Positions 1 through 64,000 of a stretch of DNA of 64,000 bases are shown here, one piece after another (position 1 is the stretch's first letter; the number at the start of each line of letters is the position of its first letter). The notes beneath the pieces are model-generated. The model had not been told where the DNA came from and searched no databases. It saw nothing but the letters and a program-made list of their open reading frames with translations. The stretch covers positions 2,170,001 to 2,234,000 of the forward strand of contig NZ_JACCAA010000001.1 in NCBI RefSeq assembly GCF_013408415.1, in the 5' to 3' direction. The stretch is from Nocardioides daedukensis (GTDB taxonomy: Bacteria; Actinomycetota; Actinomycetes; Propionibacteriales; Nocardioidaceae). The position numbers and the translations under genes are program-made.

Positions 1-2
1 GC

Positions 3-356
3 TCGAACCGCGCCTATCTCGTGCTCCGACGGGCCGAGGGCCCGGTGGGCCTGTTGCTGCGGCAGTCCTCGCCGTCGGATCGGACCGTACGACGCACCAA
101 GCTGTGCCAGGTCTGCGTCACCCAGCACAGTGGTGACGCGGTCTGCCTTGCCGTCGCCCCGAAGACCGGGCCAGCGGGCAAGAAGGGCGACACGACCGGT
201 GTCTACATGTGCCGCGACCTGGCCTGCTCGCTCTATGCGCGAGGCAAGAGGGTGCCGTCGGCGGCGACGATCCGCGAGACCCTGACGCTGGAGGCACGGG
301 TGGAGCGGGTGCGCGAGCAGCTCGACGTGTTCGTGAACCGGGTGCTGGCCGGCTGA
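3..356 (+). CDS. FBP (treble-clef zinc-finger) family protein, 5' end off the window
   Basis: The reading frame is open back to base 3 (SNRAYLV precedes the GTG at 21), so the true start is probably left of the window and only the C-terminal part is present. The visible part has Cys pairs typical of the C-terminal treble-clef zinc finger of the actinobacterial fibronectin-binding (FBP_C) family: LCQVC, then CRDLAC about 32 residues later, followed by a basic stretch and a helical tail. Relatives are often linked to translation factors such as EF-G, but a role here is inference. The next gene starts 33 bp downstream on the same strand. Confidence 0.75.
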   Translation, partial: SNRAYLVLRRAEGPVGLLLRQSSPSDRTVRRTKLCQVCVTQHSGDAVCLAVAPKTGPAGKKGDTTGVYMCRDLACSLYARGKRVPSAATIRETLTLEARVERVREQLDVFVNRVLAG

Positions 357-388
357 CCCGGTGAGGCCCGGCCGCTAGGCTTTCCCGC

Positions 389-1195
389 ATGAGCGACGCG
401 CAGCGATTGACCGGCTGGATCGAGACCTGGTGGGAGTCGATCAACGACTTCACGCTCCTGCTGGAGGACCTCGGTCCCGACGACTGGGCGCTGCCCACCG
501 ACCTGCCCGGATGGACGGTCCACGACGTGGCGGCGCACACCGCGCACCTCGAGGCGGTCCTGGCTGGCGGCCCCGAGGAGACCGTCGAGGTCGGCGACGT
601 CGCGCACGCAACCAGCGTCATGGGCCTCTACACCGAGCAGGGGGTGGCGGCCCGCCGTGACCGCACCCCCGACGAGCTGATCAACGAGATCCGCGAGTCG
701 ACCACCAAGCGTCGCACCGAGCTCCTCGACGACCCGCCGAGCGACGGCTCCGCGAAGCCGGACCGGATCTTCGGCGGCGTCCCGTGGGACTGGAACACCT
801 TGCTGCGCAACCGTCCGCTGGACGTGTGGATGCACGAGCAGGACATCCGCCGTGCCGTCGGCCGGCCGGGGAACCTCGACACCGCCGGCGCCAAGCACAC
901 TGCCGACTACATGCTGGACGCACTTCCGGTGATCGTCGGCAAGCGGGTCGCGCCCGCCACCGGGACCACCGTCGTCGTGGCGGTCGCGGGCAGCGACGAG
1001 CGGGCCGTGGCCATCGGTGAGGACGGCCGGGCGGCACCGGTCGAGGTCCCGTGGAACCCCACGGTGCGGATCAGCATGGGCCGCGAGGCATTCACCGTGA
1101 TGGCCGGCGGACGCCGGGCACCCGAGGGCATCGAGTTCCAGGGCGACGCCACGCTCGGCCAGGCCGTGGTCGACGCGTTCCGGACCACTCCGTGA
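389..1195 (+). CDS. maleylpyruvate isomerase family mycothiol-dependent enzyme
   Basis: This 268-residue protein has the DinB-like four-helix N-terminal domain of the mycothiol-dependent maleylpyruvate isomerase family, recognised from the WTVHDVAAHTAHLE segment near residues 45-58 and WMHEQDIRRAVG near 145-156. These supply the His/Glu/His metal site in this family. A C-terminal SCP2-like domain follows. Enzymes of this fold use the actinobacterial thiol mycothiol as cofactor, and the specific substrate cannot be read from sequence. The stop codon overlaps the GTG start of the following SDR gene (GTGA), implying translational coupling. Confidence 0.8.
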   Translation: MSDAQRLTGWIETWWESINDFTLLLEDLGPDDWALPTDLPGWTVHDVAAHTAHLEAVLAGGPEETVEVGDVAHATSVMGLYTEQGVAARRDRTPDELINEIRESTTKRRTELLDDPPSDGSAKPDRIFGGVPWDWNTLLRNRPLDVWMHEQDIRRAVGRPGNLDTAGAKHTADYMLDALPVIVGKRVAPATGTTVVVAVAGSDERAVAIGEDGRAAPVEVPWNPTVRISMGREAFTVMAGGRRAPEGIEFQGDATLGQAVVDAFRTTP

Positions 1196-2130
1196 GCGCC
1201 GCAGCATGGTCGCTGACTGACCTGGGCGACCAGAGCGGCAAGACCTTCCTGGTCACTGGCGTGACCAGCGGGCTGGGCCAGATCACCGCGACCGAGCTGG
1301 CCCGCAGGGGCGCACGCGTGGTGCTGGCCGCGCGGTCCGTCGACAAGCTCTCCACGCTCACATCCCAGCTGCGCAAGGAGATTCCGTCCGCAGACCTCGA
1401 AGAGCTCGTCGTCGACCTGTCGGATCTCTCCTCGGTTCGCGCCGCAGCGCAAGCCGCCGCAGGGCTCGGGCCCATCGACGTACTGATCAACAACGCTGGG
1501 GTGATGGCCACCCCGCAGCGGACCACGGTCGACGGTCTCGACCTGCAGATGGCCACCAACCACTTCGGACCGTTCCTTCTCACCGGCCTGTTGCTGCCCC
1601 AGCTCGTCGCCTCGGGGGACGGTCGCGTGGTCAGCGTGGCGTCGAGCGCCCACCGCTGGGCACCGTCGGCTCCCCTGCACGAGCCGAAGGTCCCGCTGAA
1701 GAAATATCGCCGTTGGCAGGTCTACGGCCAGTCCAAGCTGGCGAACCTGCTCTTCACCTATGAGCTCGACCGTCGCGCCCGGCAGGCCGGGTTGCCGCTC
1801 ACGGCACTGGCCGCACACCCGGGCTATTCGGCCACGCACCTGCTCGCACACGGCCAGACCCTCAAGGGCTCGGGACCGGTCAGCAGCATCCTCGACGCGG
1901 CGATGAAGTTCGGCGCCCAGCGTCCCGAGATGGGCGCTCTGCCGAGCCTGATGGCAGCGACAGCGGATCTTCCCGGCGGGACGTACGTCGGTCCCAACGG
2001 TCCCGGCGAGTTCCGCGGGTTCCCGCACGTGGTCACCCCGCGCCGGATGGCGTTGGACGAGTCGGCGCAGAAGCGGCTGTGGGAGATCAGCGAGGAGACC
2101 GTCGGCCTGACCTGGCCGGGCGAGGTGTGA
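1192..2130 (+). CDS. SDR family oxidoreductase (retinol dehydrogenase-like)
   Basis: Short-chain dehydrogenase of 312 residues. It has the NAD(P)-binding TGVTSGLG glycine motif near residue 20, NNAG near 100, a Ser in VASSAHRW, and the catalytic YGQSK (Tyr-x3-Lys). The length and the AHPGYSAT segment resemble the retinol dehydrogenase/light-dependent protochlorophyllide reductase-like SDR branch. I chose the GTG at 1192 because it overlaps the upstream stop codon and gives a normal SDR N-terminus; the frame is open further upstream, but that part is antisense-like noise. The substrate is unknown. Confidence 0.85.
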   Translation: MSAAAWSLTDLGDQSGKTFLVTGVTSGLGQITATELARRGARVVLAARSVDKLSTLTSQLRKEIPSADLEELVVDLSDLSSVRAAAQAAAGLGPIDVLINNAGVMATPQRTTVDGLDLQMATNHFGPFLLTGLLLPQLVASGDGRVVSVASSAHRWAPSAPLHEPKVPLKKYRRWQVYGQSKLANLLFTYELDRRARQAGLPLTALAAHPGYSATHLLAHGQTLKGSGPVSSILDAAMKFGAQRPEMGALPSLMAATADLPGGTYVGPNGPGEFRGFPHVVTPRRMALDESAQKRLWEISEETVGLTWPGEV

Positions 2131-2134
2131 CCTG

Positions 2135-2542
2135 ATGAGGATCCGGCGCTTCTTCTCCCGCCCTCAACGAGCCCTGTTGGGTCCGGCGCCTGACTACTAC
2201 GCGTGCTGGATGGAGAGTCTGCGAGACCGGGTCGACACGGTGATAGACACCTATCCGCAGACCGGGCGAATGATGTTCCACGAGTTGGAGGGGAGCTCAT
2301 TGGCTCCCCCCGTGCTCATCACCATCACACCGGAGGCGTTGAACCAGTACGTCGCCAACATGATCCGCAGCGACGGCACGGTTTATGGACGCGCCCCCAA
2401 GAACGAAGCGCCCGAGACGGACACACACCAGGAGGCGCTCACCCTGTTTCGCATCCATCTCGACGAGTTTCTCTTCACCAACGATGGCCCGGGACCCGGG
2501 CCGTGGCGACTGGACCCGGCCCGCTTCATGGTCCCTGCATAG
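2135..2542 (+). CDS. hypothetical protein
   Basis: A 135-residue reading frame I do not recognise. The ATG lies 5 bases after the SDR stop and a GAGG Shine-Dalgarno-like stretch sits about 7 bases upstream, inside the end of the SDR gene. The product begins with a basic segment (MRIRRFFSRPQR), has no clear membrane helix and contains a mixed hydrophobic/acidic middle (LITITPEALNQYVANM). The composition is somewhat less GC-rich than its neighbours. It may be the last gene of the isomerase-SDR transcription unit. Confidence 0.5.
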   Translation: MRIRRFFSRPQRALLGPAPDYYACWMESLRDRVDTVIDTYPQTGRMMFHELEGSSLAPPVLITITPEALNQYVANMIRSDGTVYGRAPKNEAPETDTHQEALTLFRIHLDEFLFTNDGPGPGPWRLDPARFMVPA

Positions 2543-2618
2543 CTCCACCTGCTGCCCGGTGGATCGGATGCAACCGACCACATCCACCACCCTCAGTCAC
2601 CTGGACGAGGTCGGCCGC

Positions 2619-2906
2619 TCAGGGGGCCCGGTAGGCCTCGGAGCGATGCGCGACGCGGACGATGCCGACGACCCGAACCTCGTCGTCGATCTCGTAGATG
2701 ATCCGATAGTCGCCGCGGCGGGCACTCCACAGGCCGGCGAACTCAGCCACGAGTCGCTTGCCGCGGCGTTGTGGGTTGTCCGCCAAAGCGACGAAGGCGA
2801 AGGTCACCAGTGCCTCGGCGATCCGAGGTGGGACCTTGTGGAGGGACCGGACTGCCGCGGAGCTGAGGACCACTCGATAGGGACCGGACGTGCGTGACTC
2901 GCTCAC
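2619..2906 (-). CDS. type II toxin of the RelE/ParE superfamily
   Basis: The 95-residue length and the fold pattern match RelE: an N-terminal YRVVLSSAAVRSLHKVP helix, then RGKRLVAEFAGLWSARRGDYRIIYEIDDE, with the conserved Gly-Leu-Trp-x-Ala/Arg-x2-Asp-Tyr-Arg strand, then VRVVGIVRVAHRSEAY. RelE toxins cleave ribosome-bound mRNA. The conserved Arg residues and His-Arg in the last strand are present, so the gene looks intact. It lies downstream of its Phd-like antitoxin with a 4-base ATGA overlap. Both genes converge on the hypothetical gene to the left. Confidence 0.9.
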   Translation of the reverse strand: MSESRTSGPYRVVLSSAAVRSLHKVPPRIAEALVTFAFVALADNPQRRGKRLVAEFAGLWSARRGDYRIIYEIDDEVRVVGIVRVAHRSEAYRAP

Positions 2907-3181
2907 TCGCGAGGCGCCAGGCCAAGGGCTTCTCGTGCCTGCGACTCGTTGAAGCCCGCGCCCTCGGCCAGCTCACGCCTCGCTTCGGCAATGTCGTCGT
3001 GGATGCCGGGGACGGCCTGCCAGTGGAGGGTCTCCTGAAGTGAGTCCCAGTCTTCGACGGAGATCAACATCGCGGCCGGTCGCCCGCGGCGGGTGATCGT
3101 GATCCGCTCATGCATGGTCACTGCCTCGTCGACCAGCTCGTTGAGCTTGGCCTTGGCCTCGGTGAGCGGGATTGTCGTCAT
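2903..3181 (-). CDS. type II antitoxin, Phd/YefM family
   Basis: This 92-residue protein starts with the Phd/YefM DNA-binding fold (TTIPLTEAKAKLNELVDEAV, then ITRRGRPAAMLISVEDWDSL). It ends with an acidic, helical toxin-binding tail of about 40 residues. In such operons the antitoxin binds its own promoter, usually together with the toxin. It is the first gene of the pair and its stop overlaps the toxin start. The tail is longer than in minimal YefM proteins but normal for actinobacterial members. Confidence 0.9.
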   Translation of the reverse strand: MTTIPLTEAKAKLNELVDEAVTMHERITITRRGRPAAMLISVEDWDSLQETLHWQAVPGIHDDIAEARRELAEGAGFNESQAREALGLAPRE

Positions 3182-3272
3182 GGTGCAATGCTAGCCGACA
3201 GACCCGAAAACAGGTCTGCTGTCGGTTTCAGCTTCGGGGTTGCAACCACGGGAGTCGGGCAGACTTGCCCGT

Positions 3273-4766
3273 GTGAAGCCGAAACTCATCGGGTCCCTCG
3301 CCAGCCTGGTCGCACTCGTCGTGGTCGCGGCCGCGATCGTCTTCGTCCTCAACCTGGTCAGCGACCCCGGGGACGTCGGCTCACCCGTCGGCAAGGCAGC
3401 CACCCCGCGCGAGCCGACCACGAGGAAGCAGGCCGACCCCAACGACACGGCGTACGACCCGGCCCTGAGCACGCCCGTCGAGGACAGCGTCTATCCCGAC
3501 GTCGGTGACCCCGGCGTGGACGCGTTGCACTACGACCTCGACCTGTCCTGGGACCCGGTCAAGCGCGTCCTCACGGGCACCGCTGAGATCGCCTTCCGTT
3601 CCACGAAGGACCAGGCGGCGATCAAGCTCGACTTCGACGATCACCTGCAGGTCACCCAGACCACGCTGGACGGCGACGAGGTCGAGGTCGTCCATCGGGG
3701 CAAGGACCTGACGGTCAAGGCCGCGGTGCAGAAGGACGGACGCCACCTCCTCACGATCACCTACACCGGCACGCCCGAGCCCTGGCCCGCACCGACCGAT
3801 CGCGGCGACTTCTCCACCACCGGTTTCACGATCACCGAGACCGGCGACGTCTGGACGATGCAGGAGCCGCACGGCGCGTTCACCTGGTATCCCGTCAACG
3901 ACCAGCCCGCCGACAAGGCCTTCTATGACTTCACCATCACCACGAACGCGCCGCGCGTCGGTGTGGCCAACGGCCAGCTGGTCGAGCGCACGGAGGTCGA
4001 CGGCAAGTCGATCGCCCAGTGGCACCTGGACAGTGCGGCGTCGTCCTACCTGATCACCATTGCCATCGCCGACTACGAGATGACCGAGGACAAGACGCCC
4101 AGCGGGGTGCCGCTGACCTACTGGACCGAGCCCGGCAACGCCGCACAGGCCGAGGCGATGGCCTATACGCCCGAGGCGATCGAGTTCCTCGAGGGCTATC
4201 TCGGCCCGTTCCCGTTCTCGTCCATGGGCTCGGTCGTCGTCGCCTCGCAGAGCGCGATGGAGACGCAGCAGATGATCACCTACGGCAACACGGCATACAC
4301 GCTGTCCAACGACGTCGTCGTCCACGAGGTCGCGCACCAGTGGTACGGCGACATCGTGTCACCCTCGGACTGGCGCGACGTGTGGATGAACGAGGGAATG
4401 GCGATGTATCTCCAGCTGATCCACGAAGCGGAGGTCACCGGCCGGTCGCTCGACCAGTTGATGGACGCCTATGCCGACCCGGAGGCGAGCGAGCGCAAGG
4501 AGGCCGGCCCTCCCGGTGACTACGACCCGACGAAGTTCGGGCGCAGCAACATCTACTACGGCCCCGCGCTGATGTGGCACGAGCTGCGCAAGCAGCTCGG
4601 CGACGAGAAGTTCTGGGCGATGGTCAAGAAGTGGCCGACCGTGGACCCGATGGGCAACCCGACCCGCAAGGAATACCTCGACTGGGTGGAGAAGGAGACC
4701 GGTGAGGAGCTCAGTGACTTCTTCGACGGCTGGCTCAACTCACCGACCACACCCAAGCGTTCCTGA
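3273..4766 (+). CDS. M1 family zinc aminopeptidase, membrane-anchored
   Basis: This 497-residue protein starts at a GTG chosen because it gives a short cytosolic KPK segment followed at once by one hydrophobic helix (about residues 5-30), i.e. an uncleaved anchor or signal. The N-terminal beta domain is followed by a SAMET segment in place of the usual GAMEN substrate loop (about 328-332). The zinc site is HEVAH (351-355) with the second Glu in NEGMAMY at about 374, the exact 18-residue spacing of M1 enzymes. The long C-terminal helical domain of larger M1 peptidases is absent, as in other short actinobacterial members. The likely role is extracytoplasmic peptide trimming. Confidence 0.88.
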   Translation: MKPKLIGSLASLVALVVVAAAIVFVLNLVSDPGDVGSPVGKAATPREPTTRKQADPNDTAYDPALSTPVEDSVYPDVGDPGVDALHYDLDLSWDPVKRVLTGTAEIAFRSTKDQAAIKLDFDDHLQVTQTTLDGDEVEVVHRGKDLTVKAAVQKDGRHLLTITYTGTPEPWPAPTDRGDFSTTGFTITETGDVWTMQEPHGAFTWYPVNDQPADKAFYDFTITTNAPRVGVANGQLVERTEVDGKSIAQWHLDSAASSYLITIAIADYEMTEDKTPSGVPLTYWTEPGNAAQAEAMAYTPEAIEFLEGYLGPFPFSSMGSVVVASQSAMETQQMITYGNTAYTLSNDVVVHEVAHQWYGDIVSPSDWRDVWMNEGMAMYLQLIHEAEVTGRSLDQLMDAYADPEASERKEAGPPGDYDPTKFGRSNIYYGPALMWHELRKQLGDEKFWAMVKKWPTVDPMGNPTRKEYLDWVEKETGEELSDFFDGWLNSPTTPKRS

Positions 4767-4826
4767 TCTCTTCCACGAGGAACGCTGGGTCGAGGTGGCC
4801 ACGCCGCGGTGGATTAGCCTTCGAGC

Positions 4827-6305
4827 GTGAGCACCGAACGCCTGACCGCGCACCAGCTGATCGATCTCGTCCTCGACACCGACTCCTGGACCTCGTGGGA
4901 CGCCCCGCCTGCCCGGGCCGGGATCAGCGGTGACTATGCCGAGCAGCTGGTGCGCGCCGAGGAGAAGTCCGGCGTCGACGAGTCGGTGATCACCGGCGAG
5001 GGTCTGATCCGCGGACGACGGGTCGGCGTGCTCGTCGGGGAGTTCACCTTCCTGGCCGGCTCGATCGGCCGCGACGCTGCCGACCGCCTGGTCGCCGGCA
5101 TCGAGCGGGCCACGGCCGCCGGCCTGCCGCTGCTCGCCGCGCCGATCAGTGGCGGCACCCGGATGCAGGAGGGCACACCGGCCTTCGTGCAGATGGTGCG
5201 GATCAGTGCGGCCGTGGCGCAGCACAAGGCGGCGGGCCTGCCCTACCTGGTCTATCTGCGCAACCCCACCACCGGCGGCGTGATGGCCTCGTGGGGGTCG
5301 CTCGGCCATGTCACCGTTGCCGAGCCCGGCGCACTGACCGGGTTCCTGGGGCCGCGCGTCTATGAGGCGCTCTACGGCAAGCCGTTCCCCGAGGGCGTGC
5401 AGACCGCGGAGAACCTCTATCTCCACGGCATCATCGACGCCGTGCTGCCGCCGGACGCACTGGCCGACATCGTCGACCGGGCCCTGGCCATCCTGCTCGC
5501 GCCGCGGGCCGGGATCGCCTCCGTCGCCGCGCCACCGACCGACGAGATCCCCGACGTCGACACCTGGGATGCGGTGACCCGTTCCCGCCGACCGGACCGT
5601 CCCGGCGTACGCCGTCTGCTCAAGTTCGCCGCCACCGACGTGGTCCCCCTCAACGGCACCGGCCAGGGAGAGGCCGACCCGGGCCTGCTGATCGCACTGG
5701 CTCGGTTCGGTGACGCCCCGTGCGTCTTCCTCGGCCAGGACCGCCGCGGGCAGACCACCGACCACCCGATGGGCCCCGAGGCGCTGCGCGAGGCCCGCCG
5801 CGGGATGCGCCTGGCCGTCGAGCTCGGCCTGCCGCTGGTGACCGTGATCGACACCCAGGGCGCGGCCCTGTCCAAGGAGGCCGAGGAGGGCGGGCTGGCC
5901 GGCGAGATCGCACGTTGCCTGGCCGACCTGGTCACCCTCGAGGCGCCGACGTTGTGCCTGATGCTCGGCGAGGGCAACGGCGGTGGGGCGCTGGCGTTCC
6001 TGCCTGCCGACACCGTGATCGCGGCCCAGCACGCCTGGCTCTCCCCGCTGCCCCCCGAGGGTGCGAGCGCGATCGTGCACCGCGACCTCGACCACGCCCC
6101 CGAGATGGCCAGGTCCCAGCAGGTGCGGGCGATCGAGATGCACTCCCGCGGGATCGTGGACCGGATCGTGGCCGAGAAGCCGGACGCCGCCGACGAGCCG
6201 GAGGAGTTCTGCCGACGGGTCGGCGCGGTGCTGGAGTTCGAGCTGGCCGAGCTGTTGGCAGCCGGCCCCGGGTCGGTGGAGGCCCGCAGCGCGCGCTACC
6301 TGTGA
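4827..6305 (+). CDS. acetyl/propionyl-CoA carboxylase carboxyltransferase, fused beta-alpha halves
   Basis: A 492-residue carboxyltransferase starting at GTG. The first half (to about residue 250) carries the beta-type fold: ISGGTRMQEGT, a crotonase-like glycine-rich turn at TGGVMASWGSLGHV and GFLGPRVYEAL. The second half carries the alpha-type fold with GQDRRGQTTDHPMGPEALREARRGM and GEGNGGGALAFLPADTVI. These domains transfer carboxyl from biotin to an acyl-CoA. No biotin carrier or biotin carboxylase gene is adjacent, so the partners must lie elsewhere. Acyl-CoA preference cannot be assigned. Confidence 0.82.
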   Translation: MSTERLTAHQLIDLVLDTDSWTSWDAPPARAGISGDYAEQLVRAEEKSGVDESVITGEGLIRGRRVGVLVGEFTFLAGSIGRDAADRLVAGIERATAAGLPLLAAPISGGTRMQEGTPAFVQMVRISAAVAQHKAAGLPYLVYLRNPTTGGVMASWGSLGHVTVAEPGALTGFLGPRVYEALYGKPFPEGVQTAENLYLHGIIDAVLPPDALADIVDRALAILLAPRAGIASVAAPPTDEIPDVDTWDAVTRSRRPDRPGVRRLLKFAATDVVPLNGTGQGEADPGLLIALARFGDAPCVFLGQDRRGQTTDHPMGPEALREARRGMRLAVELGLPLVTVIDTQGAALSKEAEEGGLAGEIARCLADLVTLEAPTLCLMLGEGNGGGALAFLPADTVIAAQHAWLSPLPPEGASAIVHRDLDHAPEMARSQQVRAIEMHSRGIVDRIVAEKPDAADEPEEFCRRVGAVLEFELAELLAAGPGSVEARSARYL

Positions 6306-6369
6306 CCCGGGCTGTGCGAGGCGTGGAACGGTTCGGCTCACGCCTGCCCGGAGCCGCTAGGTTCGGCGC

Positions 6370-7245
6370 ATGAAGACCTACACCGTCACCGGCGCAGCCT
6401 CCGGCATCGGCGCAGCCACCACCGCACTGCTGCGCGAGCAGGGCCACCGAGTGATCACCATCGACCGACGCGACGCCGACGTCGTCGCGGACCTCTCGAC
6501 CGCAGCCGGTCGCGCCGACGCCGTGGCCGCAGTACGCGAACAGACCGACGAGCTGCACGGCGTCGTCGCCTGCGCTGGCCTGGCCGGCATCAGCGGCAGC
6601 GACTCCCAGCTCCTGGTCTCGGTCAACTACTTCGGTGCCGTCGAGGTGGTCGCCGGTCTGCGCGACCTGATGGCGGCCACCGAGGGGGGCGCCGCGGTCG
6701 TCTTCCTCTCCTCCAACTCGACCACCTGCCAGCCCGGTTGGTCGGCGCCGTTGGCCAAGGCCTGCCTCAAGGGCGACGAGCAGGCTGCCCGCGCGCTCGC
6801 CGCGAAGGTGCCCGCCGTGATGGCCTATCCCGCGACCAAGGCAGCCGTTGCCTGGTGGGCGCGTCGCGAGGGAGTACGTCGTGACTGGGCCGGGTCGGGC
6901 ATCCGCATCAACGCCATCGCACCGGGTCTGATCGCCACCCCGATGACCGACGAGGTCCGCGGCGACCCGGTCTTCGGCAAGTTCGCCGACACCTATCCGA
7001 CCGCCCTGCGCCGGCCCGGACGCCCCGACGAGGTCGCCTCGCTGATCGCCTTCCTGCTCTCGGACGCTGCCTCCCTGATCGTCGGCGCGGTGGTCACCAT
7101 CGACGGCGGCACCGACGCGATCAAGAACCCCCGGCGACCGCGTGGCCTGGCCACCGGCCGGGTGGCGAGCAAGGTCGCAGGTGTCGCGCTGGGCTCGGTG
7201 GCGACGGCTTACTCAAAGTTCGGCAAGCGCACGCCGGCCAGCTGA
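6370..7245 (+). CDS. SDR family oxidoreductase (3-alpha-hydroxysteroid dehydrogenase-like)
   Basis: A 291-residue short-chain dehydrogenase with TGAASGIG near residue 7, a CAGLAG turn in place of NNAG, SSNS for the catalytic serine region, YPATK for Tyr-x3-Lys and the IAPGLIATPM segment. The insertion between the Ser and Tyr motifs and the short N-terminal part resemble 3-alpha-hydroxysteroid/carbonyl reductase-like SDRs. The C-terminal 35 residues are basic and unlike the core. It is transcribed alone and converges with the DUF2804 gene 10 bp downstream. Confidence 0.82.
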   Translation: MKTYTVTGAASGIGAATTALLREQGHRVITIDRRDADVVADLSTAAGRADAVAAVREQTDELHGVVACAGLAGISGSDSQLLVSVNYFGAVEVVAGLRDLMAATEGGAAVVFLSSNSTTCQPGWSAPLAKACLKGDEQAARALAAKVPAVMAYPATKAAVAWWARREGVRRDWAGSGIRINAIAPGLIATPMTDEVRGDPVFGKFADTYPTALRRPGRPDEVASLIAFLLSDAASLIVGAVVTIDGGTDAIKNPRRPRGLATGRVASKVAGVALGSVATAYSKFGKRTPAS

Positions 7246-7255
7246 ACCGGCTCGC

Positions 7256-8254
7256 TCACCAGCGGTTGCGGGCTTCCTCGGCCCAGCCGACGAGCCCGTC
7301 GAGATCGACTCGCTCGCCCTCGTCGGTGCTCGCCCAGCCGGAGAAGTGGCCGAAGCACTGGTGGGTCTCGCCGGCGAGCACCAGCAGGTTGGTGGTCGCG
7401 ACGCGCTCGTGGAACGGCGTGAACTCGACCTGCACCCGCTCACCGTCGATCCGCCACGGCTTCAGCCATTCGCTGCGGTCGTAGGTCCAGCGCAGGTCCT
7501 CGTGGATCTTGTGCAGCCAGCCGTCGACGAAGAGGCCGTTCTCGCTCTGCCCGGTCCGATCGGTCCACTTGCCACCGAGGTTGATCGCCAGGTCGCCGCC
7601 GGGTCGGCTGCCCGCGGCCCAGTTCCAGGTCATCGAGTAGGGCCACTTCCCGCGGCCGTGGTCGAGCACCGCGAACGAGTCCGCACTGCTCACCGGGTGC
7701 TCGACTCCCTCGATCGTGAGCGTCCCGTCAACGGGGCGCCCGACGTCCTTGAGGGTGTACTGGAAGCGGCGTTCACTCCACGGCACCAGCACCCCGAGCG
7801 CGTCATTGCCCGCCCCGATCCGCAGGTCGAGCGCGACGTCCTCGGCCTGCGCGGTCAGCCGGACCGATCCGTCGCCGGGTTGCGCGATCCGGATCTCGAA
7901 GTCCTTGCCGCGGGCGTACGCCGTACCGACACCGCTCGTGGGCGGCAGCACGGTTCCGCGCGCCAACGGCACGACCGCCTCCGGACTCAGCTCACGACCG
8001 GTCGCCCGGTCGAGAACGTAAAGGCTGTGCACCCCGGCATAGTCCAGCGACGACACGACGACCCCGACGATGTGGGTGGGGGTGACGATCCCCCAGTATT
8101 CCCAGCGCTTGTTCCGGCCCCAGCCACGCAGGTTGGCGGTGTGCAGGGGCGTGCGGGACCAACCGATCGCCTCGGGGTTGAGCCGGCCGTGGGGCAGGCA
8201 GAGGTCGGCGGGTTCGGTGAGCTCGCGGGGCATGGGCAGATTGTGCCCGACCAT
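7256..8254 (-). CDS. DUF2804 domain-containing protein
   Basis: The product is 332 residues and matches the DUF2804 family: LCLPHGRLNPEAIGWSRTPLHTANLRG at the start, an AYARGKDFEI segment, a WPYSMTWNWAAGSRPGGDLAINLGGKWTDRTG-type core and a beta-rich remainder. The biochemical role of this family is not established; the fold resembles lipocalin-like or glycosidase-like beta proteins. I chose the ATG at 8254, 13 bases after the E2 stop, as the natural start of the homologous region; an internal ATG at 8233 is possible. It is the last gene behind the 2-oxoacid dehydrogenase genes. Confidence 0.78.
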   Translation of the reverse strand: MVGHNLPMPRELTEPADLCLPHGRLNPEAIGWSRTPLHTANLRGWGRNKRWEYWGIVTPTHIVGVVVSSLDYAGVHSLYVLDRATGRELSPEAVVPLARGTVLPPTSGVGTAYARGKDFEIRIAQPGDGSVRLTAQAEDVALDLRIGAGNDALGVLVPWSERRFQYTLKDVGRPVDGTLTIEGVEHPVSSADSFAVLDHGRGKWPYSMTWNWAAGSRPGGDLAINLGGKWTDRTGQSENGLFVDGWLHKIHEDLRWTYDRSEWLKPWRIDGERVQVEFTPFHERVATTNLLVLAGETHQCFGHFSGWASTDEGERVDLDGLVGWAEEARNRW

Positions 8255-8267
8255 GCCCCGCGACTGC

Positions 8268-9743
8268 TCAGAAGAGGAGCGCGCTCGCCGGGTCCTCGAG
8301 GATCGAGGCCACGTCGGCCAGGAACCGCGAGCCCTTCTCACCATCCACGTGCCGGTGGTCGAAGGACAGCGCCAGCGTGGTGACGTCGCGGACGCAGAGC
8401 TCGCCGTCCTCGTCGACCCACGGCTTCTTCTTGATCGAGCCGAAGCAGAGGATCGCGGACTCGCCCGGGTTGATGATCGGCGTACCGGCATCGACCCCGA
8501 AGACCCCCACGTTGGTGATCGTGAAGGTGCCACCGCTCATCTCGGCGGGCTGGGTCTTGCCGTCGCGCGCGGTGCGGGCCAGCGCGGACAGGGCCTCGGC
8601 GAGCTCGAGCAGCGAGAGCTGGTCGGCGTCCTTGACGTTCGGCACGACCAGGCCCCGCGGGGTGGCCGCGGCGATGCCGAGGTTGACATAGTTCTTGAAG
8701 ACCACCTCACCCGCGGCGCCGTCCCAGAACGAGTTGATCTCGGGGGTACGTCGCATCGCCAGCATCACCGCACGCGAGAGCACCAGCAGCGGTGAGACCT
8801 TGACGTCCTTGAACTCGCGCCGCTTCTTGAGCCGCTCGACGAACGCCATCGTGGCCGTGACGTCGATGGTGATCCACTCGGTGACGTGCGGGATCGTGAA
8901 CGCGGAGTCCACCATCGCCTGGCCCATCATCTTGCGGACACCCTTGATCGGCTCGCGGTGCTCGCGCTGGGACTGGTCCCGGTCGGCGGTTCGTCCGCTG
9001 GGCGCGCCACCCGCAGATTCGGTGACGCCAGAGGCACCGCCGGCGGCAGCCTGGACGTCGTCACGGGTCACGGTGCCGTCGGGACCGGTGGCGCGCACCG
9101 ATCCCAGGTCCACGCCGAGGTCCTTGGCCAGCTTGCGCACCGGTGGCTTGGCCAGCGCGCGGACGCTACCGGTCGCTGCCGGGGGAACCATCGCCTCCCG
9201 GTGCGGCTCGCTCGCCGGGACCGCGGGAACTGCCGGCTCGTCGGCCTCGATCACCGGCTCGGACTGTGCACCGCCGGGCGCGAAGGCACCCTGGACCTGC
9301 ATCTGGGTGGCGGCGGCCGACTCGCTGGCCGGCGATGCCGACCCGCGGCGAGGACGGCGTACCGGACCTCGCTCGGCCTTCATCCGACCGACCAGGGACT
9401 CGCCCTCACCGCCACCGGAGGCCGCCGGGTTGGACAGGTCGATCTCCATCGTCGACCCGTCAGTTGTTGACGCCGGAGCGGCGCCGGAGGGGTCAACAAC
9501 TGCCGACTCGGGGTCTCCGACGGAGATGATCGGCGTCCCAACCTCCACCATCTGGCCCTCGTCGACCATCAGGGCCAGCACCGTGCCGGCATAGGGCGAA
9601 GGGAGCTCGACCAGGGACTTGGCGGTCTCGATCTCGACGATCACGTCGTTGATCTCGATGACGTCGCCGACCTTCACCTTCCAGGACACGATCTCGGCCT
9701 CGGTGAGACCCTCGCCGACATCGGGCAGCTTGAACTCAGCCAT
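8268..9743 (-). CDS. 2-oxoacid dehydrogenase complex E2 (dihydrolipoamide acyltransferase)
   Basis: This 491-residue E2 has one N-terminal lipoyl domain (about residues 1-78, lipoyl lysine in EIETAKSLVE near residue 42). A long Ala/Pro/Ser linker follows, then a peripheral E1/E3-binding domain (VRALAKPPVRKLAKDLGV, about 190-225) and the C-terminal acyltransferase domain ending in SFDHRHVDGE. It transfers the acyl group from E1-bound thiamine to CoA. Gene order E1 alpha-E1 beta-E2 and the single lipoyl domain favour a branched-chain 2-oxoacid complex, but pyruvate cannot be excluded. The first part of the linker is encoded by an inverted pair of the GTTGTTGAC repeat. No E3 gene is adjacent. 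Confidence 0.9.
   Translation of the reverse strand: MAEFKLPDVGEGLTEAEIVSWKVKVGDVIEINDVIVEIETAKSLVELPSPYAGTVLALMVDEGQMVEVGTPIISVGDPESAVVDPSGAAPASTTDGSTMEIDLSNPAASGGGEGESLVGRMKAERGPVRRPRRGSASPASESAAATQMQVQGAFAPGGAQSEPVIEADEPAVPAVPASEPHREAMVPPAATGSVRALAKPPVRKLAKDLGVDLGSVRATGPDGTVTRDDVQAAAGGASGVTESAGGAPSGRTADRDQSQREHREPIKGVRKMMGQAMVDSAFTIPHVTEWITIDVTATMAFVERLKKRREFKDVKVSPLLVLSRAVMLAMRRTPEINSFWDGAAGEVVFKNYVNLGIAAATPRGLVVPNVKDADQLSLLELAEALSALARTARDGKTQPAEMSGGTFTITNVGVFGVDAGTPIINPGESAILCFGSIKKKPWVDEDGELCVRDVTTLALSFDHRHVDGEKGSRFLADVASILEDPASALLF
9458..9505. repeat. inverted pair of the CAGTTGTTGAC repeat inside the E2 linker
   Basis: CGTCAGTTGTTGAC (9458-9471) faces GTCAACAACTGCCG (9492-9505), giving a perfect 11-bp stem CAGTTGTTGAC/GTCAACAACTG around a 20-base loop. 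The same motif makes up the intergenic array at 38468-38630. Here it is read in frame and encodes AVVDPSGAAPASTTDG immediately after the lipoyl domain (about residues 80-96 of E2). Confidence 0.7.
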
Positions 9744-9755
9744 CGGTCAGCCTCC

Positions 9756-10730
9756 TCAGAACTCGAACGAGCGGTCGACGGCGTCCAGGACCCGGTCGAG
9801 GTCGGGGAGGTAGTCCTCCTCGATCCGCGACGGCGGATAGGGGGTGTCGAAGCCCCCGACGCGCAGCACCGGAGCCTCGAGGGAGAAGAAGCACTGCTCG
9901 GTGATCCGCGAGGCGATCTCCGAGCCCATCCCCAGGTTGACGTGCGCCTCGTGCACGACGACGGCGCGGCCGGTACGGCGTACCGACTCCAGCACCGGGC
10001 CCATGTCCAGCGGCGAGAGGGTGCGCAGGTCGATCACCTCCAGCGAGCGGCCCTCGGAGGCAGCGGCGTCGGCTGCCTTCAGGCAGGTCTTCACGGTCGG
10101 GCCGTAGGAGAGCAGGGTGAGGTCGGTGCCGCTCTTGACCACGCGTGAGGTGAACAGCGGCGCGGGCAGCACCGACTCGTCGAGCTCGGCCTTGTCGGCG
10201 TGATATTGCCGCTTGGGCTCGAGGAAGATCACCGGGTCGTCGGAGGCGATTGCCTGCTGGAGCATCCAGTAGCCGTCGACCGGGTTGGAGCAGGCGACCA
10301 CCTTGAGGCCCGGGGTGTGCGCGAACTGCGCCTCCGGCGACTCCGAGTGGTGCTCGACCGCACCGATGCCGCCACCGAAGGGGATCCGGATGACCATCGG
10401 CATCTTGGTCTTGCCCTTGGAGCGGAAGTGGATCTTGGCGACCTGGCAGACGATCTGGTCGTAGGCGGGATAGACGAAGCCGTCGAACTGGATCTCGACG
10501 ACCGGGCGATAGCCGCGCATCGCCATCCCGACCGCGGTGCCGACGATGCCGGACTCGGCCAGTGGCGAGTCGATGACCCGGTCCTCGCCGAAGTCCTTCT
10601 GCAGTCCGTCGGTGATCCGGAAGACGCCACCGAGGGTGCCGACGTCCTCACCCATGATCAGGACCTTGGGGTCGTCCTCCATGGCCTTGCGCAGCCCCAT
10701 GTTGAGGCCCTTGGCGAGTGTGATCTTCAT
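9756..10730 (-). CDS. 2-oxoacid dehydrogenase E1 subunit beta
   Basis: A 324-residue transketolase-like beta subunit of a heterotetrameric E1. Diagnostic stretches are MGEDVGTLGGVFRITDGL near residue 27, SPLAESGIVGTAVGMAMRG, the GGGIGAVEHHSESPEAQFAHTPGLKVV core and PSRIEEDYLPD near the end. Together with the alpha subunit it binds thiamine diphosphate and decarboxylates a 2-oxoacid. The start overlaps the alpha-subunit stop (ATGA) and the gene lies 12 bp ahead of E2, so all three are in one operon. The pattern best fits branched-chain 2-oxoacid dehydrogenase E1 beta. Confidence 0.9.
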   Translation of the reverse strand: MKITLAKGLNMGLRKAMEDDPKVLIMGEDVGTLGGVFRITDGLQKDFGEDRVIDSPLAESGIVGTAVGMAMRGYRPVVEIQFDGFVYPAYDQIVCQVAKIHFRSKGKTKMPMVIRIPFGGGIGAVEHHSESPEAQFAHTPGLKVVACSNPVDGYWMLQQAIASDDPVIFLEPKRQYHADKAELDESVLPAPLFTSRVVKSGTDLTLLSYGPTVKTCLKAADAAASEGRSLEVIDLRTLSPLDMGPVLESVRRTGRAVVVHEAHVNLGMGSEIASRITEQCFFSLEAPVLRVGGFDTPYPPSRIEEDYLPDLDRVLDAVDRSFEF

Positions 10731-11917
10731 GCCGACGCCCCTTCCTCGGAGAAGGAGGCGTGATAGGCGATGAACTCGTCCCGCTGCTGGGTGAGCTCCT
10801 CGGGCATCTCGTCATAGACGAGGTCGAAGATGCCGCGCGGATCCGGGTCCGGGAGCGACTTGCAGCCCTCCCGCAGGTGGTGACCGAGCTCGTTGGCCTC
10901 CTGCTGGACGGACTCGAGGAAACCACCCTCGACCAGCCCGTTGCGCTTGAGGTAGGCCTCGACGCGGGCGATCGGATCCTTCAGCTTCCAGTGCTCCACG
11001 TCGGCCGAGAGCCGGTAGCGGGTCGGGTCGTCGGTGGTGGTGTGGGCACCCATCCGATAGGTGTAGGCCTCGATCAGGGTCGGGCCCTGCCCCTCGCGCG
11101 CGCGCTGCAGTGCGGCCTGGGTGACGGCGTACGTCGCGAGCACGTCGTTGCCGTCGACCCGCACGCCGGGGAAGCCGAAGCCGAGGGCGCGCTGGTAGAG
11201 CGGGATCCGCGTCTGGCGCTCGATCGGCTCGGAGATCGCCCACTGGTTGTTCTGGCAGAAGAAGACCACCGGGGCGTTGTAGGAGGCGGCGAAGATGAAG
11301 CCCTCGTTGACGTCGCCCTGCGAGGAGGCGCCGTCACCGAAGTGCGCGATCACGGCCGCGTCGCGGTCCGGCTCGCCGGTGCCCACGACGCCGTCGCGCT
11401 GCATGCCCATCGCATAGCCGGTGGCGTGCAGGACCTGTGCGCCGATGACGATCGTGTACTGGCCGAAGTTCTTCTCGGCCGGGTCCCAGCGACCGTGGTC
11501 GACGCCGCGGAAGAGGCCGAGCAGGTCGAGCGGGTCGATCCCGCGGCACCACGCGACGCCGTGCTCGCGATAGGTCGGGAAGACGTAGTCCTGGGGGCGC
11601 AGGGCGCGGCCGGCGCCGATCTGGGCGGCTTCCTGACCGAGCAACTGGGCCCAGATGCCGAGCTCGCCGTGGCGCTGCAGGGCGGTGGCCTCGGTGTCGA
11701 TGCGCCGGGTCAGCACCATGTCGCGGTAGAAGCCGCGCAGCTGCTCGGCGCTGAAGTCCATGTCGAAGTCGGGGTGGTGGACTCGCTCGCCCTCGGGGGT
11801 GAGCAGCTGGACCAGGTCTGGTCCGCCGTCCTGCTGCGAGGGGCCGAACACCTCGACGAGGTCTGGCCCGAACTGATCCGTGCGGACCTGATCCGTGCTG
11901 GTGGGATCCGGGGACAT
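10727..11917 (-). CDS. 2-oxoacid dehydrogenase E1 subunit alpha
   Basis: This 396-residue alpha subunit has the thiamine diphosphate motif (AHFGDGASSQGDVNEGFIFAASYNAPVVFFCQNN region, GDG...NN), a TYREHGV turn and the phosphorylation-loop-like YRMGAHTTTDDPTRYR. I chose the ATG at 11917: AGGAG (11926-11930) sits 8 bases ahead of it, whereas the GTG at 11926 would overlap that ribosome site. It opens the E1 alpha-E1 beta-E2 operon. The region 11918-12158 upstream is non-coding and must hold its promoter, but I see no clear operator there. Confidence 0.9.
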   Translation of the reverse strand: MSPDPTSTDQVRTDQFGPDLVEVFGPSQQDGGPDLVQLLTPEGERVHHPDFDMDFSAEQLRGFYRDMVLTRRIDTEATALQRHGELGIWAQLLGQEAAQIGAGRALRPQDYVFPTYREHGVAWCRGIDPLDLLGLFRGVDHGRWDPAEKNFGQYTIVIGAQVLHATGYAMGMQRDGVVGTGEPDRDAAVIAHFGDGASSQGDVNEGFIFAASYNAPVVFFCQNNQWAISEPIERQTRIPLYQRALGFGFPGVRVDGNDVLATYAVTQAALQRAREGQGPTLIEAYTYRMGAHTTTDDPTRYRLSADVEHWKLKDPIARVEAYLKRNGLVEGGFLESVQQEANELGHHLREGCKSLPDPDPRGIFDLVYDEMPEELTQQRDEFIAYHASFSEEGASA

Positions 11918-12158
11918 CGCGTCCACTCCTTCTCTTCGCCGGACTGCGGGGTCGCCGCGCCGGGTGTGGGAACAGGTGCCCGGGTCCCGGCGTCATGGGT
12001 GGTACGCCGTGGGTCCCGGACGGTGTGCTGGTCGTGCGTCAATGGCGCGGATCCGCACCTTGTGACGGGCACCACACCATTGAACTTCAAGGTACCGGTC
12101 GGCCCCGGCCATCGCCAATCTGGCGGCGGCGTCGTGACCAGATGGTTGTGAACCGGTC

Positions 12159-14207
12159 TCAGGCCCGCGATCGCCAGAGCAGCCAGACGAAGTATGGCGT
12201 CCCGATCAGCGCGGTCACCATGCCTGCGGGGACCTGATCGGGCGCGATCACGTTGCGGCCGAGGGTGTCGGCCACGCTGACCAGGATCGCCCCGAGCAGC
12301 ATCGCCACCGGCAGCACCCGGATGTGTCGTGAGCCGACGATCGCGCGGGCCGCGTGCGGCGCGACCAGGCCGGTGAAGACGACCAGGCCGATCGCTGCCG
12401 CGGAGGCGGCGGTGAGCACGACCGCGGTGACCAGGAGCAGCAGCCGGGTCCTCTCCAGCGACAGGCCGAGGACGCGCGGGGTGTCGTCGTCCAGGGCCAT
12501 CACGTCGAGGTCGTTGCGGTGGCGCAGCAGGATCGGCAGGCCGAGGAGCACCACGATGATCAGCGGGACCACCTGCTCATAGGTCCGGCCATAGGTCGAG
12601 CCGTTCAGCCAGGTCAGCGCGAGCTGGGTGTCATAGGGGCTGGAGCTGATCAGGATGAACGAGATCAGCGCCTGGCCCACGGCGGCGACACCGACCCCGA
12701 CGAGCACCAGCCGGATCGAGTCCAGGCCACCGCGCCAGGAGACGGCGTACACGATGGCGAACGCGACGGCCGCGCCGATCAAGGCCGAGATGTTGATCAG
12801 CCACAGGGCGGAGATGCCGGCGAACGCGATGCAGGTGATCGCGCCGACCCCGGCGCCGGCGGTGACGCCCAGCAGGCCGGGCTCGGCGAGCGGGTTGCGG
12901 CAGACCGCCTGGGTGGCGCAGCCGGCCAGGGCCAGGGCAGCGCCGGCGAACGTGGCGGCGAGGAGCCGCGGGACGCGTTCCTCGAGGGTGTAGGTCACGT
13001 AGTTGCCGGAGTTGCCGCCAAGCCAGTTGACGACGTCGCCCATCAGCAGCCGGTCGTCGCCCATCAGGGACCAGCCGTGGCCCGCGAGCAGGCCCAGGAC
13101 GGTGGCGCCGGCGAGCAGCACCACCAGGCCGGTGACCAGCGGGACGGTGAACTTGAAGGGGGAGCCGGTGCGGCTGCGGGCCGACGGCGCTTCGGGGACG
13201 GTGCCGCCCTGGCGGAACGTGCGGGCGACCCCGACCAGGACCATCGCGCCGAAGAAGGTGGTGGCGACACCGGTGGGTACGCCGGGTGCGAACGGTCCGC
13301 GCGGCACCAACCGCATCAGCACGTCGGCCAGGACGACCAGGACGATGCCGATCATCCCGGAGAGCGGCAATAGGACCCGGTGCTTGTGGACGTCGTTGAT
13401 CCAGCGGCCGGACAGCCGTGCCATCACCGGGGCGCAGAGGCCGATGAAGCCCATCGGGCCGGCGACGGTGACGGCGAGTGCCGCGAGCAGCACGGAGAGC
13501 AGCACGGCGACCAGCTGGATCAGTCGCACGTTGACGCCGAGGCTGGTGGCCGCGTCGTCGCCGAGGGCGATCAGGTCGAGACGGCGCGAGAGCAGCAGCG
13601 AGACCAGTACGACGACGCCGACCACGACCGCGCCCTTCACCGGGGCGTCCATGCTGATCTGGACGAGGTTGCCGTTGCCCCAGGCGAAGAGGCTCTGGGT
13701 CTCCTCCTCGAAGAGGAGCAGCAGCATCCCGGTCATCGAGCCGAGGGCGAGCGCGAGCGCCGAGCCGGCCAGGACCAGACGGGCCGGTCCCGAGGCGCCG
13801 CCGGAGAGGGCGAGCACCACCGCGGCACCGACGAGTCCGCCGGCGAACGCGACGCTGCCCTGGCCGATCAGCGGGAGCGAGAGGCCGAACGCCGCCACCA
13901 GGGTGGCGGCGAACCAGGCGCCGCCGTTGATCGCCAGGGTGTCCGGCGAGGCGAGCGGGTTGCGGGTGACCGACTGCAGGAGCGCGCCGGAGACCCCGAC
14001 GGCCAAGCCGACGACGACGCCGGCAAGCAGGCGCGGGAGCCGCGAACCCATGAACACGTCACGGGTCAGCTGGTCCCCGCGCCCGATGGCGAGGTCGAGC
14101 AGGTCGGCAAGGCCGATCTCGGAGGTGCCCTGCGTCAGGTGCACGGCGCTGGCGGCGAGCGCCACCAGGGCGAGTCCGAGGAATCCGGAGAGACTGCGCA
14201 GGGTCAC
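12159..14207 (-). CDS. iron-siderophore ABC transporter permease, fused FecCD x2 (FhuB-like)
   Basis: A 682-residue integral membrane protein made of two tandem FecCD-type permease domains, each of about 330 residues with around ten membrane helices. Each half repeats the family signatures: LPRLLAGVVVGLAVGVSGALLQSVTRNPLASPD and later VPRLLAATFAGAALALAGCATQAVCRNPLAEPG, plus GPMGFIGLCAPVMAR and GLVVFTGLVAPHAAR for the ATPase-coupling regions. This fused layout is that of FhuB, which imports ferric hydroxamates. It is the last gene of the operon after the ATPase and binding protein. Confidence 0.92.
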   Translation of the reverse strand: MTLRSLSGFLGLALVALAASAVHLTQGTSEIGLADLLDLAIGRGDQLTRDVFMGSRLPRLLAGVVVGLAVGVSGALLQSVTRNPLASPDTLAINGGAWFAATLVAAFGLSLPLIGQGSVAFAGGLVGAAVVLALSGGASGPARLVLAGSALALALGSMTGMLLLLFEEETQSLFAWGNGNLVQISMDAPVKGAVVVGVVVLVSLLLSRRLDLIALGDDAATSLGVNVRLIQLVAVLLSVLLAALAVTVAGPMGFIGLCAPVMARLSGRWINDVHKHRVLLPLSGMIGIVLVVLADVLMRLVPRGPFAPGVPTGVATTFFGAMVLVGVARTFRQGGTVPEAPSARSRTGSPFKFTVPLVTGLVVLLAGATVLGLLAGHGWSLMGDDRLLMGDVVNWLGGNSGNYVTYTLEERVPRLLAATFAGAALALAGCATQAVCRNPLAEPGLLGVTAGAGVGAITCIAFAGISALWLINISALIGAAVAFAIVYAVSWRGGLDSIRLVLVGVGVAAVGQALISFILISSSPYDTQLALTWLNGSTYGRTYEQVVPLIIVVLLGLPILLRHRNDLDVMALDDDTPRVLGLSLERTRLLLLVTAVVLTAASAAAIGLVVFTGLVAPHAARAIVGSRHIRVLPVAMLLGAILVSVADTLGRNVIAPDQVPAGMVTALIGTPYFVWLLWRSRA

Positions 14208-14226
14208 GAGCGTTGGATCACTCGGG

Positions 14227-15210
14227 TCACTTGGTCAGGTCGGCGACGACCTGGTCCACGAACTCCTGCGCTGAGACCGGACCACCGAAGGTCCAGACGC
14301 CCTTCTCGAGCGGGTAGAGGTGGTCGCTGGTGACGAACTCGAGCTTGTTCCAGATCGGGTTCTTGGCGAGCTCGTCACCGAACACGTCCTCGGCCTCGAC
14401 CGGGCTGTTGTAGAAGAAGCGGACGTCGTCGCCGAGCTTGGTCAGGCCCTCGGGGTCGGTGGTGCCCAGGCCCCACTCCTTGTCGACCTCGCCAGTCCAG
14501 GCGTTCTTCAGGCCCAGGCCCTCGGCCAGGTCGGACATCAGCGAACCCTCACCGAACAGGCGGATGGTGACGGTGGCGCCCTCGGCCCAGCCGTCCGCCA
14601 TCGCGAACTTCGCGCCGGCGGCGTCGCTCTCGGCGATTGCCTTCTTGCCCGCGTCCAGCGAGGCGTCGAGGTCGCCGATGATCTTGTCGGCCTTGTCGGT
14701 CTTGCCGACGGCCTCGGCGATCGTCTTGACGTTCTCCTTCATCAGGTCGAGCTGGCGGGTGCCGTCGGCTGTGTCCAGGACCAGGACGGGCACGTCCTTG
14801 TCCTCGAGCTGCTTGACGATCGCCTCGGGGCTGGTGGAGTCGGCGATGACGAGCTCGGGGTCGGCCTTCATGATCTCGGTGAAGCTGGGCTCGGCGCGCT
14901 TGCCGACGTCCTTGACCGAGTCGTCGACCTGGGCGTTGGCGACCCAGGTGTTGTAGGCGTCACCGTCGGCGTGCGCCACCGGCATCACACCGAGGCTGAC
15001 CAGGGCTTCGGTCTGCATCCACTCCAGCGACACAACGCGGGTGGCGGGGCTGTCGAGCTCGATCTTCTCGCCGCGCGAGTCGGTGATCGAGACCGGGCCG
15101 CCGGCATTGTCGCCGGACTTCGCGTCGTCGGTCGTCTCGGAGGTGCCGCAGGCGGACAGGGCGAGGGCCAAGGGGAGGCCGATCAGGGCAAGGCTGTGCA
15201 ACTTCTTCAC
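14227..15210 (-). CDS. iron-siderophore ABC transporter substrate-binding lipoprotein
   Basis: The 327-residue protein begins at GTG with a lipoprotein signal (MKKLHSLALIGLPLALALSAC; lipidated Cys at 21). It continues with the type III periplasmic binding fold (TRVVSLEWMQTEALVSLGVMPVAHAD, FTEIMKADPELVIAD, and a long helical spine). It should capture ferric siderophore outside the membrane and hand it to the fused permease 19 bp downstream. An AAGAAGGA ribosome site lies about 10 bases before the start. The siderophore type cannot be deduced. Confidence 0.9.
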   Translation of the reverse strand: MKKLHSLALIGLPLALALSACGTSETTDDAKSGDNAGGPVSITDSRGEKIELDSPATRVVSLEWMQTEALVSLGVMPVAHADGDAYNTWVANAQVDDSVKDVGKRAEPSFTEIMKADPELVIADSTSPEAIVKQLEDKDVPVLVLDTADGTRQLDLMKENVKTIAEAVGKTDKADKIIGDLDASLDAGKKAIAESDAAGAKFAMADGWAEGATVTIRLFGEGSLMSDLAEGLGLKNAWTGEVDKEWGLGTTDPEGLTKLGDDVRFFYNSPVEAEDVFGDELAKNPIWNKLEFVTSDHLYPLEKGVWTFGGPVSAQEFVDQVVADLTK

Positions 15211-15263
15211 GGGGACGGTGTCCTTCTTGGTGGCGGAGTGGTGAGGTGGGACCGGCTGGTGGT

Positions 15264-16079
15264 TCAGGCCAGCTGCTGGAGACGACGTACGGTGCGATGC
15301 ACCGGCTGTACGCCGACCTGCGAGGTGACCGGGTCGCGGGTGATCGCGACCGGGAGGCCATAGACCGCGGAGACGCGGTCGGCGGTCAGGACATGGGCGG
15401 GTGAGCCGGTCGCCTGGATCACGCCCTTGTGGAGCATGGTGATGTCGTCGGCGACGTCCGCGGCCTGGTTGAGGTCGTGCAGGACCACGCCGACCGCGAC
15501 GCCGTGTTCGTCGGCGAGGTCGCGGACCAGGTCGAGGATGTCGACCTGATAGCGCATGTCGAGGTGGTTCGTGGGCTCGTCGAGGAGGAGTACGTCGGTC
15601 TGCTGGGCCAGACAGCAGGCCAGCCAGACCCGCTGCAGCTCGCCACCGGAGAGCTCGTCGACGCCGCGCTCGGCCATCTCACTGACGCCAGTGACCTTCA
15701 TCGCCCAGGCGATGGCCGAGGCACCTTCGGGGTCCTTGGCGCGCCACTTGCCGCGGTAGGGGTGACGGCCGAACTCGACCACCTCGGCAACCGGGACCCC
15801 CGATGGCACCGGTCGGTTCTGGGAGAGCAGGGTGATCACCCGGGCGAACTCGCGCTTGCTCAGGGTGGAGACAGCCTGGTCGCCGAGGGAGAGCGTGCCG
15901 GCATCGGCCTTGTGCAGCCGGGCCATCGCGCGCAGCAGGGTGGACTTGCCGCTGCCGTTGGGGCCGACCAGAGCGTGCACCCGGCCGGGCTCGACGCTCA
16001 ATGAGGCGGCGTGCACGACGGTGCGGTCGTGGTAGGAAAGCTCCAGACCCTCACCACGGAACACGTTCTCTTCACTCAT
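15264..16079 (-). CDS. iron-siderophore ABC transporter ATP-binding protein
   Basis: A 271-residue ABC ATPase with Walker A GPNGSGKST (about 38-46), Q-loop SQNRPVP, signature LSGGELQRVWLA, Walker B VLLLDEPTNHLD and the H-loop VLHDLNQA. The overall pattern is that of FecE/FhuC-type ATPases. It is the first gene of the uptake operon. A DtxR/IdeR-like sequence abuts its start codon, so iron-repressed transcription starting at or very near the ATG is likely. Confidence 0.92.
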   Translation of the reverse strand: MSEENVFRGEGLELSYHDRTVVHAASLSVEPGRVHALVGPNGSGKSTLLRAMARLHKADAGTLSLGDQAVSTLSKREFARVITLLSQNRPVPSGVPVAEVVEFGRHPYRGKWRAKDPEGASAIAWAMKVTGVSEMAERGVDELSGGELQRVWLACCLAQQTDVLLLDEPTNHLDMRYQVDILDLVRDLADEHGVAVGVVLHDLNQAADVADDITMLHKGVIQATGSPAHVLTADRVSAVYGLPVAITRDPVTSQVGVQPVHRTVRRLQQLA

Positions 16080-16098
16080 GCAGGCAAGGCTAACCTAA
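16080..16098 (-). promoter_or_regulatory. putative DtxR/IdeR iron box upstream of the siderophore importer
   Basis: Read on the minus strand, TTAGGTTAGCCTTGCCTGC ends directly at the ATG of the ATPase gene. Its first 12 bases match the known DtxR/IdeR consensus exactly (TTAGGTTAGSCTAACCTAA), while the second half is degenerate. Iron-loaded DtxR/IdeR represses siderophore uptake in actinobacteria, which fits the operon's function. The position suggests a very short or absent 5' leader. Confidence 0.65.
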
Positions 16099-16163
16099 GT
16101 TGGCCGTTCGGGTACAGGCGACCGTCATTTGAACGCGCTCGCGTCTGCACGCTGCAGTCCTGG

Positions 16164-17090
16164 TCAGTCGCACTCCGCGGCGCCGAGGTCCTCGTGCTGT
16201 CGGTGGCTGACCGGCTCGACCTGGAAGGTCGAGTGGTGCAGCTCGAAGTGGCCGGCCGCGCACTCCTGCAGCTGGTCGAGCACTCCCCCGACGCCGATCC
16301 GGGCCAACATCTCGTCGGTGACGGTGACGTGCGCGGAGAGGCTGGAGAGTCCGCTGGTGATCGTCCAGGCGTGCAGGTCGTGCACGTCGGTGACACCGGG
16401 CACGGCCGCAAGGTGCTCGCGCACCTCGGCGAGGTCGAGGTCGGCGGGCGCGATCTCGAGGAGCACCCGCACCGAGTCGCGCAGCAGGATGAAGGAGCGC
16501 GGCAGGATCATCACCGCGATCACCAGGGAGGCAATCGAGTCCGCGCGATGGAAGCCGGTGGCCACGATGACCACCCCGGCGATGACCGCGACCACCGAGC
16601 CGAGGAGGTCGGCGAAGACCTCGTTGGCCGCACCCTTGAGGTTGAGCGACCCGGTGTCGGAACGGTTCAGGATCATCATCGAGACCGCATTGGCAGCCAG
16701 GCCGACGAGGGCGAACGCGATCATCGCACCGGCCTCGACCTCGGTGGGATCGGCCAACCGGGTGATCCCGGCATAGGCCAGGTAGCCGCAGACGCCCAAC
16801 AGGACAAGGGCGTTGAGCAACGCGGCCAGGATCTCGGCACGGTGATAGCCGAACGTCGAGCCAGGCCCGGGGCGCAGCGTGGCGACGTACGACGCCCCCA
16901 GTGCAAGGAGGACTGCGGCCGCGTCGGTCGCCATGTGTCCCGCGTCGGCGAGCAGGGCCAACGAGCCGGTGACGAACGCGCCGATCACCTCGACCACCAT
17001 CACCGTGGCAGTGACGACGAGGACGATCTGGAGCCGCTTGCGGTCCTCCGCCCGGCCGGTGGCGTGCGTGTGCGCGTGCCCGTGACCCAT
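16164..17090 (-). CDS. cation diffusion facilitator (CDF) metal efflux transporter
   Basis: This 308-residue CDF protein has a His-rich start (MGHGHAHTHATG), six predicted membrane helices and a C-terminal cytoplasmic domain. The helix 2 metal site is HMATD. The helix 5 site reads EVFAD, with Glu where the well-studied Zn transporters have His or Asp. I chose the ATG at 17090 because it overlaps the ArsR stop (TGATG); a TTG 12 bases upstream is less likely. It should export Zn, Co, Ni or a similar ion by proton antiport under control of the preceding ArsR regulator. Confidence 0.88.
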   Translation of the reverse strand: MGHGHAHTHATGRAEDRKRLQIVLVVTATVMVVEVIGAFVTGSLALLADAGHMATDAAAVLLALGASYVATLRPGPGSTFGYHRAEILAALLNALVLLGVCGYLAYAGITRLADPTEVEAGAMIAFALVGLAANAVSMMILNRSDTGSLNLKGAANEVFADLLGSVVAVIAGVVIVATGFHRADSIASLVIAVMILPRSFILLRDSVRVLLEIAPADLDLAEVREHLAAVPGVTDVHDLHAWTITSGLSSLSAHVTVTDEMLARIGVGGVLDQLQECAAGHFELHHSTFQVEPVSHRQHEDLGAAECD

Positions 17091-17437
17091 CAGCGCGCCC
17101 AATCCGAGTGCCGGACCACGGCGTCGACCGCGTGCTCGGCCTGGTTGAAGGCGACCTCGACGAGCTCGAGCGCGTGCTGGTTGGCCAGGCTGTAGAAGAC
17201 CCGGTTGCCGCCCTGGCGTGTGCTCACCACGCGACTCATCCGCAGCTTGGCGAGGTGCTGCGAGACGGCGGCCTGGGACTTCCCGACCTCCTCGGCGAGC
17301 ACGCCCACCGACTGCTCACCGTCGCGCAGGGCGAGCACGATCCGCACCCGGGTGGCGTCGGCGAGCAGGGAGAAGATCTCGACCGCCACGGGCAGGTGCG
17401 CGTCCAGCTCTTCATCGGTATATGCATGCATGCGCAT
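17090..17437 (-). CDS. ArsR/SmtB family metal-sensing repressor
   Basis: A winged-helix repressor of about 115 residues: LADATRVRIVLALRDGEQSVGVLAEEVGKSQAAVSQHLAKLRMSRVVSTRQGGNRVFYSL is the classic ArsR core. His and Glu residues in the last helix (NQHALELVEVAFNQAEH) fit a Zn/Co/Ni-type alpha-5 metal site; there is no Cys-box of the arsenic type. Three starts are possible: GTG 17479, ATG 17437 and ATG 17431. I prefer 17437 because a palindromic operator spans 17419-17440 and would otherwise lie well inside the gene. It is coupled to the CDF exporter. Confidence 0.85.
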   Translation of the reverse strand: MRMHAYTDEELDAHLPVAVEIFSLLADATRVRIVLALRDGEQSVGVLAEEVGKSQAAVSQHLAKLRMSRVVSTRQGGNRVFYSLANQHALELVEVAFNQAEHAVDAVVRHSDWAR

Positions 17438-17440
17438 ATA
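17419..17440. promoter_or_regulatory. putative ArsR operator overlapping the arsR start codon
   Basis: A 22-bp imperfect palindrome with perfect 7-bp arms TATATGC and GCATATA separated by ATGCATGC. It is strongly AT-rich compared with the surroundings. Size, symmetry and composition resemble known ArsR/SmtB-family operators. It covers both ATG candidates of the regulator, which points to autorepression and a leaderless or near-leaderless transcript. Confidence 0.6.
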
Positions 17441-17476
17441 GTGACGTAGGCGCGCGCCTCCCCGCAAGGGGTTGGA

Positions 17477-17739
17477 CACCTAACTGATGGGTGGGCGGTG
17501 TGCTCGAGGGCTCGCACAACCAACTGATGCCTTGGGCGAACTGCTGGAGGGGTCGCTCACCTAACTGATGCTTTGGGCCCCGTCAGAGGCACTTTCGGGC
17601 CCCAAATGCATCAGTTAGCTCGACTCCGGCTGCCAACGCATCAGTTAGGAACACGCCGTCCGACGAACCCATCAGTTGGTGCCGACCGAGCAGCCAACCC
17701 ATCACTTAGCGCCAGCGCAGGCACCAACCCATCAGTTAC
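17477..17739. repeat. array of eight AACTGATG/CATCAGTT units in converging orientation
   Basis: This roughly 260-bp stretch has no gene. On the plus strand three units of ACC(T/C)AACTGATG occur, with AACTGATG starting at 17482, 17522 and 17563. They are followed by five units in the opposite sense starting at 17609, 17639, 17670, 17700 and 17730 (CATCAGTTAG, CATCAGTTAG, CATCAGTTGG, CATCACTTAG, CATCAGTTAC). The second group has a 30-31 bp period. Units are only about 10-13 bp and spacers are unrelated. It lies between the 3' end of the MFS gene and the arsR promoter. Confidence 0.8.
17561..17618. terminator. strong stem-loop at the centre of the repeat array
   Basis: The arm at 17561-17581 pairs with 17597-17618: CTAACTGATGC then TTTGGGCCCC against its complement, with one mismatch and a single bulged A around a 15-base loop. 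It sits downstream of the minus-strand MFS gene and upstream of arsR, so it could stop MFS transcription. There is no clear U-run on either strand, so factor-independent termination is only a possibility. Confidence 0.5.
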
Positions 17740-17742
17740 CGA

Positions 17743-19263
17743 TCAGACTCGACCACGCAGGATCCGCGCCGCACCGAGAGCCACTGCGAAGCAGAGCACG
17801 CTCGCAATGGCTGCGGTGAGGGTCACCCCGGAGTCGAAGGCGTGGCCCGCGGAGGCGAGCAGGGCATCGGCCGAGGCGGTGGGCAGGTCGGCGGCGACCT
17901 CGACGGCACCGCCCATGGTGGCGCGTGCCTGCTCGGCTGCGCTCTCACCGACGGTCACCGGCACCGAGATGCCCTGGCGGTAGGCGAGGTTGAGCAGGCT
18001 TCCCAGCACGGCGGTCCCGAGCACGGCGCCGACCTCATAGGCAGTCTCGGAGACTGCGGAGGCGGCCCCCGCCTTGGCGGGAGGAACCGCGCTGAGCGCG
18101 AGGTCGTTGGAGACGGTCTCGGCCATTCCGACGCCCGCGCACACGACCACGAAGCCGACGAGCAGGGCGAGGCCCGAGCCGGTGTGGCCCAGGGCTGAGA
18201 CCACCAGATAGCCGATGGCGTTGAGCAGCACCCCGACGACCATCACCGGCAGCGCGCCGAAGCGGCGTACGAACGGCACGGCGGCCAGTCCCAGCACGAC
18301 CGTGACGACCAGTCCGGGCACCATCATCAGCGCCGCCTCGAGGGGCGAGTGGCCGGCGATCAGCTGCAGGTGCTGGGCGAGGAAGTAGATGAAGCCGACC
18401 AGCGCGAAAATGCTGACCAGGTTGACCATCAGCGCGACCGAGAAGATCGGGTTCGCGAACAGGCGTACGTCGAGCATCGGGTTGCGGCGCACCAGCATCC
18501 GGCGCACGAACGCGATGCCGCAGGCGAGACCGAACGCGGCGATCAGCATCGTGGTGCCGGTCGGGCCGTGGGTGGCCAGCTCCTTGATCGCATAGACCAG
18601 CGCGCCCAGCGCGCCCGTGACCAGGGCGATGCCGGCCGGGTCGATCGGGCCGGGCTCGGGGTCGCGGGACTCCGGGACCAGCCGCGGCGCCAGGACGAGC
18701 AGCGGGATCAGCACCGGCACCGCGATCAGGAAGATCGAGCCCCACCAGAAGTGCTGGAGCAGCCAGCCGCCGACGATCGGGCCGAGCGCCGCCCCGGCGG
18801 AGAAGCCGGACATCCAGATCGCGATGGCGGTACGCCGCTCCGTGGCGTCGGTGAAGATGTTGCGGATCAGGGAGATCGTCGCCGGCATCAGCATGGCGCC
18901 GAAGATGCCGAGCAGGGCACGGGCCACGATCAGCCATCCGGCGGAGGGGGCGAAGGCGGCCAGGGCGGAGACGGCGGCGAAGCCGATGCCGCCGGTGAGC
19001 AGGATCCGGCGGCGACCGAACCGGTCACCCAGGGAGCCCATCGTCACCAGCAGGGCGGCCAGCACGAGCGGGTAGATGTCGATGATCCAGAGGATCTGGT
19101 TGCCGCTCGGAGCCAGGGATCGCGACAGCGAGGGGACCGCGAAGCTGAGCGCGGTGTTGTCGATCGAGACCAGCAGCACCGGCAGCATGAGCACGCCAAG
19201 AGCGGCCCACCGCGCGCGGCGGGTGAGCTGCTCGGGAGCGAATTCGAGCTGGTGGATGGTCAC
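17743..19263 (-). CDS. MFS drug efflux transporter, DHA2 (14-helix) family
   Basis: A 506-residue MFS protein. Signatures are LLVSIDNTALSFAVPSL in helix 1, LGDRFGRRRILLTGG (motif A) and GFSAGAALGPIVGGWLL (motif C of drug:H+ antiporters). Length and hydrophobic profile fit the 14-helix EmrB/QacA group. The start is the GTG at 19263; the longer open frame would run through the operator and the divergent regulator's start. It is divergent from a TetR gene with a palindrome between them, so TetR control is likely. The last repeat unit of the array ends 3 bases from its stop codon. Confidence 0.87.
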   Translation of the reverse strand: MTIHQLEFAPEQLTRRARWAALGVLMLPVLLVSIDNTALSFAVPSLSRSLAPSGNQILWIIDIYPLVLAALLVTMGSLGDRFGRRRILLTGGIGFAAVSALAAFAPSAGWLIVARALLGIFGAMLMPATISLIRNIFTDATERRTAIAIWMSGFSAGAALGPIVGGWLLQHFWWGSIFLIAVPVLIPLLVLAPRLVPESRDPEPGPIDPAGIALVTGALGALVYAIKELATHGPTGTTMLIAAFGLACGIAFVRRMLVRRNPMLDVRLFANPIFSVALMVNLVSIFALVGFIYFLAQHLQLIAGHSPLEAALMMVPGLVVTVVLGLAAVPFVRRFGALPVMVVGVLLNAIGYLVVSALGHTGSGLALLVGFVVVCAGVGMAETVSNDLALSAVPPAKAGAASAVSETAYEVGAVLGTAVLGSLLNLAYRQGISVPVTVGESAAEQARATMGGAVEVAADLPTASADALLASAGHAFDSGVTLTAAIASVLCFAVALGAARILRGRV

Positions 19264-19269
19264 CCGATT

Positions 19270-19293
19270 ACTATACCGTCCGGCCGGTACAGT
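19270..19293. promoter_or_regulatory. putative TetR operator between MFS and TetR genes
   Basis: A 24-bp near-perfect palindrome whose arms are ACTATACCG and CGGTACAGT around a GC-rich centre; only two symmetric positions break the match. It lies 6 bases upstream of the MFS GTG and 46 bases upstream of the tetR ATG, the usual place for an operator that represses both divergent genes. Confidence 0.65.
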
Positions 19294-19339
19294 TACGAAC
19301 GAATCTGCGGTGACCTCCGCCACTGGATAGGGTCGCCCC

Positions 19340-19879
19340 ATGAGCCGCCCGCCGAAGGCCCGCAACAAGGCGCTGCTCGCCTATTGCGAGCTTCTCCGAC
19401 GCGACGGTGAGCGCGCCACCACGATCGATGCGGTGGCGGCTCGCGCGGAGCTGTCCAAGGGCGGAGTGCTCTACCACTTCCCCAGCAAGGAAGCGCTCGC
19501 CGAGGCCGCCCTCGAGGAGTTCCGCCTCAGCTGCGAGCAGGACCTGGCCAGCATGGCCGAGGCAGCAGAGGGGCCGGCTCGGCACTACGTGCGGACCTCG
19601 TGGACCAGCGGTTCCGACCTCGACACCTACTACATCGCGATGCTCCGACTGGCGCAGTCGTCGTGGCAGCCTGCGGTGGAGGCTCTCGAGTGGGTGCACC
19701 AGGCCTGGCTCGAGCTCATCCAGGAAGAGGTCGGCGACCGCTACGCCGCCGAGGCGATCATGCTGATCGGCGAAGGCCTCTACCACCACTCCTCCATGCC
19801 CGGCGAATGGTCTCGTGGCACCTTCGCCCGCTCGGTCGAGCACCTGCTGGAGCTCGTCGATCACCTCAAGCGCTCCTGA
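19340..19879 (+). CDS. TetR/AcrR family transcriptional repressor
   Basis: The 179-residue protein has an N-terminal TetR helix-turn-helix (TTIDAVAARAELSKGGVLYHFPSKEALAEAAL, about residues 30-60) and a variable C-terminal ligand domain. LSKGGVLYHFPSKEAL is the diagnostic recognition helix. It is divergent from the MFS exporter across a 76-bp gap holding a palindrome, so it probably represses that exporter and itself. It ends 56 bp ahead of the GMC oxidoreductase on the same strand. Confidence 0.9.
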   Translation: MSRPPKARNKALLAYCELLRRDGERATTIDAVAARAELSKGGVLYHFPSKEALAEAALEEFRLSCEQDLASMAEAAEGPARHYVRTSWTSGSDLDTYYIAMLRLAQSSWQPAVEALEWVHQAWLELIQEEVGDRYAAEAIMLIGEGLYHHSSMPGEWSRGTFARSVEHLLELVDHLKRS

Positions 19880-19935
19880 CTTCCAGGAGCTGAGCGGCAC
19901 TCGCGGAGCGAGGCCTTCCCACAAGGAGCACTGAA

Positions 19936-21567
19936 TTGGGTTCGCAACGCTTTGATGCCGATGTGCTCGTCATCGGCAGCGGGTTCGGTGGTGCAGTCAC
20001 CTCGCTGCGGCTCGCCGAGGCCGGGCACCGGGTGGTCTTGCTCGAGAAGGGGTCCCGGCACACCGACGAGGACCTGCTCCGCGCCCGCAAGGACCCGCGG
20101 GCCTACCTGTGGCAACCCAGCCTCGGCATGCGCGGCTTCTTCTGGCAGCGGATCCTCCGCCACGTCGCGGTGATCGGCGGCACCGGAGTCGGCGGCGGAT
20201 CGATCGTCTGGGCCGGCGTGCTCCTCGAGCCGCCGCGCGCGTTCTATCGCGACGGCGCCTGGGCCGACCTGCACGACGACTGGGAGAGCGAGCTGGCGCC
20301 CCACCTCGCCACCGCGTCAGCGATGCTCGGGCGGGCGCGCACGCCGTTCGTCGGCACGATGGACCACCACCTCGAGGACACGGCGCGGGCGATGGGCGCC
20401 CACTCGACGTACGGCCCGGTCCCGGTGGCGATCCACTTCGGTCGCGAGGGCGTCACCGAGCCCGACCCTTTCTTCGACGGCGCCGGCCCGGAGCGCACCG
20501 GCTGCCGCCTGTGCGGCGAGTGCCTGCTCGGTTGCCCCTACGGCGCGAAGAACCAGCTCACCCGCAACTACCTCTGGCTCGCCGAGCGCGCCGGCGCCCG
20601 GATCGAGCCGGAGTCGCAGGTCACCGAGATCGCGCCCCTGGCCGAGGAGGGGTACGTCGTCACCGTGCGGCACCCGTGGCGCAAGGAGCCGACGCGGACC
20701 CTGCGCGCGCGACGCGTGGTGGTCTCGGCAGGCGTGCTCGACACCGTCGAGCTGCTGCTGCGTTGCCGCGACGAGCTGGGAACCCTGCCGAACCTCTCGG
20801 CGCGACTGGGCGAGTCGGTGCGGACGAACTCGGAGGCGATCACCGCGGTCCTGCACGAACCGGGCACCGACCTGTCCCGCGGGCCGACCATCTCAAGCGA
20901 CTTCCACCCCGACGACGTCACGCACGTGACCCAGAACCGCTACATGGGTGGGTGGCACATGCGCTTCCAGCTCGGTCCGCTAGTCGATGGCCACCGGCCG
21001 CTGCGCCGGGCCCTGGCCACGTTGGCCGCCATCCTCTTCGGACCGCTGCGCCAGGCGCGCACGCTGGCCGGGCGCAAGCTGCTCGAGCGGCTCACGGTGC
21101 TGACCGTCATGCAGAGCACCGACAACGCGCTGCGGCTGCGGTTGAAGCGCGGCCGGTTCCTGAGATGGCGCAGCCACCTCAGCTCCGAGCTGCCCCACGG
21201 CGCGGCCGTGCCCAGCTATCTGCCGATCGCCAACGCCACCGCACGCACGATGGCCGAGGTCACCGGGGGCCGAGCGATGAACCTGCTCGGCGAGTCCGTC
21301 GGCGGCCTGTCGGTGACCGCGCACGTGCTCGGCGGTGCCGTGATGGGTGCCGACGCCGAGACCGGCGTGGTCGACACCAACCACGAGGTCTTCGGGCACC
21401 CGGGCCTCTATGTCGTCGACGGCAGCGTCATCCCCGCCAACCTGGGCGTGAACCCGTCGCTCACCATCACCGCGATGGCCGAACGAGCGGCCCGGCTGGT
21501 GCCGCCGCCTCCCAACGCCGAGCCCGCAATCCACATTTCCGCCCGACCCGTCCCGGAGACCCGATGA
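19936..21567 (+). CDS. GMC family oxidoreductase (cholesterol oxidase-like FAD enzyme)
   Basis: A 543-residue flavoprotein with the FAD Rossmann motif IGSGFGGAV near residue 13, an internal CRLCGECLLGCPYGAKNQLTRNY-type Cys-rich segment and the closing GLYVVDGSVIPANLGVNPSLTITAMAERAA region of the cholesterol oxidase branch of GMC enzymes. The start is TTG at 19936, supported by AAGGAG (19923-19928) 7 bases upstream. The substrate is probably a sterol or other alcohol, which is inference. Its stop overlaps the start of a small partner gene. Confidence 0.85.
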   Translation: MGSQRFDADVLVIGSGFGGAVTSLRLAEAGHRVVLLEKGSRHTDEDLLRARKDPRAYLWQPSLGMRGFFWQRILRHVAVIGGTGVGGGSIVWAGVLLEPPRAFYRDGAWADLHDDWESELAPHLATASAMLGRARTPFVGTMDHHLEDTARAMGAHSTYGPVPVAIHFGREGVTEPDPFFDGAGPERTGCRLCGECLLGCPYGAKNQLTRNYLWLAERAGARIEPESQVTEIAPLAEEGYVVTVRHPWRKEPTRTLRARRVVVSAGVLDTVELLLRCRDELGTLPNLSARLGESVRTNSEAITAVLHEPGTDLSRGPTISSDFHPDDVTHVTQNRYMGGWHMRFQLGPLVDGHRPLRRALATLAAILFGPLRQARTLAGRKLLERLTVLTVMQSTDNALRLRLKRGRFLRWRSHLSSELPHGAAVPSYLPIANATARTMAEVTGGRAMNLLGESVGGLSVTAHVLGGAVMGADAETGVVDTNHEVFGHPGLYVVDGSVIPANLGVNPSLTITAMAERAARLVPPPPNAEPAIHISARPVPETR

Positions 21568-22004
21568 CCACCGCACCCACCACCGTCCTGCAGGCCCGCC
21601 GTGCCTGGTCGAGCCTGCCCACGCCGGACCTTGCGAGCCTCGAGGGCCGCTGGGAAGCGTCCTTCCTGGCCCCGTTGCGCACCGTGGCTCCGCGCGGCCT
21701 CGGCCTGATCGGGCTGCCGCGGTGGTTCGGCAAGCAGTTCACCGGCGACACCGGGATCAACCTCCTCCACACCACCGGCGGTGGCCTCGAAGAGACGCTG
21801 CCGATGCGACTCGGCGAGGATGCCTCCTGGGCCGACCGGCGCCCGGTCGCGGTCGTCTCCTATGCCGCCGACGCCCCGCGCCCGTGGCGCTGGATCCGCG
21901 ACGAGGTGCGGATCCTGGACACTGACACCCTGCTGGGCATGACGTTCACCGACGGGCCCGGCGTACGCCGCCTGGGTCTGCCGTTCCTGCTGCGTCGGAG
22001 CTGA
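21564..22004 (+). CDS. hypothetical protein coupled to the GMC oxidoreductase
   Basis: A 146-residue frame whose ATG overlaps the GMC stop by ATGA, a strong sign of a real coupled gene. The segment LASLEGRWEASFLAP, then LPRWFGKQFTGDTGINLL, is reminiscent of small GXWXG/DUF4334-type lipocalin-like proteins, but the match is too weak to assign. No signal peptide or membrane helix is seen. It may assist the oxidoreductase or act on the same substrate; that is inferred from context only. Confidence 0.65.
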   Translation: MTTAPTTVLQARRAWSSLPTPDLASLEGRWEASFLAPLRTVAPRGLGLIGLPRWFGKQFTGDTGINLLHTTGGGLEETLPMRLGEDASWADRRPVAVVSYAADAPRPWRWIRDEVRILDTDTLLGMTFTDGPGVRRLGLPFLLRRS

Positions 22005-22015
22005 GCCTCAGCGAG

Positions 22016-23011
22016 TCACGAGCGGCCGTGCGCCGAGTGCCACTCCTCCAGCGAGGGCCCCTTCGGGATGATCCCTGAGGGGTTCACGTCTGTGTGCACG
22101 ACGTAGTAGTGCGCCTTGATCTGGTCGAAGTCGATCGTCTCGCCGAACCCGGGCGTCTGGAACAGGTCACGCGCATAGCCCCACAGGGCCGGCATCTCGG
22201 TGAGCTTGTTCCGGTTGCACTTGAAGTGCCCGTGATAGACCGGATCGAACCTGGCCAGCGTGGTGAACAGGCGTACGTCGGCCTCGGTGATCGCGTCGCC
22301 CATCAGGTAACGACGGTCGGTGAGCCGCTCCTCCAGCCAGTCCATCGCCGTCCAGAGCCGGTCGTACCCCGCCTCGTAGGCCTCCTGCGAACCGGCGAAA
22401 CCGCACCGGTAGACACCGTTGTTCACCTCGGTGAAGATCCGCTGCATCACCGACTCCATCTCCTCGCGGAGATCGTCGGGCCACAGGTCCGGGGCATCGG
22501 GCCGGTGGTGGTCGCGCCACTCGAAGAAGAGGTCGTGGGTGATCTGCGGGAAGTCGTTGGTGACCACGCCCTTGGTCGGTACGTCGACCATCGCCGGCAC
22601 CGTGATCCCGCGCGGATAGTCGGGGAACCGGGCGAAGTAGGCCTGCTGCAGGCGCTCGAAGCCGAGCACCGGGTCGACACCACCGGGGTCGAGGTCGAAG
22701 GTCCAGCTGCGCTTGTCGTGCGTGGGCCCGGGCAAACCGATCGAGATCACGTCCTCGAGGCCGAGCAGGTTGCGCACGATGATCGCGCGGTTCGCCCAGG
22801 GGCAGGCCTTCGCCGCGACCAGCCGATACCGGCCGGGCTCGACGGGCCACACCTGCACGTCGCGAGGACTGTCCTTCGACCCGCTCGGGAAGCGGTCGTC
22901 GAGTGGGTCGAGCGAGGACCCCGACGCCAGGATCCGGTCCGGGATGTAGTTCATGTCCCGGGCGAACTCCTGCCCCTTGCTGACATAGGTCGGGGTGTTG
23001 TCCTCGGTCAT
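22016..23011 (-). CDS. xi-class glutathione S-transferase / glutathionyl-hydroquinone reductase-like protein
   Basis: A 331-residue protein with the ACPWANR active-site motif (catalytic Cys near residue 70) and the large xi-class C-terminal helical domain (EVNNGVYRCGFAGSQEAYEAGYDRLW, YLMGDAITEADVRLFTTLARFDPVYHGHFKCN). Xi enzymes reduce thiol-conjugated hydroquinones. Actinobacteria usually make mycothiol rather than glutathione, so mycothiol may be the real thiol. It follows the DUF2510 gene with a 4-base overlap. Confidence 0.88.
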   Translation of the reverse strand: MTEDNTPTYVSKGQEFARDMNYIPDRILASGSSLDPLDDRFPSGSKDSPRDVQVWPVEPGRYRLVAAKACPWANRAIIVRNLLGLEDVISIGLPGPTHDKRSWTFDLDPGGVDPVLGFERLQQAYFARFPDYPRGITVPAMVDVPTKGVVTNDFPQITHDLFFEWRDHHRPDAPDLWPDDLREEMESVMQRIFTEVNNGVYRCGFAGSQEAYEAGYDRLWTAMDWLEERLTDRRYLMGDAITEADVRLFTTLARFDPVYHGHFKCNRNKLTEMPALWGYARDLFQTPGFGETIDFDQIKAHYYVVHTDVNPSGIIPKGPSLEEWHSAHGRS

Positions 23012-23922
23012 GAGCAGCGCGCTCCCTCGACCAGCCAGGTGCCCGACTCCTGGATCACCGAGTAGGTGCAGTTGCCGGTCTTCGGGGTGCTGCCGTCGAT
23101 CGTGAACGACTCGGTGGTGTCCACCTCGGCCTTCTCGCCGACCATCCGGGAGCCGGTGATCTCGTATTCGGCCGAGTAGCCGGGGTTCGGGGTGAAGCCG
23201 TCGCAGTCAGGGATTGCGGCCTCGGCCGCACCGGTGACGTGGCTCTTCATCGTCGGGCAGTCCTGCCGGGTGACCGCGTCGAGATAGCCGGTGACCGCAG
23301 TGACCGCCGGTCCGGCGTCGCCACCGGGCGCGGGGCTGGTCTGGGGGTCGATCGGCGACGTCGTGGGGTCGTCCGAGGTGGGCCCGTCGGTCGGCTCGTC
23401 GGTCGGCTCGCTGGACTGCGACGACTCGGGGTCGTCGGCCGACTTGTCGTCATCGTCGCCGCCGGCGATCAGGAAGGCGGCCACTGCGCCAGCGATGACC
23501 AGCAGGAGCACGGCCACGATGGCGCCGATGATCAGCGGGGTCTTGGACTTCTGGGGAGTGCCCTGACCCGACTGCCAGGGCTCCTGCCCCTGGGCACCGG
23601 CCGGTCCGCCCTGCCAGGACTGCTGCTGTCCGCCCTGCCAAGGCTGCTGGGCACCCTGTTGTTGGGCACGCTGCCAGGACTGCTGCTGGCCGTACGCCGA
23701 TTGCTGCTGCGCGCCGCCCTGCCAGGCCTGCTGACCCTGCTCGGGCTGGGCCTGCTCCGGCTCAGCCGGCTGGGCGGGCTGGCTGGACTCGGCGGACTGG
23801 CTGGGCTGGGCCGGGTCGACTGCCTCGCCCGAAGGCTGGGTCTGCTCGGTCCAGGCGTTGCCGTCCCAATAGCGGGAGTCACCATTGGCGTCCGGGTACC
23901 ACCCGGCAGGCGGATTGCTCAT
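23008..23922 (-). CDS. DUF2510 membrane protein with Gln-rich linker
   Basis: The 304-residue product starts with a DUF2510 module (PPAGWYPDANGDSRYWDGNAWTEQ), a short domain of unknown role common in actinobacterial membrane proteins. A roughly 90-residue Gln/Pro/Ala-rich low-complexity segment with QQQSWQ and GGQQQSW repeats follows, then one membrane helix (TPLIIGAIVAVLLLVIAGAVAAFL). An Asp/Ser/Pro-rich stalk leads to a C-terminal outside domain with two pairs of Cys (DCPT, PDCDG, NCTY, ARCS) that may form disulfides. The function is unknown. Confidence 0.8.
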   Translation of the reverse strand: MSNPPAGWYPDANGDSRYWDGNAWTEQTQPSGEAVDPAQPSQSAESSQPAQPAEPEQAQPEQGQQAWQGGAQQQSAYGQQQSWQRAQQQGAQQPWQGGQQQSWQGGPAGAQGQEPWQSGQGTPQKSKTPLIIGAIVAVLLLVIAGAVAAFLIAGGDDDDKSADDPESSQSSEPTDEPTDGPTSDDPTTSPIDPQTSPAPGGDAGPAVTAVTGYLDAVTRQDCPTMKSHVTGAAEAAIPDCDGFTPNPGYSAEYEITGSRMVGEKAEVDTTESFTIDGSTPKTGNCTYSVIQESGTWLVEGARCS

Positions 23923-23986
23923 GGGGACATGCTTTCACGTCACCGCGAACATTGGCGCCAACCTCAGCCGTTGGTCCACCCTGGCT

Positions 23987-25072
23987 TCACCGATCGAAGG
24001 CCGCGGCCACCGCGATCAGCCTGTCATTGGCCTCCACCTCACCGATGCTGGCGCGCACGCCCTCACCGGCAAACGGGCGTACGACGATTCCGGCGGCGTC
24101 GGCCGCCTCGGCGAAGGCGGTCGTCCGCTCACCCAGCTCGAACCAGACGAAGTTGCCCTGCGCATCGGGCACGTCCCAACCCACCTCGCTCAGCCCGGCC
24201 ACGACGCGGGCACGCTCGGCCACCAGCTCCTCGACCCGCTCGAGGAGCTCCGCCTCGGCATCGAGGGAGGCGATCGCGGCGGCCTGGGCGACACCCGAGA
24301 CACCGAAGGGCAGCGAGACCGCCCGCAGCGCGGTGGCCGTCGGCTCCTGGGCGACGGCGTACCCGACCCGGAAGTTGGCCAGGCCGTAGGCCTTGGAGAA
24401 GGTGCGGGTGAGCACCACGTTGGGATAGGTGCGATAGAGCGCGATCCCGTCCACGGCGTCGTCCATGCGGACGAACTCGACATACGCCTCGTCCACGACC
24501 ACCAGCACGTGGGAGGGCACCCGGTCCAGGAACGCGACCAGCGCGGAGTGGGAGACGGCCGGCCCGGTCGGGTTGTTCGGGGTGCAGACCATCACCACCT
24601 TGGTGCGCTCCGTGATCGCGGCGAGCATCGCCTCGAGGTCGTGCTCGCCGGTCGCCGTCACCGGCACCCGGACCGAGGTGGCCGCCGCCGCGGTGACCGC
24701 GATCGGGTAGGCCTCGAAGGAACGCCAAGCGTGGACCACCTCGTCGGCGGGGTCGCAGAACGCCTGCAGCACCTGATAGATCAGACCGACCGAGCCGGTG
24801 GCCAGGGTGAGGTCCTCGACCGGCACGTCGAGCCGCGTGGCCAGGGCCGCGAACAGGTCGACGTTGCCCATGTCCGGATAGCGATTCATCCGCGACACCA
24901 CCTCGGAGACCGCCTCGACCACGCCCGGGAGCGGCGGGTAGGGGTTCTCGTTGGAGCTCAGCTTGTAGGTCGTCAGTCCCTCGCGGGCGACGGGCGGCTT
25001 GCCGGGGACATAGGCAGGGATGGCGCCGATGTTGGCCCTGGGCTGGGGGATGCGGGAGGACTGTCCGGTCAT
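23987..25072 (-). CDS. hisC: histidinol-phosphate aminotransferase
   Basis: A 361-residue fold-type I PLP aminotransferase: KLSSNENPYPPLPGVVEAV near residue 38, NPTGPAVS, a DEAYVEF motif, and the PLP lysine in TFSKAYGLANFRVGY near residue 226, all typical of HisC/Pat. HisC converts imidazole acetol phosphate to histidinol phosphate; the closely related actinobacterial aromatic aminotransferase Pat looks alike. No other histidine genes are nearby, so an aromatic aminotransferase role is a real alternative. It is followed by a separately transcribed gene. Confidence 0.85.
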   Translation of the reverse strand: MTGQSSRIPQPRANIGAIPAYVPGKPPVAREGLTTYKLSSNENPYPPLPGVVEAVSEVVSRMNRYPDMGNVDLFAALATRLDVPVEDLTLATGSVGLIYQVLQAFCDPADEVVHAWRSFEAYPIAVTAAAATSVRVPVTATGEHDLEAMLAAITERTKVVMVCTPNNPTGPAVSHSALVAFLDRVPSHVLVVVDEAYVEFVRMDDAVDGIALYRTYPNVVLTRTFSKAYGLANFRVGYAVAQEPTATALRAVSLPFGVSGVAQAAAIASLDAEAELLERVEELVAERARVVAGLSEVGWDVPDAQGNFVWFELGERTTAFAEAADAAGIVVRPFAGEGVRASIGEVEANDRLIAVAAAFDR

Positions 25073-25076
25073 GCGG

Positions 25077-25658
25077 TCAGGTTAGGACACCGCGGTCCTG
25101 CCGCTTGCGGTGCTTGTGCCGCCACGGTCGGAACACGACGATCAGCAGCAGTCCGATCACGACCCCGATCGCCGCGCCGGTCACGTTGTCCACGAAGTCG
25201 GTGACGTCGCAGGCCCGGTCGATCCGGGCGAGCTCGAGCTGTGCCCTCTCGATCCCGGCGGAGTACGCCGCCAGCAGCGCGAACCCGATCGGGGTCAGCA
25301 TCCACCCGGCCCGCCAGCGCGCGACGGAGAGCACCAGAAGTGCCCCGGCCGGAACGAAGAGCACGGTGTTCAGGGTGCGTTGCCCGGACTGGAAGATCCA
25401 GAACCCGTCCGGCGCCGGGCCCCCAACGTCCCACGAGCAGGTGGCCATCCGGGTCTCCGCCGGGACATAGCCGGTGTGGGCGGCGACCGGGACCAGGGTG
25501 AGCAGCGCGATCCCGGTGATCGCCCACAGGAAGCCGGCGATCGAGAACGCCGAGACCCAGCCGAGCGGCTTGAGCAGGACCAGGGCGAGCAGCAGGAACA
25601 CGACGCCCGACGCGAAGGCGCCGAGCACCATCACCCCGGCGCCTCCGAACTCGACCAT
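25077..25658 (-). CDS. VanZ-like family membrane protein
   Basis: A roughly 193-residue membrane protein with about five hydrophobic helices and the VanZ-type pattern LNTVLFVPAGALLVL, a middle ELARIDRACDVTDFVDNVTGAAIGVVIG segment and a basic C-terminus. VanZ relatives are linked to glycopeptide tolerance in some bacteria, but most have no known role. I chose the ATG at 25658; a TAATCT sequence 8 bases upstream could be a -10 element of a leaderless transcript. ATG 25631, with GGAGG 10 bases ahead, is an alternative. The stop lies 4 bases before hisC. Confidence 0.75.
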   Translation of the reverse strand: MVEFGGAGVMVLGAFASGVVFLLLALVLLKPLGWVSAFSIAGFLWAITGIALLTLVPVAAHTGYVPAETRMATCSWDVGGPAPDGFWIFQSGQRTLNTVLFVPAGALLVLSVARWRAGWMLTPIGFALLAAYSAGIERAQLELARIDRACDVTDFVDNVTGAAIGVVIGLLLIVVFRPWRHKHRKRQDRGVLT

Positions 25659-25715
25659 GGTGGATGAGATTAGCGACTCCGCCCCCAGCAACCGCCGCTT
25701 GAGTACCCTGAAGCC

Positions 25716-26087
25716 GTGAAGTTCATCGTCTGGGTCATCTCGAACGCTGCCGCACTCGCCGTCGCGGTGTGGCTGCTGGACGGCATCACCCTCGAGGGCG
25801 ACACCTGGCAGGACCAACTTCTTCCGCTCGCCCTGGTCGCGCTGATCATGTGTGTGGTGAGCTCGTTCGTCGCTCCGGTGGTCAAGTTCTTGTCGTTGCC
25901 GGTGATCATCGTGACCATCGGCCTCTTCCTGCTCGTGGTCAACGCCCTGATGCTCATGCTCACCGGCTGGATCGCGGGCGAGCTCGAGATCGGCTTCGAG
26001 GTCGACGGCTTCTGGAACGCCCTGTTCGGCTCGATCATCATCTCGATCGTGGGCAGCCTCGTCCGCGCAGTGCTGGACGACGACTGA
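25716..26087 (+). CDS. phage holin superfamily IV-type membrane protein (PF04020-like)
   Basis: A 123-residue protein with four membrane helices; KFIVWVISNAAALAVAVWLLDGI and the SSFVAPVVKFLSLPVIIVTIGLFLLVVNALML segment match the DUF360/mycobacterial 4-TMS holin-like family. These are ordinary chromosomal genes and no phage genes surround it. It begins at GTG and its TGA overlaps the next ATG (TGATG), so it heads a coupled operon with the phosphatase and kinase genes. Confidence 0.85.
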   Translation: MKFIVWVISNAAALAVAVWLLDGITLEGDTWQDQLLPLALVALIMCVVSSFVAPVVKFLSLPVIIVTIGLFLLVVNALMLMLTGWIAGELEIGFEVDGFWNALFGSIIISIVGSLVRAVLDDD

Positions 26088-26587
26088 TGACCACCACACC
26101 TGCGATCCGACGCATCGCCATCGTCTGCCTCGGCAACATCTGCCGCTCGCCGATCGCCGATGTGGTCCTCACCGAGCGCCTGCGCGACGCCGGTCTCGAC
26201 GTGGTGGTGGACAGCTTCGGCACCGGCGACATGCACGTCGGGAAGCCGATGGACTCCCGCGCTGCCTCGACCCTGACCACCGCGGGGTACGACGCCACGC
26301 GGCACCGGGCGAGCCACTTCACCGACGCCCAGGCGACGGCGTACGACCTGGTCCTGGCGATGGACTCGACCAACCATGCCGACCTGCTGGCGCTCGGGGT
26401 GCCCGAGGAACGGCTGAAGCGGTTCCGGGACTTCGATCCGGCGCCCGGCGAGGGTGATGTGCCGGACCCCTACTACGGCGGGGACGAGGGCTTCCGTGAC
26501 GTGCTCGCCACGGTCGAGCGCACGGCCGAGGCGATCACCGCCCATGTGTCCGCGCAAGGTTCCGCCCACTCGGGAGGGCGTCGATGA
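26087..26587 (+). CDS. low molecular weight protein-tyrosine phosphatase
   Basis: The 166-residue protein has the P-loop CLGNICRSP near its start (Cys14, Arg20) and the general-acid motif DPYYGG near residue 128, so both catalytic elements of LMW phosphatases are intact. Family members dephosphorylate tyrosine or arginine residues, and some act on secreted or envelope targets. It is translationally coupled on both sides (TGATG before, ATGA after). Confidence 0.92.
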   Translation: MTTTPAIRRIAIVCLGNICRSPIADVVLTERLRDAGLDVVVDSFGTGDMHVGKPMDSRAASTLTTAGYDATRHRASHFTDAQATAYDLVLAMDSTNHADLLALGVPEERLKRFRDFDPAPGEGDVPDPYYGGDEGFRDVLATVERTAEAITAHVSAQGSAHSGGRR

Positions 26588-27453
26588 CCCGCAACGTCTC
26601 CGTGGCCCGCAAGGCCGAGGAGCTGCTCTCCTCGCCCGTCGTCGCGACCGCCCCGGTCGCCGGCGGCGACATCTGCACGGCCACCCGGCTCAAGCTCTCC
26701 GACGGCACGTCGGCGCTGATGAAGACCCACCTGCACCCGCCGCCCGGCTTCTTCACCGCAGAGGCGCGCGGCCTGCGTTGGCTCGCGGAGGTCGACGGCG
26801 TGTCCGCGCCCGCGGTGCTCGCCGTCGACGAGGACTGCCTGATCATCCCCTGGATCGAGACCGGCAAGCAGGTCCCCGACGCCGCTGCCGAGTTCGGCCG
26901 GGCACTCGCCCGGACCCACACCAGCGAGGTCCAGGTGCAGGGCAGCACGCAGTTCGGCTTCGAGCACGACGGCTACATCGGCCGCCTGCCGATGCGCAAC
27001 ACCCCCTCGACGAGCTGGCCCGAGTTCTATGCCACCCAGCGGGTGCTCCCCTATCTCAAGGTGGCCCGCGACCGCGGTGCGATCAGTCCCCAGGACAGCG
27101 CCGTGGTCGAGCAGATCATCGGCCGGCTCTCCGACCTCGTGCCCGACGAGGACCCTGCGCGCCTGCACGGTGACCTGTGGAACGGCAACGTGCTGTGGGG
27201 CAGCGACGGTGTCGTGTACGTCGTCGACCCGGCGGCCTATGCCGGCCATCGCGAGGTCGACATCGCGATGCTCACGCTCTTCGGTATGCCGCACCTGCAG
27301 CGCGCCCTAGATGCCTATGACGAGGCCGCTCCCCTGGTCGAGGGCTGGGAGGACCGCCTCGGCATCCACCAGCTCTTCCCGTTGCTGGTGCACGCCTGCA
27401 TGTTCGGCGGGGGCTACGGCGCCCGCGCAGCCAGCATCGCGGGTCGCTACTGA
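26584..27453 (+). CDS. fructosamine kinase family protein
   Basis: A 289-residue protein-kinase-like fold. Key parts are GGDICTATRLKLSDG (nucleotide loop), the catalytic loop LHGDLWNGNVLWG near residue 196 and VVDPAAYAGHREVDIAMLTLFG for the metal-binding Asp. Fructosamine kinases phosphorylate ketoamines on proteins and free amino acids, marking glycation damage for removal. Pairing with an LMW phosphatase is frequent in bacteria, and some such phosphatases are proposed protein-ribulosamine phosphatases, so a shared deglycation role is plausible. The 3' end overlaps the convergent gene by 7 bp. Confidence 0.9.
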   Translation: MTRNVSVARKAEELLSSPVVATAPVAGGDICTATRLKLSDGTSALMKTHLHPPPGFFTAEARGLRWLAEVDGVSAPAVLAVDEDCLIIPWIETGKQVPDAAAEFGRALARTHTSEVQVQGSTQFGFEHDGYIGRLPMRNTPSTSWPEFYATQRVLPYLKVARDRGAISPQDSAVVEQIIGRLSDLVPDEDPARLHGDLWNGNVLWGSDGVVYVVDPAAYAGHREVDIAMLTLFGMPHLQRALDAYDEAAPLVEGWEDRLGIHQLFPLLVHACMFGGGYGARAASIAGRY

Positions 27454-27890
27454 GCGGTGCCGGCGTACACCGTCGCGGTGCGCTCCAGCCGACCGGCGAT
27501 CGCGATGATCTCCGCGACGTCGCCCTTCCTCACCACGACCAGCGGATAGTCGTCGGACTCCTCGTCGAGATGGACCACACCGAGCCCGTGCTCGGCCAGC
27601 ACCTCGTTGGCCCGCGCGATCGCGGGCTCGAGGGTGTCGACGTCCTGGAGGGGATCCAGCCGGATGCCACTCTCACGCAGGAGCGGCAGGCCACCGAGGG
27701 CGTCGTACAGCTCCCAGCCACTGTCGCTCTGGTCCAGGTAGGCCAGCGCCCCGGACTGGTCGAGCTCGTCGATCAGCACCAGCCAAGGATCAACATCCCC
27801 GGCCACTGATTCGAGGGCGCGGTCGACGCCGCCCTGCAGCTCGGCATCGTCATGCAGCAGCGCACACAGACGCATCCAGTCTTCCCTCAT
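27447..27890 (-). CDS. DUF6630-like protein
   Basis: A 147-residue acidic, cytosolic protein. The pattern of an N-terminal helical region, the [34 protein letters not shown] centre and a C-terminal [18 protein letters not shown] strand resembles the DUF6630 family of unknown function. There is no signal peptide or metal motif. It stands alone and converges with the fructosamine kinase gene. Confidence 0.65.
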
Positions 27891-27982
27891 GGCGCGCCAT
27901 TCTGCCGCCCCGCCCGAGGCCGGCTGAACCCACCCGGGGCGATTCTCAGCAGCGACTCAGGACTCTTTGGCACAGTGGTCCC

Positions 27983-28690
27983 GTGAACACCGCTGCCGGC
28001 AAGCCCCACGTCCTGATCGTCGACGACGACCGGGCCGTGCGTGAGTCGCTGCGACGCTCGCTCGAGTTCAACGGGTTCCAGGTCTCGATGGCCTCCGACG
28101 GCGCCGAGGCGCTGGCCGGCATCGGCAGTGTCCGCCCCGACGCCGTGGTGATGGACGTGATGATGCCGCGCCTGGACGGGATCGAAACGACGAAGGCGCT
28201 GAGGGCCGCCGGCAACGACGTACCCATCCTCGTGCTCACCGCCCGCGACGCCGTCGGCGACCGGGTCGACGGGCTGGACGCGGGCGCCGACGACTACCTG
28301 ACCAAGCCGTTCGCCTTGCAGGAGCTGCTCGCCCGGCTGCGGGCACTGCTGCGCCGGGTGGTGCCGCACGAGGACGCCGGCGACGAGGTGCTCTCGTTCT
28401 CCGACCTGAGCCTGGACCTGGCCAGCCGCGAGGTGGTCCGCGGGAAGCGGAAGATCGAGCTGACCCGGACCGAGTTCTCCCTGCTGGAGATGTTCCTGCG
28501 GCGTCCGCGCCGGGTGCTCGAGCGCTCGTTCATCCTCGAGGAAGTGTGGGGCTACGACTTCCCCACCAGCGCAAACTCACTCGAGGTCTACGTCGGCTAC
28601 CTGCGCCGCAAGACCGAGGCCGAGGGCGAGCCCCGCCTGCTGCACACCGTGCGCGGCGTCGGCTATGTCCTCAAGGACTCCACGACGTGA
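27983..28690 (+). CDS. mprA: OmpR-family response regulator (MprA-like)
   Basis: A 235-residue two-domain regulator. The receiver has the acidic pair DDD (14-16), phospho-acceptor Asp58 in [12 protein letters not shown] and Lys in LTKPF. The winged-helix output domain ([34 protein letters not shown], then [11 protein letters not shown]) follows. Gene order with a HAMP kinase and an HtrA protease matches mycobacterial mprA-mprB-pepD, which senses envelope stress. The gene symbol is inferred by synteny. It starts the operon. Confidence 0.88.
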
Positions 28691-28700
28691 GGACGGCGCG

Positions 28701-30080
28701 ATGAAGGACGAGGCTCCGGGCTGGCACTATCGCCGGAGCCTGGCCAGCCGGGTCGCCCTGCTGACCACGATCGCGGTCGCGCTGACCGTCGGGATGGTGG
28801 CGCTCGGTGCCTACATCACCGTGCGCGTGCAGATGCAGCAGACGCTCGACGCCTCGCTGCTCGAACGCGCCGAGCGGGCGGCCGACGGAGCACTCGTCGA
28901 GCTGACCGCCGAATATCAATATCCGTCCTGGACGTTCGGTGCCGCGGACGTGCGGATCGCCTTCCTCAACAAGGACGGGCTGACCCGGAGCATGGACGAC
29001 GGCCCCCGGATCCAGCTCGGCGAGCCCGAGCTCGAGGTGGCCCAGGGCGAGCGGAAGCACTCGATCCGGACCATCGAGGCGGAGGGCGTGAAGTTCCGCG
29101 TCGTCACCGTGCCCACTCGCGACCCCGGGGTGGCGCTGCTGATCGCCCAGTCCCTCGACGGACAGGAGCGGGTGCTGGGCCGACTCGGTCTGGCGATGTT
29201 CCTCTTCGGTGCGGCCGGCGTCATCCTGGCCGGGGCGTTCGGCTGGGGGGTCGCCCGCAACGGCCTGCGACCGGTACGCCGGCTCTCGCGGCGGGTGGAG
29301 GAGATCGCCCGCACCGAGGACCTGCGCCCGATCCAGGTCGAGGGCAACGACGAGATCGCCCGGCTCGGGTCCGCCTTCAACGTGATGCTTGCGGCCCTAG
29401 AGGCCTCCCGCGACCGGCAGCGCCAGCTGGTCGGCGACGCCGGGCACGAGCTGCGTACGCCGTTGACGTCGCTGCGCACCAACCTCGATCTGCTGCTCCA
29501 GGCCGACGCCAGTGGCGGGATGCCCGCGCAGGCACGGGCCGAGCTGCTCGAGGACGTCGACGCCCAGATCAACGAGATGACCCAGCTGATCGGGGACCTG
29601 GTCGAGCTCGGCCGCGACGAGAACGCGCCGCACCTGATCGAGCTGGTCGACATGCGCGAGGTGCTCGACCGAGCGGTCTCGCGGGCCCGGCGCCGCGCGC
29701 CTGCGGTCACCTTCGACGTACATGCCGACGACTGGTGGGTCACCGGTGAGTCGGCGGCGCTCGAGCGCGCGGTGATGAACCTGCTCGACAACGCTGCCAA
29801 GTGGAGCCCCGCGGGGGGCACGGTCCATGTGGGGTTGCACAACGGCCGGCTCACCGTGCGTGACGAGGGACCGGGCATCGCCGAGGAGGACCTGCCCAAG
29901 GTCTTCGACCGGTTCTATCGCTCGAAGGAGTCCCGGGCGATGCCCGGCTCGGGCCTGGGCCTGGCCATCGTGTGGCAGACCGCGCAACGGCACTCGGGCA
30001 GCGTGGCCGCGGCCAACTCGCCGAAGGGTGGCGCGGTGATGACGCTGCAGCTGCCCGGTCGGGTGATCCAGCAGGCGTGA
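28701..30080 (+). CDS. mprB: HAMP-domain sensor histidine kinase (MprB-like)
   Basis: A 459-residue kinase: membrane helix near residues 15-40, an extracytoplasmic sensor of about 125 residues, a second helix (LAMFLFGAAGVILAGAFGWGVA), HAMP, the HisKA motif GDAGHELRTPLTSLRTNLD with His near residue 249, and an ATPase domain with NLLDNAAKWSP, VRDEGPGI and GSGLGLAIV. I chose the ATG at 28701, with GAGGA 8 bases upstream, because it gives a normal cytosolic N-terminus. It is 10 bp from the regulator and its stop overlaps the next gene (GTGA). Confidence 0.9.
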   Translation: MKDEAPGWHYRRSLASRVALLTTIAVALTVGMVALGAYITVRVQMQQTLDASLLERAERAADGALVELTAEYQYPSWTFGAADVRIAFLNKDGLTRSMDDGPRIQLGEPELEVAQGERKHSIRTIEAEGVKFRVVTVPTRDPGVALLIAQSLDGQERVLGRLGLAMFLFGAAGVILAGAFGWGVARNGLRPVRRLSRRVEEIARTEDLRPIQVEGNDEIARLGSAFNVMLAALEASRDRQRQLVGDAGHELRTPLTSLRTNLDLLLQADASGGMPAQARAELLEDVDAQINEMTQLIGDLVELGRDENAPHLIELVDMREVLDRAVSRARRRAPAVTFDVHADDWWVTGESAALERAVMNLLDNAAKWSPAGGTVHVGLHNGRLTVRDEGPGIAEEDLPKVFDRFYRSKESRAMPGSGLGLAIVWQTAQRHSGSVAAANSPKGGAVMTLQLPGRVIQQA

Positions 30081-30739
30081 ACGACTATCTTCCGGCGCTG
30101 CTGGCGCTCGCCTTGGTCGTCGTGCCCACCACCTGGCACTGGACCCGCCACCTGGTCACCGTGGTGCACGAGGCGGGCCACGCCTTCGTGGCGCTCCTGG
30201 TCGGCCGGCGGCTGAGCGGGATCCGGCTGCACTCCGACACCTCGGGGCTCACCGTGTCGCGCGGCAAGCCCCGCGGGCCGGGCATGGTGGCGATGCTCGC
30301 GGCCGGTTATCTGGCTCCGGCAGCGACCGGGATCGTGGCTGCGCTCCTGCTGGCCGCCGACCGTCCGCTCGCGCTGCTGTGGGGGCTGGTCGGCGCACTC
30401 GTGCTGATGCTGGCGCAGATCAGGAACTTCTACGGCGCCCTCGTGCTGCTGGTGATCGGCGGATCGATCGGCGTCGTCTGCTGGTATCTCCCCGCCACCA
30501 CGGTCACGTTCGTCGCCGAGGTGGTCACCTGGCTGTTGCTCCTGGCTGCACCCAAGCCGGTGCTGGAGCTGGCCCGGACCTCGCGTCGTCAGCGGCGCGG
30601 CTCGGATGCGGATCAGCTGGCCCGGTTGACGGGGCTGCCGGCCTGGGTGTGGATCGGGTTCTTCCTGCTGGTCACCCTGGCCGGGCTGGTCCTGGGCGTG
30701 ACGGTGCTGTTGCCGGTGGAGATTTCCCTGCCCGCGTGA
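30077..30739 (+). CDS. M50B-type membrane metallopeptidase-like protein
   Basis: A 220-residue membrane protein with the zinc motif HEAGH (31-35) in its first helix region and about six more hydrophobic segments, matching the Peptidase_M50B family. In M50 proteases a second Asp motif completes the site; I cannot place it with certainty (NFYGALV is a candidate region). It starts at GTG overlapping the histidine kinase stop, so it is co-translated with the sensor. A role in regulated intramembrane proteolysis of the stress response is inference. Confidence 0.82.
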   Translation: MNDYLPALLALALVVVPTTWHWTRHLVTVVHEAGHAFVALLVGRRLSGIRLHSDTSGLTVSRGKPRGPGMVAMLAAGYLAPAATGIVAALLLAADRPLALLWGLVGALVLMLAQIRNFYGALVLLVIGGSIGVVCWYLPATTVTFVAEVVTWLLLLAAPKPVLELARTSRRQRRGSDADQLARLTGLPAWVWIGFFLLVTLAGLVLGVTVLLPVEISLPA

Positions 30740-30764
30740 GGTTTCCGCTGGTGCCACTCACGGC

Positions 30765-32171
30765 ATGATGAGCGACATGAGCGACCAGCACCCGGCGGAG
30801 AAGCCGAACCCATCCACGAACGTGCGCGGCAACCCGGGCAACCCTGGTGGGCAACCGGGGGGCCAGCCGTGGGGTCCTCCGCCGAGCCCGCAGCAGGCCC
30901 CACAGCAGTGGGGCCATCAGGCCCCACAGCAAGCCCCGCACAACCCGGCTCAGCAGTGGGGACCACCCGCACAGCAGCCACCGCAGCAGCAGTGGGCCGC
31001 ACCGACCCCCGGCGGACCCGACCGTCCGGCGTCGGCAAAGCGGAAGGGCGGCAAGCGCGGTCCCGGCGGACTCGGCTTCGGCATCGGCCTGCTCGTCGGC
31101 GCGCTGGTCCTCGGGCTCGGCGGCGGCTTCCTGGGTGGGAAGCTCTCGGACGAGGGCGGCGGTGGCGGCAAGGTCGACGCCGGGCAGGTCGACATCTCCG
31201 GGCTCAACCTGCAGGACCTGGTCTCGGTGCAGTCGGTTGCCGACCGGGCCCTGCCCGCGGTGGTCAAGATCGAGGCGATCAACGCCCGGACCGGCTCCAC
31301 CGGCTCCGGGGTGGTGCTGTCGAAGGACGGCGAGATCCTCACCAACTATCACGTCATCCACGCCGCCGCGCAGGGCGGGAACCTCGAGGTCTACTTCAAC
31401 GACGGCACGACCCGCAAGGCCACCATCATCGGTGCCGACCCGTCCACCGACATCGCGTTGATCAAGGCCGAGAACGTGGATGACCTCGCGACACTGAAGT
31501 TCGGTTCGGCCAAGGACATCAAGGTCGGTCAGGCAGTCGTGGCCGTGGGGTCGCCGTACGGCCTCGACTCGACGGTGACCGCAGGGATCATCTCGACGCT
31601 GAACCGTCCGGTCGCCGTGCCCGGCATGGACGACCCCAACAAACCGATGATCTATCCCGCGGTGCAGACCGACGCGGCGATCAACCCCGGCAACTCCGGT
31701 GGCGCACTGATCAACATCAAGGGCGAGCTGGTGGGGATGAACTCGGCCAACAAGCTGGCAGCCTCCTCCGACGAGTACTCCCGCGCCGACCTCGGCTCCA
31801 TCGGCATCGGCTGGGCGATCCCGGTCGACGTGATCGAGCCGATCGTGGAGCAGCTCCGCAAGGGCGGCGAGGCCAAGCACGCCTGGCTGGGCATCGTCCC
31901 CGACGACGCGAAGAGGGCCGGCGTCGCGCAGGGCGCACTCGTGGACGACTTCACCACCGGCAGCCCGTCGGAGGCTGCCGGCGTGCAGAAGGGTGACGTG
32001 GTGGTCGGCATCGACGACCGCCCGGTCGCCGAGGGCCTGGCCCTGATCACCACGGTGCTGCACTACCAGCCGGGTGACGAGGTCACCCTCAAGATTCTTC
32101 GCTCCGGCGAGAGCAAGGAGATCAAGGTCAAGCTCGGTGAGCAGGGCAACCTGATCGAGGGGCTGAGCTGA
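30765..32171 (+). CDS. HtrA/DegP-type serine protease with PDZ domain (PepD-like)
   Basis: The 468-residue protein has a cytosolic Pro/Gln/Gly-rich head (about 1-95), one membrane helix (GFGIGLLVGALVLGLGGGFLGG), then a trypsin-like protease with His in TNYHVIH (about 196), Asp in STDIALIKA (about 228) and Ser in NPGNSGGAL (about 310). A C-terminal PDZ domain (AWLGIVPDD, GSPSEAAGVQKGDVVVGIDD) follows. It degrades or refolds misfolded proteins outside the membrane. Three ATGs lie close together (30765, 30768, 30777) with no clear ribosome site. It is the last gene of the stress operon. Confidence 0.9.
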   Translation: MMSDMSDQHPAEKPNPSTNVRGNPGNPGGQPGGQPWGPPPSPQQAPQQWGHQAPQQAPHNPAQQWGPPAQQPPQQQWAAPTPGGPDRPASAKRKGGKRGPGGLGFGIGLLVGALVLGLGGGFLGGKLSDEGGGGGKVDAGQVDISGLNLQDLVSVQSVADRALPAVVKIEAINARTGSTGSGVVLSKDGEILTNYHVIHAAAQGGNLEVYFNDGTTRKATIIGADPSTDIALIKAENVDDLATLKFGSAKDIKVGQAVVAVGSPYGLDSTVTAGIISTLNRPVAVPGMDDPNKPMIYPAVQTDAAINPGNSGGALINIKGELVGMNSANKLAASSDEYSRADLGSIGIGWAIPVDVIEPIVEQLRKGGEAKHAWLGIVPDDAKRAGVAQGALVDDFTTGSPSEAAGVQKGDVVVGIDDRPVAEGLALITTVLHYQPGDEVTLKILRSGESKEIKVKLGEQGNLIEGLS

Positions 32172-32317
32172 CCCGGGCCGGGACGAGTACGAGGGCCGGA
32201 ACCGGCGACACCGAGACAAACGCCTGGACCACTGTCGCACCCAATGCAAAAATCGGCCACATCGCGACCATCAAGGACCTCAAAAGCCCGATCAGACCAC
32301 CCCATGCAATCTCGAGG

Positions 32318-32791
32318 CTAATTCGACCCCCGATTGCACAACGCCACATTCAACTGGCTCTTGAATTCTTCCACCTGCTTATCAGTCTTCAACAGCAATT
32401 CCAGTTCTTTTCCTGGAAGGGTCATCACAGCGTAGGACTGAAAGGCCGGTGCGAACCATTCGAATAGCCGGCCAGAGGTTTCAAGGGTCACCGCCACGGG
32501 ATAACGCGGAGATATAGGGAAGCGGCCAACCTCATGGCGCCACGGCCAAGAAAGCCAGACGATCTCGTCTTGTGTGACGATCACTCGATTGCACCCAATT
32601 TGCACCATGGTCCAAGCCACATCAACTAAGCCGAAAACTACTGCCAGGCCAAGAATAATAGGCAAAGCTACCGGATCGCTGAACGATATTACAATCCCGA
32701 CAGGTAGAGCTAGACTTACCCATGGCCTTAGCGCAAACAGGGACGCCGACGGCGAGACGGGTATTTCCTGTCCGACTGAACCTGCAGTCAC
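32318..32791 (-). CDS. hypothetical membrane protein, PH-like
   Basis: A 157-residue frame with two adjacent hydrophobic helices (ALPVGIVISF and LPIILGLAVVFGLVDVAWTMV), followed by a strand-rich domain with RVIVTQDEIVWLSWPWRHEVGRFPIS that resembles small bacterial PH-domain membrane proteins. The DNA is clearly less GC-rich than its neighbours and uses A/T-ending codons more freely, suggesting recent acquisition. It has no obvious partner. I do not recognise a precise family. Confidence 0.6.
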   Translation of the reverse strand: MTAGSVGQEIPVSPSASLFALRPWVSLALPVGIVISFSDPVALPIILGLAVVFGLVDVAWTMVQIGCNRVIVTQDEIVWLSWPWRHEVGRFPISPRYPVAVTLETSGRLFEWFAPAFQSYAVMTLPGKELELLLKTDKQVEEFKSQLNVALCNRGSN

Positions 32792-32918
32792 GCTTCTATC
32801 ACCCGGGGTAGGTCTTGAAGATGGATCCCAAATTGTATGCGATTCGTGCTACATATCGCTTGGTGTGCCGGGTTCTCGCAACGCGGTGCGTGAACGTGCC
32901 CCAATTCTTCTTCCTTCC

Positions 32919-33206
32919 CTACTGGGCCTCGGTCCAGTGCAGGTCCCGGTCCTCGATGTTCACCGGGGCGACCGACCCGATCCAGATGACCGTGCCGCTC
33001 CAGGTCGGCCGCGACGCGTCCGCGTCGGCTCCGTGACGCACGATCATCGTGGTGTGGCGTTGCTTGCTGGCCAGGGCGTCGACGAGGCGAACGGCCTTGT
33101 CGAGACGCACCTTGATCATCCCTCGGACCTGGAAATGGGTGCGCGATCGCGGGTTCGCCAGCCGCCGGTCCAGGGCAGCGTCGAGTCGGTTGACAGCCTT
33201 GGCCAT
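32919..33206 (-). CDS. small protein with VIWxGSVxPxN C-terminal motif (paralogue A)
   Basis: A 95-residue protein without a signal peptide. The first half is basic and helical (KAVNRLDAALDRRLANP). The second half ends with VRHGADADASRPTWSG, then TVIWIGSVAPVNIEDRDLHW. The same ending occurs in the gene at 34136-34516. W(I/V)GSVxPxN followed by an Asp and an aromatic residue is reminiscent of short modules at the ends of phage and secreted actinobacterial proteins, but I cannot assign a function. It starts 1 base after the hydrolase stop (TGAGATG), so it is coupled. Confidence 0.65.
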   Translation of the reverse strand: MAKAVNRLDAALDRRLANPRSRTHFQVRGMIKVRLDKAVRLVDALASKQRHTTMIVRHGADADASRPTWSGTVIWIGSVAPVNIEDRDLHWTEAQ

Positions 33207-33207
33207 C

Positions 33208-34134
33208 TCAGCGACCCACCGAGTGGACCTGGACCAGGGTGCCGTCGGCGCCGATGTCGAACAGACCCCGCACCTGCGCGCTGCCCTTGTACCTGGCGGT
33301 GACCCGGGGCTGCTCCCAGCACGACTTGATGAAGTTCGCCATCGTCGCGGTCTCGAAGGTGCCGCGCACCGTGCCGTGGCCCTTGCCCCGCATCACGTAG
33401 TGGGTTGATCCAGCGATGTTCAGGACGCTGTGGTGATCGCTCCAGAACTGTGATCCGTGGTCCGCACGTACGACGGTGGTGTCCGCGTCACCGACCACGA
33501 CCAGGACCTTGCGGCCCTGCCATAGCTGGGGGTCCTGTCGCGCCGGGTCGAGCGCCTGGGTCGCCGCCATGAAGCCGTCCCGGTCCAGGCCGGAGCGGAA
33601 GGTGCTGTGCAGCGAGAACTTCCCGCTGTCGAAGCAGTTGATCAGCGAATAGATCGCGGCGTTGTCGATGTGGCCGTCCAGCTTGGGAGCGACCAGGTCG
33701 TCGCGGGTGGCGAAATATTTGCCGTTCACGCCGCCCATCGACCTCGACAGCGTGATCCAGGAACGGACCGCAAAGCGCTCCTCGGCGATCTCGGCGGCCG
33801 CCCGATAGGCGTCGCGGGACCATTCGCGGCCCCAGTTGCGCGTTCCCGTCTCGTCGCCGACGTCGGAGAAGCCGTTGCCGCGGCACTCGACGAGGATCCC
33901 GCCCGCGTCGATGACCGCATCGCGGGTCAGCCGCCACTTCGACTTCACCCCGATGTCGAGATGGTTCGATCCCGCGCCGTGGAAGAAGAGCAGCCCCCGG
34001 GTCGAGTCACCGCTGGCGAGGGTGGCCGGTTGGGTGATCACGGCCTCGTCGTTGCCGAACGGCGTACGGGTGACCATGTAGGGCCGCCCGGTCGCGGTCG
34101 TTCCGGTCGCTTCGAGCAGGACTCGACGCGCCAC
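33208..34134 (-). CDS. alpha/beta hydrolase-like protein
   Basis: A 308-residue protein with an alpha/beta-hydrolase layout: LLFFHGAGSN (oxyanion strand), the nucleophile elbow TLSRSMGGVNG with Ser in S-x-S-M-G, Asp in VVGDADTTVV and His in GKGHGTVRG, giving a plausible Ser-Asp-His triad. The first Gly of the usual GxSxG is replaced by Ser. There is no signal peptide. It begins at GTG with GGGAGG 6 bases upstream, 1 base after the preceding stop, and is sandwiched between two related small genes. The substrate is unknown; peptidase or esterase are both possible. Confidence 0.72.
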   Translation of the reverse strand: MARRVLLEATGTTATGRPYMVTRTPFGNDEAVITQPATLASGDSTRGLLFFHGAGSNHLDIGVKSKWRLTRDAVIDAGGILVECRGNGFSDVGDETGTRNWGREWSRDAYRAAAEIAEERFAVRSWITLSRSMGGVNGKYFATRDDLVAPKLDGHIDNAAIYSLINCFDSGKFSLHSTFRSGLDRDGFMAATQALDPARQDPQLWQGRKVLVVVGDADTTVVRADHGSQFWSDHHSVLNIAGSTHYVMRGKGHGTVRGTFETATMANFIKSCWEQPRVTARYKGSAQVRGLFDIGADGTLVQVHSVGR

Positions 34135-34135
34135 C

Positions 34136-34516
34136 TCAGGCCTCCCACATGAAGACGTCTCCGGAGCGACGGTTCTTCGGGACGACGCTGCCGACCCAGA
34201 TCACCGATCCCGCCCATGCCGGGCGGGCAGTGGTGGACTTGTTGCCGTGGCGAACCACCCTGGCCGCCTTGTTGGTGCGTGCGTGCAGGACGTTCACCCG
34301 CGTGGTGACGACATTGACGCGACTGTCGATCATCCGCACGAGCGTCTTGCGCGAGCTCGACCGAGCGTTGCGGAGCAGGGCCAGCACGCCCGAATCGGAC
34401 GCGGCCGGTGCGGCTGAGGCCGGATTGGCCTGACTGACCACGGCCACCCCCGCGGCCGCGGATGCTCCGGCTGCCACCCTCCAGAGCAGGCGGCGGCTGT
34501 GCATGGACTCACTCAT
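34136..34516 (-). CDS. secreted small protein with VIWxGSVxPxN C-terminal motif (paralogue B)
   Basis: A 126-residue protein whose first about 35 residues form an export signal with twin arginines (HSRRLLWRVAAGASAAAGVAVV, then ANPASAAPA), possibly Tat. The remainder is basic and helical (VRMIDSRVNVVTTRVNVLHART) and ends in VRHGNKSTTARPAWAGS, then VIWVGSVVPKNRRSGDVFMWEA, nearly the same ending as the gene at 32919. The shared VRHG...RPxWxG(S/T)VIWxGSVxPxN pattern shows common descent. It is the first gene of a tightly spaced three-gene unit. Confidence 0.68.
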   Translation of the reverse strand: MSESMHSRRLLWRVAAGASAAAGVAVVSQANPASAAPAASDSGVLALLRNARSSSRKTLVRMIDSRVNVVTTRVNVLHARTNKAARVVRHGNKSTTARPAWAGSVIWVGSVVPKNRRSGDVFMWEA

Positions 34517-34679
34517 GATGTTGTTGTTCCCCCAGAAACGGCCGGCTCGATATCGCCGACCTCATAAACTTGCATGATCCTAAGACCCCGTCGTCATGCT
34601 CTTCGCCAGAATGGAGGGTTCGGGACGAAGATGACCCGAATGGACCATGGCAATGTGGCCGAGGGGTCAGTGGCCGGGG

Positions 34680-35936
34680 TCAGTGGCCGGGTCGCACCGC
34701 GAGCAGCCGTTCCGCCTTCCAACGCGACTCGGCATACTCCTCGGCCACCTCGGAAGCCACCGTGATCGCGCCGCCGGTGCCGATCCGCCAGCCGCCCTTG
34801 CGTGACCCGGCGAGGCTGCGGATCACCACGCCCAGGTCGGCACGCCCGTCGCCGGAGATCCACCCGAAGGCACCCGAGTAGGCACCCCGCGCGGTCTGTT
34901 CGACCTCTTCGATGATCTGCATCGTGCGCAGCTTCGGCGCACCAGTCATCGAGCCGGCCGGGAAGAGTGCACGCAACGCGCCGACCGTGCTGATCTCGTC
35001 GCGGAGCTGACCGCGAACGCTGGAGACCAGCTGGTGCACGCTCTGGTAGGACTCGACGTCCATCAGCACGGGCACCTCGACCGTGCCGGGCTCGCAGACC
35101 ATGGCCAGGTCGTTGCGGAGCAGGTCGACGATCATCAGGTTCTCTGCGCGGAACTTCGGGTCGCTGGACAGGTGGCGGCGGTTCGCCTCGTCCTGCGCCG
35201 GCGTCTCACCGCGCGGCGTGGTGCCCTTGATCGGCTTGGTCTCGATCGTGCGATTCCGGTCGATGGTGGCATAGCGCTCGGGCGATGAGCTGAGCAGCCA
35301 GGTCCCGCGGTGCTGGAGGAATCCGGCGTACGGCGCGGGGTTGATCGCCCTGAGCCGCAGATAGGCCCTCACCGGATCGAGGTCGTGCGCCAACCCCAGG
35401 CGATAGGTCAGGTTCACCTCATAGGAGTTGCCCGCGTGCAGGTGCTCCTGGACCCGGGCGAACGCGGCCGCATAGTCGTCGGGGACCGCCTCGTCACCCG
35501 CGGTCGGCGGCGCAGGGCTGTCCGGGGCGCGGGTCGGTGACGGCTCGGGGTGGATGAAGGTCTCGACGTTCTGGGTGCGCATCCACACCGCTGTCGGCAT
35601 CGGGTCGTCGGGGTCGACCCGGGCCGGCAGGTCACCGCGGCTGGCATAGCCGAAGTAGCCGACCCAGTGCACCGACTCGTCGTCGCCGGCCATCTCGGCC
35701 TCGAGCACCTCGAAGATGTCGCTCCCGGCGACCTCGCTGGCGCCGTCCCGGTGTCGGGTCACCGTGCGCGAGGTGGCGTCGTGGACCAGTGACGTGTCGT
35801 TGTCATCGAGCCAGCCGAGGATCGAGCGACGCCCCGACCACGGACGGGCGCCGCCGCCGTCGAGCCAGAAGCAGCGCTCGTGCTCGGCCGCGATCTGCTC
35901 GAAGCGGGCCACCGGGTCAGTCATTGGGTCAGTCAT
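34680..35936 (-). CDS. pabB: aminodeoxychorismate synthase component I
   Basis: A 418-residue chorismate-binding enzyme. The catalytic core has ETKPIKGTTPRGETPAQD (Lys in PIKGT, the hallmark of PabB rather than TrpE), ENLMIVDLLRNDLAMVC, FPAGSMTGAPKLRTMQIIEE and YSGAFGWISGDGRADLGVVIRSL. With PabA it makes 4-amino-4-deoxychorismate for folate. The first 30 residues contain a repeated MTDP. It overlaps pabA by 8 bp. A 13-bp tandem duplication (34665-34690) spans the stop codon. Confidence 0.9.
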   Translation of the reverse strand: MTDPMTDPVARFEQIAAEHERCFWLDGGGARPWSGRRSILGWLDDNDTSLVHDATSRTVTRHRDGASEVAGSDIFEVLEAEMAGDDESVHWVGYFGYASRGDLPARVDPDDPMPTAVWMRTQNVETFIHPEPSPTRAPDSPAPPTAGDEAVPDDYAAAFARVQEHLHAGNSYEVNLTYRLGLAHDLDPVRAYLRLRAINPAPYAGFLQHRGTWLLSSSPERYATIDRNRTIETKPIKGTTPRGETPAQDEANRRHLSSDPKFRAENLMIVDLLRNDLAMVCEPGTVEVPVLMDVESYQSVHQLVSSVRGQLRDEISTVGALRALFPAGSMTGAPKLRTMQIIEEVEQTARGAYSGAFGWISGDGRADLGVVIRSLAGSRKGGWRIGTGGAITVASEVAEEYAESRWKAERLLAVRPGH

Positions 35937-36519
35937 CGGGACGCTCCAGGAAATTCTCGACCAGGCGCTGACCGTGCTGGGACAGGATCGACTCGGGGTG
36001 GAACTGGACGCCGTGCAGCGGCAGTGTCCGGTGCCGCACGCCCATCACGACTTCACCACCCGAGCCCGCGCACACCGCTGTCACCCTGAGGTCGCCGGGC
36101 ACCTCGAGCGCCGCGAGCGAGTGGTACCGCACCGCCTGCAGCGGACTGGCGAGCCCCGCGAACACCGAGGACCCGTCGTGCTCGACAGTCGCGACCTCAC
36201 CGTGCGCGGGTGCGATCCGGTCGACCACCCCGCCATACGCCGTGACCAGGCCCTGCATGCCCAGGCACACCCCGAGGACCGGCGTGGTGCCGGCCAGCAG
36301 GACCTCGTTGCCGACGGCGAAGTCGCCCGGGTTCGCCGGATGGCCCGGCCCCGGGGAGAGGACGATCCGCTCGAAGTCGAGGAGGTACGTCGCCTCCACC
36401 TCGTCGTGCTGGACCACCACCGGCAGCTCGCTAGTCACCGCGGCCACCAGGTGCACCAGGTTCCAGACGTAGGAGTCGTGGTGATCGACCACGACGACCC
36501 TGCCCGGGGTGGGCGCCAT
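35929..36519 (-). CDS. pabA: aminodeoxychorismate/anthranilate synthase glutamine amidotransferase
   Basis: A 196-residue class I glutamine amidotransferase with DHHDSYVWNLVHL at the start, LSPGPGHP oxyanion loop, nucleophile Cys in GVCLGMQG (near residue 82) and His/Glu in GVQFHPES. It supplies ammonia to a chorismate-aminating partner. It overlaps pabB by 8 bp, so PabA is the natural partner of PabB; whether it also serves an anthranilate synthase cannot be told. Its start overlaps the stop of the upstream PhzE-like gene (TGATG). Confidence 0.9.
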   Translation of the reverse strand: MAPTPGRVVVVDHHDSYVWNLVHLVAAVTSELPVVVQHDEVEATYLLDFERIVLSPGPGHPANPGDFAVGNEVLLAGTTPVLGVCLGMQGLVTAYGGVVDRIAPAHGEVATVEHDGSSVFAGLASPLQAVRYHSLAALEVPGDLRVTAVCAGSGGEVVMGVRHRTLPLHGVQFHPESILSQHGQRLVENFLERPDD

Positions 36520-38432
36520 CAGACCAGCAGGTCCCGGACGAGCCCGTGGATCAGGTCATAGCCGTTCTCGGTGAGGATCGACTCGGCGTGGAACTGGATG
36601 CCGCGGAACGTCTCCCCGGCGACCAGGTGCACGTCACCGCTGGCCCGGTCCGTCTCGACCAGCACCCCGTCCGGCAGCACGGTGTCACGGGTGACCCGGC
36701 CGACGAAGGTGTTGTAGAACCCGACCCGTTCGGTGCGCCCGTCGATCTCGACCGGGGACTGGGTGCCCTGGAAGACGATGTCCTTGTAGGCAAGGGGGAT
36801 CCCCAGCCGCTGGCACAGCGTCTGGTGGCCCAGGCAGACCGCGAGGAACGGCTGGCGCGCCTCGAGCAGGCCGTCGACCGCGGCGCGGAAGGTGGCGATC
36901 TTCGGGTGGTCGCCGTCGCGCGGGTCGCCGGGCCCGGGACCGACGATGACCAGGTCGTGCCCGGCCAGCGCCTCGGGCGAGTAGTCCTCGTGGCGGACCA
37001 CGCTCGAGCTCATCCCGATCACCCGCAGCACGTGCTGGAGCATGTTCACGAAGTCGTCCTCACCGTCGAGGATGACTGCGCTCATTCCCTTCAGCCGCGG
37101 ATCGGGCTCCGCCCCGCCCTGGTCGGTCAGCCAGAACTTGCTGAGCCGTTGGTTGCGGGCGTTGAGCGCGATCAGCACGTCCTCGTCACGGGTGAGCTCG
37201 CCGATGCTGCCGGGCGGTGCCGCAGCCGGCGGGACCAGGCCGAAGGCGGACAAGATGCCGCCGGCCTTCGCGTGGGTCTCGCGGACCTCGGTGGCCGGGT
37301 CGGAGTCGCGGACCAGGGTCGCCCCGGCCACGACCTTGAGGTCTCCGGCGACGCTGACGTCGGCGCTGCGGATGACGATCGGGCTGTCCAGGGTGGGCTG
37401 GCCGTCGCCGTCGCGACCGAAGAGGGCGAGCGCGGCGCCGTAGTAGCCGCGCCCCTCGGGCTCGTACTCCGCGATCAGCCGGCAGGCGTTCTCGACCGGC
37501 GAGCCGGTCAAAGTGGCGGCGTACATCGTGTCCCGGAGGACCTCCCGGACGTCGCGGTTGGTGCGCCCGGCGAGGAGATATTCGGTGTGCACCAGGTGGG
37601 TCATCGGCTTGAGGAACGGCCCCAGCACCTGGCCGCCCTCGGTGCAGATGTCGCACATCATCTTCAACTCTTCGTCGACGACCATGAAGAGCTCATAGAT
37701 CTCCTTCTCGTCCTTGAGGAAGTCGAGGAGCTGAGCCTTGGTCTGCTCCGGCGCTTGGGCCACCTTGGGCAGGTGATAGGTGCCGGAGATCGGGTTCATC
37801 CGGACGTCGCCGCCGGCCACCGACACGTGCCGCTCGGGGCTCGCCCCGACCAGGTAGCGCTCACCGGTCCAGAACGCGTAGGTCCAGTAGGCACCTCGTT
37901 CGCGCTCGAGCAGGCGGCCCAGCACGGTGAGCACCTCGTCGGCGCCCCAGCTGGCCAGGGTGGCGCGATAGTTGCGACCGACCACGATGTTGGCGCCCTC
38001 GCCGTTGCCGATCTCCTCGGCGATCACCTTCTCGACGACCTTGACGTAGTCGTCGTCGCTGACCTCGAAGCCACCACGGTCGGTGAACTCGATCGGTACG
38101 GCGGGGAGCGCTGCGACCAGGTCCGCGACCGGGACGTGGTGCTCGACGTCGATGTCCACCACGACCAGTGGCGTACCGTCGTCGATCGCGTCGAAGCCAC
38201 GCTCGGCGACCTGACGGAAGGGCACCGCGACCAGCCGGTCGAACTGTCGCCCCTCGGGCGGTACGCCGTCCTCCAGCGGGATGTCGAGCAGGTGTGCGAC
38301 CTCGCCGCGACGCCCGCCGATCAAGGAGACCGTCGGTGAGTCCTTCTGCCGGACGACCGCCCAGGCCTCAAGGCTCCGCAACTCCTCGAGGAGGGCCCGG
38401 ACCGGGCTGGCGGAGGCAGGGGCGTTCGTCAT
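36519..38432 (-). CDS. fused anthranilate/ADIC synthase (TrpE-TrpG or PhzE-like)
   Basis: The 637-residue protein joins a chorismate-binding domain (about 1-430) to a glutamine amidotransferase (about 440-637). The first has MNPISGTYHLPK, LKMMCDICTEGGQVLGP, TMYAATLTGSPVENACRLIAEYE and GRGYYGAALALFG. The second has VGPGPGDPRDGD, CLGHQ and FHAES. The ATLTGSPVENA segment and overall layout resemble PhzE, which makes 2-amino-2-deoxyisochorismate; in many actinobacteria such fusions are annotated as anthranilate synthase. No phenazine genes are adjacent. It leads the three-gene unit with pabA and pabB. Confidence 0.82.
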   Translation of the reverse strand: MTNAPASASPVRALLEELRSLEAWAVVRQKDSPTVSLIGGRRGEVAHLLDIPLEDGVPPEGRQFDRLVAVPFRQVAERGFDAIDDGTPLVVVDIDVEHHVPVADLVAALPAVPIEFTDRGGFEVSDDDYVKVVEKVIAEEIGNGEGANIVVGRNYRATLASWGADEVLTVLGRLLERERGAYWTYAFWTGERYLVGASPERHVSVAGGDVRMNPISGTYHLPKVAQAPEQTKAQLLDFLKDEKEIYELFMVVDEELKMMCDICTEGGQVLGPFLKPMTHLVHTEYLLAGRTNRDVREVLRDTMYAATLTGSPVENACRLIAEYEPEGRGYYGAALALFGRDGDGQPTLDSPIVIRSADVSVAGDLKVVAGATLVRDSDPATEVRETHAKAGGILSAFGLVPPAAAPPGSIGELTRDEDVLIALNARNQRLSKFWLTDQGGAEPDPRLKGMSAVILDGEDDFVNMLQHVLRVIGMSSSVVRHEDYSPEALAGHDLVIVGPGPGDPRDGDHPKIATFRAAVDGLLEARQPFLAVCLGHQTLCQRLGIPLAYKDIVFQGTQSPVEIDGRTERVGFYNTFVGRVTRDTVLPDGVLVETDRASGDVHLVAGETFRGIQFHAESILTENGYDLIHGLVRDLLV

Positions 38433-38467
38433 GGCGGCAGCCTATCCGCGCCGCGCCCCCGCCGACC

Positions 38468-38630
38468 CGGCAGTTGTTGACGCTGAGATGTCGCGACCCG
38501 GCACTTGTTGACGCGGGGATCTCGCGACCCGCCAGTTGTTGACGCAAAACACGCCGAGCCGGCAGTTGTTGACTAACAGATGTTCGTCAACAAGTGCCGG
38601 CTCGGCGTGGTCAGGAGTCAACAAGTGCCG
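38468..38630. repeat. array of six GGCAGTTGTTGAC units in converging orientation
   Basis: Four forward units start at 38468, 38499, 38530 and 38560 (CGGCAGTTGTTGAC, CGGCACTTGTTGAC, CGCCAGTTGTTGAC, CGGCAGTTGTTGAC) with 30-31 bp spacing. Two inverted units (GTCAACAAGTGCCG) start at 38586 and 38617, 31 bp apart. Most forward units are preceded by GACC. It fills the 211-bp gap between the PhzE-like gene start and the pntB stop. The same motif occurs inside the E2 gene, and the architecture parallels the array at 17.5 kb. Confidence 0.82.
38550..38609. terminator. long stem-loop at the end of pntB
   Basis: Bases 38550-38573 pair with 38586-38609 over 24 bp with a single mismatch, around a 12-base loop. 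The stem contains one forward and one inverted repeat unit. It lies about 35 bases past the minus-strand pntB stop codon and could end or process that transcript, though no U-run follows. Confidence 0.55.
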
Positions 38631-38643
38631 ACTCGAGGTTTGA

Positions 38644-40065
38644 TCAGAGTGCGCGGAGAATGTCCTCCACGCGGTCCTTGGCGTCACCGAAGAGCATCGC
38701 CGAGTTCTCGCGGAAGAACAGCGGGTTCTGCACACCGGCATAACCCGAGGCCATCGACCGCTTGAAGACGACCACGTTCTTGGCCTCCCAGACGGTGAGC
38801 ACCGGCATGCCGGCGATCGGGCTGGTCGGGTCCTCCGAGGCGGCCGGGTTCACGGTGTCGTTCGCGCCGATCACCAGGACCACGTCGGTCTCCGCGAAGT
38901 CGTCGTTGATCTCGTCCATCTCGAGCACGACGTCGTAGGGGACCTTCGCCTCGGCCAGGAGCACGTTCATGTGACCGGGCAGGCGACCGGCGACGGGGTG
39001 GATGCCGAAGCGGACGTCGACGCCCTTGTCGCGAAGCTTGCTGGTCAGCTGGGCCACGCCGTACTGCGCCTGGGCGACGGCCATGCCGTAGCCCGGGGTG
39101 ATGATGACCGACTTGGCGTCGCCCAGCATCTCGGCAACGGCCTCCGCGTTGGTCTCGCGGTGCTCGCCGTAGTCCTTGTCCGCGGACGGACCGGCCTCGA
39201 TGCCGAAGCCACCGGCGATGACGGAGATGAACGAGCGGTTCATCGCCTTGCACATCACGTAGGACAGGAAGGCACCCGAGGAGCCGACCAGGGCGCCGGT
39301 GATGATCAGCAGCGGGTTGTTGAGCAGGAAGCCCGATGCCGCAGCGGCCCAGCCGGAGTAGGAGTTGAGCATCGACACGACGACCGGCATGTCGCCGCCG
39401 CCGATCGAGGCGACCAGGTGCCAACCGAGCGCGAGCGCAAGGATCGTGACCAGGATCAGCAGCCACAGTTGCGGGTCGATGACGAACCAGACGGTCAGCG
39501 CCACGAAGAGCACGAGCGCACCGAGGTTGATGAAGTTCTTGCCCGGCAGCACCAGCGGCGCGGACTTCATCTTCGCCGAGAGCTTCAGGTAGGCCACGAT
39601 CGAACCGGTCAGGGTGACGCCACCGACGAAGACGCCGATAAAGACCTCGGCCGAGTGGATGCCGAGCATGTCCTGGAACTCGAGCAGCTGGACAGCCTCG
39701 CTGCCCGGACCCTCGTGCTCGGCGTGCAGGTAGGCGTTCCAGCCGACCAGCACGGCAGCGGCACCCACGAAGGAGTGCAGCAGCGCGATCAGCTCGGGCA
39801 TGCCGGTCATCTCGACGACCTTGGCCCGCTGGAGGCCGATCGCGGCGCCGACGACGATCGCAACGATCATCAGGCCGATGCCCAGGCCCGAGGGCTCCCG
39901 GTCGAAGGCCAGCGCGATCGTCGCGACCAGCGCAACCACCATGCCGGCGATGCCGAAGGAGTTGCCCAGGCCGGCGGACTCATGCTTGGAGAGGCCGGCC
40001 AGGGCGAGGATGAACAGGAGGCCTGCTACGAGGTAGGCCGCAAAGGATGCAGATTCGATATCCAT
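38644..40065 (-). CDS. pntB: NAD(P) transhydrogenase subunit beta
   Basis: A 473-residue protein: the first about 270 residues hold around nine membrane helices, and the C-terminal part is the NADP-binding domain III ([59 protein letters not shown], then [14 protein letters not shown] and [16 protein letters not shown]). It uses the proton gradient to make NADPH from NADH together with PntA. It lies 13 bp downstream of pntA in one operon and is followed by the repeat array. Confidence 0.94.
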
Positions 40066-40078
40066 GGGTCAGCTCGTT

Positions 40079-41608
40079 TCAGGATCGGGTGAACATGGCG
40101 AGCATGCGGCGAGTCACCGCGAAGCCACCAAAGATGTTGATGGAGGCCAGCAGGATCGCGGCGGCCGCGAGGATGGTGATCAGGGTGCCGTCGTGGCCGA
40201 TCTGCAGCAGTGCGCCGACCACGATGATTCCGGAGATCGCGTTGGTCACCGACATCAACGGGGTGTGCAGCGCGTGGTGCACACCGGTGATCACGTAGTA
40301 GCCGATGATGATCGACAGCGCGAAGATCACCAGCTGGCCCTGGAGCACGGCCGGCGAGGCAGCGACCAGCAGGACGAGCAGCAGGCCGGCACCCAGCACG
40401 GCGCCGAGCTTGGCCGTCGGGGTGAGCGGCTTGCGCTCCTTCTTGACGACCTCCTCCTTGGCCTCCACGGGCGCGGCTGCCGGAGCGGCCGAGACCTGGA
40501 CGGGCGGCGGCGGCCAGGTCGACTCACCGTCGCGCACGACGGTGATCGAGCGCTGTACGACGTCGTCGAAGTCGAGGACGAGCATGCCGTCCTTCTCCGG
40601 CGTCATCAGCTTGAGCAGGTTGACCAGGTTCGTGCCGTAGAGCTGCGAGGCCTGGGCAGGCAGGCGACCGGCGAGGTCGGTGTAGCCGATGATCGTGACG
40701 CCGTTGGCGGTCTCGACGACCTGGCCGGCGACCGATCCCTCGACGTTGCCGCCGGAGCCGGCAGCCATGTCCACGATGACGCTTCCGGCCTTCATCGAGG
40801 CAACCATCTCCGCGGTGAGCAGAGTCGGCGCGGGACGGCCCGGGATCAGCGCGGTGGTGATCACGATGTCGATGTCCGGCACGGTCTGCGCATAGAGCGC
40901 GGCCGCACGGGTGTTGTAGTCGTCCGACATCTCCTTGGCATAGCCGGTGGCGGAGACCTCGACGTCGGCCGACTCGACCGAGAGGTAGGACCCGCCCAGC
41001 GATGCGACCTGGTCGGCAACCTCGGGACGCGGGTCGGTGGCCTTGACCACGGCACCCATCGAACCGGCAGCACCGATCGCGGCAAGACCGGCGACACCGG
41101 CGCCTGCGACCAGGACCTGGGCCGGCGGAACCTTGCCCGCGGCGGTGACCTGGCCGGTGAAGAACCGGCCGAAGACGTGTGCGGCCTCGACCACGGCGCG
41201 GTAGCCCGCGATGTTGGCCATCGAGGAGAGCACGTCGAGGGACTGGGCGCGCGAGATGCGCGGCACGGCGTCCATCGACAGTGCCGTGATCGGGCGCGAG
41301 GTCAGATCGGCAACGACCGACTCGTCCAGGCGCGCGTTCAGGATGCCGATCAGCGTCGCGTTCTGGCGCAGCTGGTCGAGCTGTTGCGCGGCAGGCTGGT
41401 TGACGCCGAGGACGATGTCCGCGTCGAACGGATCGCCGATCGATGCTCCGGCCTCCACATAGGCCTCGTCAGCGAAACTCGACGCGTCACCCGCGCCGGT
41501 CTCGACGACCACCTCATAGCCGAGCTTGAGCAGTTGGACTACGGTGGCCGGGGTCGCAGCGACTCGGGTTTCCCCGGTCTGTGCCTCCCGCAGGACGCCG
41601 ATGATCAT
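40079..41608 (-). CDS. pntA: NAD(P) transhydrogenase subunit alpha (full-length)
   Basis: A 509-residue alpha subunit. The NAD-binding domain I ([52 protein letters not shown]) is followed by a linker rich in Ala/Pro/Lys and about four membrane helices. This is the two-subunit arrangement, not the split alpha1/alpha2 form seen in some actinobacteria and proteobacteria. I chose ATG 41608, which gives the conserved start; the open frame continues 16 codons upstream without homology. It opens the pntAB operon. Confidence 0.93.
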
Positions 41609-41719
41609 GTGATCACTCCGATTCAGTGCTGGTATCGGGTGCAATCTAGGCGCCAACTGCCCACTATCCGGGCATTCGTCCCATCATCCGGATGGTGAGC
41701 CGTGCCTCATGCCCAACCC

Positions 41720-42064
41720 TCAGGCCTGCTCGACCTTGCTCATGTCCAGCTCACGGACCGCCGTGATCAGCTGGTCCAGAGCGTCGGCGGGCAGCGCGCC
41801 GGCCTGGTTGAAGACCAACTTCCCGCCCTTGAAGGCCATCAGCGTGGGGATGGAGGAGACCTTTGCGGCGGCGGCGAGCTGCTGCTCCTCCTCGGTGTTG
41901 ATCGAGCCGAATACGATGTCGTCGTTCGCCTCTGCTGCGGCCTCATAGATCGGTGCGAACTGGCGGCACGGGCCACACCAGGAGGCCCAGAAGTCGACGA
42001 GCACGATGTCGTTCTCGGAGATCGTGGACTCAAAGTTCGCTGCACCAAGGTCGATGGAAGACAT
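41720..42064 (-). CDS. trxA: thioredoxin
   Basis: A 114-residue thioredoxin with the redox motif WCGPC (29-33), the FWASWCGPCRQFAPIYE helix and the cis-Pro in SSIPTLMAFKGG. All fold elements are present, and it starts at the ATG at 42064, which gives the normal N-terminus. It reduces protein disulfides, fed by NADPH-dependent thioredoxin reductase. It lies upstream of the transhydrogenase genes on the same strand, 111 bp apart; a link through NADPH supply is only suggestive. Confidence 0.93.
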   Translation of the reverse strand: MSSIDLGAANFESTISENDIVLVDFWASWCGPCRQFAPIYEAAAEANDDIVFGSINTEEEQQLAAAAKVSSIPTLMAFKGGKLVFNQAGALPADALDQLITAVRELDMSKVEQA

Positions 42065-42276
42065 GCATCGAGCGTACGTCGCGACCGGGCGAGCGCGGCT
42101 CAGAGCGCGATCCGGAGCCCCTGGGCCCACGCCCACGCCTCGTCGGTCAGCGTCCCGTGCTCAGCACACAACCTCAGCCAACGGGGTGTCGGCCAGGAAG
42201 TTGGTCGGGTTGTAGCCCGAGGACCCGGCGCGGCATGGTGGGCGATGTTCACGACCCCCAAGCATCGGAGGAATCG
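42065..42276. other. intergenic stretch between trxA and the FMN reductase; possible gene debris
   Basis: No convincing gene. On the minus strand two frames carry protein-like fragments: GYNPTNFLADTPLAEVVC (stop near 42164) and, in another frame, AEHGTLTDEAWAWAQGLRIAL (stop at 42100). They abut as if one short gene had been frameshifted. No start or ribosome site fits. The right end holds GGAGGA (42267-42272), the ribosome site of the FMN reductase. Confidence 0.3.
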
Positions 42277-42849
42277 ATGACCGAGCACACCGTCGGCTAC
42301 CTGATCGGCAGCCTCTCCAAGGACTCCATCAACCGTCGCCTCGCCACCGCGCTGATCTCCCTGGCACCGGACAACCTCATCTTCACCGAGATCGAGACCG
42401 GCGACCTGCCGCTCTACAACCGTGACCTGGATGCGGACTATCCCGAGCCGGCCCAGCGGCTCAAGGAGCACCTCGGCTCGGTCGATGCCTTTCTGTTCGT
42501 CACGCCGGAGTTCAACCGCGCGATTCCCGGGACGCTGAAGAACGCGATCGACTGGGGCAGCAGGCCGTGGGGCTCGAACTCGTTCTCCCGCAAGCCGTCC
42601 GCGGTGATCGGTGCCTCGCCCGGGAAGATCGGCACCGCCGTCGCCCAGCAGCACCTGCGCAGCGTGCTCGGCTTCTGCGACTCGCCGCAGATGGGGGCGC
42701 CCGAGGCCTACATCCACTACACCGAGGGACTGGTCGCGGACGACGGGTCCGTCACCGTGCCCGAGGTGGAGGAGTTCCTCAGTGACTGGATGGCCCGGTT
42801 CTCCGAGTTCGTCGGTCGGGTCCGCGCGGTGATTCCTCCGGAGGAGTGA
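42277..42849 (+). CDS. NADPH-dependent FMN reductase family protein
   Basis: The 190-residue flavodoxin-like protein shows GSLSKDSINRRLATAL at the phosphate loop, VTPEFNRAIPGTLKNAIDWGSRP for the flavin-binding loop and VIGASPGKIGTAVAQQHLRSVL. This is the pattern of the ArsH/ChrR/azoreductase-like FMN reductases, which reduce quinones, chromate or dyes. The ATG is fixed by a GGAGGA site 4 bases upstream. It is a single gene; the natural substrate is unknown. Confidence 0.9.
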   Translation: MTEHTVGYLIGSLSKDSINRRLATALISLAPDNLIFTEIETGDLPLYNRDLDADYPEPAQRLKEHLGSVDAFLFVTPEFNRAIPGTLKNAIDWGSRPWGSNSFSRKPSAVIGASPGKIGTAVAQQHLRSVLGFCDSPQMGAPEAYIHYTEGLVADDGSVTVPEVEEFLSDWMARFSEFVGRVRAVIPPEE

Positions 42850-42879
42850 CCCCCTGCCGGTGGCGAAGCTCCGGCGAGC

Positions 42880-43308
42880 TCAGCGAACTTCCCAGTCGGC
42901 CACCGGCCCGGGAACCACCTCGAACAGCGGGTGCACCCGCGGCGACGCGGCGCGGAGCATGTCGTGTCGCTGCGGGTCGCGCAGCGCGAGCTTGGCCAGC
43001 AGGTGCTGCCACTCGTGATCGACCTGGCCGTCGGTCACCTCGATCCGCAGATCGGGGTCCGGCGCCGCCACCAGCAGCGCACGGTTGAAGGAATAGGCGC
43101 GCGCGTCCGCCTCGTCCGCGACCGCGTGCAGGTAGGTCGCGATCGCCTGCACCGGGTCGTCGGTCGCGCGGAAGCGCACCAGTTGCGGGTGGCGGGTGTA
43201 GCCCTTGGTCAGTCCCTGCAGCACCTTCTGCGCGAGCAGGGTCTCGCGCCAGCATGCGACCAGGCCCCTCACGTCCAGCTGTTCGGGGTGGATGGACCAG
43301 ATCCTCAC
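42880..43308 (-). CDS. pyrimidine dimer DNA glycosylase family protein
   Basis: The 142-residue protein matches the Pyr_excise family: MRIWSIHPEQLDVRGLVACWRETLLAQKVL at the N-terminus and the GYTRHPQLVRFRATDDPVQAIATYLHAV segment. Members related to T4 endonuclease V remove UV pyrimidine dimers with glycosylase and lyase activity, using the N-terminal amine. Bacterial relatives are not all tested. Its start overlaps the stop of the MFS gene by ATGA, so it is translated from the same transcript. Confidence 0.78.
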   Translation of the reverse strand: MRIWSIHPEQLDVRGLVACWRETLLAQKVLQGLTKGYTRHPQLVRFRATDDPVQAIATYLHAVADEADARAYSFNRALLVAAPDPDLRIEVTDGQVDHEWQHLLAKLALRDPQRHDMLRAASPRVHPLFEVVPGPVADWEVR

Positions 43309-44591
43309 GACTTCTCCTCTGCCGGTTCGTCCGGCTTGGCCAGCCGATAGCGCACGAACGCCGGTGCCGCCAGGGCAGCGACGACGGTGAGCACCACGAC
43401 AAGGAAACCACCACCGGCGGCGGCACTCGCCGTACCGGCCAGCGCAGCGGCACCGCCATGGGCCACGTCGGCGATCCGCGGACCACCGGCGACGACCACG
43501 ATGAAGACGCCCTGCAACCGGCCGCGTACGTCGTCACTCGCCGCCGTCATCAGCATGCTCTGCCGGAACGCGGCCGAGACCATGTCCGCGGCGCCGCCGA
43601 CCATCAGCATCGCCACCGCGCAGCCGAGCATGACCCCGCCGGAGCCGTTCGCGAAGCCGACGAAGATGCCGAAGAAGGCCATCGCCAGGCCCCAGACCAG
43701 GATCGCGATCACCACGGCCAGACCTTGGCGTGAGATCCGGGAGACCCACCCGGAGAAGATCCCGCCGAGCACTGCCCCCGCCGGGATCGCCGCGAAGAGC
43801 AGCGCGAAGGCGAGGCCGCCCTCGTCCGGACCGCCGAAGTCGGTGTGCGCCATCTCGGGGAACAGCGCTCGTGGCATCCCGAAGATCATCGCGATCAGGT
43901 CGACGACGAAGGACATCATCAGCACCGGGTGCCCACGCAGATAGCGCAGTCCCTCGATCACCGAGCGCAGCCCCGGCGTCGAGGCGAGCCCCTCGACCGG
44001 GAGTGCCGGGAGAGCGGTGACGGCGAAGAGGGTGGCGAACAGGCACACGGTGTCGACCAGGTAGAGCCAGGAGTAGCCGAGCACCGGGATCAAGGATCCG
44101 CCGACCAGCGGGCCGGCAATGGCGCCGGCCATCATCACGGTCATGTTCAGCGAGTTGGCTGCCGGCAGCAGGTGCGCTGGCAGGAGCTTGGGCAGCACCG
44201 CGGAGCGGGTCGGCTGGTTGATCGCGAAGAACGCCTGCTGCACGGAGAACAGGCCGAGCAGCAGCCAGACGTTCTCGTTGCCTGCGGCGGCCTGGGCCCA
44301 GAACAGTCCACTGGTGACGATCAGCCCGACCGTGGTGATCAGCAGCAGCTTGCGCCGGTCCATCGCGTCCGCGAGCGCGCCGCCCCACAGCCCGAAGACG
44401 ATCAGCGGGACGAGACCGAAGACGCCGGTGAGGCCGACGTATGCCGAGGAGCCGGTGATCGCATAGATCTGCGCGGGGACGACGACCACCGTCAGCTGGG
44501 CGCCGACGACGGTGACGATGTTGGCCAGCCAGAGGCGCCGGAAATGCTCGTTGCGCAGTGGTCGCGTGTCTGCGACGAGGCCCCTGATCAC
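43305..44591 (-). CDS. MFS transporter (EnvD/MefA-like, MFS_3 type)
   Basis: A 428-residue protein with 12 hydrophobic helices. NEHFRRLWLANIVTVVGAQLTVVVVPAQIYAITGS at the start, LWGGALADAMDRRKLLLITT (motif A variant with DAMDRRK) and NQPTRSAVLPKLLPAHLLPAANSLN are typical of the MFS_3 group that includes macrolide exporters and enterobactin exporter EntS. The substrate is unknown. It heads a two-gene unit with the DNA glycosylase and is divergent from the zinc-finger SDR across 43 bp. Confidence 0.87.
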   Translation of the reverse strand: MIRGLVADTRPLRNEHFRRLWLANIVTVVGAQLTVVVVPAQIYAITGSSAYVGLTGVFGLVPLIVFGLWGGALADAMDRRKLLLITTVGLIVTSGLFWAQAAAGNENVWLLLGLFSVQQAFFAINQPTRSAVLPKLLPAHLLPAANSLNMTVMMAGAIAGPLVGGSLIPVLGYSWLYLVDTVCLFATLFAVTALPALPVEGLASTPGLRSVIEGLRYLRGHPVLMMSFVVDLIAMIFGMPRALFPEMAHTDFGGPDEGGLAFALLFAAIPAGAVLGGIFSGWVSRISRQGLAVVIAILVWGLAMAFFGIFVGFANGSGGVMLGCAVAMLMVGGAADMVSAAFRQSMLMTAASDDVRGRLQGVFIVVVAGGPRIADVAHGGAAALAGTASAAAGGGFLVVVLTVVAALAAPAFVRYRLAKPDEPAEEKS

Positions 44592-44634
44592 GAGGGATGA
44601 GGCTACTCCTGTCGGTGGGATCTAGAATCTGCCG

Positions 44635-46152
44635 GTGACCAAGCCCGCCGAGGATGCCTCCCCCACGCTCGATCGGATCGACCCGGATGAGTTGGCGACC
44701 GCGGTGAAGGTGCTCGGCCAACTGCACGAGCTGCCCTCCGACCACCCTGACGTCACCACGGTCAAGCACGCGGCCTCGCACATGTACAAGGCGCTCAAGC
44801 AGGCCCGGCGACTCCGCAAGCGCGCGGCCGAGGCCGCCGCGGACCGGGCAGTCATCGAGGCGACCGCCACCGGCTCGGCGATGCGGATCGACGACGAGAC
44901 CCAGGGCATCCCGCTGGTCTCGGGCGCGAGCGGTGCCTTCGCCGGAGAGCTGCTCAAGCCGCGCGGCTGCTACATCTGCAAGCAGGATTACACGCTCGTC
45001 GATGCGTTCTATCACTGGCTCTGTCCGGAGTGCGCGGCGTTCTCGCACACCAAGCGCGACCAACGCACCGACCTGAGCGGCAAGCGCGCGCTGCTCACCG
45101 GCGGGCGGGCCAAGATCGGGATGTACATCGCGCTGCGCCTGCTGCGCGACGGGGCGCACACGACGATCACCACCCGGTTCCCCAAGGACGCCGTACGCCG
45201 CTTCTCCTCGCTCGAGGACAGCGACGAGTGGATGCACCGACTCAAGGTCGTCGGCATCGACCTGCGCGACCCCACCCAGGTGATCGCGCTCGCCGAGGAC
45301 GTGGCCGCGTCGGGACCGCTGGACATCCTGATCAACAACGCCTGCCAGACCGTACGCCGCTCCCCCGGCGCCTATTCGCAGCTCGTCGAGATGGAGTCAG
45401 CGCCTCTTCCCGAGGGCCGCGAGCTGCCCGAGATGGTCCGCTTCGACCGGATCTCCGAGGCGCACCCGGCTGCGATCGCGGGCGCGCTCGGCAACGACGC
45501 CATCGCCCAGCACGAGGGCGAGACTATCGAGCATGCCCGGGCCGCGCACACCGCCGCGTCGCTGACCGCGCTGGCGTTGAAGGCCGGCCATGCCTCCCTC
45601 GAGAAGCACCTCGAGGGCACCGCTGTCGACGCCGGCGGCCTACTCCCCGACACCCAGGTCAACAACTCGTGGACCCAGGTCGTCGAGGAGGTCGACGCGC
45701 TCGAGCTGCTCGAGGTGCAGTTCTGCAACTCGATCGCGCCGTTCCTGCTGGTCTCCAAGCTCCGCCCGGCCATGCGTGCTGCCCTCGCAGCGGGTGCCCG
45801 CCGCGCCTACGTCGTGAACGTGAGCGCGATGGAGGGTCAGTTCTCCCGTCGCTACAAGGGCCCCGGCCACCCGCACACGAACATGGCCAAGGCCGCGCTG
45901 AACATGATGACCCGGACCAGCGCCGGTGAGATGTTCGAGACCGACCAGATCCTGATGACCGCGGTGGACACCGGCTGGATCACCGACGAGCGCCCGCACC
46001 AGGACAAGCTGCGAATCGCGGCCGAGGGCTGGCACGCGCCACTCGACCTGGTCGACGGCGCGGCCCGCGTCTATGACCCGATCGTGATGGGCGAGGCCGG
46101 CGAGGACATCTACGGCTGCTTCGTGAAGGACTTCAAACCGAGCCCCTGGTGA
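44635..46152 (+). CDS. SDR oxidoreductase with N-terminal helical and zinc-finger regions
   Basis: A 505-residue protein starting at GTG. Residues 1-90 are helical and charged. A four-Cys cluster follows (CYICKQDY near 107-110, then CPECAAF near 128-131), a likely zinc ribbon. The SDR domain has LLTGGRAKIGMYIAL, INNACQT, VNVSAMEGQFSRRYKG for the serine and HTNMAKAAL, where Tyr of the Tyr-x3-Lys site appears replaced (His/Asn before MAK). The long mid insertion is family-specific. The loss of the usual Tyr makes ordinary dehydrogenase activity uncertain. It is transcribed alone. Confidence 0.8.
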   Translation: MTKPAEDASPTLDRIDPDELATAVKVLGQLHELPSDHPDVTTVKHAASHMYKALKQARRLRKRAAEAAADRAVIEATATGSAMRIDDETQGIPLVSGASGAFAGELLKPRGCYICKQDYTLVDAFYHWLCPECAAFSHTKRDQRTDLSGKRALLTGGRAKIGMYIALRLLRDGAHTTITTRFPKDAVRRFSSLEDSDEWMHRLKVVGIDLRDPTQVIALAEDVAASGPLDILINNACQTVRRSPGAYSQLVEMESAPLPEGRELPEMVRFDRISEAHPAAIAGALGNDAIAQHEGETIEHARAAHTAASLTALALKAGHASLEKHLEGTAVDAGGLLPDTQVNNSWTQVVEEVDALELLEVQFCNSIAPFLLVSKLRPAMRAALAAGARRAYVVNVSAMEGQFSRRYKGPGHPHTNMAKAALNMMTRTSAGEMFETDQILMTAVDTGWITDERPHQDKLRIAAEGWHAPLDLVDGAARVYDPIVMGEAGEDIYGCFVKDFKPSPW

Positions 46153-46199
46153 GCTCGATTTCGGCCCCAGCGGCCGCAGATCTTGTCTAGTGTGCAGCA

Positions 46200-48353
46200 A
46201 TGAAGCACTTCCGGTCGGCCGTTGCCGCTCTCGCCTGCCTGACAGCCCTGGCAACCCCCGCGTTGGCCATTCCCACCCTGGCGGCACCCGCCACCGCAGC
46301 TGCGGCATCCGCGGCAGCGGGCCGCACCCTGACCCTGACCGGGACGGGCACGACGATGTGGCCCGCGTTCTCCGAGGACGTCCCGCGCTATGGCATCAGC
46401 ACGACCGGCTCCGCCACCGGCACGGTGAAGATCACCGCCACCCCGGCGGGGCCCGGCGGCCGGGTGCTCGTCAACGGCGCCCCCACCACCGGCTCGCGCA
46501 CGATCACCGGTCTCGAGCCCGGGGACGAGATCTCGGTGATCTTCGACGATGACAGCGGACGCTCGGCCTACTCCCTGATCTATCTCCCCACCCGCTTCCC
46601 CATCCTCGAGCGCACCACGCCGGCGAGCAGCGCGGTCGCCCCCGGACACGTGCTGCTGAGCCTGAGCGACTTCGGCGTCGGCTCGCCGTTCTTCGAGACG
46701 GCGGTGGACCGCAACGGCGTGCCCGTCCACGTGCACACGGAGTGGTCCAGCGCCATCGACTTCAAGCAGCAGCCGAACGGGGCCTTCACCAGCTCGCGGC
46801 AGTCTGCTGCCACCACTGGTCGGAGCGGCGGCGCACTGGTCGAGCTGGGCGAGGACCTCGAGCCCGCATCGGTGCACCAGACCGTCGGCAGGAACAACAC
46901 CGACGGCCATGACTCGATCCGGACCACGGACGGCCGGACCATCCTGCTCGGCTATGAGCCCAACAGCGCGACCGGCAAGCTCGACGCCGTGGTGCAGGAG
47001 CTGGACTCCGCCGGCAACGTGACTCTCGACTGGAACAGCGCCGACCACGTCGACATCGCCAGCGAGAGCGTCGTCCCTGCCACCAACAACGACTATGCCC
47101 ACATCAACTCCGTGGTCGAGACCGCCGACGGCAACCTGCTGCTCTCCTTCCGGCACCTCAGCGCCGTGTTCAAGATCGCGCGTCGCAGCGAGGACGGGCA
47201 CCAGGCCGGCGACGTGCTCTGGCGCCTCGGCGGCCGGACGAGTGACTTCACCTTCCCCGACGACGCGCTCGGCGGGCCGTGTGCGCAGCACACCGCCAGC
47301 GAGTTGCCCAACGGAAACATCCTGATCTTCGACAACGGGTCGGCGGACGCCACCCGGGACATGTGTGTGGATCCCCAGGACCGGGCGAACGGCACCCAGC
47401 GTCGCGCCTCGACCCGGATCACCGAATATGCCCTCGACGAGGAGACGGGTGCGGCGTCGCTGATCTCGTCGTACGACGAGGGCGGCTTCGCGCTCTTCGC
47501 CGGTGGCGTGGTCCAGTTGCCCAACGGCAACCGCCTGATCGGGTGGGCCGCCGCACGGGAGTCAGTCGCCTCCGAGGTCAACGGGCAGGGCCAGAGGATC
47601 TGGTCGATCCGGGACACCAACACCGATCTCACCAAGAGGCTCTTCACCTATCGCGCTGCCTCTGGCGTCCTCCCCGACAACGTGGACCCGGTCGTCAGCC
47701 TCACCCTGCCGGCCTCGGTCGCCCAGGGCTCCTCGACGACGCCGGCCTTCTCGTGCCGCGACAACGGCGGCTCGGGGTTGGCGGACTGCGCGACCACGGG
47801 GCTCAACGGTGACCGGCTCGACACCCGGACGCCGGGCACGCACGAGGTCGCGGTGACCGCCACCGACGCCGCAGGCAACACCGACACCGCGACCGCGTCG
47901 TACGTCGTCACCAAGGCGGCGACCATCGGCCGCCCGGACGCGATGGCCAAGGCCTCGGGCCAGCGCTACTACACCGGCAACAACGTCTATGGCGGGGCGA
48001 GCAAGCAGACCGTCCGGGCGACGCTCGGGCGGATGTGGAGCAAGCAGCGGGCCACCCTGCGGATCACCAACGACGCGTCGGCGACCGATCGCTACAGCCT
48101 GCGCGCGAGCGCTTCGAACAGCCGGTTCCGGGTGCGCTATCTCGCGGGCACCCGCGACGTGACGGCCCAGATCGAGGCGGGCACCCTCATGTCGCCCTAC
48201 ATGCGGAAGGGGCAGCAGTGGACCCTGACCGTCGAGGTGACCCGGCGAGCGGGGGCCCGACGAGGCGACTACCGCACGTTCATCGTCGCGGTGACGTCAC
48301 GGCACGAGGCCCGCACCAGGGACTCGGCCGGGTTCAGGGTCTCTGCGCGCTGA
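46200..48353 (+). CDS. secreted arylsulfotransferase (ASST)-like beta-propeller protein
   Basis: A 717-residue exported protein with a Sec signal (KHFRSAVAALACLTALATPALA). The central part matches bacterial arylsulfotransferases: GHDSIRTTDGRTILLGYE, VVQELDSAGNVTLDWNSADHVDIASES, YAHINSVVETADGNLLLSFRHLSAVFKI, VLWRLGGR and QHTASELPNGNILIFDNGS, including the His residues of the propeller. The C-terminal about 230 residues form Ig-like repeats (TYRAASGVLPDNVDPVVSLTLP, GTHEVAVTATDAAGNTD) and a further beta domain. It converges with the P450 gene, overlapping 20 bp. Confidence 0.8.
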   Translation: MKHFRSAVAALACLTALATPALAIPTLAAPATAAAASAAAGRTLTLTGTGTTMWPAFSEDVPRYGISTTGSATGTVKITATPAGPGGRVLVNGAPTTGSRTITGLEPGDEISVIFDDDSGRSAYSLIYLPTRFPILERTTPASSAVAPGHVLLSLSDFGVGSPFFETAVDRNGVPVHVHTEWSSAIDFKQQPNGAFTSSRQSAATTGRSGGALVELGEDLEPASVHQTVGRNNTDGHDSIRTTDGRTILLGYEPNSATGKLDAVVQELDSAGNVTLDWNSADHVDIASESVVPATNNDYAHINSVVETADGNLLLSFRHLSAVFKIARRSEDGHQAGDVLWRLGGRTSDFTFPDDALGGPCAQHTASELPNGNILIFDNGSADATRDMCVDPQDRANGTQRRASTRITEYALDEETGAASLISSYDEGGFALFAGGVVQLPNGNRLIGWAAARESVASEVNGQGQRIWSIRDTNTDLTKRLFTYRAASGVLPDNVDPVVSLTLPASVAQGSSTTPAFSCRDNGGSGLADCATTGLNGDRLDTRTPGTHEVAVTATDAAGNTDTATASYVVTKAATIGRPDAMAKASGQRYYTGNNVYGGASKQTVRATLGRMWSKQRATLRITNDASATDRYSLRASASNSRFRVRYLAGTRDVTAQIEAGTLMSPYMRKGQQWTLTVEVTRRAGARRGDYRTFIVAVTSRHEARTRDSAGFRVSAR

Positions 48354-49515
48354 ACCGGATCGGGAACCGCAGCGCGCCGGTGTTTCCAGAAACCGGCAAC
48401 CACTGACCCGGCCCGTCCGGGACAGCGTCCGGCATCCGTCGGGCGAGCAGCGGCAGGGCGACGGCCATGTCGGTGCGCGCCACGAAGTGACCCAGACAGT
48501 GGTGCATGCCCGCGCCGAAACCCAGGTGCGGTGGCCGCTGCTCGGTGATGTCGAAGGTCGGGTCGGGGTAGGCCCTCGGGTCGGTGCCCGCCGAGTGGGA
48601 GAGCACCTGCACGACCCCGCCGGTCGGGATGTGCAGCCCGTTGAGGTCGACGTCCTCGACGGCCTCACGGGTCACCCAGGTGACCGTCGGGTTGACCCGC
48701 ATGACCTCCTCCACGGCGTTGCCGCCCAGCTCGGGCCGCTGTGCCAGCAGCGCCCACTGGTCGGGGTGCTTGAGCAGGGTCTGCAGTGCGAGGCCGAGCT
48801 GGTTGCGGGTGGTCTCCATGCCAGCGAAGGCGAGGAAGGCCAGCGCGACGTCGAGTTCGTGGCGGGTGAGTCGGTCGCCGTCCACGCTGGCTTGGACCAA
48901 CGTGGAGACCAGGTCATCGCGGGGGTTGGCCTGCCGGTCGGCCACGACCTTGTCGAGGTGGGCAGTCAGCTCGCTCAGCGCCGCCTCGATGCGGGGCACC
49001 TGGTTGCCGACATCGATGGAGAAGGAGAAGCCGAGCTCATCGGCCCAGTGCGCGACCTGCTTCCAGTCGTCGTCGGGCAGGCCGAGCAGCTGGCAGATGA
49101 TGCGGGCCGCGTAGGGCTCAGCGAACTCACTGATGAACTCCACCTCACCGCGCGGGGCGAAACCGTCGATCAGTTCGTTGGCCAGCGCCTGGAACTGCGG
49201 CCGCATTGCAGCGATCACCTTGTTGCGGAAGGCCGGCATCAGCAACCGCCGGATGCGGGCATGGTCATCGCCCTCGAGGCTGAGCAGGGTCTCCTTCCAC
49301 CAGTCGGAGAAGAGCCCGGAATGCACGCCGTTCTGCTCGGGCCACTTGCCGTTGCCCTGCTGGAAGCGCCGGTCCCGCAGCAGCGCCGCTCCCTCCTCAT
49401 GGCGCAGCACCGCCCAGCCGTACGACGTCTCGACGTACCACTGCTCCTCGCGCACGGCATGGACCACGGGCGAGGTCACGTCGAATGCCGGATCGGCGAG
49501 GTCGAAGAAGGTCAT
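48334..49515 (-). CDS. cytochrome P450
   Basis: A 393-residue soluble bacterial P450. The heme ligand Cys lies in FGAGMHHCLGHFVAR (near residue 340), the I-helix has AFAGMETTRNQ, the K-helix has EEVMRVNP for ExxR, and HARIRRLLMPAF marks the C helix. The start ATG (49515) overlaps the stop of the RelA/SpoT-domain gene by 4 bases. No ferredoxin or reductase is adjacent. The substrate cannot be predicted. Confidence 0.92.
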   Translation of the reverse strand: MTFFDLADPAFDVTSPVVHAVREEQWYVETSYGWAVLRHEEGAALLRDRRFQQGNGKWPEQNGVHSGLFSDWWKETLLSLEGDDHARIRRLLMPAFRNKVIAAMRPQFQALANELIDGFAPRGEVEFISEFAEPYAARIICQLLGLPDDDWKQVAHWADELGFSFSIDVGNQVPRIEAALSELTAHLDKVVADRQANPRDDLVSTLVQASVDGDRLTRHELDVALAFLAFAGMETTRNQLGLALQTLLKHPDQWALLAQRPELGGNAVEEVMRVNPTVTWVTREAVEDVDLNGLHIPTGGVVQVLSHSAGTDPRAYPDPTFDITEQRPPHLGFGAGMHHCLGHFVARTDMAVALPLLARRMPDAVPDGPGQWLPVSGNTGALRFPIRFSAQRP

Positions 49516-50543
49516 GACGGCATCGTAGGCGCGTCCGACTGGGCGCGGAGCTTCTCCAACCGCTTCTCGAGCAGCTCTGTCCGGTGCGAGTTGCCGTGCA
49601 GATCGACATAGCGGTGGCCGAAGACCGCGAGCAGGGCATCGTCGAGGCGGCGTACGGCCCCGGGTGGATATTTGTAGCCCATCCGGTCGTTGATCGCGTC
49701 GTTGTCGAGCGTGGAGAGCAGTCCGCTCAGCTCGTCGAAGGAGACGATCCCGAGCTCGAGCAGGAGACCGGAGATCCAGCCGTAGTGGTCCGGGCGGGAC
49801 CAGTCGCTCTCGGGATAGATGCCGGCCAGGAAGCTGGCCAGCTCCTTGGTGTCCAGGCGCGGGTCGAGGTCGTCGGCCGGTCCACGCTCCTCGACCACGC
49901 TCGAACGGAGCCGGTCGCGGATCTTGGAGAACTCCTTGTCCGCAAGCTCGATCAGCCCCGCGGCCAAGGTGAAGCGGCGATCCAGGTCCTTCACGTGCTC
50001 GTCCGGCACGGTGCCCTTGTAGCGCACGTCGTGCTCGAACTCGGCCCACGCGTGCTGCAGGACCGTGCGCAACTGGACACTGGCACGCAGCCCGAGCAAC
50101 GGATGATCGGCTGGTACGTCGTTGGCGTTCGGCGTGACCAGCAGGTGACGGCTCGAATAACCGAAGCGTCCCTCGCTCGCGGTCTCCACGCCCAGGTCAC
50201 GGTCGTCGAGGACGGTCAGCTCACCGGCAAGCAGGTCGGCCACCGCGGCCACGTCACTGTGCACATAGGTGATCACCCGGATCCCGATCTGGTCGGTGAC
50301 CTCGTTGATCGGGTCGGGGTAGAGCGGCTCACCGTCCTCGAGACGCGCCGCCTTGTCCGCGAAGGAGGCGACGCTCTTGGTCCGGCCGGTCACCGAGAGG
50401 TAGTTGATGCCGGCGTCGTCGAGCAACCCGGTGATCAGCTCGAGGAACGCGTCGGTGGCGCCACGGAGCGAGGGTTGCATCGCGGCGTACTGCTGGACCG
50501 CCTTCGTGGTCGGGTCTGGTGCGACCCGCTTGGTCTTCGGCAT
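49512..50543 (-). CDS. RelA/SpoT-domain nucleotide synthetase
   Basis: A 343-residue protein with a small-alarmone-synthetase core: YLSVTGRTKSVASFADKAARL for the ATP/GTP loop, EVTDQIGIRVITYVHSDVAAVADLL, GRFGYSSRHLLV, then SVQLRTVLQHAWAEFEHDVRYK with the catalytic Gln and Glu. No HD hydrolase, TGS or ACT domain is present. A C-terminal region of about 100 residues is extra compared with RelP/RelQ. Such enzymes make (p)ppGpp or related nucleotides; some relatives are toxins. It is coupled to the P450 gene, an unusual pairing. Confidence 0.82.
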   Translation of the reverse strand: MPKTKRVAPDPTTKAVQQYAAMQPSLRGATDAFLELITGLLDDAGINYLSVTGRTKSVASFADKAARLEDGEPLYPDPINEVTDQIGIRVITYVHSDVAAVADLLAGELTVLDDRDLGVETASEGRFGYSSRHLLVTPNANDVPADHPLLGLRASVQLRTVLQHAWAEFEHDVRYKGTVPDEHVKDLDRRFTLAAGLIELADKEFSKIRDRLRSSVVEERGPADDLDPRLDTKELASFLAGIYPESDWSRPDHYGWISGLLLELGIVSFDELSGLLSTLDNDAINDRMGYKYPPGAVRRLDDALLAVFGHRYVDLHGNSHRTELLEKRLEKLRAQSDAPTMPS

Positions 50544-50570
50544 GTGCCCAGCCTGCCCTAGCCGCCCGGC

Positions 50571-50963
50571 TCAGGCGAGCGCAGCGCGGATGTCGGTCTG
50601 GGAGAAGTCATCGCCCTTGAAGAGCAGGGGTTCGTCGGTGGACCTGGCCAGCGCATAGGCGAAGCAGTCACCGAAGTTGAGGGCAGCGGGGTGGCGTCCC
50701 TTCCCGAACCGGCGCCAGGCTTCCATGGCCTCGCGTGCTTGAGTGGCATCGAGGGGGACCACCTCCACGCCACAGCGCTCGATCAACAACTCCAGGTCAC
50801 GGGTGGCGTCCGGACCCTGCCTGGCTTCCAGGACGATGCTCGCCTCCACCAGGGTGGCGCTCGAGATGGCCACCCGCGTGGCGCCGAGGATGGCCTGCGC
50901 ATGCGACTCGGCGTCCGGCTCCCCGAGCACGATGCACACGAGCGACGAGGTGTCGGCGATCAT
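50571..50963 (-). CDS. vapC: VapC-type PIN-domain toxin
   Basis: A 130-residue PIN nuclease. Acidic residues of the active site are visible: Asp4 in MIADTSS, Glu in LVEASIVLE (near 40), Asp in NFGDCFAYALA (near 98) and a further Asp near 117. VapC toxins cut tRNA or rRNA and are neutralised by VapB. It overlaps vapB by ATGA. RHPAALNFGDCFAYALA is the classic VapC segment. Confidence 0.92.
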   Translation of the reverse strand: MIADTSSLVCIVLGEPDAESHAQAILGATRVAISSATLVEASIVLEARQGPDATRDLELLIERCGVEVVPLDATQAREAMEAWRRFGKGRHPAALNFGDCFAYALARSTDEPLLFKGDDFSQTDIRAALA

Positions 50964-51214
50964 CCGGGCAGCCCGTCGTCGTCATAGCCGAGGAGCTCAT
51001 CGGCGTCGCGCGCGTCGTACGTCGCGCGTGCCCGTCCGCGCTCGATGATGCGACGCAACTCGGTCTCCGCCACCGACGGTCTGTTCGTGCCGCGGATCCG
51101 GGCCAGCCTCTCCTCGAGCGCGATGCGCGTGGCGACCGTGATCGACTCATGGGCCTCACGCGCCAGCTCTCGGGCGAGACGGTCGGTCTCCTCGTCCTTG
51201 ATGTTCAGCGCCAT
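50960..51214 (-). CDS. vapB: VapB-type antitoxin (Rv0623-like)
   Basis: An 84-residue antitoxin beginning with the short ribbon-helix-helix-like segment MALNIKDEETDRLARELAREAHESITVATRIALEERLAR typical of the PSK-operon/Rv0623 family, followed by an acidic tail (DARDADELLGYDDDGLPG) that blocks the toxin. It is the first gene of the pair. Two direct repeats just upstream are candidate operator sites for autoregulation. Confidence 0.9.
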   Translation of the reverse strand: MALNIKDEETDRLARELAREAHESITVATRIALEERLARIRGTNRPSVAETELRRIIERGRARATYDARDADELLGYDDDGLPG

Positions 51215-51227
51215 ACAGGGAGACTAT

Positions 51228-51257
51228 CAGGAAGAATTCCTCATCCCCAGGAAGAAT
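51228..51257. promoter_or_regulatory. direct repeats upstream of vapBC, possible operator
   Basis: CAGGAAGAAT occurs at 51228-51237 and again at 51248-51257, a 20-bp spacing close to two helix turns. On the minus strand this reads ATTCTTCCTG twice, starting 14 bases ahead of the vapB ATG. VapB-VapC complexes bind their own promoters, so these are plausible sites. The second copy touches the stop codon of the aldehyde dehydrogenase gene. Confidence 0.5.
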
Positions 51258-52714
51258 CAGCGTCCATAGAGCAGCTTGAGCACCTTGGCGAAACGCGCGT
51301 CCGCCGTGGCGTCGCGGCTGAACGAGGTCAGGTTCATCACCGGCTTCATCCGCTGCTTGGTCACCGACTTGGCATAGGTGAACTCCTTGAGCCCGTCCGC
51401 GCCGTGGATCCGGCCGAAGCCCGACTCGCCCACGCCGCCGAACGGCAGCGACGGCACCCCGGCAAAGGCGATCACGGCGTTGACCGCGGTCATCCCGGAC
51501 CGGATCCGCCAGGCGAGGTCCTCACCGTTCTTCTTCGAGAACACGGTGCTGCCGAGGGCATAACGGGTGTTGTTGGCCAGCTCGATCGCCTCGTCCATGT
51601 CCTTGACCTTGCGGACGGTCACCGTCGGGCCGAAGGTCTCCTCGGTGACGGCGATCGAGTCCTCGGGTACGTCGACCAACAGCGTCGGCTGCACGAACCG
51701 GTCGCCGACCGCGCCCGCTCCGCCGACGAGCGCGCGTCCGCCGCGGGCGAGGGCGTCGTCGATGTGCGAGCGCACGATGTCGAGCTGCTTGGGCATCGTC
51801 ATCGGACCGACCTGGGCGTCGGCGTTGGCGTGCACGGTCTTGGTGATCGCGGTCAGCTTGGTCACGAACTCGTCGTAGACCCGCTCGTGGACATAGACCC
51901 GCTCGACACCGGCACAGGTCTGGCCGGCGTTGGAGAAGGCACCCCAGGCGGCGGCGTCCGCGGCTGCGGCGATGTCAGCGTCCTCGTCGACGATCAGCGG
52001 GTCCTTGCCGCCGGCCTCGATCACGACCGGGATCAGCTTCTCCGCGCAGGTCGCCATCACCTTCTTCCCGGTCGGCCCGGAGCCGGTGAACGCCAGCTTG
52101 TTGATGTCCGCACGGCACAGGGCGGTGCCGGTCTCGCCGAAGCCGGTGACCACGGAGAGGATCGACTGGTCGCGGAGCACCTCGTTGAGGCTGTCGGCGA
52201 GCCACACCCCGACACCGGGGGTGAACTCGCTGGGCTTGAAGACCACCGGGTTGCCGGCGGCGAGCGCATAGGAGATGGAGCCCATCGGGGTGAACACCGG
52301 ATAGTTCCACGGCCCGATCACGCCAACGACCCCGAGCGGGCGATATTCCAGCTGCGAGGCCTGGTTGGCCATCAGCAGCCCGGAGCTCATCCGGCGGCGG
52401 CCGAGCACCTTCTTGGCGTTCGCGGCCGCCCACGCCAGGTGGTCGAGCGCCAGGCCGGCCTCGATCATCGCGTCGGGCCGGGGCTTGCCGGTCTCGAGGT
52501 GGACCACCTCCACCAGCTCGTCGAGCCGGTTGGTGATCACCTTGCGCCAGCGGTCCAGGACGTCCTTGCGCCCGTCGAAGCCGATCTCGCTCCACCACGG
52601 CGCCATCGCGCGGGCGCGTGCGACGACTGCGTCGACGCTCGCCGCATCGTCGATCGGGTGGACACCGACGACCTCGCCGGTGGTCGGGTTCAACGATTCG
52701 AACGTGCCGCTCAT
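51257..52714 (-). CDS. aldehyde dehydrogenase family protein (succinate-semialdehyde dehydrogenase-like)
   Basis: A 485-residue ALDH. The NAD site has GVIGPWNYPVFTPMGSI and FTGSGPTGKKV, the general base Glu is in VIEAGGKDP (near 233), and the nucleophile Cys is in NAGQTCAGVERVYVHE (near 265). I chose the ATG at 52714 because GAGGAG lies 6 bases ahead of it. The sequence resembles the GabD2/succinate-semialdehyde group of actinobacteria, but substrate is not proven. Confidence 0.9.
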   Translation of the reverse strand: MSGTFESLNPTTGEVVGVHPIDDAASVDAVVARARAMAPWWSEIGFDGRKDVLDRWRKVITNRLDELVEVVHLETGKPRPDAMIEAGLALDHLAWAAANAKKVLGRRRMSSGLLMANQASQLEYRPLGVVGVIGPWNYPVFTPMGSISYALAAGNPVVFKPSEFTPGVGVWLADSLNEVLRDQSILSVVTGFGETGTALCRADINKLAFTGSGPTGKKVMATCAEKLIPVVIEAGGKDPLIVDEDADIAAAADAAAWGAFSNAGQTCAGVERVYVHERVYDEFVTKLTAITKTVHANADAQVGPMTMPKQLDIVRSHIDDALARGGRALVGGAGAVGDRFVQPTLLVDVPEDSIAVTEETFGPTVTVRKVKDMDEAIELANNTRYALGSTVFSKKNGEDLAWRIRSGMTAVNAVIAFAGVPSLPFGGVGESGFGRIHGADGLKEFTYAKSVTKQRMKPVMNLTSFSRDATADARFAKVLKLLYGR

Positions 52715-52811
52715 GAACATCTCCTCGGTTGGGCTCGGTGCTGAGGTTATTGCGGTGATGGGCACTCCACAACGACGCGTCCACGGTCACGACCCGCGTA
52801 GCGTGGAGGAC

Positions 52812-53312
52812 ATGACTCCAGCAAAGCTCCTGACCGACTCGTTCGACCGGATCCTCGAGGGTGGACTGGCTGCCGTCGACGGACTGAGCGAGGACCAGCT
52901 GGCCCATCGGCTCTCACCCGAGGCGAACTCGATCGCCTGGCTGATCTGGCACCTGACCCGGGTGCAGGACGACCACATCGCCGACGCGGCCGGGCTGCAA
53001 CAGGTGTGGGCGGCCGATGGCTTCGAGGAGGACTTCGCCCTCGACCTGCCCGCCGATGACACCGGCTTCGGGCACAGCGCCGAACAGGTCGGCCTGGTCC
53101 GGGCCAGCAGTGAGCAGCTGGCTGCCTATCTCACCCGGACCCATCGGCAGAGTGTTGCCTGGGTCGGTGGCCTCGCTGAGGAGGACCTGGACCGGGTGGT
53201 GGACACCAACTGGGACCCGCCGGTGACCCTCGGCGTACGCCTGGTCAGCGTGATCAATGACGACACCCAGCACCTCGGGCAGGCCGCCTACCTGCGGGGA
53301 CTCCTCGGCTGA
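52812..53312 (+). CDS. DinB-like (DUF664) thiol-transferase family protein
   Basis: A 166-residue four-helix protein of the DinB/DUF664 group. Likely metal His residues lie in SIAWLIWHLTRVQDDHI (near 45-60) and in NDDTQHLGQAAYLRGLL at the C-terminus. Many actinobacterial members are bacillithiol/mycothiol S-transferases. A GGAGGA sequence immediately precedes the ATG. Its end overlaps the convergent methyltransferase gene by 25 bp. Confidence 0.85.
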   Translation: MTPAKLLTDSFDRILEGGLAAVDGLSEDQLAHRLSPEANSIAWLIWHLTRVQDDHIADAAGLQQVWAADGFEEDFALDLPADDTGFGHSAEQVGLVRASSEQLAAYLTRTHRQSVAWVGGLAEEDLDRVVDTNWDPPVTLGVRLVSVINDDTQHLGQAAYLRGLLG

Positions 53313-54061
53313 GTCGACCGGGTTGCGGTGACCACCGAGCCGTCGACCTCGGCGTGGAGACCGCACGCGACGGCGTGGTCCACAAGGGTCGGCGCCTGGT
53401 CGTCACTGGCCTCGATGTGCACCGCGCCCCCGGGTGCGAGCCAGTCGTTCGCCTCCGCCAGCACGCGCCGCGCCAGGTCCAGACCATCGGCGCCGCCGTC
53501 CAGCGCACTCGTCGGCTCGTGCAGCCGGGCCTCGGGCGGCAGCAGGCCGAGGGCAGAGGTGGGCACGTATGGCGTGTTGGCCAGGAGTACGTCGATCCGC
53601 CCGCGCAGGTGATCGGGCAGCGCTGCGTAGAGGTCACCGCGATGCACTTCCCCGCGGCCCTCGAGGTTGTCCCGTGCGCAGTCGACCGCCTCGGCGGTGA
53701 GGTCGGCGGCGTGCAGCTCGATCGACTTCTCCACGCCCACCAGGAAGGCCAGGCCGAGCGCGCCTGAGCCGCAGCAGAGATCGACGACGACCTCGGGTCG
53801 CGGATGGTGCGCGAGGGCGACCTCGACGAGGCGCTCGGTGCGCACCCGCGGCACGAAGACACCGGGGCGGACCTTCACCCGCAGGCCGGCGAACCGCGCC
53901 CAACCAACGACCTGCTCGAGTGGCTCGCCGGCGACCCGGCGGGCGAGGAGCCCCTCGAGGTCGTCACCGGTGGCCGACTCGAGCAGGATCTCGGCCTCCT
54001 CCTCGGCGAAGACGCAGCCCGCGGCGCGCAGACGGCGTACGAGCTCGGCCTGGTCGGTCAC
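53288..54061 (-). CDS. putative protein N5-glutamine methyltransferase (HemK/PrmC-like)
   Basis: A roughly 257-residue SAM methyltransferase. SAM-binding motif VVVDLCCGSGALGLAFL, GRIDVLLANTPYVPTSAL with NTPY replacing the usual NPPY, and FVPRVRTERLVEVAL before them are characteristic of PrmC relatives that methylate release-factor or ribosomal-protein glutamine. The Thr in NTPY departs from the canonical motif. The start is uncertain between GTG 54061 and TTG 54073, both close behind the PBP stop. Confidence 0.82.
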   Translation of the reverse strand: MTDQAELVRRLRAAGCVFAEEEAEILLESATGDDLEGLLARRVAGEPLEQVVGWARFAGLRVKVRPGVFVPRVRTERLVEVALAHHPRPEVVVDLCCGSGALGLAFLVGVEKSIELHAADLTAEAVDCARDNLEGRGEVHRGDLYAALPDHLRGRIDVLLANTPYVPTSALGLLPPEARLHEPTSALDGGADGLDLARRVLAEANDWLAPGGAVHIEASDDQAPTLVDHAVACGLHAEVDGSVVTATRSTQPRSPRR

Positions 54062-54080
54062 CGGGTCAGTCAACCAGCGC

Positions 54081-55940
54081 TCAACGCAGCATCTGCTCGA
54101 GCAGCGGTCCGGCCGTCTGCGAGCCGGACTCGCCGATCTCGACGAAGACCGCGACCGCGAACTTGTCAGTGGTGCCGAGCATCCAGGTGTGGGTGGGCAG
54201 CTTGCCGCCCTTGGCGGTGCCATATTCGGCGGTGCCGGTCTTGGCGCCGACCTCGCCGGGGATGTCGGCCAGGAAGCGGCCCGAACCCTCGGTGACCACG
54301 CTACGCATCAGCGCACGGAGCTGGGTGGCCTCGTCGTTCGTCAGCGGCTTCTTCGGCGCCTCCTGGCTGACCTTGTGCCCGGTGATCAGGCTCGGCAGCA
54401 CGGTGCGACCGGAGCGGACCGAGGCGGCGACGGCAGCCATCGCCAGCGGGGAGGCCAGGACCTTGCCCTGGCCGATCTGGTCCGCGGCCTTCTCGGTCTC
54501 GCCGCTCGCGGGCGGCACCTGACCGAAGTAGGCCGGGAACCCGAGGTCGTGGTCGACGCCCAGGCCCAGGGCGGCCGCCGCCTCGGTGAGGTCATCGGTG
54601 CCGAGCTTGTCGCGCTCGTCGATCAGGGCGGTGTTGCAGGACTGCGCGAACGCCTCACCGAGCGTCACCTTGCCGAGCGAGCTCGAGGGATAGTCGTCGT
54701 AGTTCTTGAACGTCTTGCCGTCCACCACCACGGTCGCCGAGCAGTCCACCATCGACTGCGGGGTCAGGCCGTTGCGCAGCAGCGCCAGTGCGGTGACGAC
54801 CTTGAACGTCGAGCCGGGCGCATAGCGGGCGGCAGTCGCGGTGTTCTGGCCATTGCCGCCGGGGCCACTGGCAGCGGCGAGGACCCTGCCGGTCTGCGGA
54901 TCGAGGACCACGATCGCGCTGGCCGGCTTGGTGTCTGCCAGGACCTGCTCGGCCTTGGTCTGCAGGTCGATGTCGAGGGTCAGCTCGAGCGGCTCGCCGT
55001 CCTCGGGGTCCTGGCTGAAGAGCTCACGCTCCTCACCGGTGGCATTGACGGCTTCGACCTGGATGCCGTGCTGCCCGGCCAGCTTCTCGTCATACCGTGC
55101 CTGGAGCCCCGAGAGCCCGGCCGTGTCGCCGGGTGCGAGTCGTCCCTTGGACTTCTTCACGATCTCGGCGGTCACCGGTCCCACGGTGCCGAGCAGTGGT
55201 GCGGCGAACGTCCGGGTCGGCGCGAGCGGCATCTGGGAGCCCAGGGAGACCGCGCCCGGGATCTCCTCGTAGGAGGCGTCGAGCTGGGTCCGGGCGTCCT
55301 CGGCCCGCATCACCAGTGCCTCCACGAACGCCTTGTCGCCTGCTGCCTCGGCCCTCTTCACATAGGCGGCCTGGTCGATGTCGAGGGCGTTGGCGATGGC
55401 CTTGGCGCTGCTGGCAACCTGGCTCTTCTTGATCTTGGTCTTGTCGAGGCCGAGCTTGAGCACGTCGCGGTCGGTGACGATCGGCTCCTTGTCACCGGCC
55501 AGGATCTCGCCGCGCTTGGCCTGGAGGGTGTCGAGTGAGAGCTCCTCGCCGTCCTTCAGGGAGGGCTCGACCAGGCTGGGTGCCCAGACCACCTTCCACT
55601 CGTCGTCGACACGGGTCAGGTGCGCGGTGGCGTCGTACTTCCACTGGGCCCCACCCAGGTCCCAGGTCCAGGTCAGGCTCGCGGTGGTGTTGTCGTCCTC
55701 GACGTCGCCGACGTCGGCGTCCACCTTCGCCCCTGAATCGCCGAGACCGTCGACGACGGCCGTGAACTCCTCGTCCGGACGAGCACCGGTGAACGGCACG
55801 TCCGCCAGATCCTTCGCCGAGAGAGCCGCGGCCAACATGTCGGCCGTCGCCTGTGGATCACCGTCGTCGCCGAGCAGGCTGCAGGAGGCGGTGGGCAGGG
55901 CCAGCAGGAGAGATGCTCCGAGAACCACTGGTGTGCGCAT
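54081..55940 (-). CDS. penicillin-binding lipoprotein, class B with MecA-type N-terminal domain
   Basis: A 619-residue protein with a lipobox start (MRTPVVLGASLLLALPTASC). A MecA-like NTF2 domain follows (DMLAAALSAKDLADVPFTG), then the PBP dimer region and the transpeptidase domain with SxxK in APGSTFKVVTA (near 375), SxN in QSCNTALID (near 433) and KTG in GAKTGTAEY (near 566). It crosslinks peptidoglycan outside the membrane. The layout resembles mycobacterial Rv2864c. A MecA-type N-terminal domain can lower beta-lactam affinity, but this is not shown here. Confidence 0.9.
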   Translation of the reverse strand: MRTPVVLGASLLLALPTASCSLLGDDGDPQATADMLAAALSAKDLADVPFTGARPDEEFTAVVDGLGDSGAKVDADVGDVEDDNTTASLTWTWDLGGAQWKYDATAHLTRVDDEWKVVWAPSLVEPSLKDGEELSLDTLQAKRGEILAGDKEPIVTDRDVLKLGLDKTKIKKSQVASSAKAIANALDIDQAAYVKRAEAAGDKAFVEALVMRAEDARTQLDASYEEIPGAVSLGSQMPLAPTRTFAAPLLGTVGPVTAEIVKKSKGRLAPGDTAGLSGLQARYDEKLAGQHGIQVEAVNATGEERELFSQDPEDGEPLELTLDIDLQTKAEQVLADTKPASAIVVLDPQTGRVLAAASGPGGNGQNTATAARYAPGSTFKVVTALALLRNGLTPQSMVDCSATVVVDGKTFKNYDDYPSSSLGKVTLGEAFAQSCNTALIDERDKLGTDDLTEAAAALGLGVDHDLGFPAYFGQVPPASGETEKAADQIGQGKVLASPLAMAAVAASVRSGRTVLPSLITGHKVSQEAPKKPLTNDEATQLRALMRSVVTEGSGRFLADIPGEVGAKTGTAEYGTAKGGKLPTHTWMLGTTDKFAVAVFVEIGESGSQTAGPLLEQMLR

Positions 55941-56035
55941 GGAAAAGATCATGACAGCCGCCACCCACAAGGAGCATGATCGCTCCGTCAGCACCCTCTC
56001 GGATCTCGACTGGGTGCGAACCCTCCTGGCGACTG

Positions 56036-56152
56036 ATGGAGCGCGTGGGGAAGCGCCGCGAGGCCCACAACGTGAAGGACTCGCTGCACCGCACCAAGGG
56101 CTGGCTCGACAACTTCACCTATGCGCTGCTCGCCGAGGAGTGGAGCGGTTAG
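56036..56152 (+). other. short open frame with protein-like composition, doubtful
   Basis: An ATG-to-TAG frame of 38 codons encoding MERVGKRREAHNVKDSLHRT, then [18 protein letters not shown]. The composition looks like a genuine helical protein end rather than noise, but no ribosome site is seen and the upstream frame is closed. It may be the remnant of a lost gene. It occupies the 208-bp gap between the PBP and YnfA genes and touches the ynfA stop. Confidence 0.25.
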
Positions 56153-56484
56153 TCCACCCGCGGCGCATACATGATCACCGCGACCCCGACGAGGCAGATC
56201 AACGCCCCGGCGACGTCATACCGATCTGGCTTGAAGCCGTCGACCACCATCCCCCAGGCGAGCGAACCGGCCACGAAGACACCGCCGTACGCCGCGAGGA
56301 TGCGCCCGAAGTTCGCGTCCGGCTGCAGAGTCGCGACGAATCCGTACGCACCGAGCGCCAGCACGCCGGCACCGATCCAGACCCAACCACGGTGCTCGCG
56401 CACCCCCTGCCAGATCAACCAGGCTCCGCCGATCTCGGCCACCGCCGCGAGCGCGAAGAGCAGCAGCGACCTCGTGATCGTCAC
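56149..56484 (-). CDS. YnfA family (UPF0060) small membrane protein
   Basis: A 111-residue four-helix membrane protein: [65 protein letters not shown] is the UPF0060 signature. The family belongs to the small multidrug-resistance fold, with an uncertain substrate. Its start overlaps the upstream synthetase stop by ATGA. Confidence 0.93.
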
Positions 56485-57137
56485 GCCTGGTCCTTGGCCG
56501 CGCCGTGCAGCCGCTCCATCTGTGCGTCCAGGCTGGCCGCGGTCTCGGCCGCGTCCTTGAGCTCGCGCAACAGCTCGGTGGGAACCGCGGTGCGATATTT
56601 GTAGTAGATCTTGTGCTCGAGGCTGGCCCAGAAGTCCATCGCGACCGTGCGGATCTGCAGCTCGACGGTCACCTGCACCACCCGGTCCGAGAGGTGCACC
56701 GGGATCTCGACCAGCGCATGCAGGCTGCGATAGCCGTTCGGCTTCGGGTCGACGATGTAGTCCTCGACCTGGACCACCTTCAGGTCGGGCTGCCCCGAGA
56801 GCAGGTCGAAGACCCGATAGACGTCCGAGGTGAAGCTGCAGGTGACCCGGACGCCGGCAATGTCGGTTATCTGCTCGCGGATGTCCTCAAGCGTGCTCGG
56901 CACGCCACGACGCTGCATCTTGTCGAAGATGCTCTCCGGCGACTTCACCCTCGAGAGCACGTGCTCGATCGGGTTGTAGTCGTGCAGGTGGGCGAACTCC
57001 TCCTGCAGGATCGAGATCTTGGTGGTGACCTCGTCGATGCCGAACTTGTACTCCATCAGGAATCGGGTCAGCTGTCCGCTGAGGGCGTGGAACTCCTCGA
57101 GACTGCTGATCTCGCCGAGCGGGCTGCTGATGGTCAC
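56481..57137 (-). CDS. GTP pyrophosphokinase family protein (small alarmone synthetase)
   Basis: A 218-residue single-domain RelA/SpoT synthetase: [12 protein letters not shown] for the nucleotide-binding loop, [24 protein letters not shown] with the catalytic Asp-x-x-Gly-x-Arg, [17 protein letters not shown] and [23 protein letters not shown] with the Glu. Length and motifs match RelQ/RelP-type (p)ppGpp synthetases without a hydrolase. It is coupled to ynfA. A second RelA/SpoT synthetase lies about 6 kb away. Confidence 0.9.
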
Positions 57138-57205
57138 CCCTCGATGATAGGGACTGGGGCAACGCCCCGCGTGCGGCAGACTGGTGGCATGCGAATGGGG
57201 CTGCG

Positions 57206-57772
57206 ATGACTCGCTCGATGAAGGACAAGATGCTCGCCGGTGAGCACTACCTCGCCGACGATCCCGAGCTGATCGAGATGCTCACGACCAGCCAGGGCCA
57301 CATGGACCGCTACAACGCGACGGCGTCCTCGGACCATGAGGGGCAGCGCGCGATCCTGGTCGAGTGGCTCGGGTCGGTGGGCGAGGGCGTCAGCATCCGG
57401 CCGCCGTTCCGGGTGGACTACGGCACCAACATCCACGTCGGCGACCGGGTCTTCGCCAACTATGGCCTGGTCGCGCTGGACTGCTGCGAGATCACCATCG
57501 GCGACGACTGCCAGTTCGGGCCCAACGTGCAGATCCTGACGCCGCTGCACCCGTTGGAGGCCGGGCCGCGGCGCGACAGGTGGGAGTACGCCGCCCCGAT
57601 CAGCATCGGCGCGAACGTCTGGGTCGGCGGTGGAGCGATGATCCTGCCTGGCGTCACCATCGGCGACAACGCCGTGATCGGGTCCGGGTCGGTGGTCACC
57701 CGAGACATCCCGGACAACGCCCTGGCGGTCGGAAACCCGGCCCGGGTGGTCAGGGATCTGGCCGAGTCCTGA
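57206..57772 (+). CDS. maltose/sugar O-acetyltransferase, hexapeptide-repeat family
   Basis: A 188-residue left-handed beta-helix acetyltransferase of the Maa/LacA/NodL group. It has an N-terminal helical MKDKMLAGEHYLADDPEL segment, then hexapeptide repeats with PFRVDYGTNIHVGDRVFANYGLVALDCCEITIGDDCQFGPNVQI, catalytic His in PLHPLEAGPRR, and GGGAMILPGVTIGDNAVIGSGSVVTRDIP. It acetylates sugar hydroxyls from acetyl-CoA. It is preceded by a short AT-poor gap and followed 25 bp later by a same-strand gene. Confidence 0.92.
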   Translation: MTRSMKDKMLAGEHYLADDPELIEMLTTSQGHMDRYNATASSDHEGQRAILVEWLGSVGEGVSIRPPFRVDYGTNIHVGDRVFANYGLVALDCCEITIGDDCQFGPNVQILTPLHPLEAGPRRDRWEYAAPISIGANVWVGGGAMILPGVTIGDNAVIGSGSVVTRDIPDNALAVGNPARVVRDLAES

Positions 57773-57797
57773 AGTCGCGCACGGCAGACTGGACCCC

Positions 57798-58220
57798 ATG
57801 AAGTTCACCGAACGAGAAATGACGGTGGCCGTCGACGTGGTCGGCAAGACGCTCCATGCCGCGAAGAGGCCGCCGTGGCGGCGGGGCGACGCCGACGCCG
57901 AGTGGGAGCAGTTGAAGCCGATCGAGAAGTATCACCACCGCGCGGCCGCCGGGGAGATGATCCTCGGTCCGCTGGTCGCCCTACCGGAACGACCGACGAT
58001 CGGAGCCCGGCCCGAGTTCACCGATCAGGAGCTGGCCTCCGCCGCCGAGGAGAGCACCCGCAACCTGATGGAGCACCGCAAGCCGGGCGCCTGGGAGCGG
58101 CTCTCGGCCAAGAAGCGCAAGGTGCTCGTCGACTCGACGGTTGCGTTCGTGCGGATCGGCATCAACGCGATGCCGATCCGCCAGGACCCGGACGCACTGA
58201 TCGTCCCGGACCACCTCTGA
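57798..58220 (+). CDS. conserved hypothetical protein
   Basis: A 140-residue soluble protein with mostly helical character: MKFTEREMTVAVDVVGKTLHAAKRP, a Trp/Arg-rich KRPPWRRGD stretch, EKYHHRAAAGEMILGPL and a basic WERLSAKKRKVLVDSTVAFVRIGI helix. I do not recognise the family. It follows the acetyltransferase by 25 bp and could share its transcript. It converges with the alcohol dehydrogenase gene. Confidence 0.7.
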   Translation: MKFTEREMTVAVDVVGKTLHAAKRPPWRRGDADAEWEQLKPIEKYHHRAAAGEMILGPLVALPERPTIGARPEFTDQELASAAEESTRNLMEHRKPGAWERLSAKKRKVLVDSTVAFVRIGINAMPIRQDPDALIVPDHL

Positions 58221-58227
58221 GCTCAGG

Positions 58228-59280
58228 TCAGATCGGCTTGCTGAGCGTCGCCGTGTCGATCACGAACCGATACCGGACGTCGCCGGCAACGACGCGCTCA
58301 TAGGCACCGTCCACCTCGGCAGCCGAGATCGTCTCGATGCTGGCACCGATCCCGTTCGCGGCACAGAACTCGAGCATCTCCTGGGTCTCGGGGATGCCAC
58401 CGATGTTCGATCCGGCCACCACCCGGGACCCGCCGACCACCGATGACGGCCGCAGGGCCCACGGCGAGGGCGGCATGCCCACGTTGACGAAGACACCGAG
58501 TGGCTTGAGTGCCGAGACGTAGCGGTTCACGTCGACATCAGCACTCACCGTGTTCAGGATGACGTCGAAGGTGCCGCGCAGTGACTTCAGCGCGGCCGGG
58601 TCGGCGGTGGCGACGTGTGCCTTGGCGCCAAGGGCCTTGGAGTCCCCGGCCTTGGCATCCGAGCGGGACAGGACCGTGACGTCGGCACCGAGGGCGACCG
58701 CGAACTTCACGCCCATGTGGCCGAGCCCGCCGAGGCCGACGACGGCGACCTTCGAGCCGGGCCCGACTCCCCAGCGCTTCAGCGGCGACCAGGTGGTGAT
58801 CCCGGCGCAGAGCAGGGGTGCTGCCTCGTCGAGGCCGACGCCCTCGGGGATGCTGCACACGAAGCGCTCCGAGACCGGCACCTGCTGGGCATAGCCGCCG
58901 CGGGTGGCCTCACCGTCATAGCCGCGACCGTTGTAGGTCATCACCGCGCCCTTGAGGCAGAACTGCTCCTGGCCGTCCTTGCAGAACTCGCACTCGCCGC
59001 AGGAGTCGACCATGCAGCCGACGCCGACCCGGTCGCCGACCTTGTGCTTGGTCACGCCCGCTCCGACGGCCGAGACCACGCCGGCGATCTCGTGGCCGGG
59101 GGTCATCGGGAAGATCGCCTTGCCCCACTCCTCGCGGACCTGGTGGATGTCGGAGTGGCAGATGCCGGCGAACTTGATGTCGATGAGCACATCGTCGTCG
59201 CGCAGCTCGCGCAGCGGGATCTCCGCCACTTCGAACGGGGCTCCGGCGGTGGTGGCCTGCAGGGCAGTTGTGGTCGTCAT
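58228..59280 (-). CDS. NAD(P)-dependent alcohol dehydrogenase (cinnamyl-alcohol dehydrogenase-like)
   Basis: A 350-residue zinc medium-chain dehydrogenase. Catalytic zinc ligands sit in GICHSDIHQ (Cys, His-Ser-Asp) and PGHEIAGVV. The structural zinc has four Cys in CGECEFCKDGQEQFC. The Rossmann motif is VVGLGGLGHMGVKFA and VLSRSDAK suggests NADP preference. It resembles the YahK/AdhC aldehyde reductase branch. I chose ATG 59280; upstream codons are not conserved. Confidence 0.92.
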   Translation of the reverse strand: MTTTTALQATTAGAPFEVAEIPLRELRDDDVLIDIKFAGICHSDIHQVREEWGKAIFPMTPGHEIAGVVSAVGAGVTKHKVGDRVGVGCMVDSCGECEFCKDGQEQFCLKGAVMTYNGRGYDGEATRGGYAQQVPVSERFVCSIPEGVGLDEAAPLLCAGITTWSPLKRWGVGPGSKVAVVGLGGLGHMGVKFAVALGADVTVLSRSDAKAGDSKALGAKAHVATADPAALKSLRGTFDVILNTVSADVDVNRYVSALKPLGVFVNVGMPPSPWALRPSSVVGGSRVVAGSNIGGIPETQEMLEFCAANGIGASIETISAAEVDGAYERVVAGDVRYRFVIDTATLSKPI

Positions 59281-59322
59281 GATTCCGACCATAGACCCGA
59301 AGGCCAATGGGCCTCGAACCGT

Positions 59323-59958
59323 TCAGCCGCGGACCAGCAACAGCACGCCGAGGGTCAGCATCACCAGGGCCACCAGCCCGTCGAGGATCCGCCACGACGA
59401 GGGGCGTGACATGAATCCGGCCAGCAGCCGCGCCCCGTAGCCCAGGATCGTGAACCAGAGCAGGCTGGCCAGGACTGCGCCGCCCGCGAACCACCATCGC
59501 CCGGACGGCCCCTCGCCGTTCCCGATCGATCCGAGCAGCACCACGGTGTCGAGATAGACGTGCGGGTTCAGCCAGGTCAGCGCCAGCGCGGTCGAGACCG
59601 CAGCGGCGACGCTCGTCGTCGTCGCTGCCCGTTCCGCCTCGAGCCCGGCACTCGGCCGCAGCGCACGGCGTACGGCCAGGAGCCCGTAGCCGATCAGGAA
59701 GGCCGCACCGAACCAGGTCAGCCAACGCAGTACGCCGTCCGCCTGCTCGACGACCGCGCCCAGCCCGGCGATGCCGGCGGTGATCAACACCGCGTCGGAG
59801 ACCGCACAGACCGCGACCACCGCACCGACGTGTTCCTGGCGGATGCCCTGGCGCAGCACGAAGGCGTTCTGGACGCCGATGGCGACGATCAGCGAGAGGC
59901 CGGCGGCGAGACCGAGGCCGCCGGAGCTGAGCATCTGGGAGCTGAACGAGGAGGGCAC
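59323..59958 (-). CDS. argO: LysE/ArgO family amino acid exporter
   Basis: A 211-residue protein with six membrane helices and the LysE signature GLSLIVAIGVQNAFVLRQGIRQEHV near the start, then TWLNPHVYLDTVVLLGSIGN. Family members export lysine and arginine. It is divergent from an ArgP/LysG-like regulator, the classic LysE-LysG or ArgO-ArgP pairing. It begins at GTG; an ATG 24 bases downstream is an alternative. Confidence 0.9.
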   Translation of the reverse strand: MPSSFSSQMLSSGGLGLAAGLSLIVAIGVQNAFVLRQGIRQEHVGAVVAVCAVSDAVLITAGIAGLGAVVEQADGVLRWLTWFGAAFLIGYGLLAVRRALRPSAGLEAERAATTTSVAAAVSTALALTWLNPHVYLDTVVLLGSIGNGEGPSGRWWFAGGAVLASLLWFTILGYGARLLAGFMSRPSSWRILDGLVALVMLTLGVLLLVRG

Positions 59959-59981
59959 GAGAAGAAGGTAGGCGCACCCAC

Positions 59982-60019
59982 ATCATTAGTGCCAGCGACT
60001 AAAACTGAAGGATCATTAG
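59982..60019. promoter_or_regulatory. putative ArgP/LysG binding region between argO and argP
   Basis: TTAGT and ACTAA form a T-N11-A type interrupted palindrome at 59986-60002, the usual shape of a LysR-family site. The octamer ATCATTAG occurs twice, at 59982 and 60012, 30 bp apart. This AT-rich tract lies between the two divergent start codons. Confidence 0.5.
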
Positions 60020-60028
60020 CATTGCTTC

Positions 60029-60910
60029 ATGGACGTCGACGCTCTCCATCTCAAGACGCTCGCCGCGATCGTGGACGAGGGGTCGCTCGAGCGCGCTGCC
60101 GTCGCGCTGGTGATCACACCTTCCGCAGTCAGCCAACGTCTCAAGGCGATGGAACGCCAGGTCGGTCGCATCCTCTTGCAGCGGACCCGACCCCCGCAGC
60201 CGACCGCCTCCGGCGAGATCTTGTTGCGGATGGCCCGGCAGATCGCCGCGCTCGAGCGTGACGCGATCGACCAGCTGGGGCTGGGCACCGGACCGTCCGA
60301 GATCCCACTGGTCATCAACGCCGACTCGCTCGCCACCTGGGCGATGTCGGCACTCGCGCCGCTCGCCACCGACGGCCGGATCATCCTCGACATCCACCGC
60401 GAGGACGAGGCGCACTCGACCACGTTGCTGCGCTCCGGCACGGTGATGGCGGCGGTCACCTCCACTCCCGACCCGGTGCAGGGCTGCGTCGTCGATCGAC
60501 TCGGCGCGATGCGCTACCGGGCGGTGGCGACGCCGGACTTCGTCGCGCGCTGGTTCCCCGAGGGCGCCAACGCCGCATCTGTCGCGACTGCCCCGACGAT
60601 GGACTTCGACCGCAACGACGACCTGCAGAACAAGTTCATCGCACGTCTCACCCGACGCCCCGTCTCGCCGCCGCGCCACCATGTGCCCGGCTCGGATCAG
60701 TTCGCAGAGGCAGTACGTCGTGGCATGGGGTGGGCGATGTTGCCCGACCTCCAGACCGTCGAGGACCGCGCCACCGGCACCCTGGTCGAGATCGGAGCGC
60801 GACCGGTCATCGACGTACCGCTGTTCTGGCAGCGGTGGCGCCTGGACTCACCCGTCCTGGCCGAGGTGACCGCCGCGATCCGGGAGGGCGCGGCATCCGC
60901 ACTGCGGTGA
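60029..60910 (+). CDS. argP: LysR family regulator, ArgP/LysG type
   Basis: A 293-residue LysR protein: HTH at LHLKTLAAIVDEGSLERAAVALVITPSAVSQRLKAMERQVGRILLQR (about 5-52), then the periplasmic-binding-like effector domain with VINADSLATWAMSAL. The ArgP/LysG branch keeps VITPSAVSQRLKALE in the helix. In homologues it activates the divergent exporter when intracellular lysine or arginine is high. It ends 1 base before the convergent MFS stop region. Confidence 0.92.
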   Translation: MDVDALHLKTLAAIVDEGSLERAAVALVITPSAVSQRLKAMERQVGRILLQRTRPPQPTASGEILLRMARQIAALERDAIDQLGLGTGPSEIPLVINADSLATWAMSALAPLATDGRIILDIHREDEAHSTTLLRSGTVMAAVTSTPDPVQGCVVDRLGAMRYRAVATPDFVARWFPEGANAASVATAPTMDFDRNDDLQNKFIARLTRRPVSPPRHHVPGSDQFAEAVRRGMGWAMLPDLQTVEDRATGTLVEIGARPVIDVPLFWQRWRLDSPVLAEVTAAIREGAASALR

Positions 60911-60911
60911 G

Positions 60912-62216
60912 TCAGACCGTCGGATCCTCGACCTGCAGCGGCGCGGAGGTCGGCACCCGCACCGGCTCGGCACGCGGCCCGACGCCGTTGACCTCCGGGG
61001 AGATCCTGCGCTCGAGACCGATCGCCACCACTGCCAGCCCCGCACAACCGGCGACGAGCAGTCCGATGAAGGCGGAGTTCAGCTCGTGGCGCAGCATGAA
61101 CCCGGCCACCAGGGGCGCGAGCACCGCACCGAGCTGGAACGAGCCGGACGACAGCGCGTTGTAGCGACCCCGCAGGTGCGCCGGGGCCAGGTCGTTGGTG
61201 ATCGCCGGCAGGGTGGGCTGGAGCAGGGTCTCCCCGCTGGCGAAGAGCGCGTGGAAGACCAGCACCATCGCGGCCGCGGTGATGGTGCCGGAGAAGGCGC
61301 CCGTGGCGCCGAGGATCAGCCAGGAGGCGGCCCAGATCGCCGCCATCAGCACGACCACCCGGGTGCGCCGGCGACCGTGGATCTTGCGCAGCACGAAGAA
61401 CTGGAAGGCGACGATCACCACCGTGTTGACCGCGAACGCCCACCCGATCACTCGCGTGGAGACCTCACTGACCTCGCGCGCGAAGGCCGGGAAGCCCGCC
61501 TCCATCTGCCCGTAGCCGATGAACGCGAAGATGAGCCCGATCGCGAACAGGTGCGGCACGCCGGGACGGCGCAGGATCGAGAGATAGCTGACCTTGACGC
61601 CGATCTCCTCCTCCGGGGTCTCGCTGCGGCCGTGCACGTGGCGGAGTGGGCCGAGCATCAGCGCGATCGGGATCAGCATGCAGACCGCGTCGATGAGGAA
61701 GATCGTCGTGAACGTCTTGGGACGCGACACGTCGATGAAGATGCCGCCCACCACGCCGCCGAGCCCGATGCCCAGGTTCACCAGGGCGAAGTTGATCCCG
61801 AAATATTGCACCCGCACCGGCCCGTCGACCAGCGACGAGATCAGCACGTTGAACGCGCCCCAGCCGCCGGCGTTGCAGATGCCGATGAAGAACATCGCCG
61901 CGATCACGGTCGGCACATCCTCGGCGAAGGCCAGGATCGCCACCCCGATCGACTGCGCGCCACTGCCGATGATCACCATGATCCGCGCGCCGAGGCGGTC
62001 GGTGAGGTTGCCGGCCACCGGGGTGAGGAGCAGCGCGATCGCGAAGGCGAGGGCCATCAGCGACCCCGCCACGTCCAGGGTCAGCCCGCGCACCTCGTGC
62101 AGGTAGATCACCGTGAACGGCAGGGTGAGCCCGCGGCCGAGCACCTGGAAGACCGTCGAGCAGAGCAGCCAGCGGGCCGGCCTCGGCAGCGCCGCCCAGA
62201 ACGAGGAGATGGTCAT
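60912..62216 (-). CDS. MFS transporter
   Basis: A 434-residue MFS protein of 12 helices (443 if the GTG at 62243 is used). Typical segments are FQVLGRGLTLPFTVIYLHEVRGL, LTDRLGARIMVIIGSGAQSIGVA (motif A), NAGGWGAFNVLISSLVDGPVR and NLGIGLGGVVGGIFID. The pattern fits the group with MdtH-like drug exporters. There is no clear ribosome site for either start. No regulator is adjacent, and the substrate is unknown. Confidence 0.85.
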   Translation of the reverse strand: MTISSFWAALPRPARWLLCSTVFQVLGRGLTLPFTVIYLHEVRGLTLDVAGSLMALAFAIALLLTPVAGNLTDRLGARIMVIIGSGAQSIGVAILAFAEDVPTVIAAMFFIGICNAGGWGAFNVLISSLVDGPVRVQYFGINFALVNLGIGLGGVVGGIFIDVSRPKTFTTIFLIDAVCMLIPIALMLGPLRHVHGRSETPEEEIGVKVSYLSILRRPGVPHLFAIGLIFAFIGYGQMEAGFPAFAREVSEVSTRVIGWAFAVNTVVIVAFQFFVLRKIHGRRRTRVVVLMAAIWAASWLILGATGAFSGTITAAAMVLVFHALFASGETLLQPTLPAITNDLAPAHLRGRYNALSSGSFQLGAVLAPLVAGFMLRHELNSAFIGLLVAGCAGLAVVAIGLERRISPEVNGVGPRAEPVRVPTSAPLQVEDPTV

Positions 62217-62276
62217 GGCATGCGGGTCCGAGGTCACCGGCACATTCTGCTCGGTGTGACTGACACCAGCGAATGG

Positions 62277-63017
62277 TTATCGATTACGCATCAGATTGAG
62301 GTCGACCGGGCCGTCGATCCCGTCGACCGTGCCGCGGTCGTTGCGCTGCCAGATGTGCCACTCGCCCGGCGGCGGCACCGTGCCCACCCGGCGCACCCAC
62401 AGCGGGCGGTCGAACTCCGCCACCATCGAGTAGAACGCCTCGAAGCCGGGGTGGAAGTAGACGACGACCCGCTCCTCGCTCGCCTCCTCCACCAGGGCGA
62501 TGAACCTCTGCACCTGCTTCTGCAGGAGCACCGGGTCCGGGGGCGGGTCGCAGTTGCCGATCAGCTCCAGGTCGACCACCGGCGCCAAGTCAGTGGCACC
62601 GGTGATCGTGGAGACGAAGTGCGCGGCCTGCGGCTCGGGCGCCGCACAGAGCGTGTAGTAGTGATAGGCCCCGACCTCGATCCCGGCCGCCTTCGCGGCG
62701 CGCGCGTTGCTCACGAAGCGTGGGTCGCTGAACCCGCTGCCCTCGGTCGCCTTGAGATAGGCGAACTCGACCCCGTCCGCGGCCACCCGCTCCCAGTCGA
62801 TGTCGCCCTGGTGCTGCGAGACGTCGATGCCCTTCCGGTCCCGCGAGCCGGTGGGGGAACTGGTGGGAGAGGCACTCGGCCGCACCGTCGGCGTGGCGCT
62901 CACCGTGGGTGTCGCCCGCTCACCCGGCTGCACCGCGACCGGCGCATCCTGGCCACCACACCCGGCGAGAACCAGGCCAGAAGACAGGGCAGCCGCCAGC
63001 AGTACGGCGTACCTCAT
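62277..63017 (-). CDS. GH25-family lysozyme lipoprotein
   Basis: A 246-residue protein with a lipobox signal (MRYAVLLAAALSSGLVLAGC), a Thr/Ser/Pro linker (about 25-58) and a GH25 muramidase domain: GIDVSQHQGDIDWERVAADGVEFAYLKATEG, VGAYHYYTLC, VVDLELIGNCD with the acidic catalytic residues, and WHIWQRNDRGTVDGIDGPVDLN. It should cut peptidoglycan glycan strands while anchored to the membrane. It overlaps the preceding YjbR gene by ATGA. Confidence 0.9.
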   Translation of the reverse strand: MRYAVLLAAALSSGLVLAGCGGQDAPVAVQPGERATPTVSATPTVRPSASPTSSPTGSRDRKGIDVSQHQGDIDWERVAADGVEFAYLKATEGSGFSDPRFVSNARAAKAAGIEVGAYHYYTLCAAPEPQAAHFVSTITGATDLAPVVDLELIGNCDPPPDPVLLQKQVQRFIALVEEASEERVVVYFHPGFEAFYSMVAEFDRPLWVRRVGTVPPPGEWHIWQRNDRGTVDGIDGPVDLNLMRNR

Positions 63018-63409
63018 CGCGCGTCGAGCTCGGCGATCATCCGCTTCGGCGCCGTCAACCGATAGGAGGCATCCACCAGCTCGCCCACCTCGTCCCAATC
63101 GGTCTCGGGATCGGCCAGGTCGAGTGCGCGCCATCCGAACGGCCCGTAGTACATCGGCGAGAAGAACCGCGGGTCCTGGTCCAGGGCCTCGCGCTCGGAC
63201 TCCTCGACCTTCACCAGCAACGCGGAATCCACCCGGCGGTGGCCACCGTCGATCTTCTCCCCGCCGCCGAAGACCGCGAAGTTCTTCTTCACCCGGAAGT
63301 TCGGCCGGCCGTGGGAGACATATTCCTCCGCCCCGGGGAAGCCGAGCACCACACCTCGGAGCCGGATCAACAGCGGGTCGTCGTCATCGAACATCACCGG
63401 GTGGGTCAT
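63014..63409 (-). CDS. MmcQ/YjbR family DNA-binding-like protein
   Basis: A 131-residue protein of the MmcQ/YjbR fold: LRGVVLGFPGAEEYVSHGRPNFRVKKNFAVFGG near the start and the C-terminal FSPMYYGPFGWRALDLADPETDWDEVGELVDASYRLTAPKRM helix-loop. The family adopts a double-wing fold; biological roles are poorly known. I chose ATG 63409, behind a GGAGGAA site 9-11 bases upstream; the ATG at 63427 would precede that site. It is coupled to the lysozyme gene. Confidence 0.9.
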   Translation of the reverse strand: MTHPVMFDDDDPLLIRLRGVVLGFPGAEEYVSHGRPNFRVKKNFAVFGGGEKIDGGHRRVDSALLVKVEESEREALDQDPRFFSPMYYGPFGWRALDLADPETDWDEVGELVDASYRLTAPKRMIAELDAR

Positions 63410-63414
63410 GACAC

Positions 63415-64000
63415 TCAGTTCCTCCATCTGGTGCGACTGCTGGGCGCGCGACCGGACGACTCCGCACCCACCTGGACCTCACTGCCATACGACCACCCGG
63501 ACCGCAGCGGCAGATATGCCCCACTCCAGAACGTGCCGGGGTCGAACCATGCCGCCTTCCGGACGTCCGCGAGGACACCCATCTCCTGCAGGGTGAGCGC
63601 CACCGTCTCGGCACAGAAGGCCTCCTCGGGCCGCACCCGCTCGCCACGCTTGCGGCGCGGGACATAGGCGTCCCGGCTGCGCAGCCACCGACCGGCCAGC
63701 TTCAGCGTGCTCGGGAAGGAGACCCCGTCCAACCGCGCGATGGTGCCGAGCACCGAGTCCTCCTCGGCGTGGCCCACCTCCGGGTGCAGCTGACGCAGAT
63801 AGGCGGTCTGACCGTAGGTCTCGCGCCACCGGCCCACTGCCTCGGACAGGTCGTGCAGTTGTACGCCGCGGTGGTGGCCACCGCTCCAGTGGTCCAGGAG
63901 CGTCTTGCCCAGCTCGGCATGCCAGAGCAGCGGCGGCAGGTCGTCGATCACCACCGACATCGCGACATGGTTCACCGGCGCGTTGGAGACGACCCGGATC
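63415..64000 (-). CDS. conserved protein, 5' end off the window (possible permuted NlpC/P60-like amidase)
   Basis: The frame is open to the right edge, so this is the C-terminal portion of about 195 visible residues. The visible part reads IRVVSNAPVNHVAMSVVIDD, then LPPLLWHAELGKTLLDHWSGGHHRGVQLHDLSEAVGRW. NHVAM at the start of a hydrophobic strand is where permuted papain-like (YiiX/NlpC-P60) enzymes carry their catalytic His, so I suggest that fold tentatively. The C-terminal tail is Arg/Ser-rich. It ends 6 bases ahead of the YjbR gene on the same strand. Confidence 0.6.
   Translation of the reverse strand, partial: IRVVSNAPVNHVAMSVVIDDLPPLLWHAELGKTLLDHWSGGHHRGVQLHDLSEAVGRWRETYGQTAYLRQLHPEVGHAEEDSVLGTIARLDGVSFPSTLKLAGRWLRSRDAYVPRRKRGERVRPEEAFCAETVALTLQEMGVLADVRKAAWFDPGTFWSGAYLPLRSGWSYGSEVQVGAESSGRAPSSRTRWRN

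Follow-up and report, generated by a model that had tools for sequence, protein, structure and literature searches.

To our knowledge, repeats of the REPIN type are tied to HUH transposases. REPINs are short inverted doublets with a characteristic spacing that occur in many extragenic copies, and their partner gene, which encodes a RAYT (REP-associated tyrosine transposase), is itself flanked by the repeats, as set out in two accounts (PMC3116915, PMC3733652). A further group, the CGTC REPs, comprises high-copy palindromic repeats that are described as going without a dedicated transposase (PMC3733652). Here we compare these systems with an array of short repeated units in the actinobacterium Nocardioides daedukensis, which lies in a 64,000-nucleotide window of the genome (contig NZ_JACCAA010000001.1, positions 2,170,001 to 2,234,000).

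A first-pass annotation of the window had described three AACTGATG octamers facing five CATCAGTT-type octamers between a gene for an MFS transporter and arsR. All eight octamers were recovered at their positions, and Pfam identified both neighbouring genes (Table 1). The 30–31 bp period proposed for the array held in the five-unit group, which advances in steps of 30, 31, 30 and 30 bp, but not in the three-unit group, where the steps are 40 and 41 bp, so that the 30-bp phase of this array is one-sided. The centre measures 46 bp (17563 to 17609). The spacers, which had been called unrelated, are indeed not alike by eye. The final octamer ends at 17737 and the MFS frame at 17743. Searching the window with AACNCATCAGTT at up to two mismatches returned 13 matches, of which eight are the array; shuffles gave a mean of 4.5, and 0 of 100 reached 13. 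A BLAST search of plasmids with the array returned one short chance match only. Where arsR starts (window 17410–17449), we also observed an AT-rich inverted repeat that surrounds TATATGCATGCATGCGCATATA and is, perhaps, the arsR operator (ArsR/SmtB pattern).

Table 1. Features of the array in the window, its neighbouring genes and examples of arrays with a 22-bp period. Positions are those of the window unless a locus is given.
Feature	Position	Strand	Remarks
Left unit 1	17482..17495	-	Matches site CCAANNCATCAGTT on the - strand with one mismatch; AACTGATG octamer starts at 17482
Left unit 2	17522..17535	-	40 bp from left unit 1; AACTGATG octamer starts at 17522
Left unit 3, inner doublet unit	17563..17576	-	41 bp from left unit 2; AACTGATG octamer starts at 17563
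Core doublet, 54 bp	17563..17616	.	Octamer starts exactly 46 bp apart
Right unit 1, inner doublet unit	17603..17616	+	One mismatch; CATCAGTT-type octamer starts at 17609
Right unit 2	17633..17646	+	30 bp step; CATCAGTT-type octamer starts at 17639
Right unit 3	17664..17677	+	31 bp step; CATCAGTT-type octamer starts at 17670
Right unit 4	17694..17707	+	30 bp step; octamer at 17700 is CATCACTT, one mismatch
Right unit 5	17724..17737	+	30 bp step; CATCAGTT-type octamer starts at 17730; adjoins the MFS stop codon
MFS transporter gene, PF07690	17743..19263	-	3' end abuts the array; host gene, outside the element
ArsR-family regulator, PF01022	17090..17437	-	Downstream neighbour; host gene, outside the element
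22-bp-period array examples	L075:4693-4960; also L076, L078, L082		

The N. daedukensis genome, a single contig of 3.81 Mb, contains 135 matches to the longer unit at up to two mismatches, against 14 for a reversed control. Octamer pairs exactly 30 bp apart numbered 62 in this genome (control, 1), and converging doublets at exactly 46 bp numbered 20 (control, 0). The genome-wide excess of units, 30-bp pairs and 46-bp doublets refutes the chance reading, under which the octamer would occur at background rate and unphased: the window array is real. In stretches chosen around unit clusters among the matches listed, we found at least 16 arrays, including the one in the window, and these contain all 20 doublets reported by the whole-genome search. 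Each array is laid out as units facing one way, an inner doublet and then units facing the other way, and three arrays carry two or three doublets each. Octamer starts were exactly 46 bp apart in 20 of 20 doublets, and 74 of the 83 same-strand steps measured 30 bp (60) or 31 bp (14). A profile of 123 called units from the genome yielded the consensus CCAANNCATCAGTTR over a site of 14–15 bp, and flanking positions carry little information, which fits the earlier suggestion that the short unit and its phasing, rather than a long repeat, are under selection. One of the 123 called units, CAGCAGTT, is off phase (steps of 17 and 24) and is probably no unit. The window array excepted, spacers are by eye often alike within an array and different between arrays, and their likeness within arrays suggests tandem growth in place. 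The doublets are asymmetric by eye, one arm reading mostly CCAACC and the other mostly CCAA[AG]G. The arrays that we found are all confined to the middle half of the contig (G000:C1:1144733-2958441; 1.14–2.96 of 3.81 Mb). Three CGTCAGTT units in 30-bp steps at G000:C1:3389521-3389588 may belong to a degenerate or a different array family.

According to gene calls made with a simple codon model, the genes on either side converge at ten of the at least 16 arrays and run in the same direction at six, and no array separates divergent genes; of the remaining adjacent gene pairs at the array loci, 8 were convergent, 66 codirectional and 24 divergent. In all six codirectional cases the stop codon is closer to the array than the next start is. 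An outer unit overlaps a gene end in four arrays, and the array farthest from a gene end lies 112 bp from the nearest stop. We saw no shared function among the neighbouring genes by eye. At the 3' end of gpmA (L043, L062-L072), N. daedukensis carries two doublets of the 30-bp type, and two relatives, G164 and G241, carry units of a 22-bp type that is described below; by eye, neither array type was seen at the other nine loci, of which L068 and L070 have other inverted repeats.

The transcript of the window array folds better than 200 of 200 shuffles (z -5.75), and side effects on mRNA are therefore possible. We measured pairing along the stem in the 20 doublets, in which the fixed octamer positions pair by definition. 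At two of 33 position pairs (0 and 27), pairing was more frequent than with shuffled partners (p 0.015 and 0.025). Elsewhere along the variable part of the stem it did not exceed the shuffled level, and at positions 9, 10, 15, 16, 18, 24 and 26 it fell below that level, a deficit that is due in part to asymmetric doublets lying in both orientations. The near absence of base-pair covariation argues against a selected RNA hairpin. A scan of the window array returned no terminator-like site or promoter, and positions 17400–17800 gave no Rfam match up to E 5. Three readings of the array had been offered at the outset, a multi-site protein-binding platform, an mRNA 3' structure and a remnant palindromic element. 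The scarcity of covariation weakens the second of these; the first and third gained support as readings, and they seem to be parts of one thing.

The doublet, searched at up to one mismatch in 294 genomes of the family, occurred 20 times in N. daedukensis; four other genomes had one one-mismatch match each and the rest had none. The first-pass annotation had proposed that absence from close relatives in which the flanking genes are conserved would mark the array as chance. This was borne out in part, as no array of this sequence was found in the 293 other family genomes, but the repeats within the N. daedukensis genome contradict chance. Taken together, the many copies within one genome and their absence from 293 relatives point to a lineage-private element, and the array sequence looks private to the N. 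daedukensis lineage. The exact two-unit pattern was also absent from genome_contigs and viral_contigs, sets that may omit the N. daedukensis genome itself.

Outside the window, two arrays (2723109-2723284 and 2724344-2724548) bracket a gene on the minus strand at G000:C1:2723266-2724258, which we call the partner gene. The former array overlaps its 3' end, and its start is uncertain because the frame remains open into the second array. The partner protein of N. daedukensis has no Pfam match of note and aligns at 29% identity with the product of a gene that lies between arrays of a second family. The genus sample of 196 genomes contains homologues of the first clade (E <= 1e-20) in 102, mostly one per genome. 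Of eight homologues in N. daedukensis, two are bracketed by repeated arrays, four more distant ones (L097, L098, L099 and L100) adjoin strong single palindromes of other sequence, on both sides for L097, and two have no palindrome nearby. Pfam matched DUF559 weakly in six of 24 first-clade members (best 0.013), and one PADLOC AbiEi model matched ten of 24 homologues at values up to 0.1 (best 1e-8). The two N. daedukensis modules have four immediate neighbours, which encode a methyltransferase, a glycosyltransferase, a peptidase and an Mce-type protein, and Pfam detected no nucleotidyltransferase (AbiEii) among them. Gene contexts vary, with 29 first-clade loci falling into 14 groups and 27 second-clade loci into 12 by single linkage. 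No first-clade homologue was found on plasmids at 1e-10. We also searched for the RAYT-type HUH Y1 transposase family PF01797; it was absent from the N. daedukensis genome, and the same search was positive in five of 14 control genomes.

The second array family is built from the unit CGAACNNGCANNNNTTG in 22-bp steps and lies beside genes in N. daedukensis and some close relatives. The CGAACNNGCANNNNTTG pattern matched 90 times in N. daedukensis, 139 times in G164, 96 times in G241 and 39 times in G228 (control 23), with most other genomes near control. Among the matches listed, N. daedukensis units read mostly CGAACC[TG]GCA and G164 units mostly CGAACGGGCA. Matches to the 22-bp unit span 0.23 to 3.70 Mb of the N. 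daedukensis contig. In N. daedukensis and G164, CGAACNNGCANNNNTTG-type arrays lie on both sides of a gene that matches AbiEi and DUF559; the two proteins score over the curated cut-offs for AbiEi_1 (PF09407) and DUF559 and under the cut-off for REase_MTES_1575. Homologues of this second clade (E <= 1e-40) are present in 138 of 196 genomes. Of 26 loci outside N. daedukensis with sufficiently long stretches, 25 had 22 bp as their best local period (lags 16–39) and one had 21 bp, and in windows 900 bp farther out the six strongest lags were all multiples of three, as in coding DNA. The motifs of second-clade arrays vary between loci; it is thus the protein clade that the period tracks, and the lineage that the motif tracks. 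We found one second-clade homologue on a plasmid at 1e-15, in an unannotated stretch from Nonomuraea gerenzanensis, and none in phages at 1e-8. At L074:2867-4114, a transposase-like gene (IS256/Mutator type by eye) sits between facing 22-bp groups and was apparently inserted there. An isolated one-mismatch match to the 22-bp unit in the window (57501–57518) is probably due to chance.

Reading the flanks of 17 homologue loci by eye, we saw a palindrome of about 50–65 bp on both sides of nearly all of them, with a species-specific sequence. We then scored palindromes of 46–68 bp automatically at 28 usable loci outside N. daedukensis: 27 of 56 flanks reached 13 or more of 14 arm pairs, and 0 of 56 control windows taken 1.1–1.4 kb away did so. 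At least 12 of 14 arm pairs were present on both sides in 16 of the 28 loci, a level also reached by 13 of 106 control windows. Adding 26 loci from genome_contigs (24 Nocardioides, one uncultured Nocardioidaceae and one Cellulomonas avistercoris) brought the count at 13 or more arm pairs to 46 of 108 flanks, against one of 106 control windows; the two sets share species, with four identical pairs found and more seen by eye, and the control windows are probably coding and the flanks intergenic, so that ordinary terminators may inflate the flank count. The left flanks of L118 and L125, for example, resemble an ordinary terminator, and the palindromes at L102, from the genus sample, and L132, from Nocardioides terrae, are identical. 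Several homologue flanks show converging rows in 30/31-bp steps, and the best local lag was 30 or 31 in eight of 28 loci. Outside the Nocardioidaceae, AAGTGGTCAC-type inverted repeats can be seen by eye to either side of the C. avistercoris homologue (L141); its automatic scores of 11 and 12 of 14 are not above control.

The two sides of a locus usually resemble each other. Flanking genes placed seven loci in one group (single linkage), and within these loci the arms on the left matched those on the right at 12, 12, 12, 12, 11, 8 and 7 of 12 positions; the low values belong to L122 and L104, where, judged by eye, the automatic search had settled on a different inverted repeat or come up empty on one side. 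The 42 comparisons between loci ranged from 5 to 11 of 12, and 34 of them fell at 6–8. Left and right sites that lie nearly 1 kb or more apart thus tend to change together, as is expected if one protein reads both. We rely on the arms alone for this comparison because whole flanks include coding DNA and gave an unclean result with 14-mers (11–14 between loci versus 13–14 within loci). A doublet pattern derived from homologue flanks, TGGCGGC-N35-GCCGCCA, was present in 57 of 196 genomes, 17 of which contained 7 to 73 copies (threshold, at least five occurrences); the reversed control never exceeded four per genome. The partner gene is present in 16 of these 17 genomes, the exception being G189, which has 10 TGGCGGC doublets and no partner at E <= 1e-20. 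In 52 TGGCGGC doublets, the arms agree at arm position 9 in 17, and several other families form perfect stems. We sampled 400 kb (9–12%) of each of four other partner-positive genomes; a single cognate doublet turned up in each of two of them and none in the other two. Set beside the TGGCGGC counts, these samples indicate that array amplification is variable.

The predicted structure of a homologue suggests what kind of protein the partner may be. We modelled the N. terrae homologue (L132) from 24 sequences, with a mean pLDDT of 85.7 and a pTM of 0.83. In VIA-align comparisons, residues 175–274 aligned with the catalytic domain of I-Bth0305I (Z 10.9, rmsd 2.6, 92 aligned), residues 173–276 with DNA-bound Vsr (Z 8.7, rmsd 2.9, 98 aligned) and residues 34–170 with AbiEi (6y8q_D; Z 10.4, rmsd 3.2, 119 aligned). 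Residues 35–170 also matched chains of the MenT1 toxin system (Z 7.2–7.7), which makes the AbiEi-like reading of the N-terminal half non-exclusive. Foldseek returned no PDB match for the model at E <= 0.001, and a profile search of PDB sequences with the first clade returned none up to E 1. E178, D210, E221, D223 and H227 are invariant in the 24 sequences, and these acidic and histidine residues are putatively catalytic. The homologue is thus predicted to consist of an AbiEi-like domain joined to an endonuclease fold of the Vsr/EDxHD type.

Considering the arrays and the bracketed genes together, we propose, with a probability of roughly two in three, that they form a REPIN/RAYT-like element, selfish or domesticated, whose partner is a Vsr-type nuclease; its binding, cutting and movement are what we infer. 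The window array would be a dispersed copy relying on a dedicated nuclease whose gene lies elsewhere in the N. daedukensis genome. The AbiEi-like part of this protein would bind every site in double-stranded DNA, with the sites on one face of the helix, as 30 bp is about three turns and 22 bp about two. Bound copies could then stack in two rows that converge from either side on the 46-bp centre, and there paired nuclease domains would nick or cut. Through repair or conversion, new places would acquire a copy of the site array or of the entire bracketed gene, and copies would persist at gene 3' ends, where they do least harm. We lean slightly towards a wider claim as well, namely that there is an undescribed class of site arrays and nucleases in Actinomycetota, in which an AbiEi–Vsr protein and its phased arrays replicate as a unit, the clade sets the period (22 or 30/31 bp), rapid co-divergence sets the sequence, and each lineage carries its private genome-wide set at gene 3' ends. 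In a search of the open-access literature, we found no description of these arrays, or of AbiEi/DUF559 genes bracketed by repeats.

The arrays might instead be an architectural or regulatory platform, on which the AbiEi-like protein acts as a silencer, insulator or transcription road-block, the nuclease is a leftover or rarely used, and the flanking arrays are autoregulatory. AbiEi antitoxins bind repeats and regulate their own operon, which would suit such a role, as would the preference of the arrays for convergent gene pairs (ten of at least 16, with none divergent) and a phasing on one helix face that favours cooperative binding to double-stranded DNA. We nevertheless regard this as unlikely, because the putative catalytic residues are invariant in 24 homologues, arrays flank the partner gene on both sides, its 3' end included, and the lack of any array of this sequence in 293 family genomes would be odd for a conserved role. 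Another possibility is self-marking for defence, in which the nuclease would be a defence or toxin-like enzyme that the chromosomal arrays titrate or restrain. AbiEi belongs to abortive infection systems, and the match of one PADLOC AbiEi model to ten of 24 homologues points the same way; we consider the idea very improbable, however, given that no nucleotidyltransferase lies beside the two N. daedukensis modules and that two of the four other genomes, at about 10% sampled, were without dispersed copies. The weakest candidate is a structured RNA or bidirectional terminator, with selection on hairpins that facing units would form in 3' transcripts: the arrays do adjoin gene 3' ends and the window transcript folds well, but the doublets scarcely covary, the terminator and Rfam searches were negative, and the bracket arrays of the 22-bp clade are direct tandem rows rather than hairpins, which together leave this reading the least credible of all.

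If the REPIN/RAYT-like element with a nuclease partner is real, it would be a nuclease-based counterpart of REPINs and would imply that the strategy arose more than once. It would also explain the lineage-specific repeats at gene ends in this genus, which otherwise seem to be unrelated oddities. Because motif and protein seem to co-diverge while the period stays fixed in each clade, the family offers a natural experiment on how DNA-binding specificity changes, and a co-diverging set of motifs and proteins might yield predictable site-specific nucleases.

Compared with the AbiE type IV systems, the homologue shares an AbiEi-like fold in its N-terminal half and has AbiEi family matches, but a nuclease-like domain is joined to it and no nucleotidyltransferase lies beside the two N. 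daedukensis modules. The predicted C-terminal fold and the conserved acidic and histidine residues resemble those of Vsr and of EDxHD homing endonucleases such as I-Bth0305I; unlike those enzymes, the partner goes with site arrays rather than with one cleaved target, and cutting here is a predicted activity. The arrays are like CGTC REPs in being palindromic, of high copy number and without an HUH partner, and they differ in repeat sequence and in having a candidate partner that is not an HUH enzyme. The closest likeness in organization is to REPINs and RAYTs: the N. daedukensis doublets are extragenic and inverted, have a fixed 46-bp spacing and occur in many copies, and the partner gene and many of its homologues are bracketed by repeats. 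On the defining feature of the RAYT system, however, it departs: the partner is not an HUH Y1 transposase and has instead a predicted AbiEi-like domain and a Vsr-type nuclease fold. In contrast to REPINs, the unit consensus in N. daedukensis has no GTAG or CGTC tag, the sites extend outwards in 30/31-bp or 22-bp phase, and the doublets show almost no covariation. If any pair of repeat and partner gene is counted as one kind, this is a REPIN/RAYT variant; judged by enzyme, phasing and motif turnover, it is separate.
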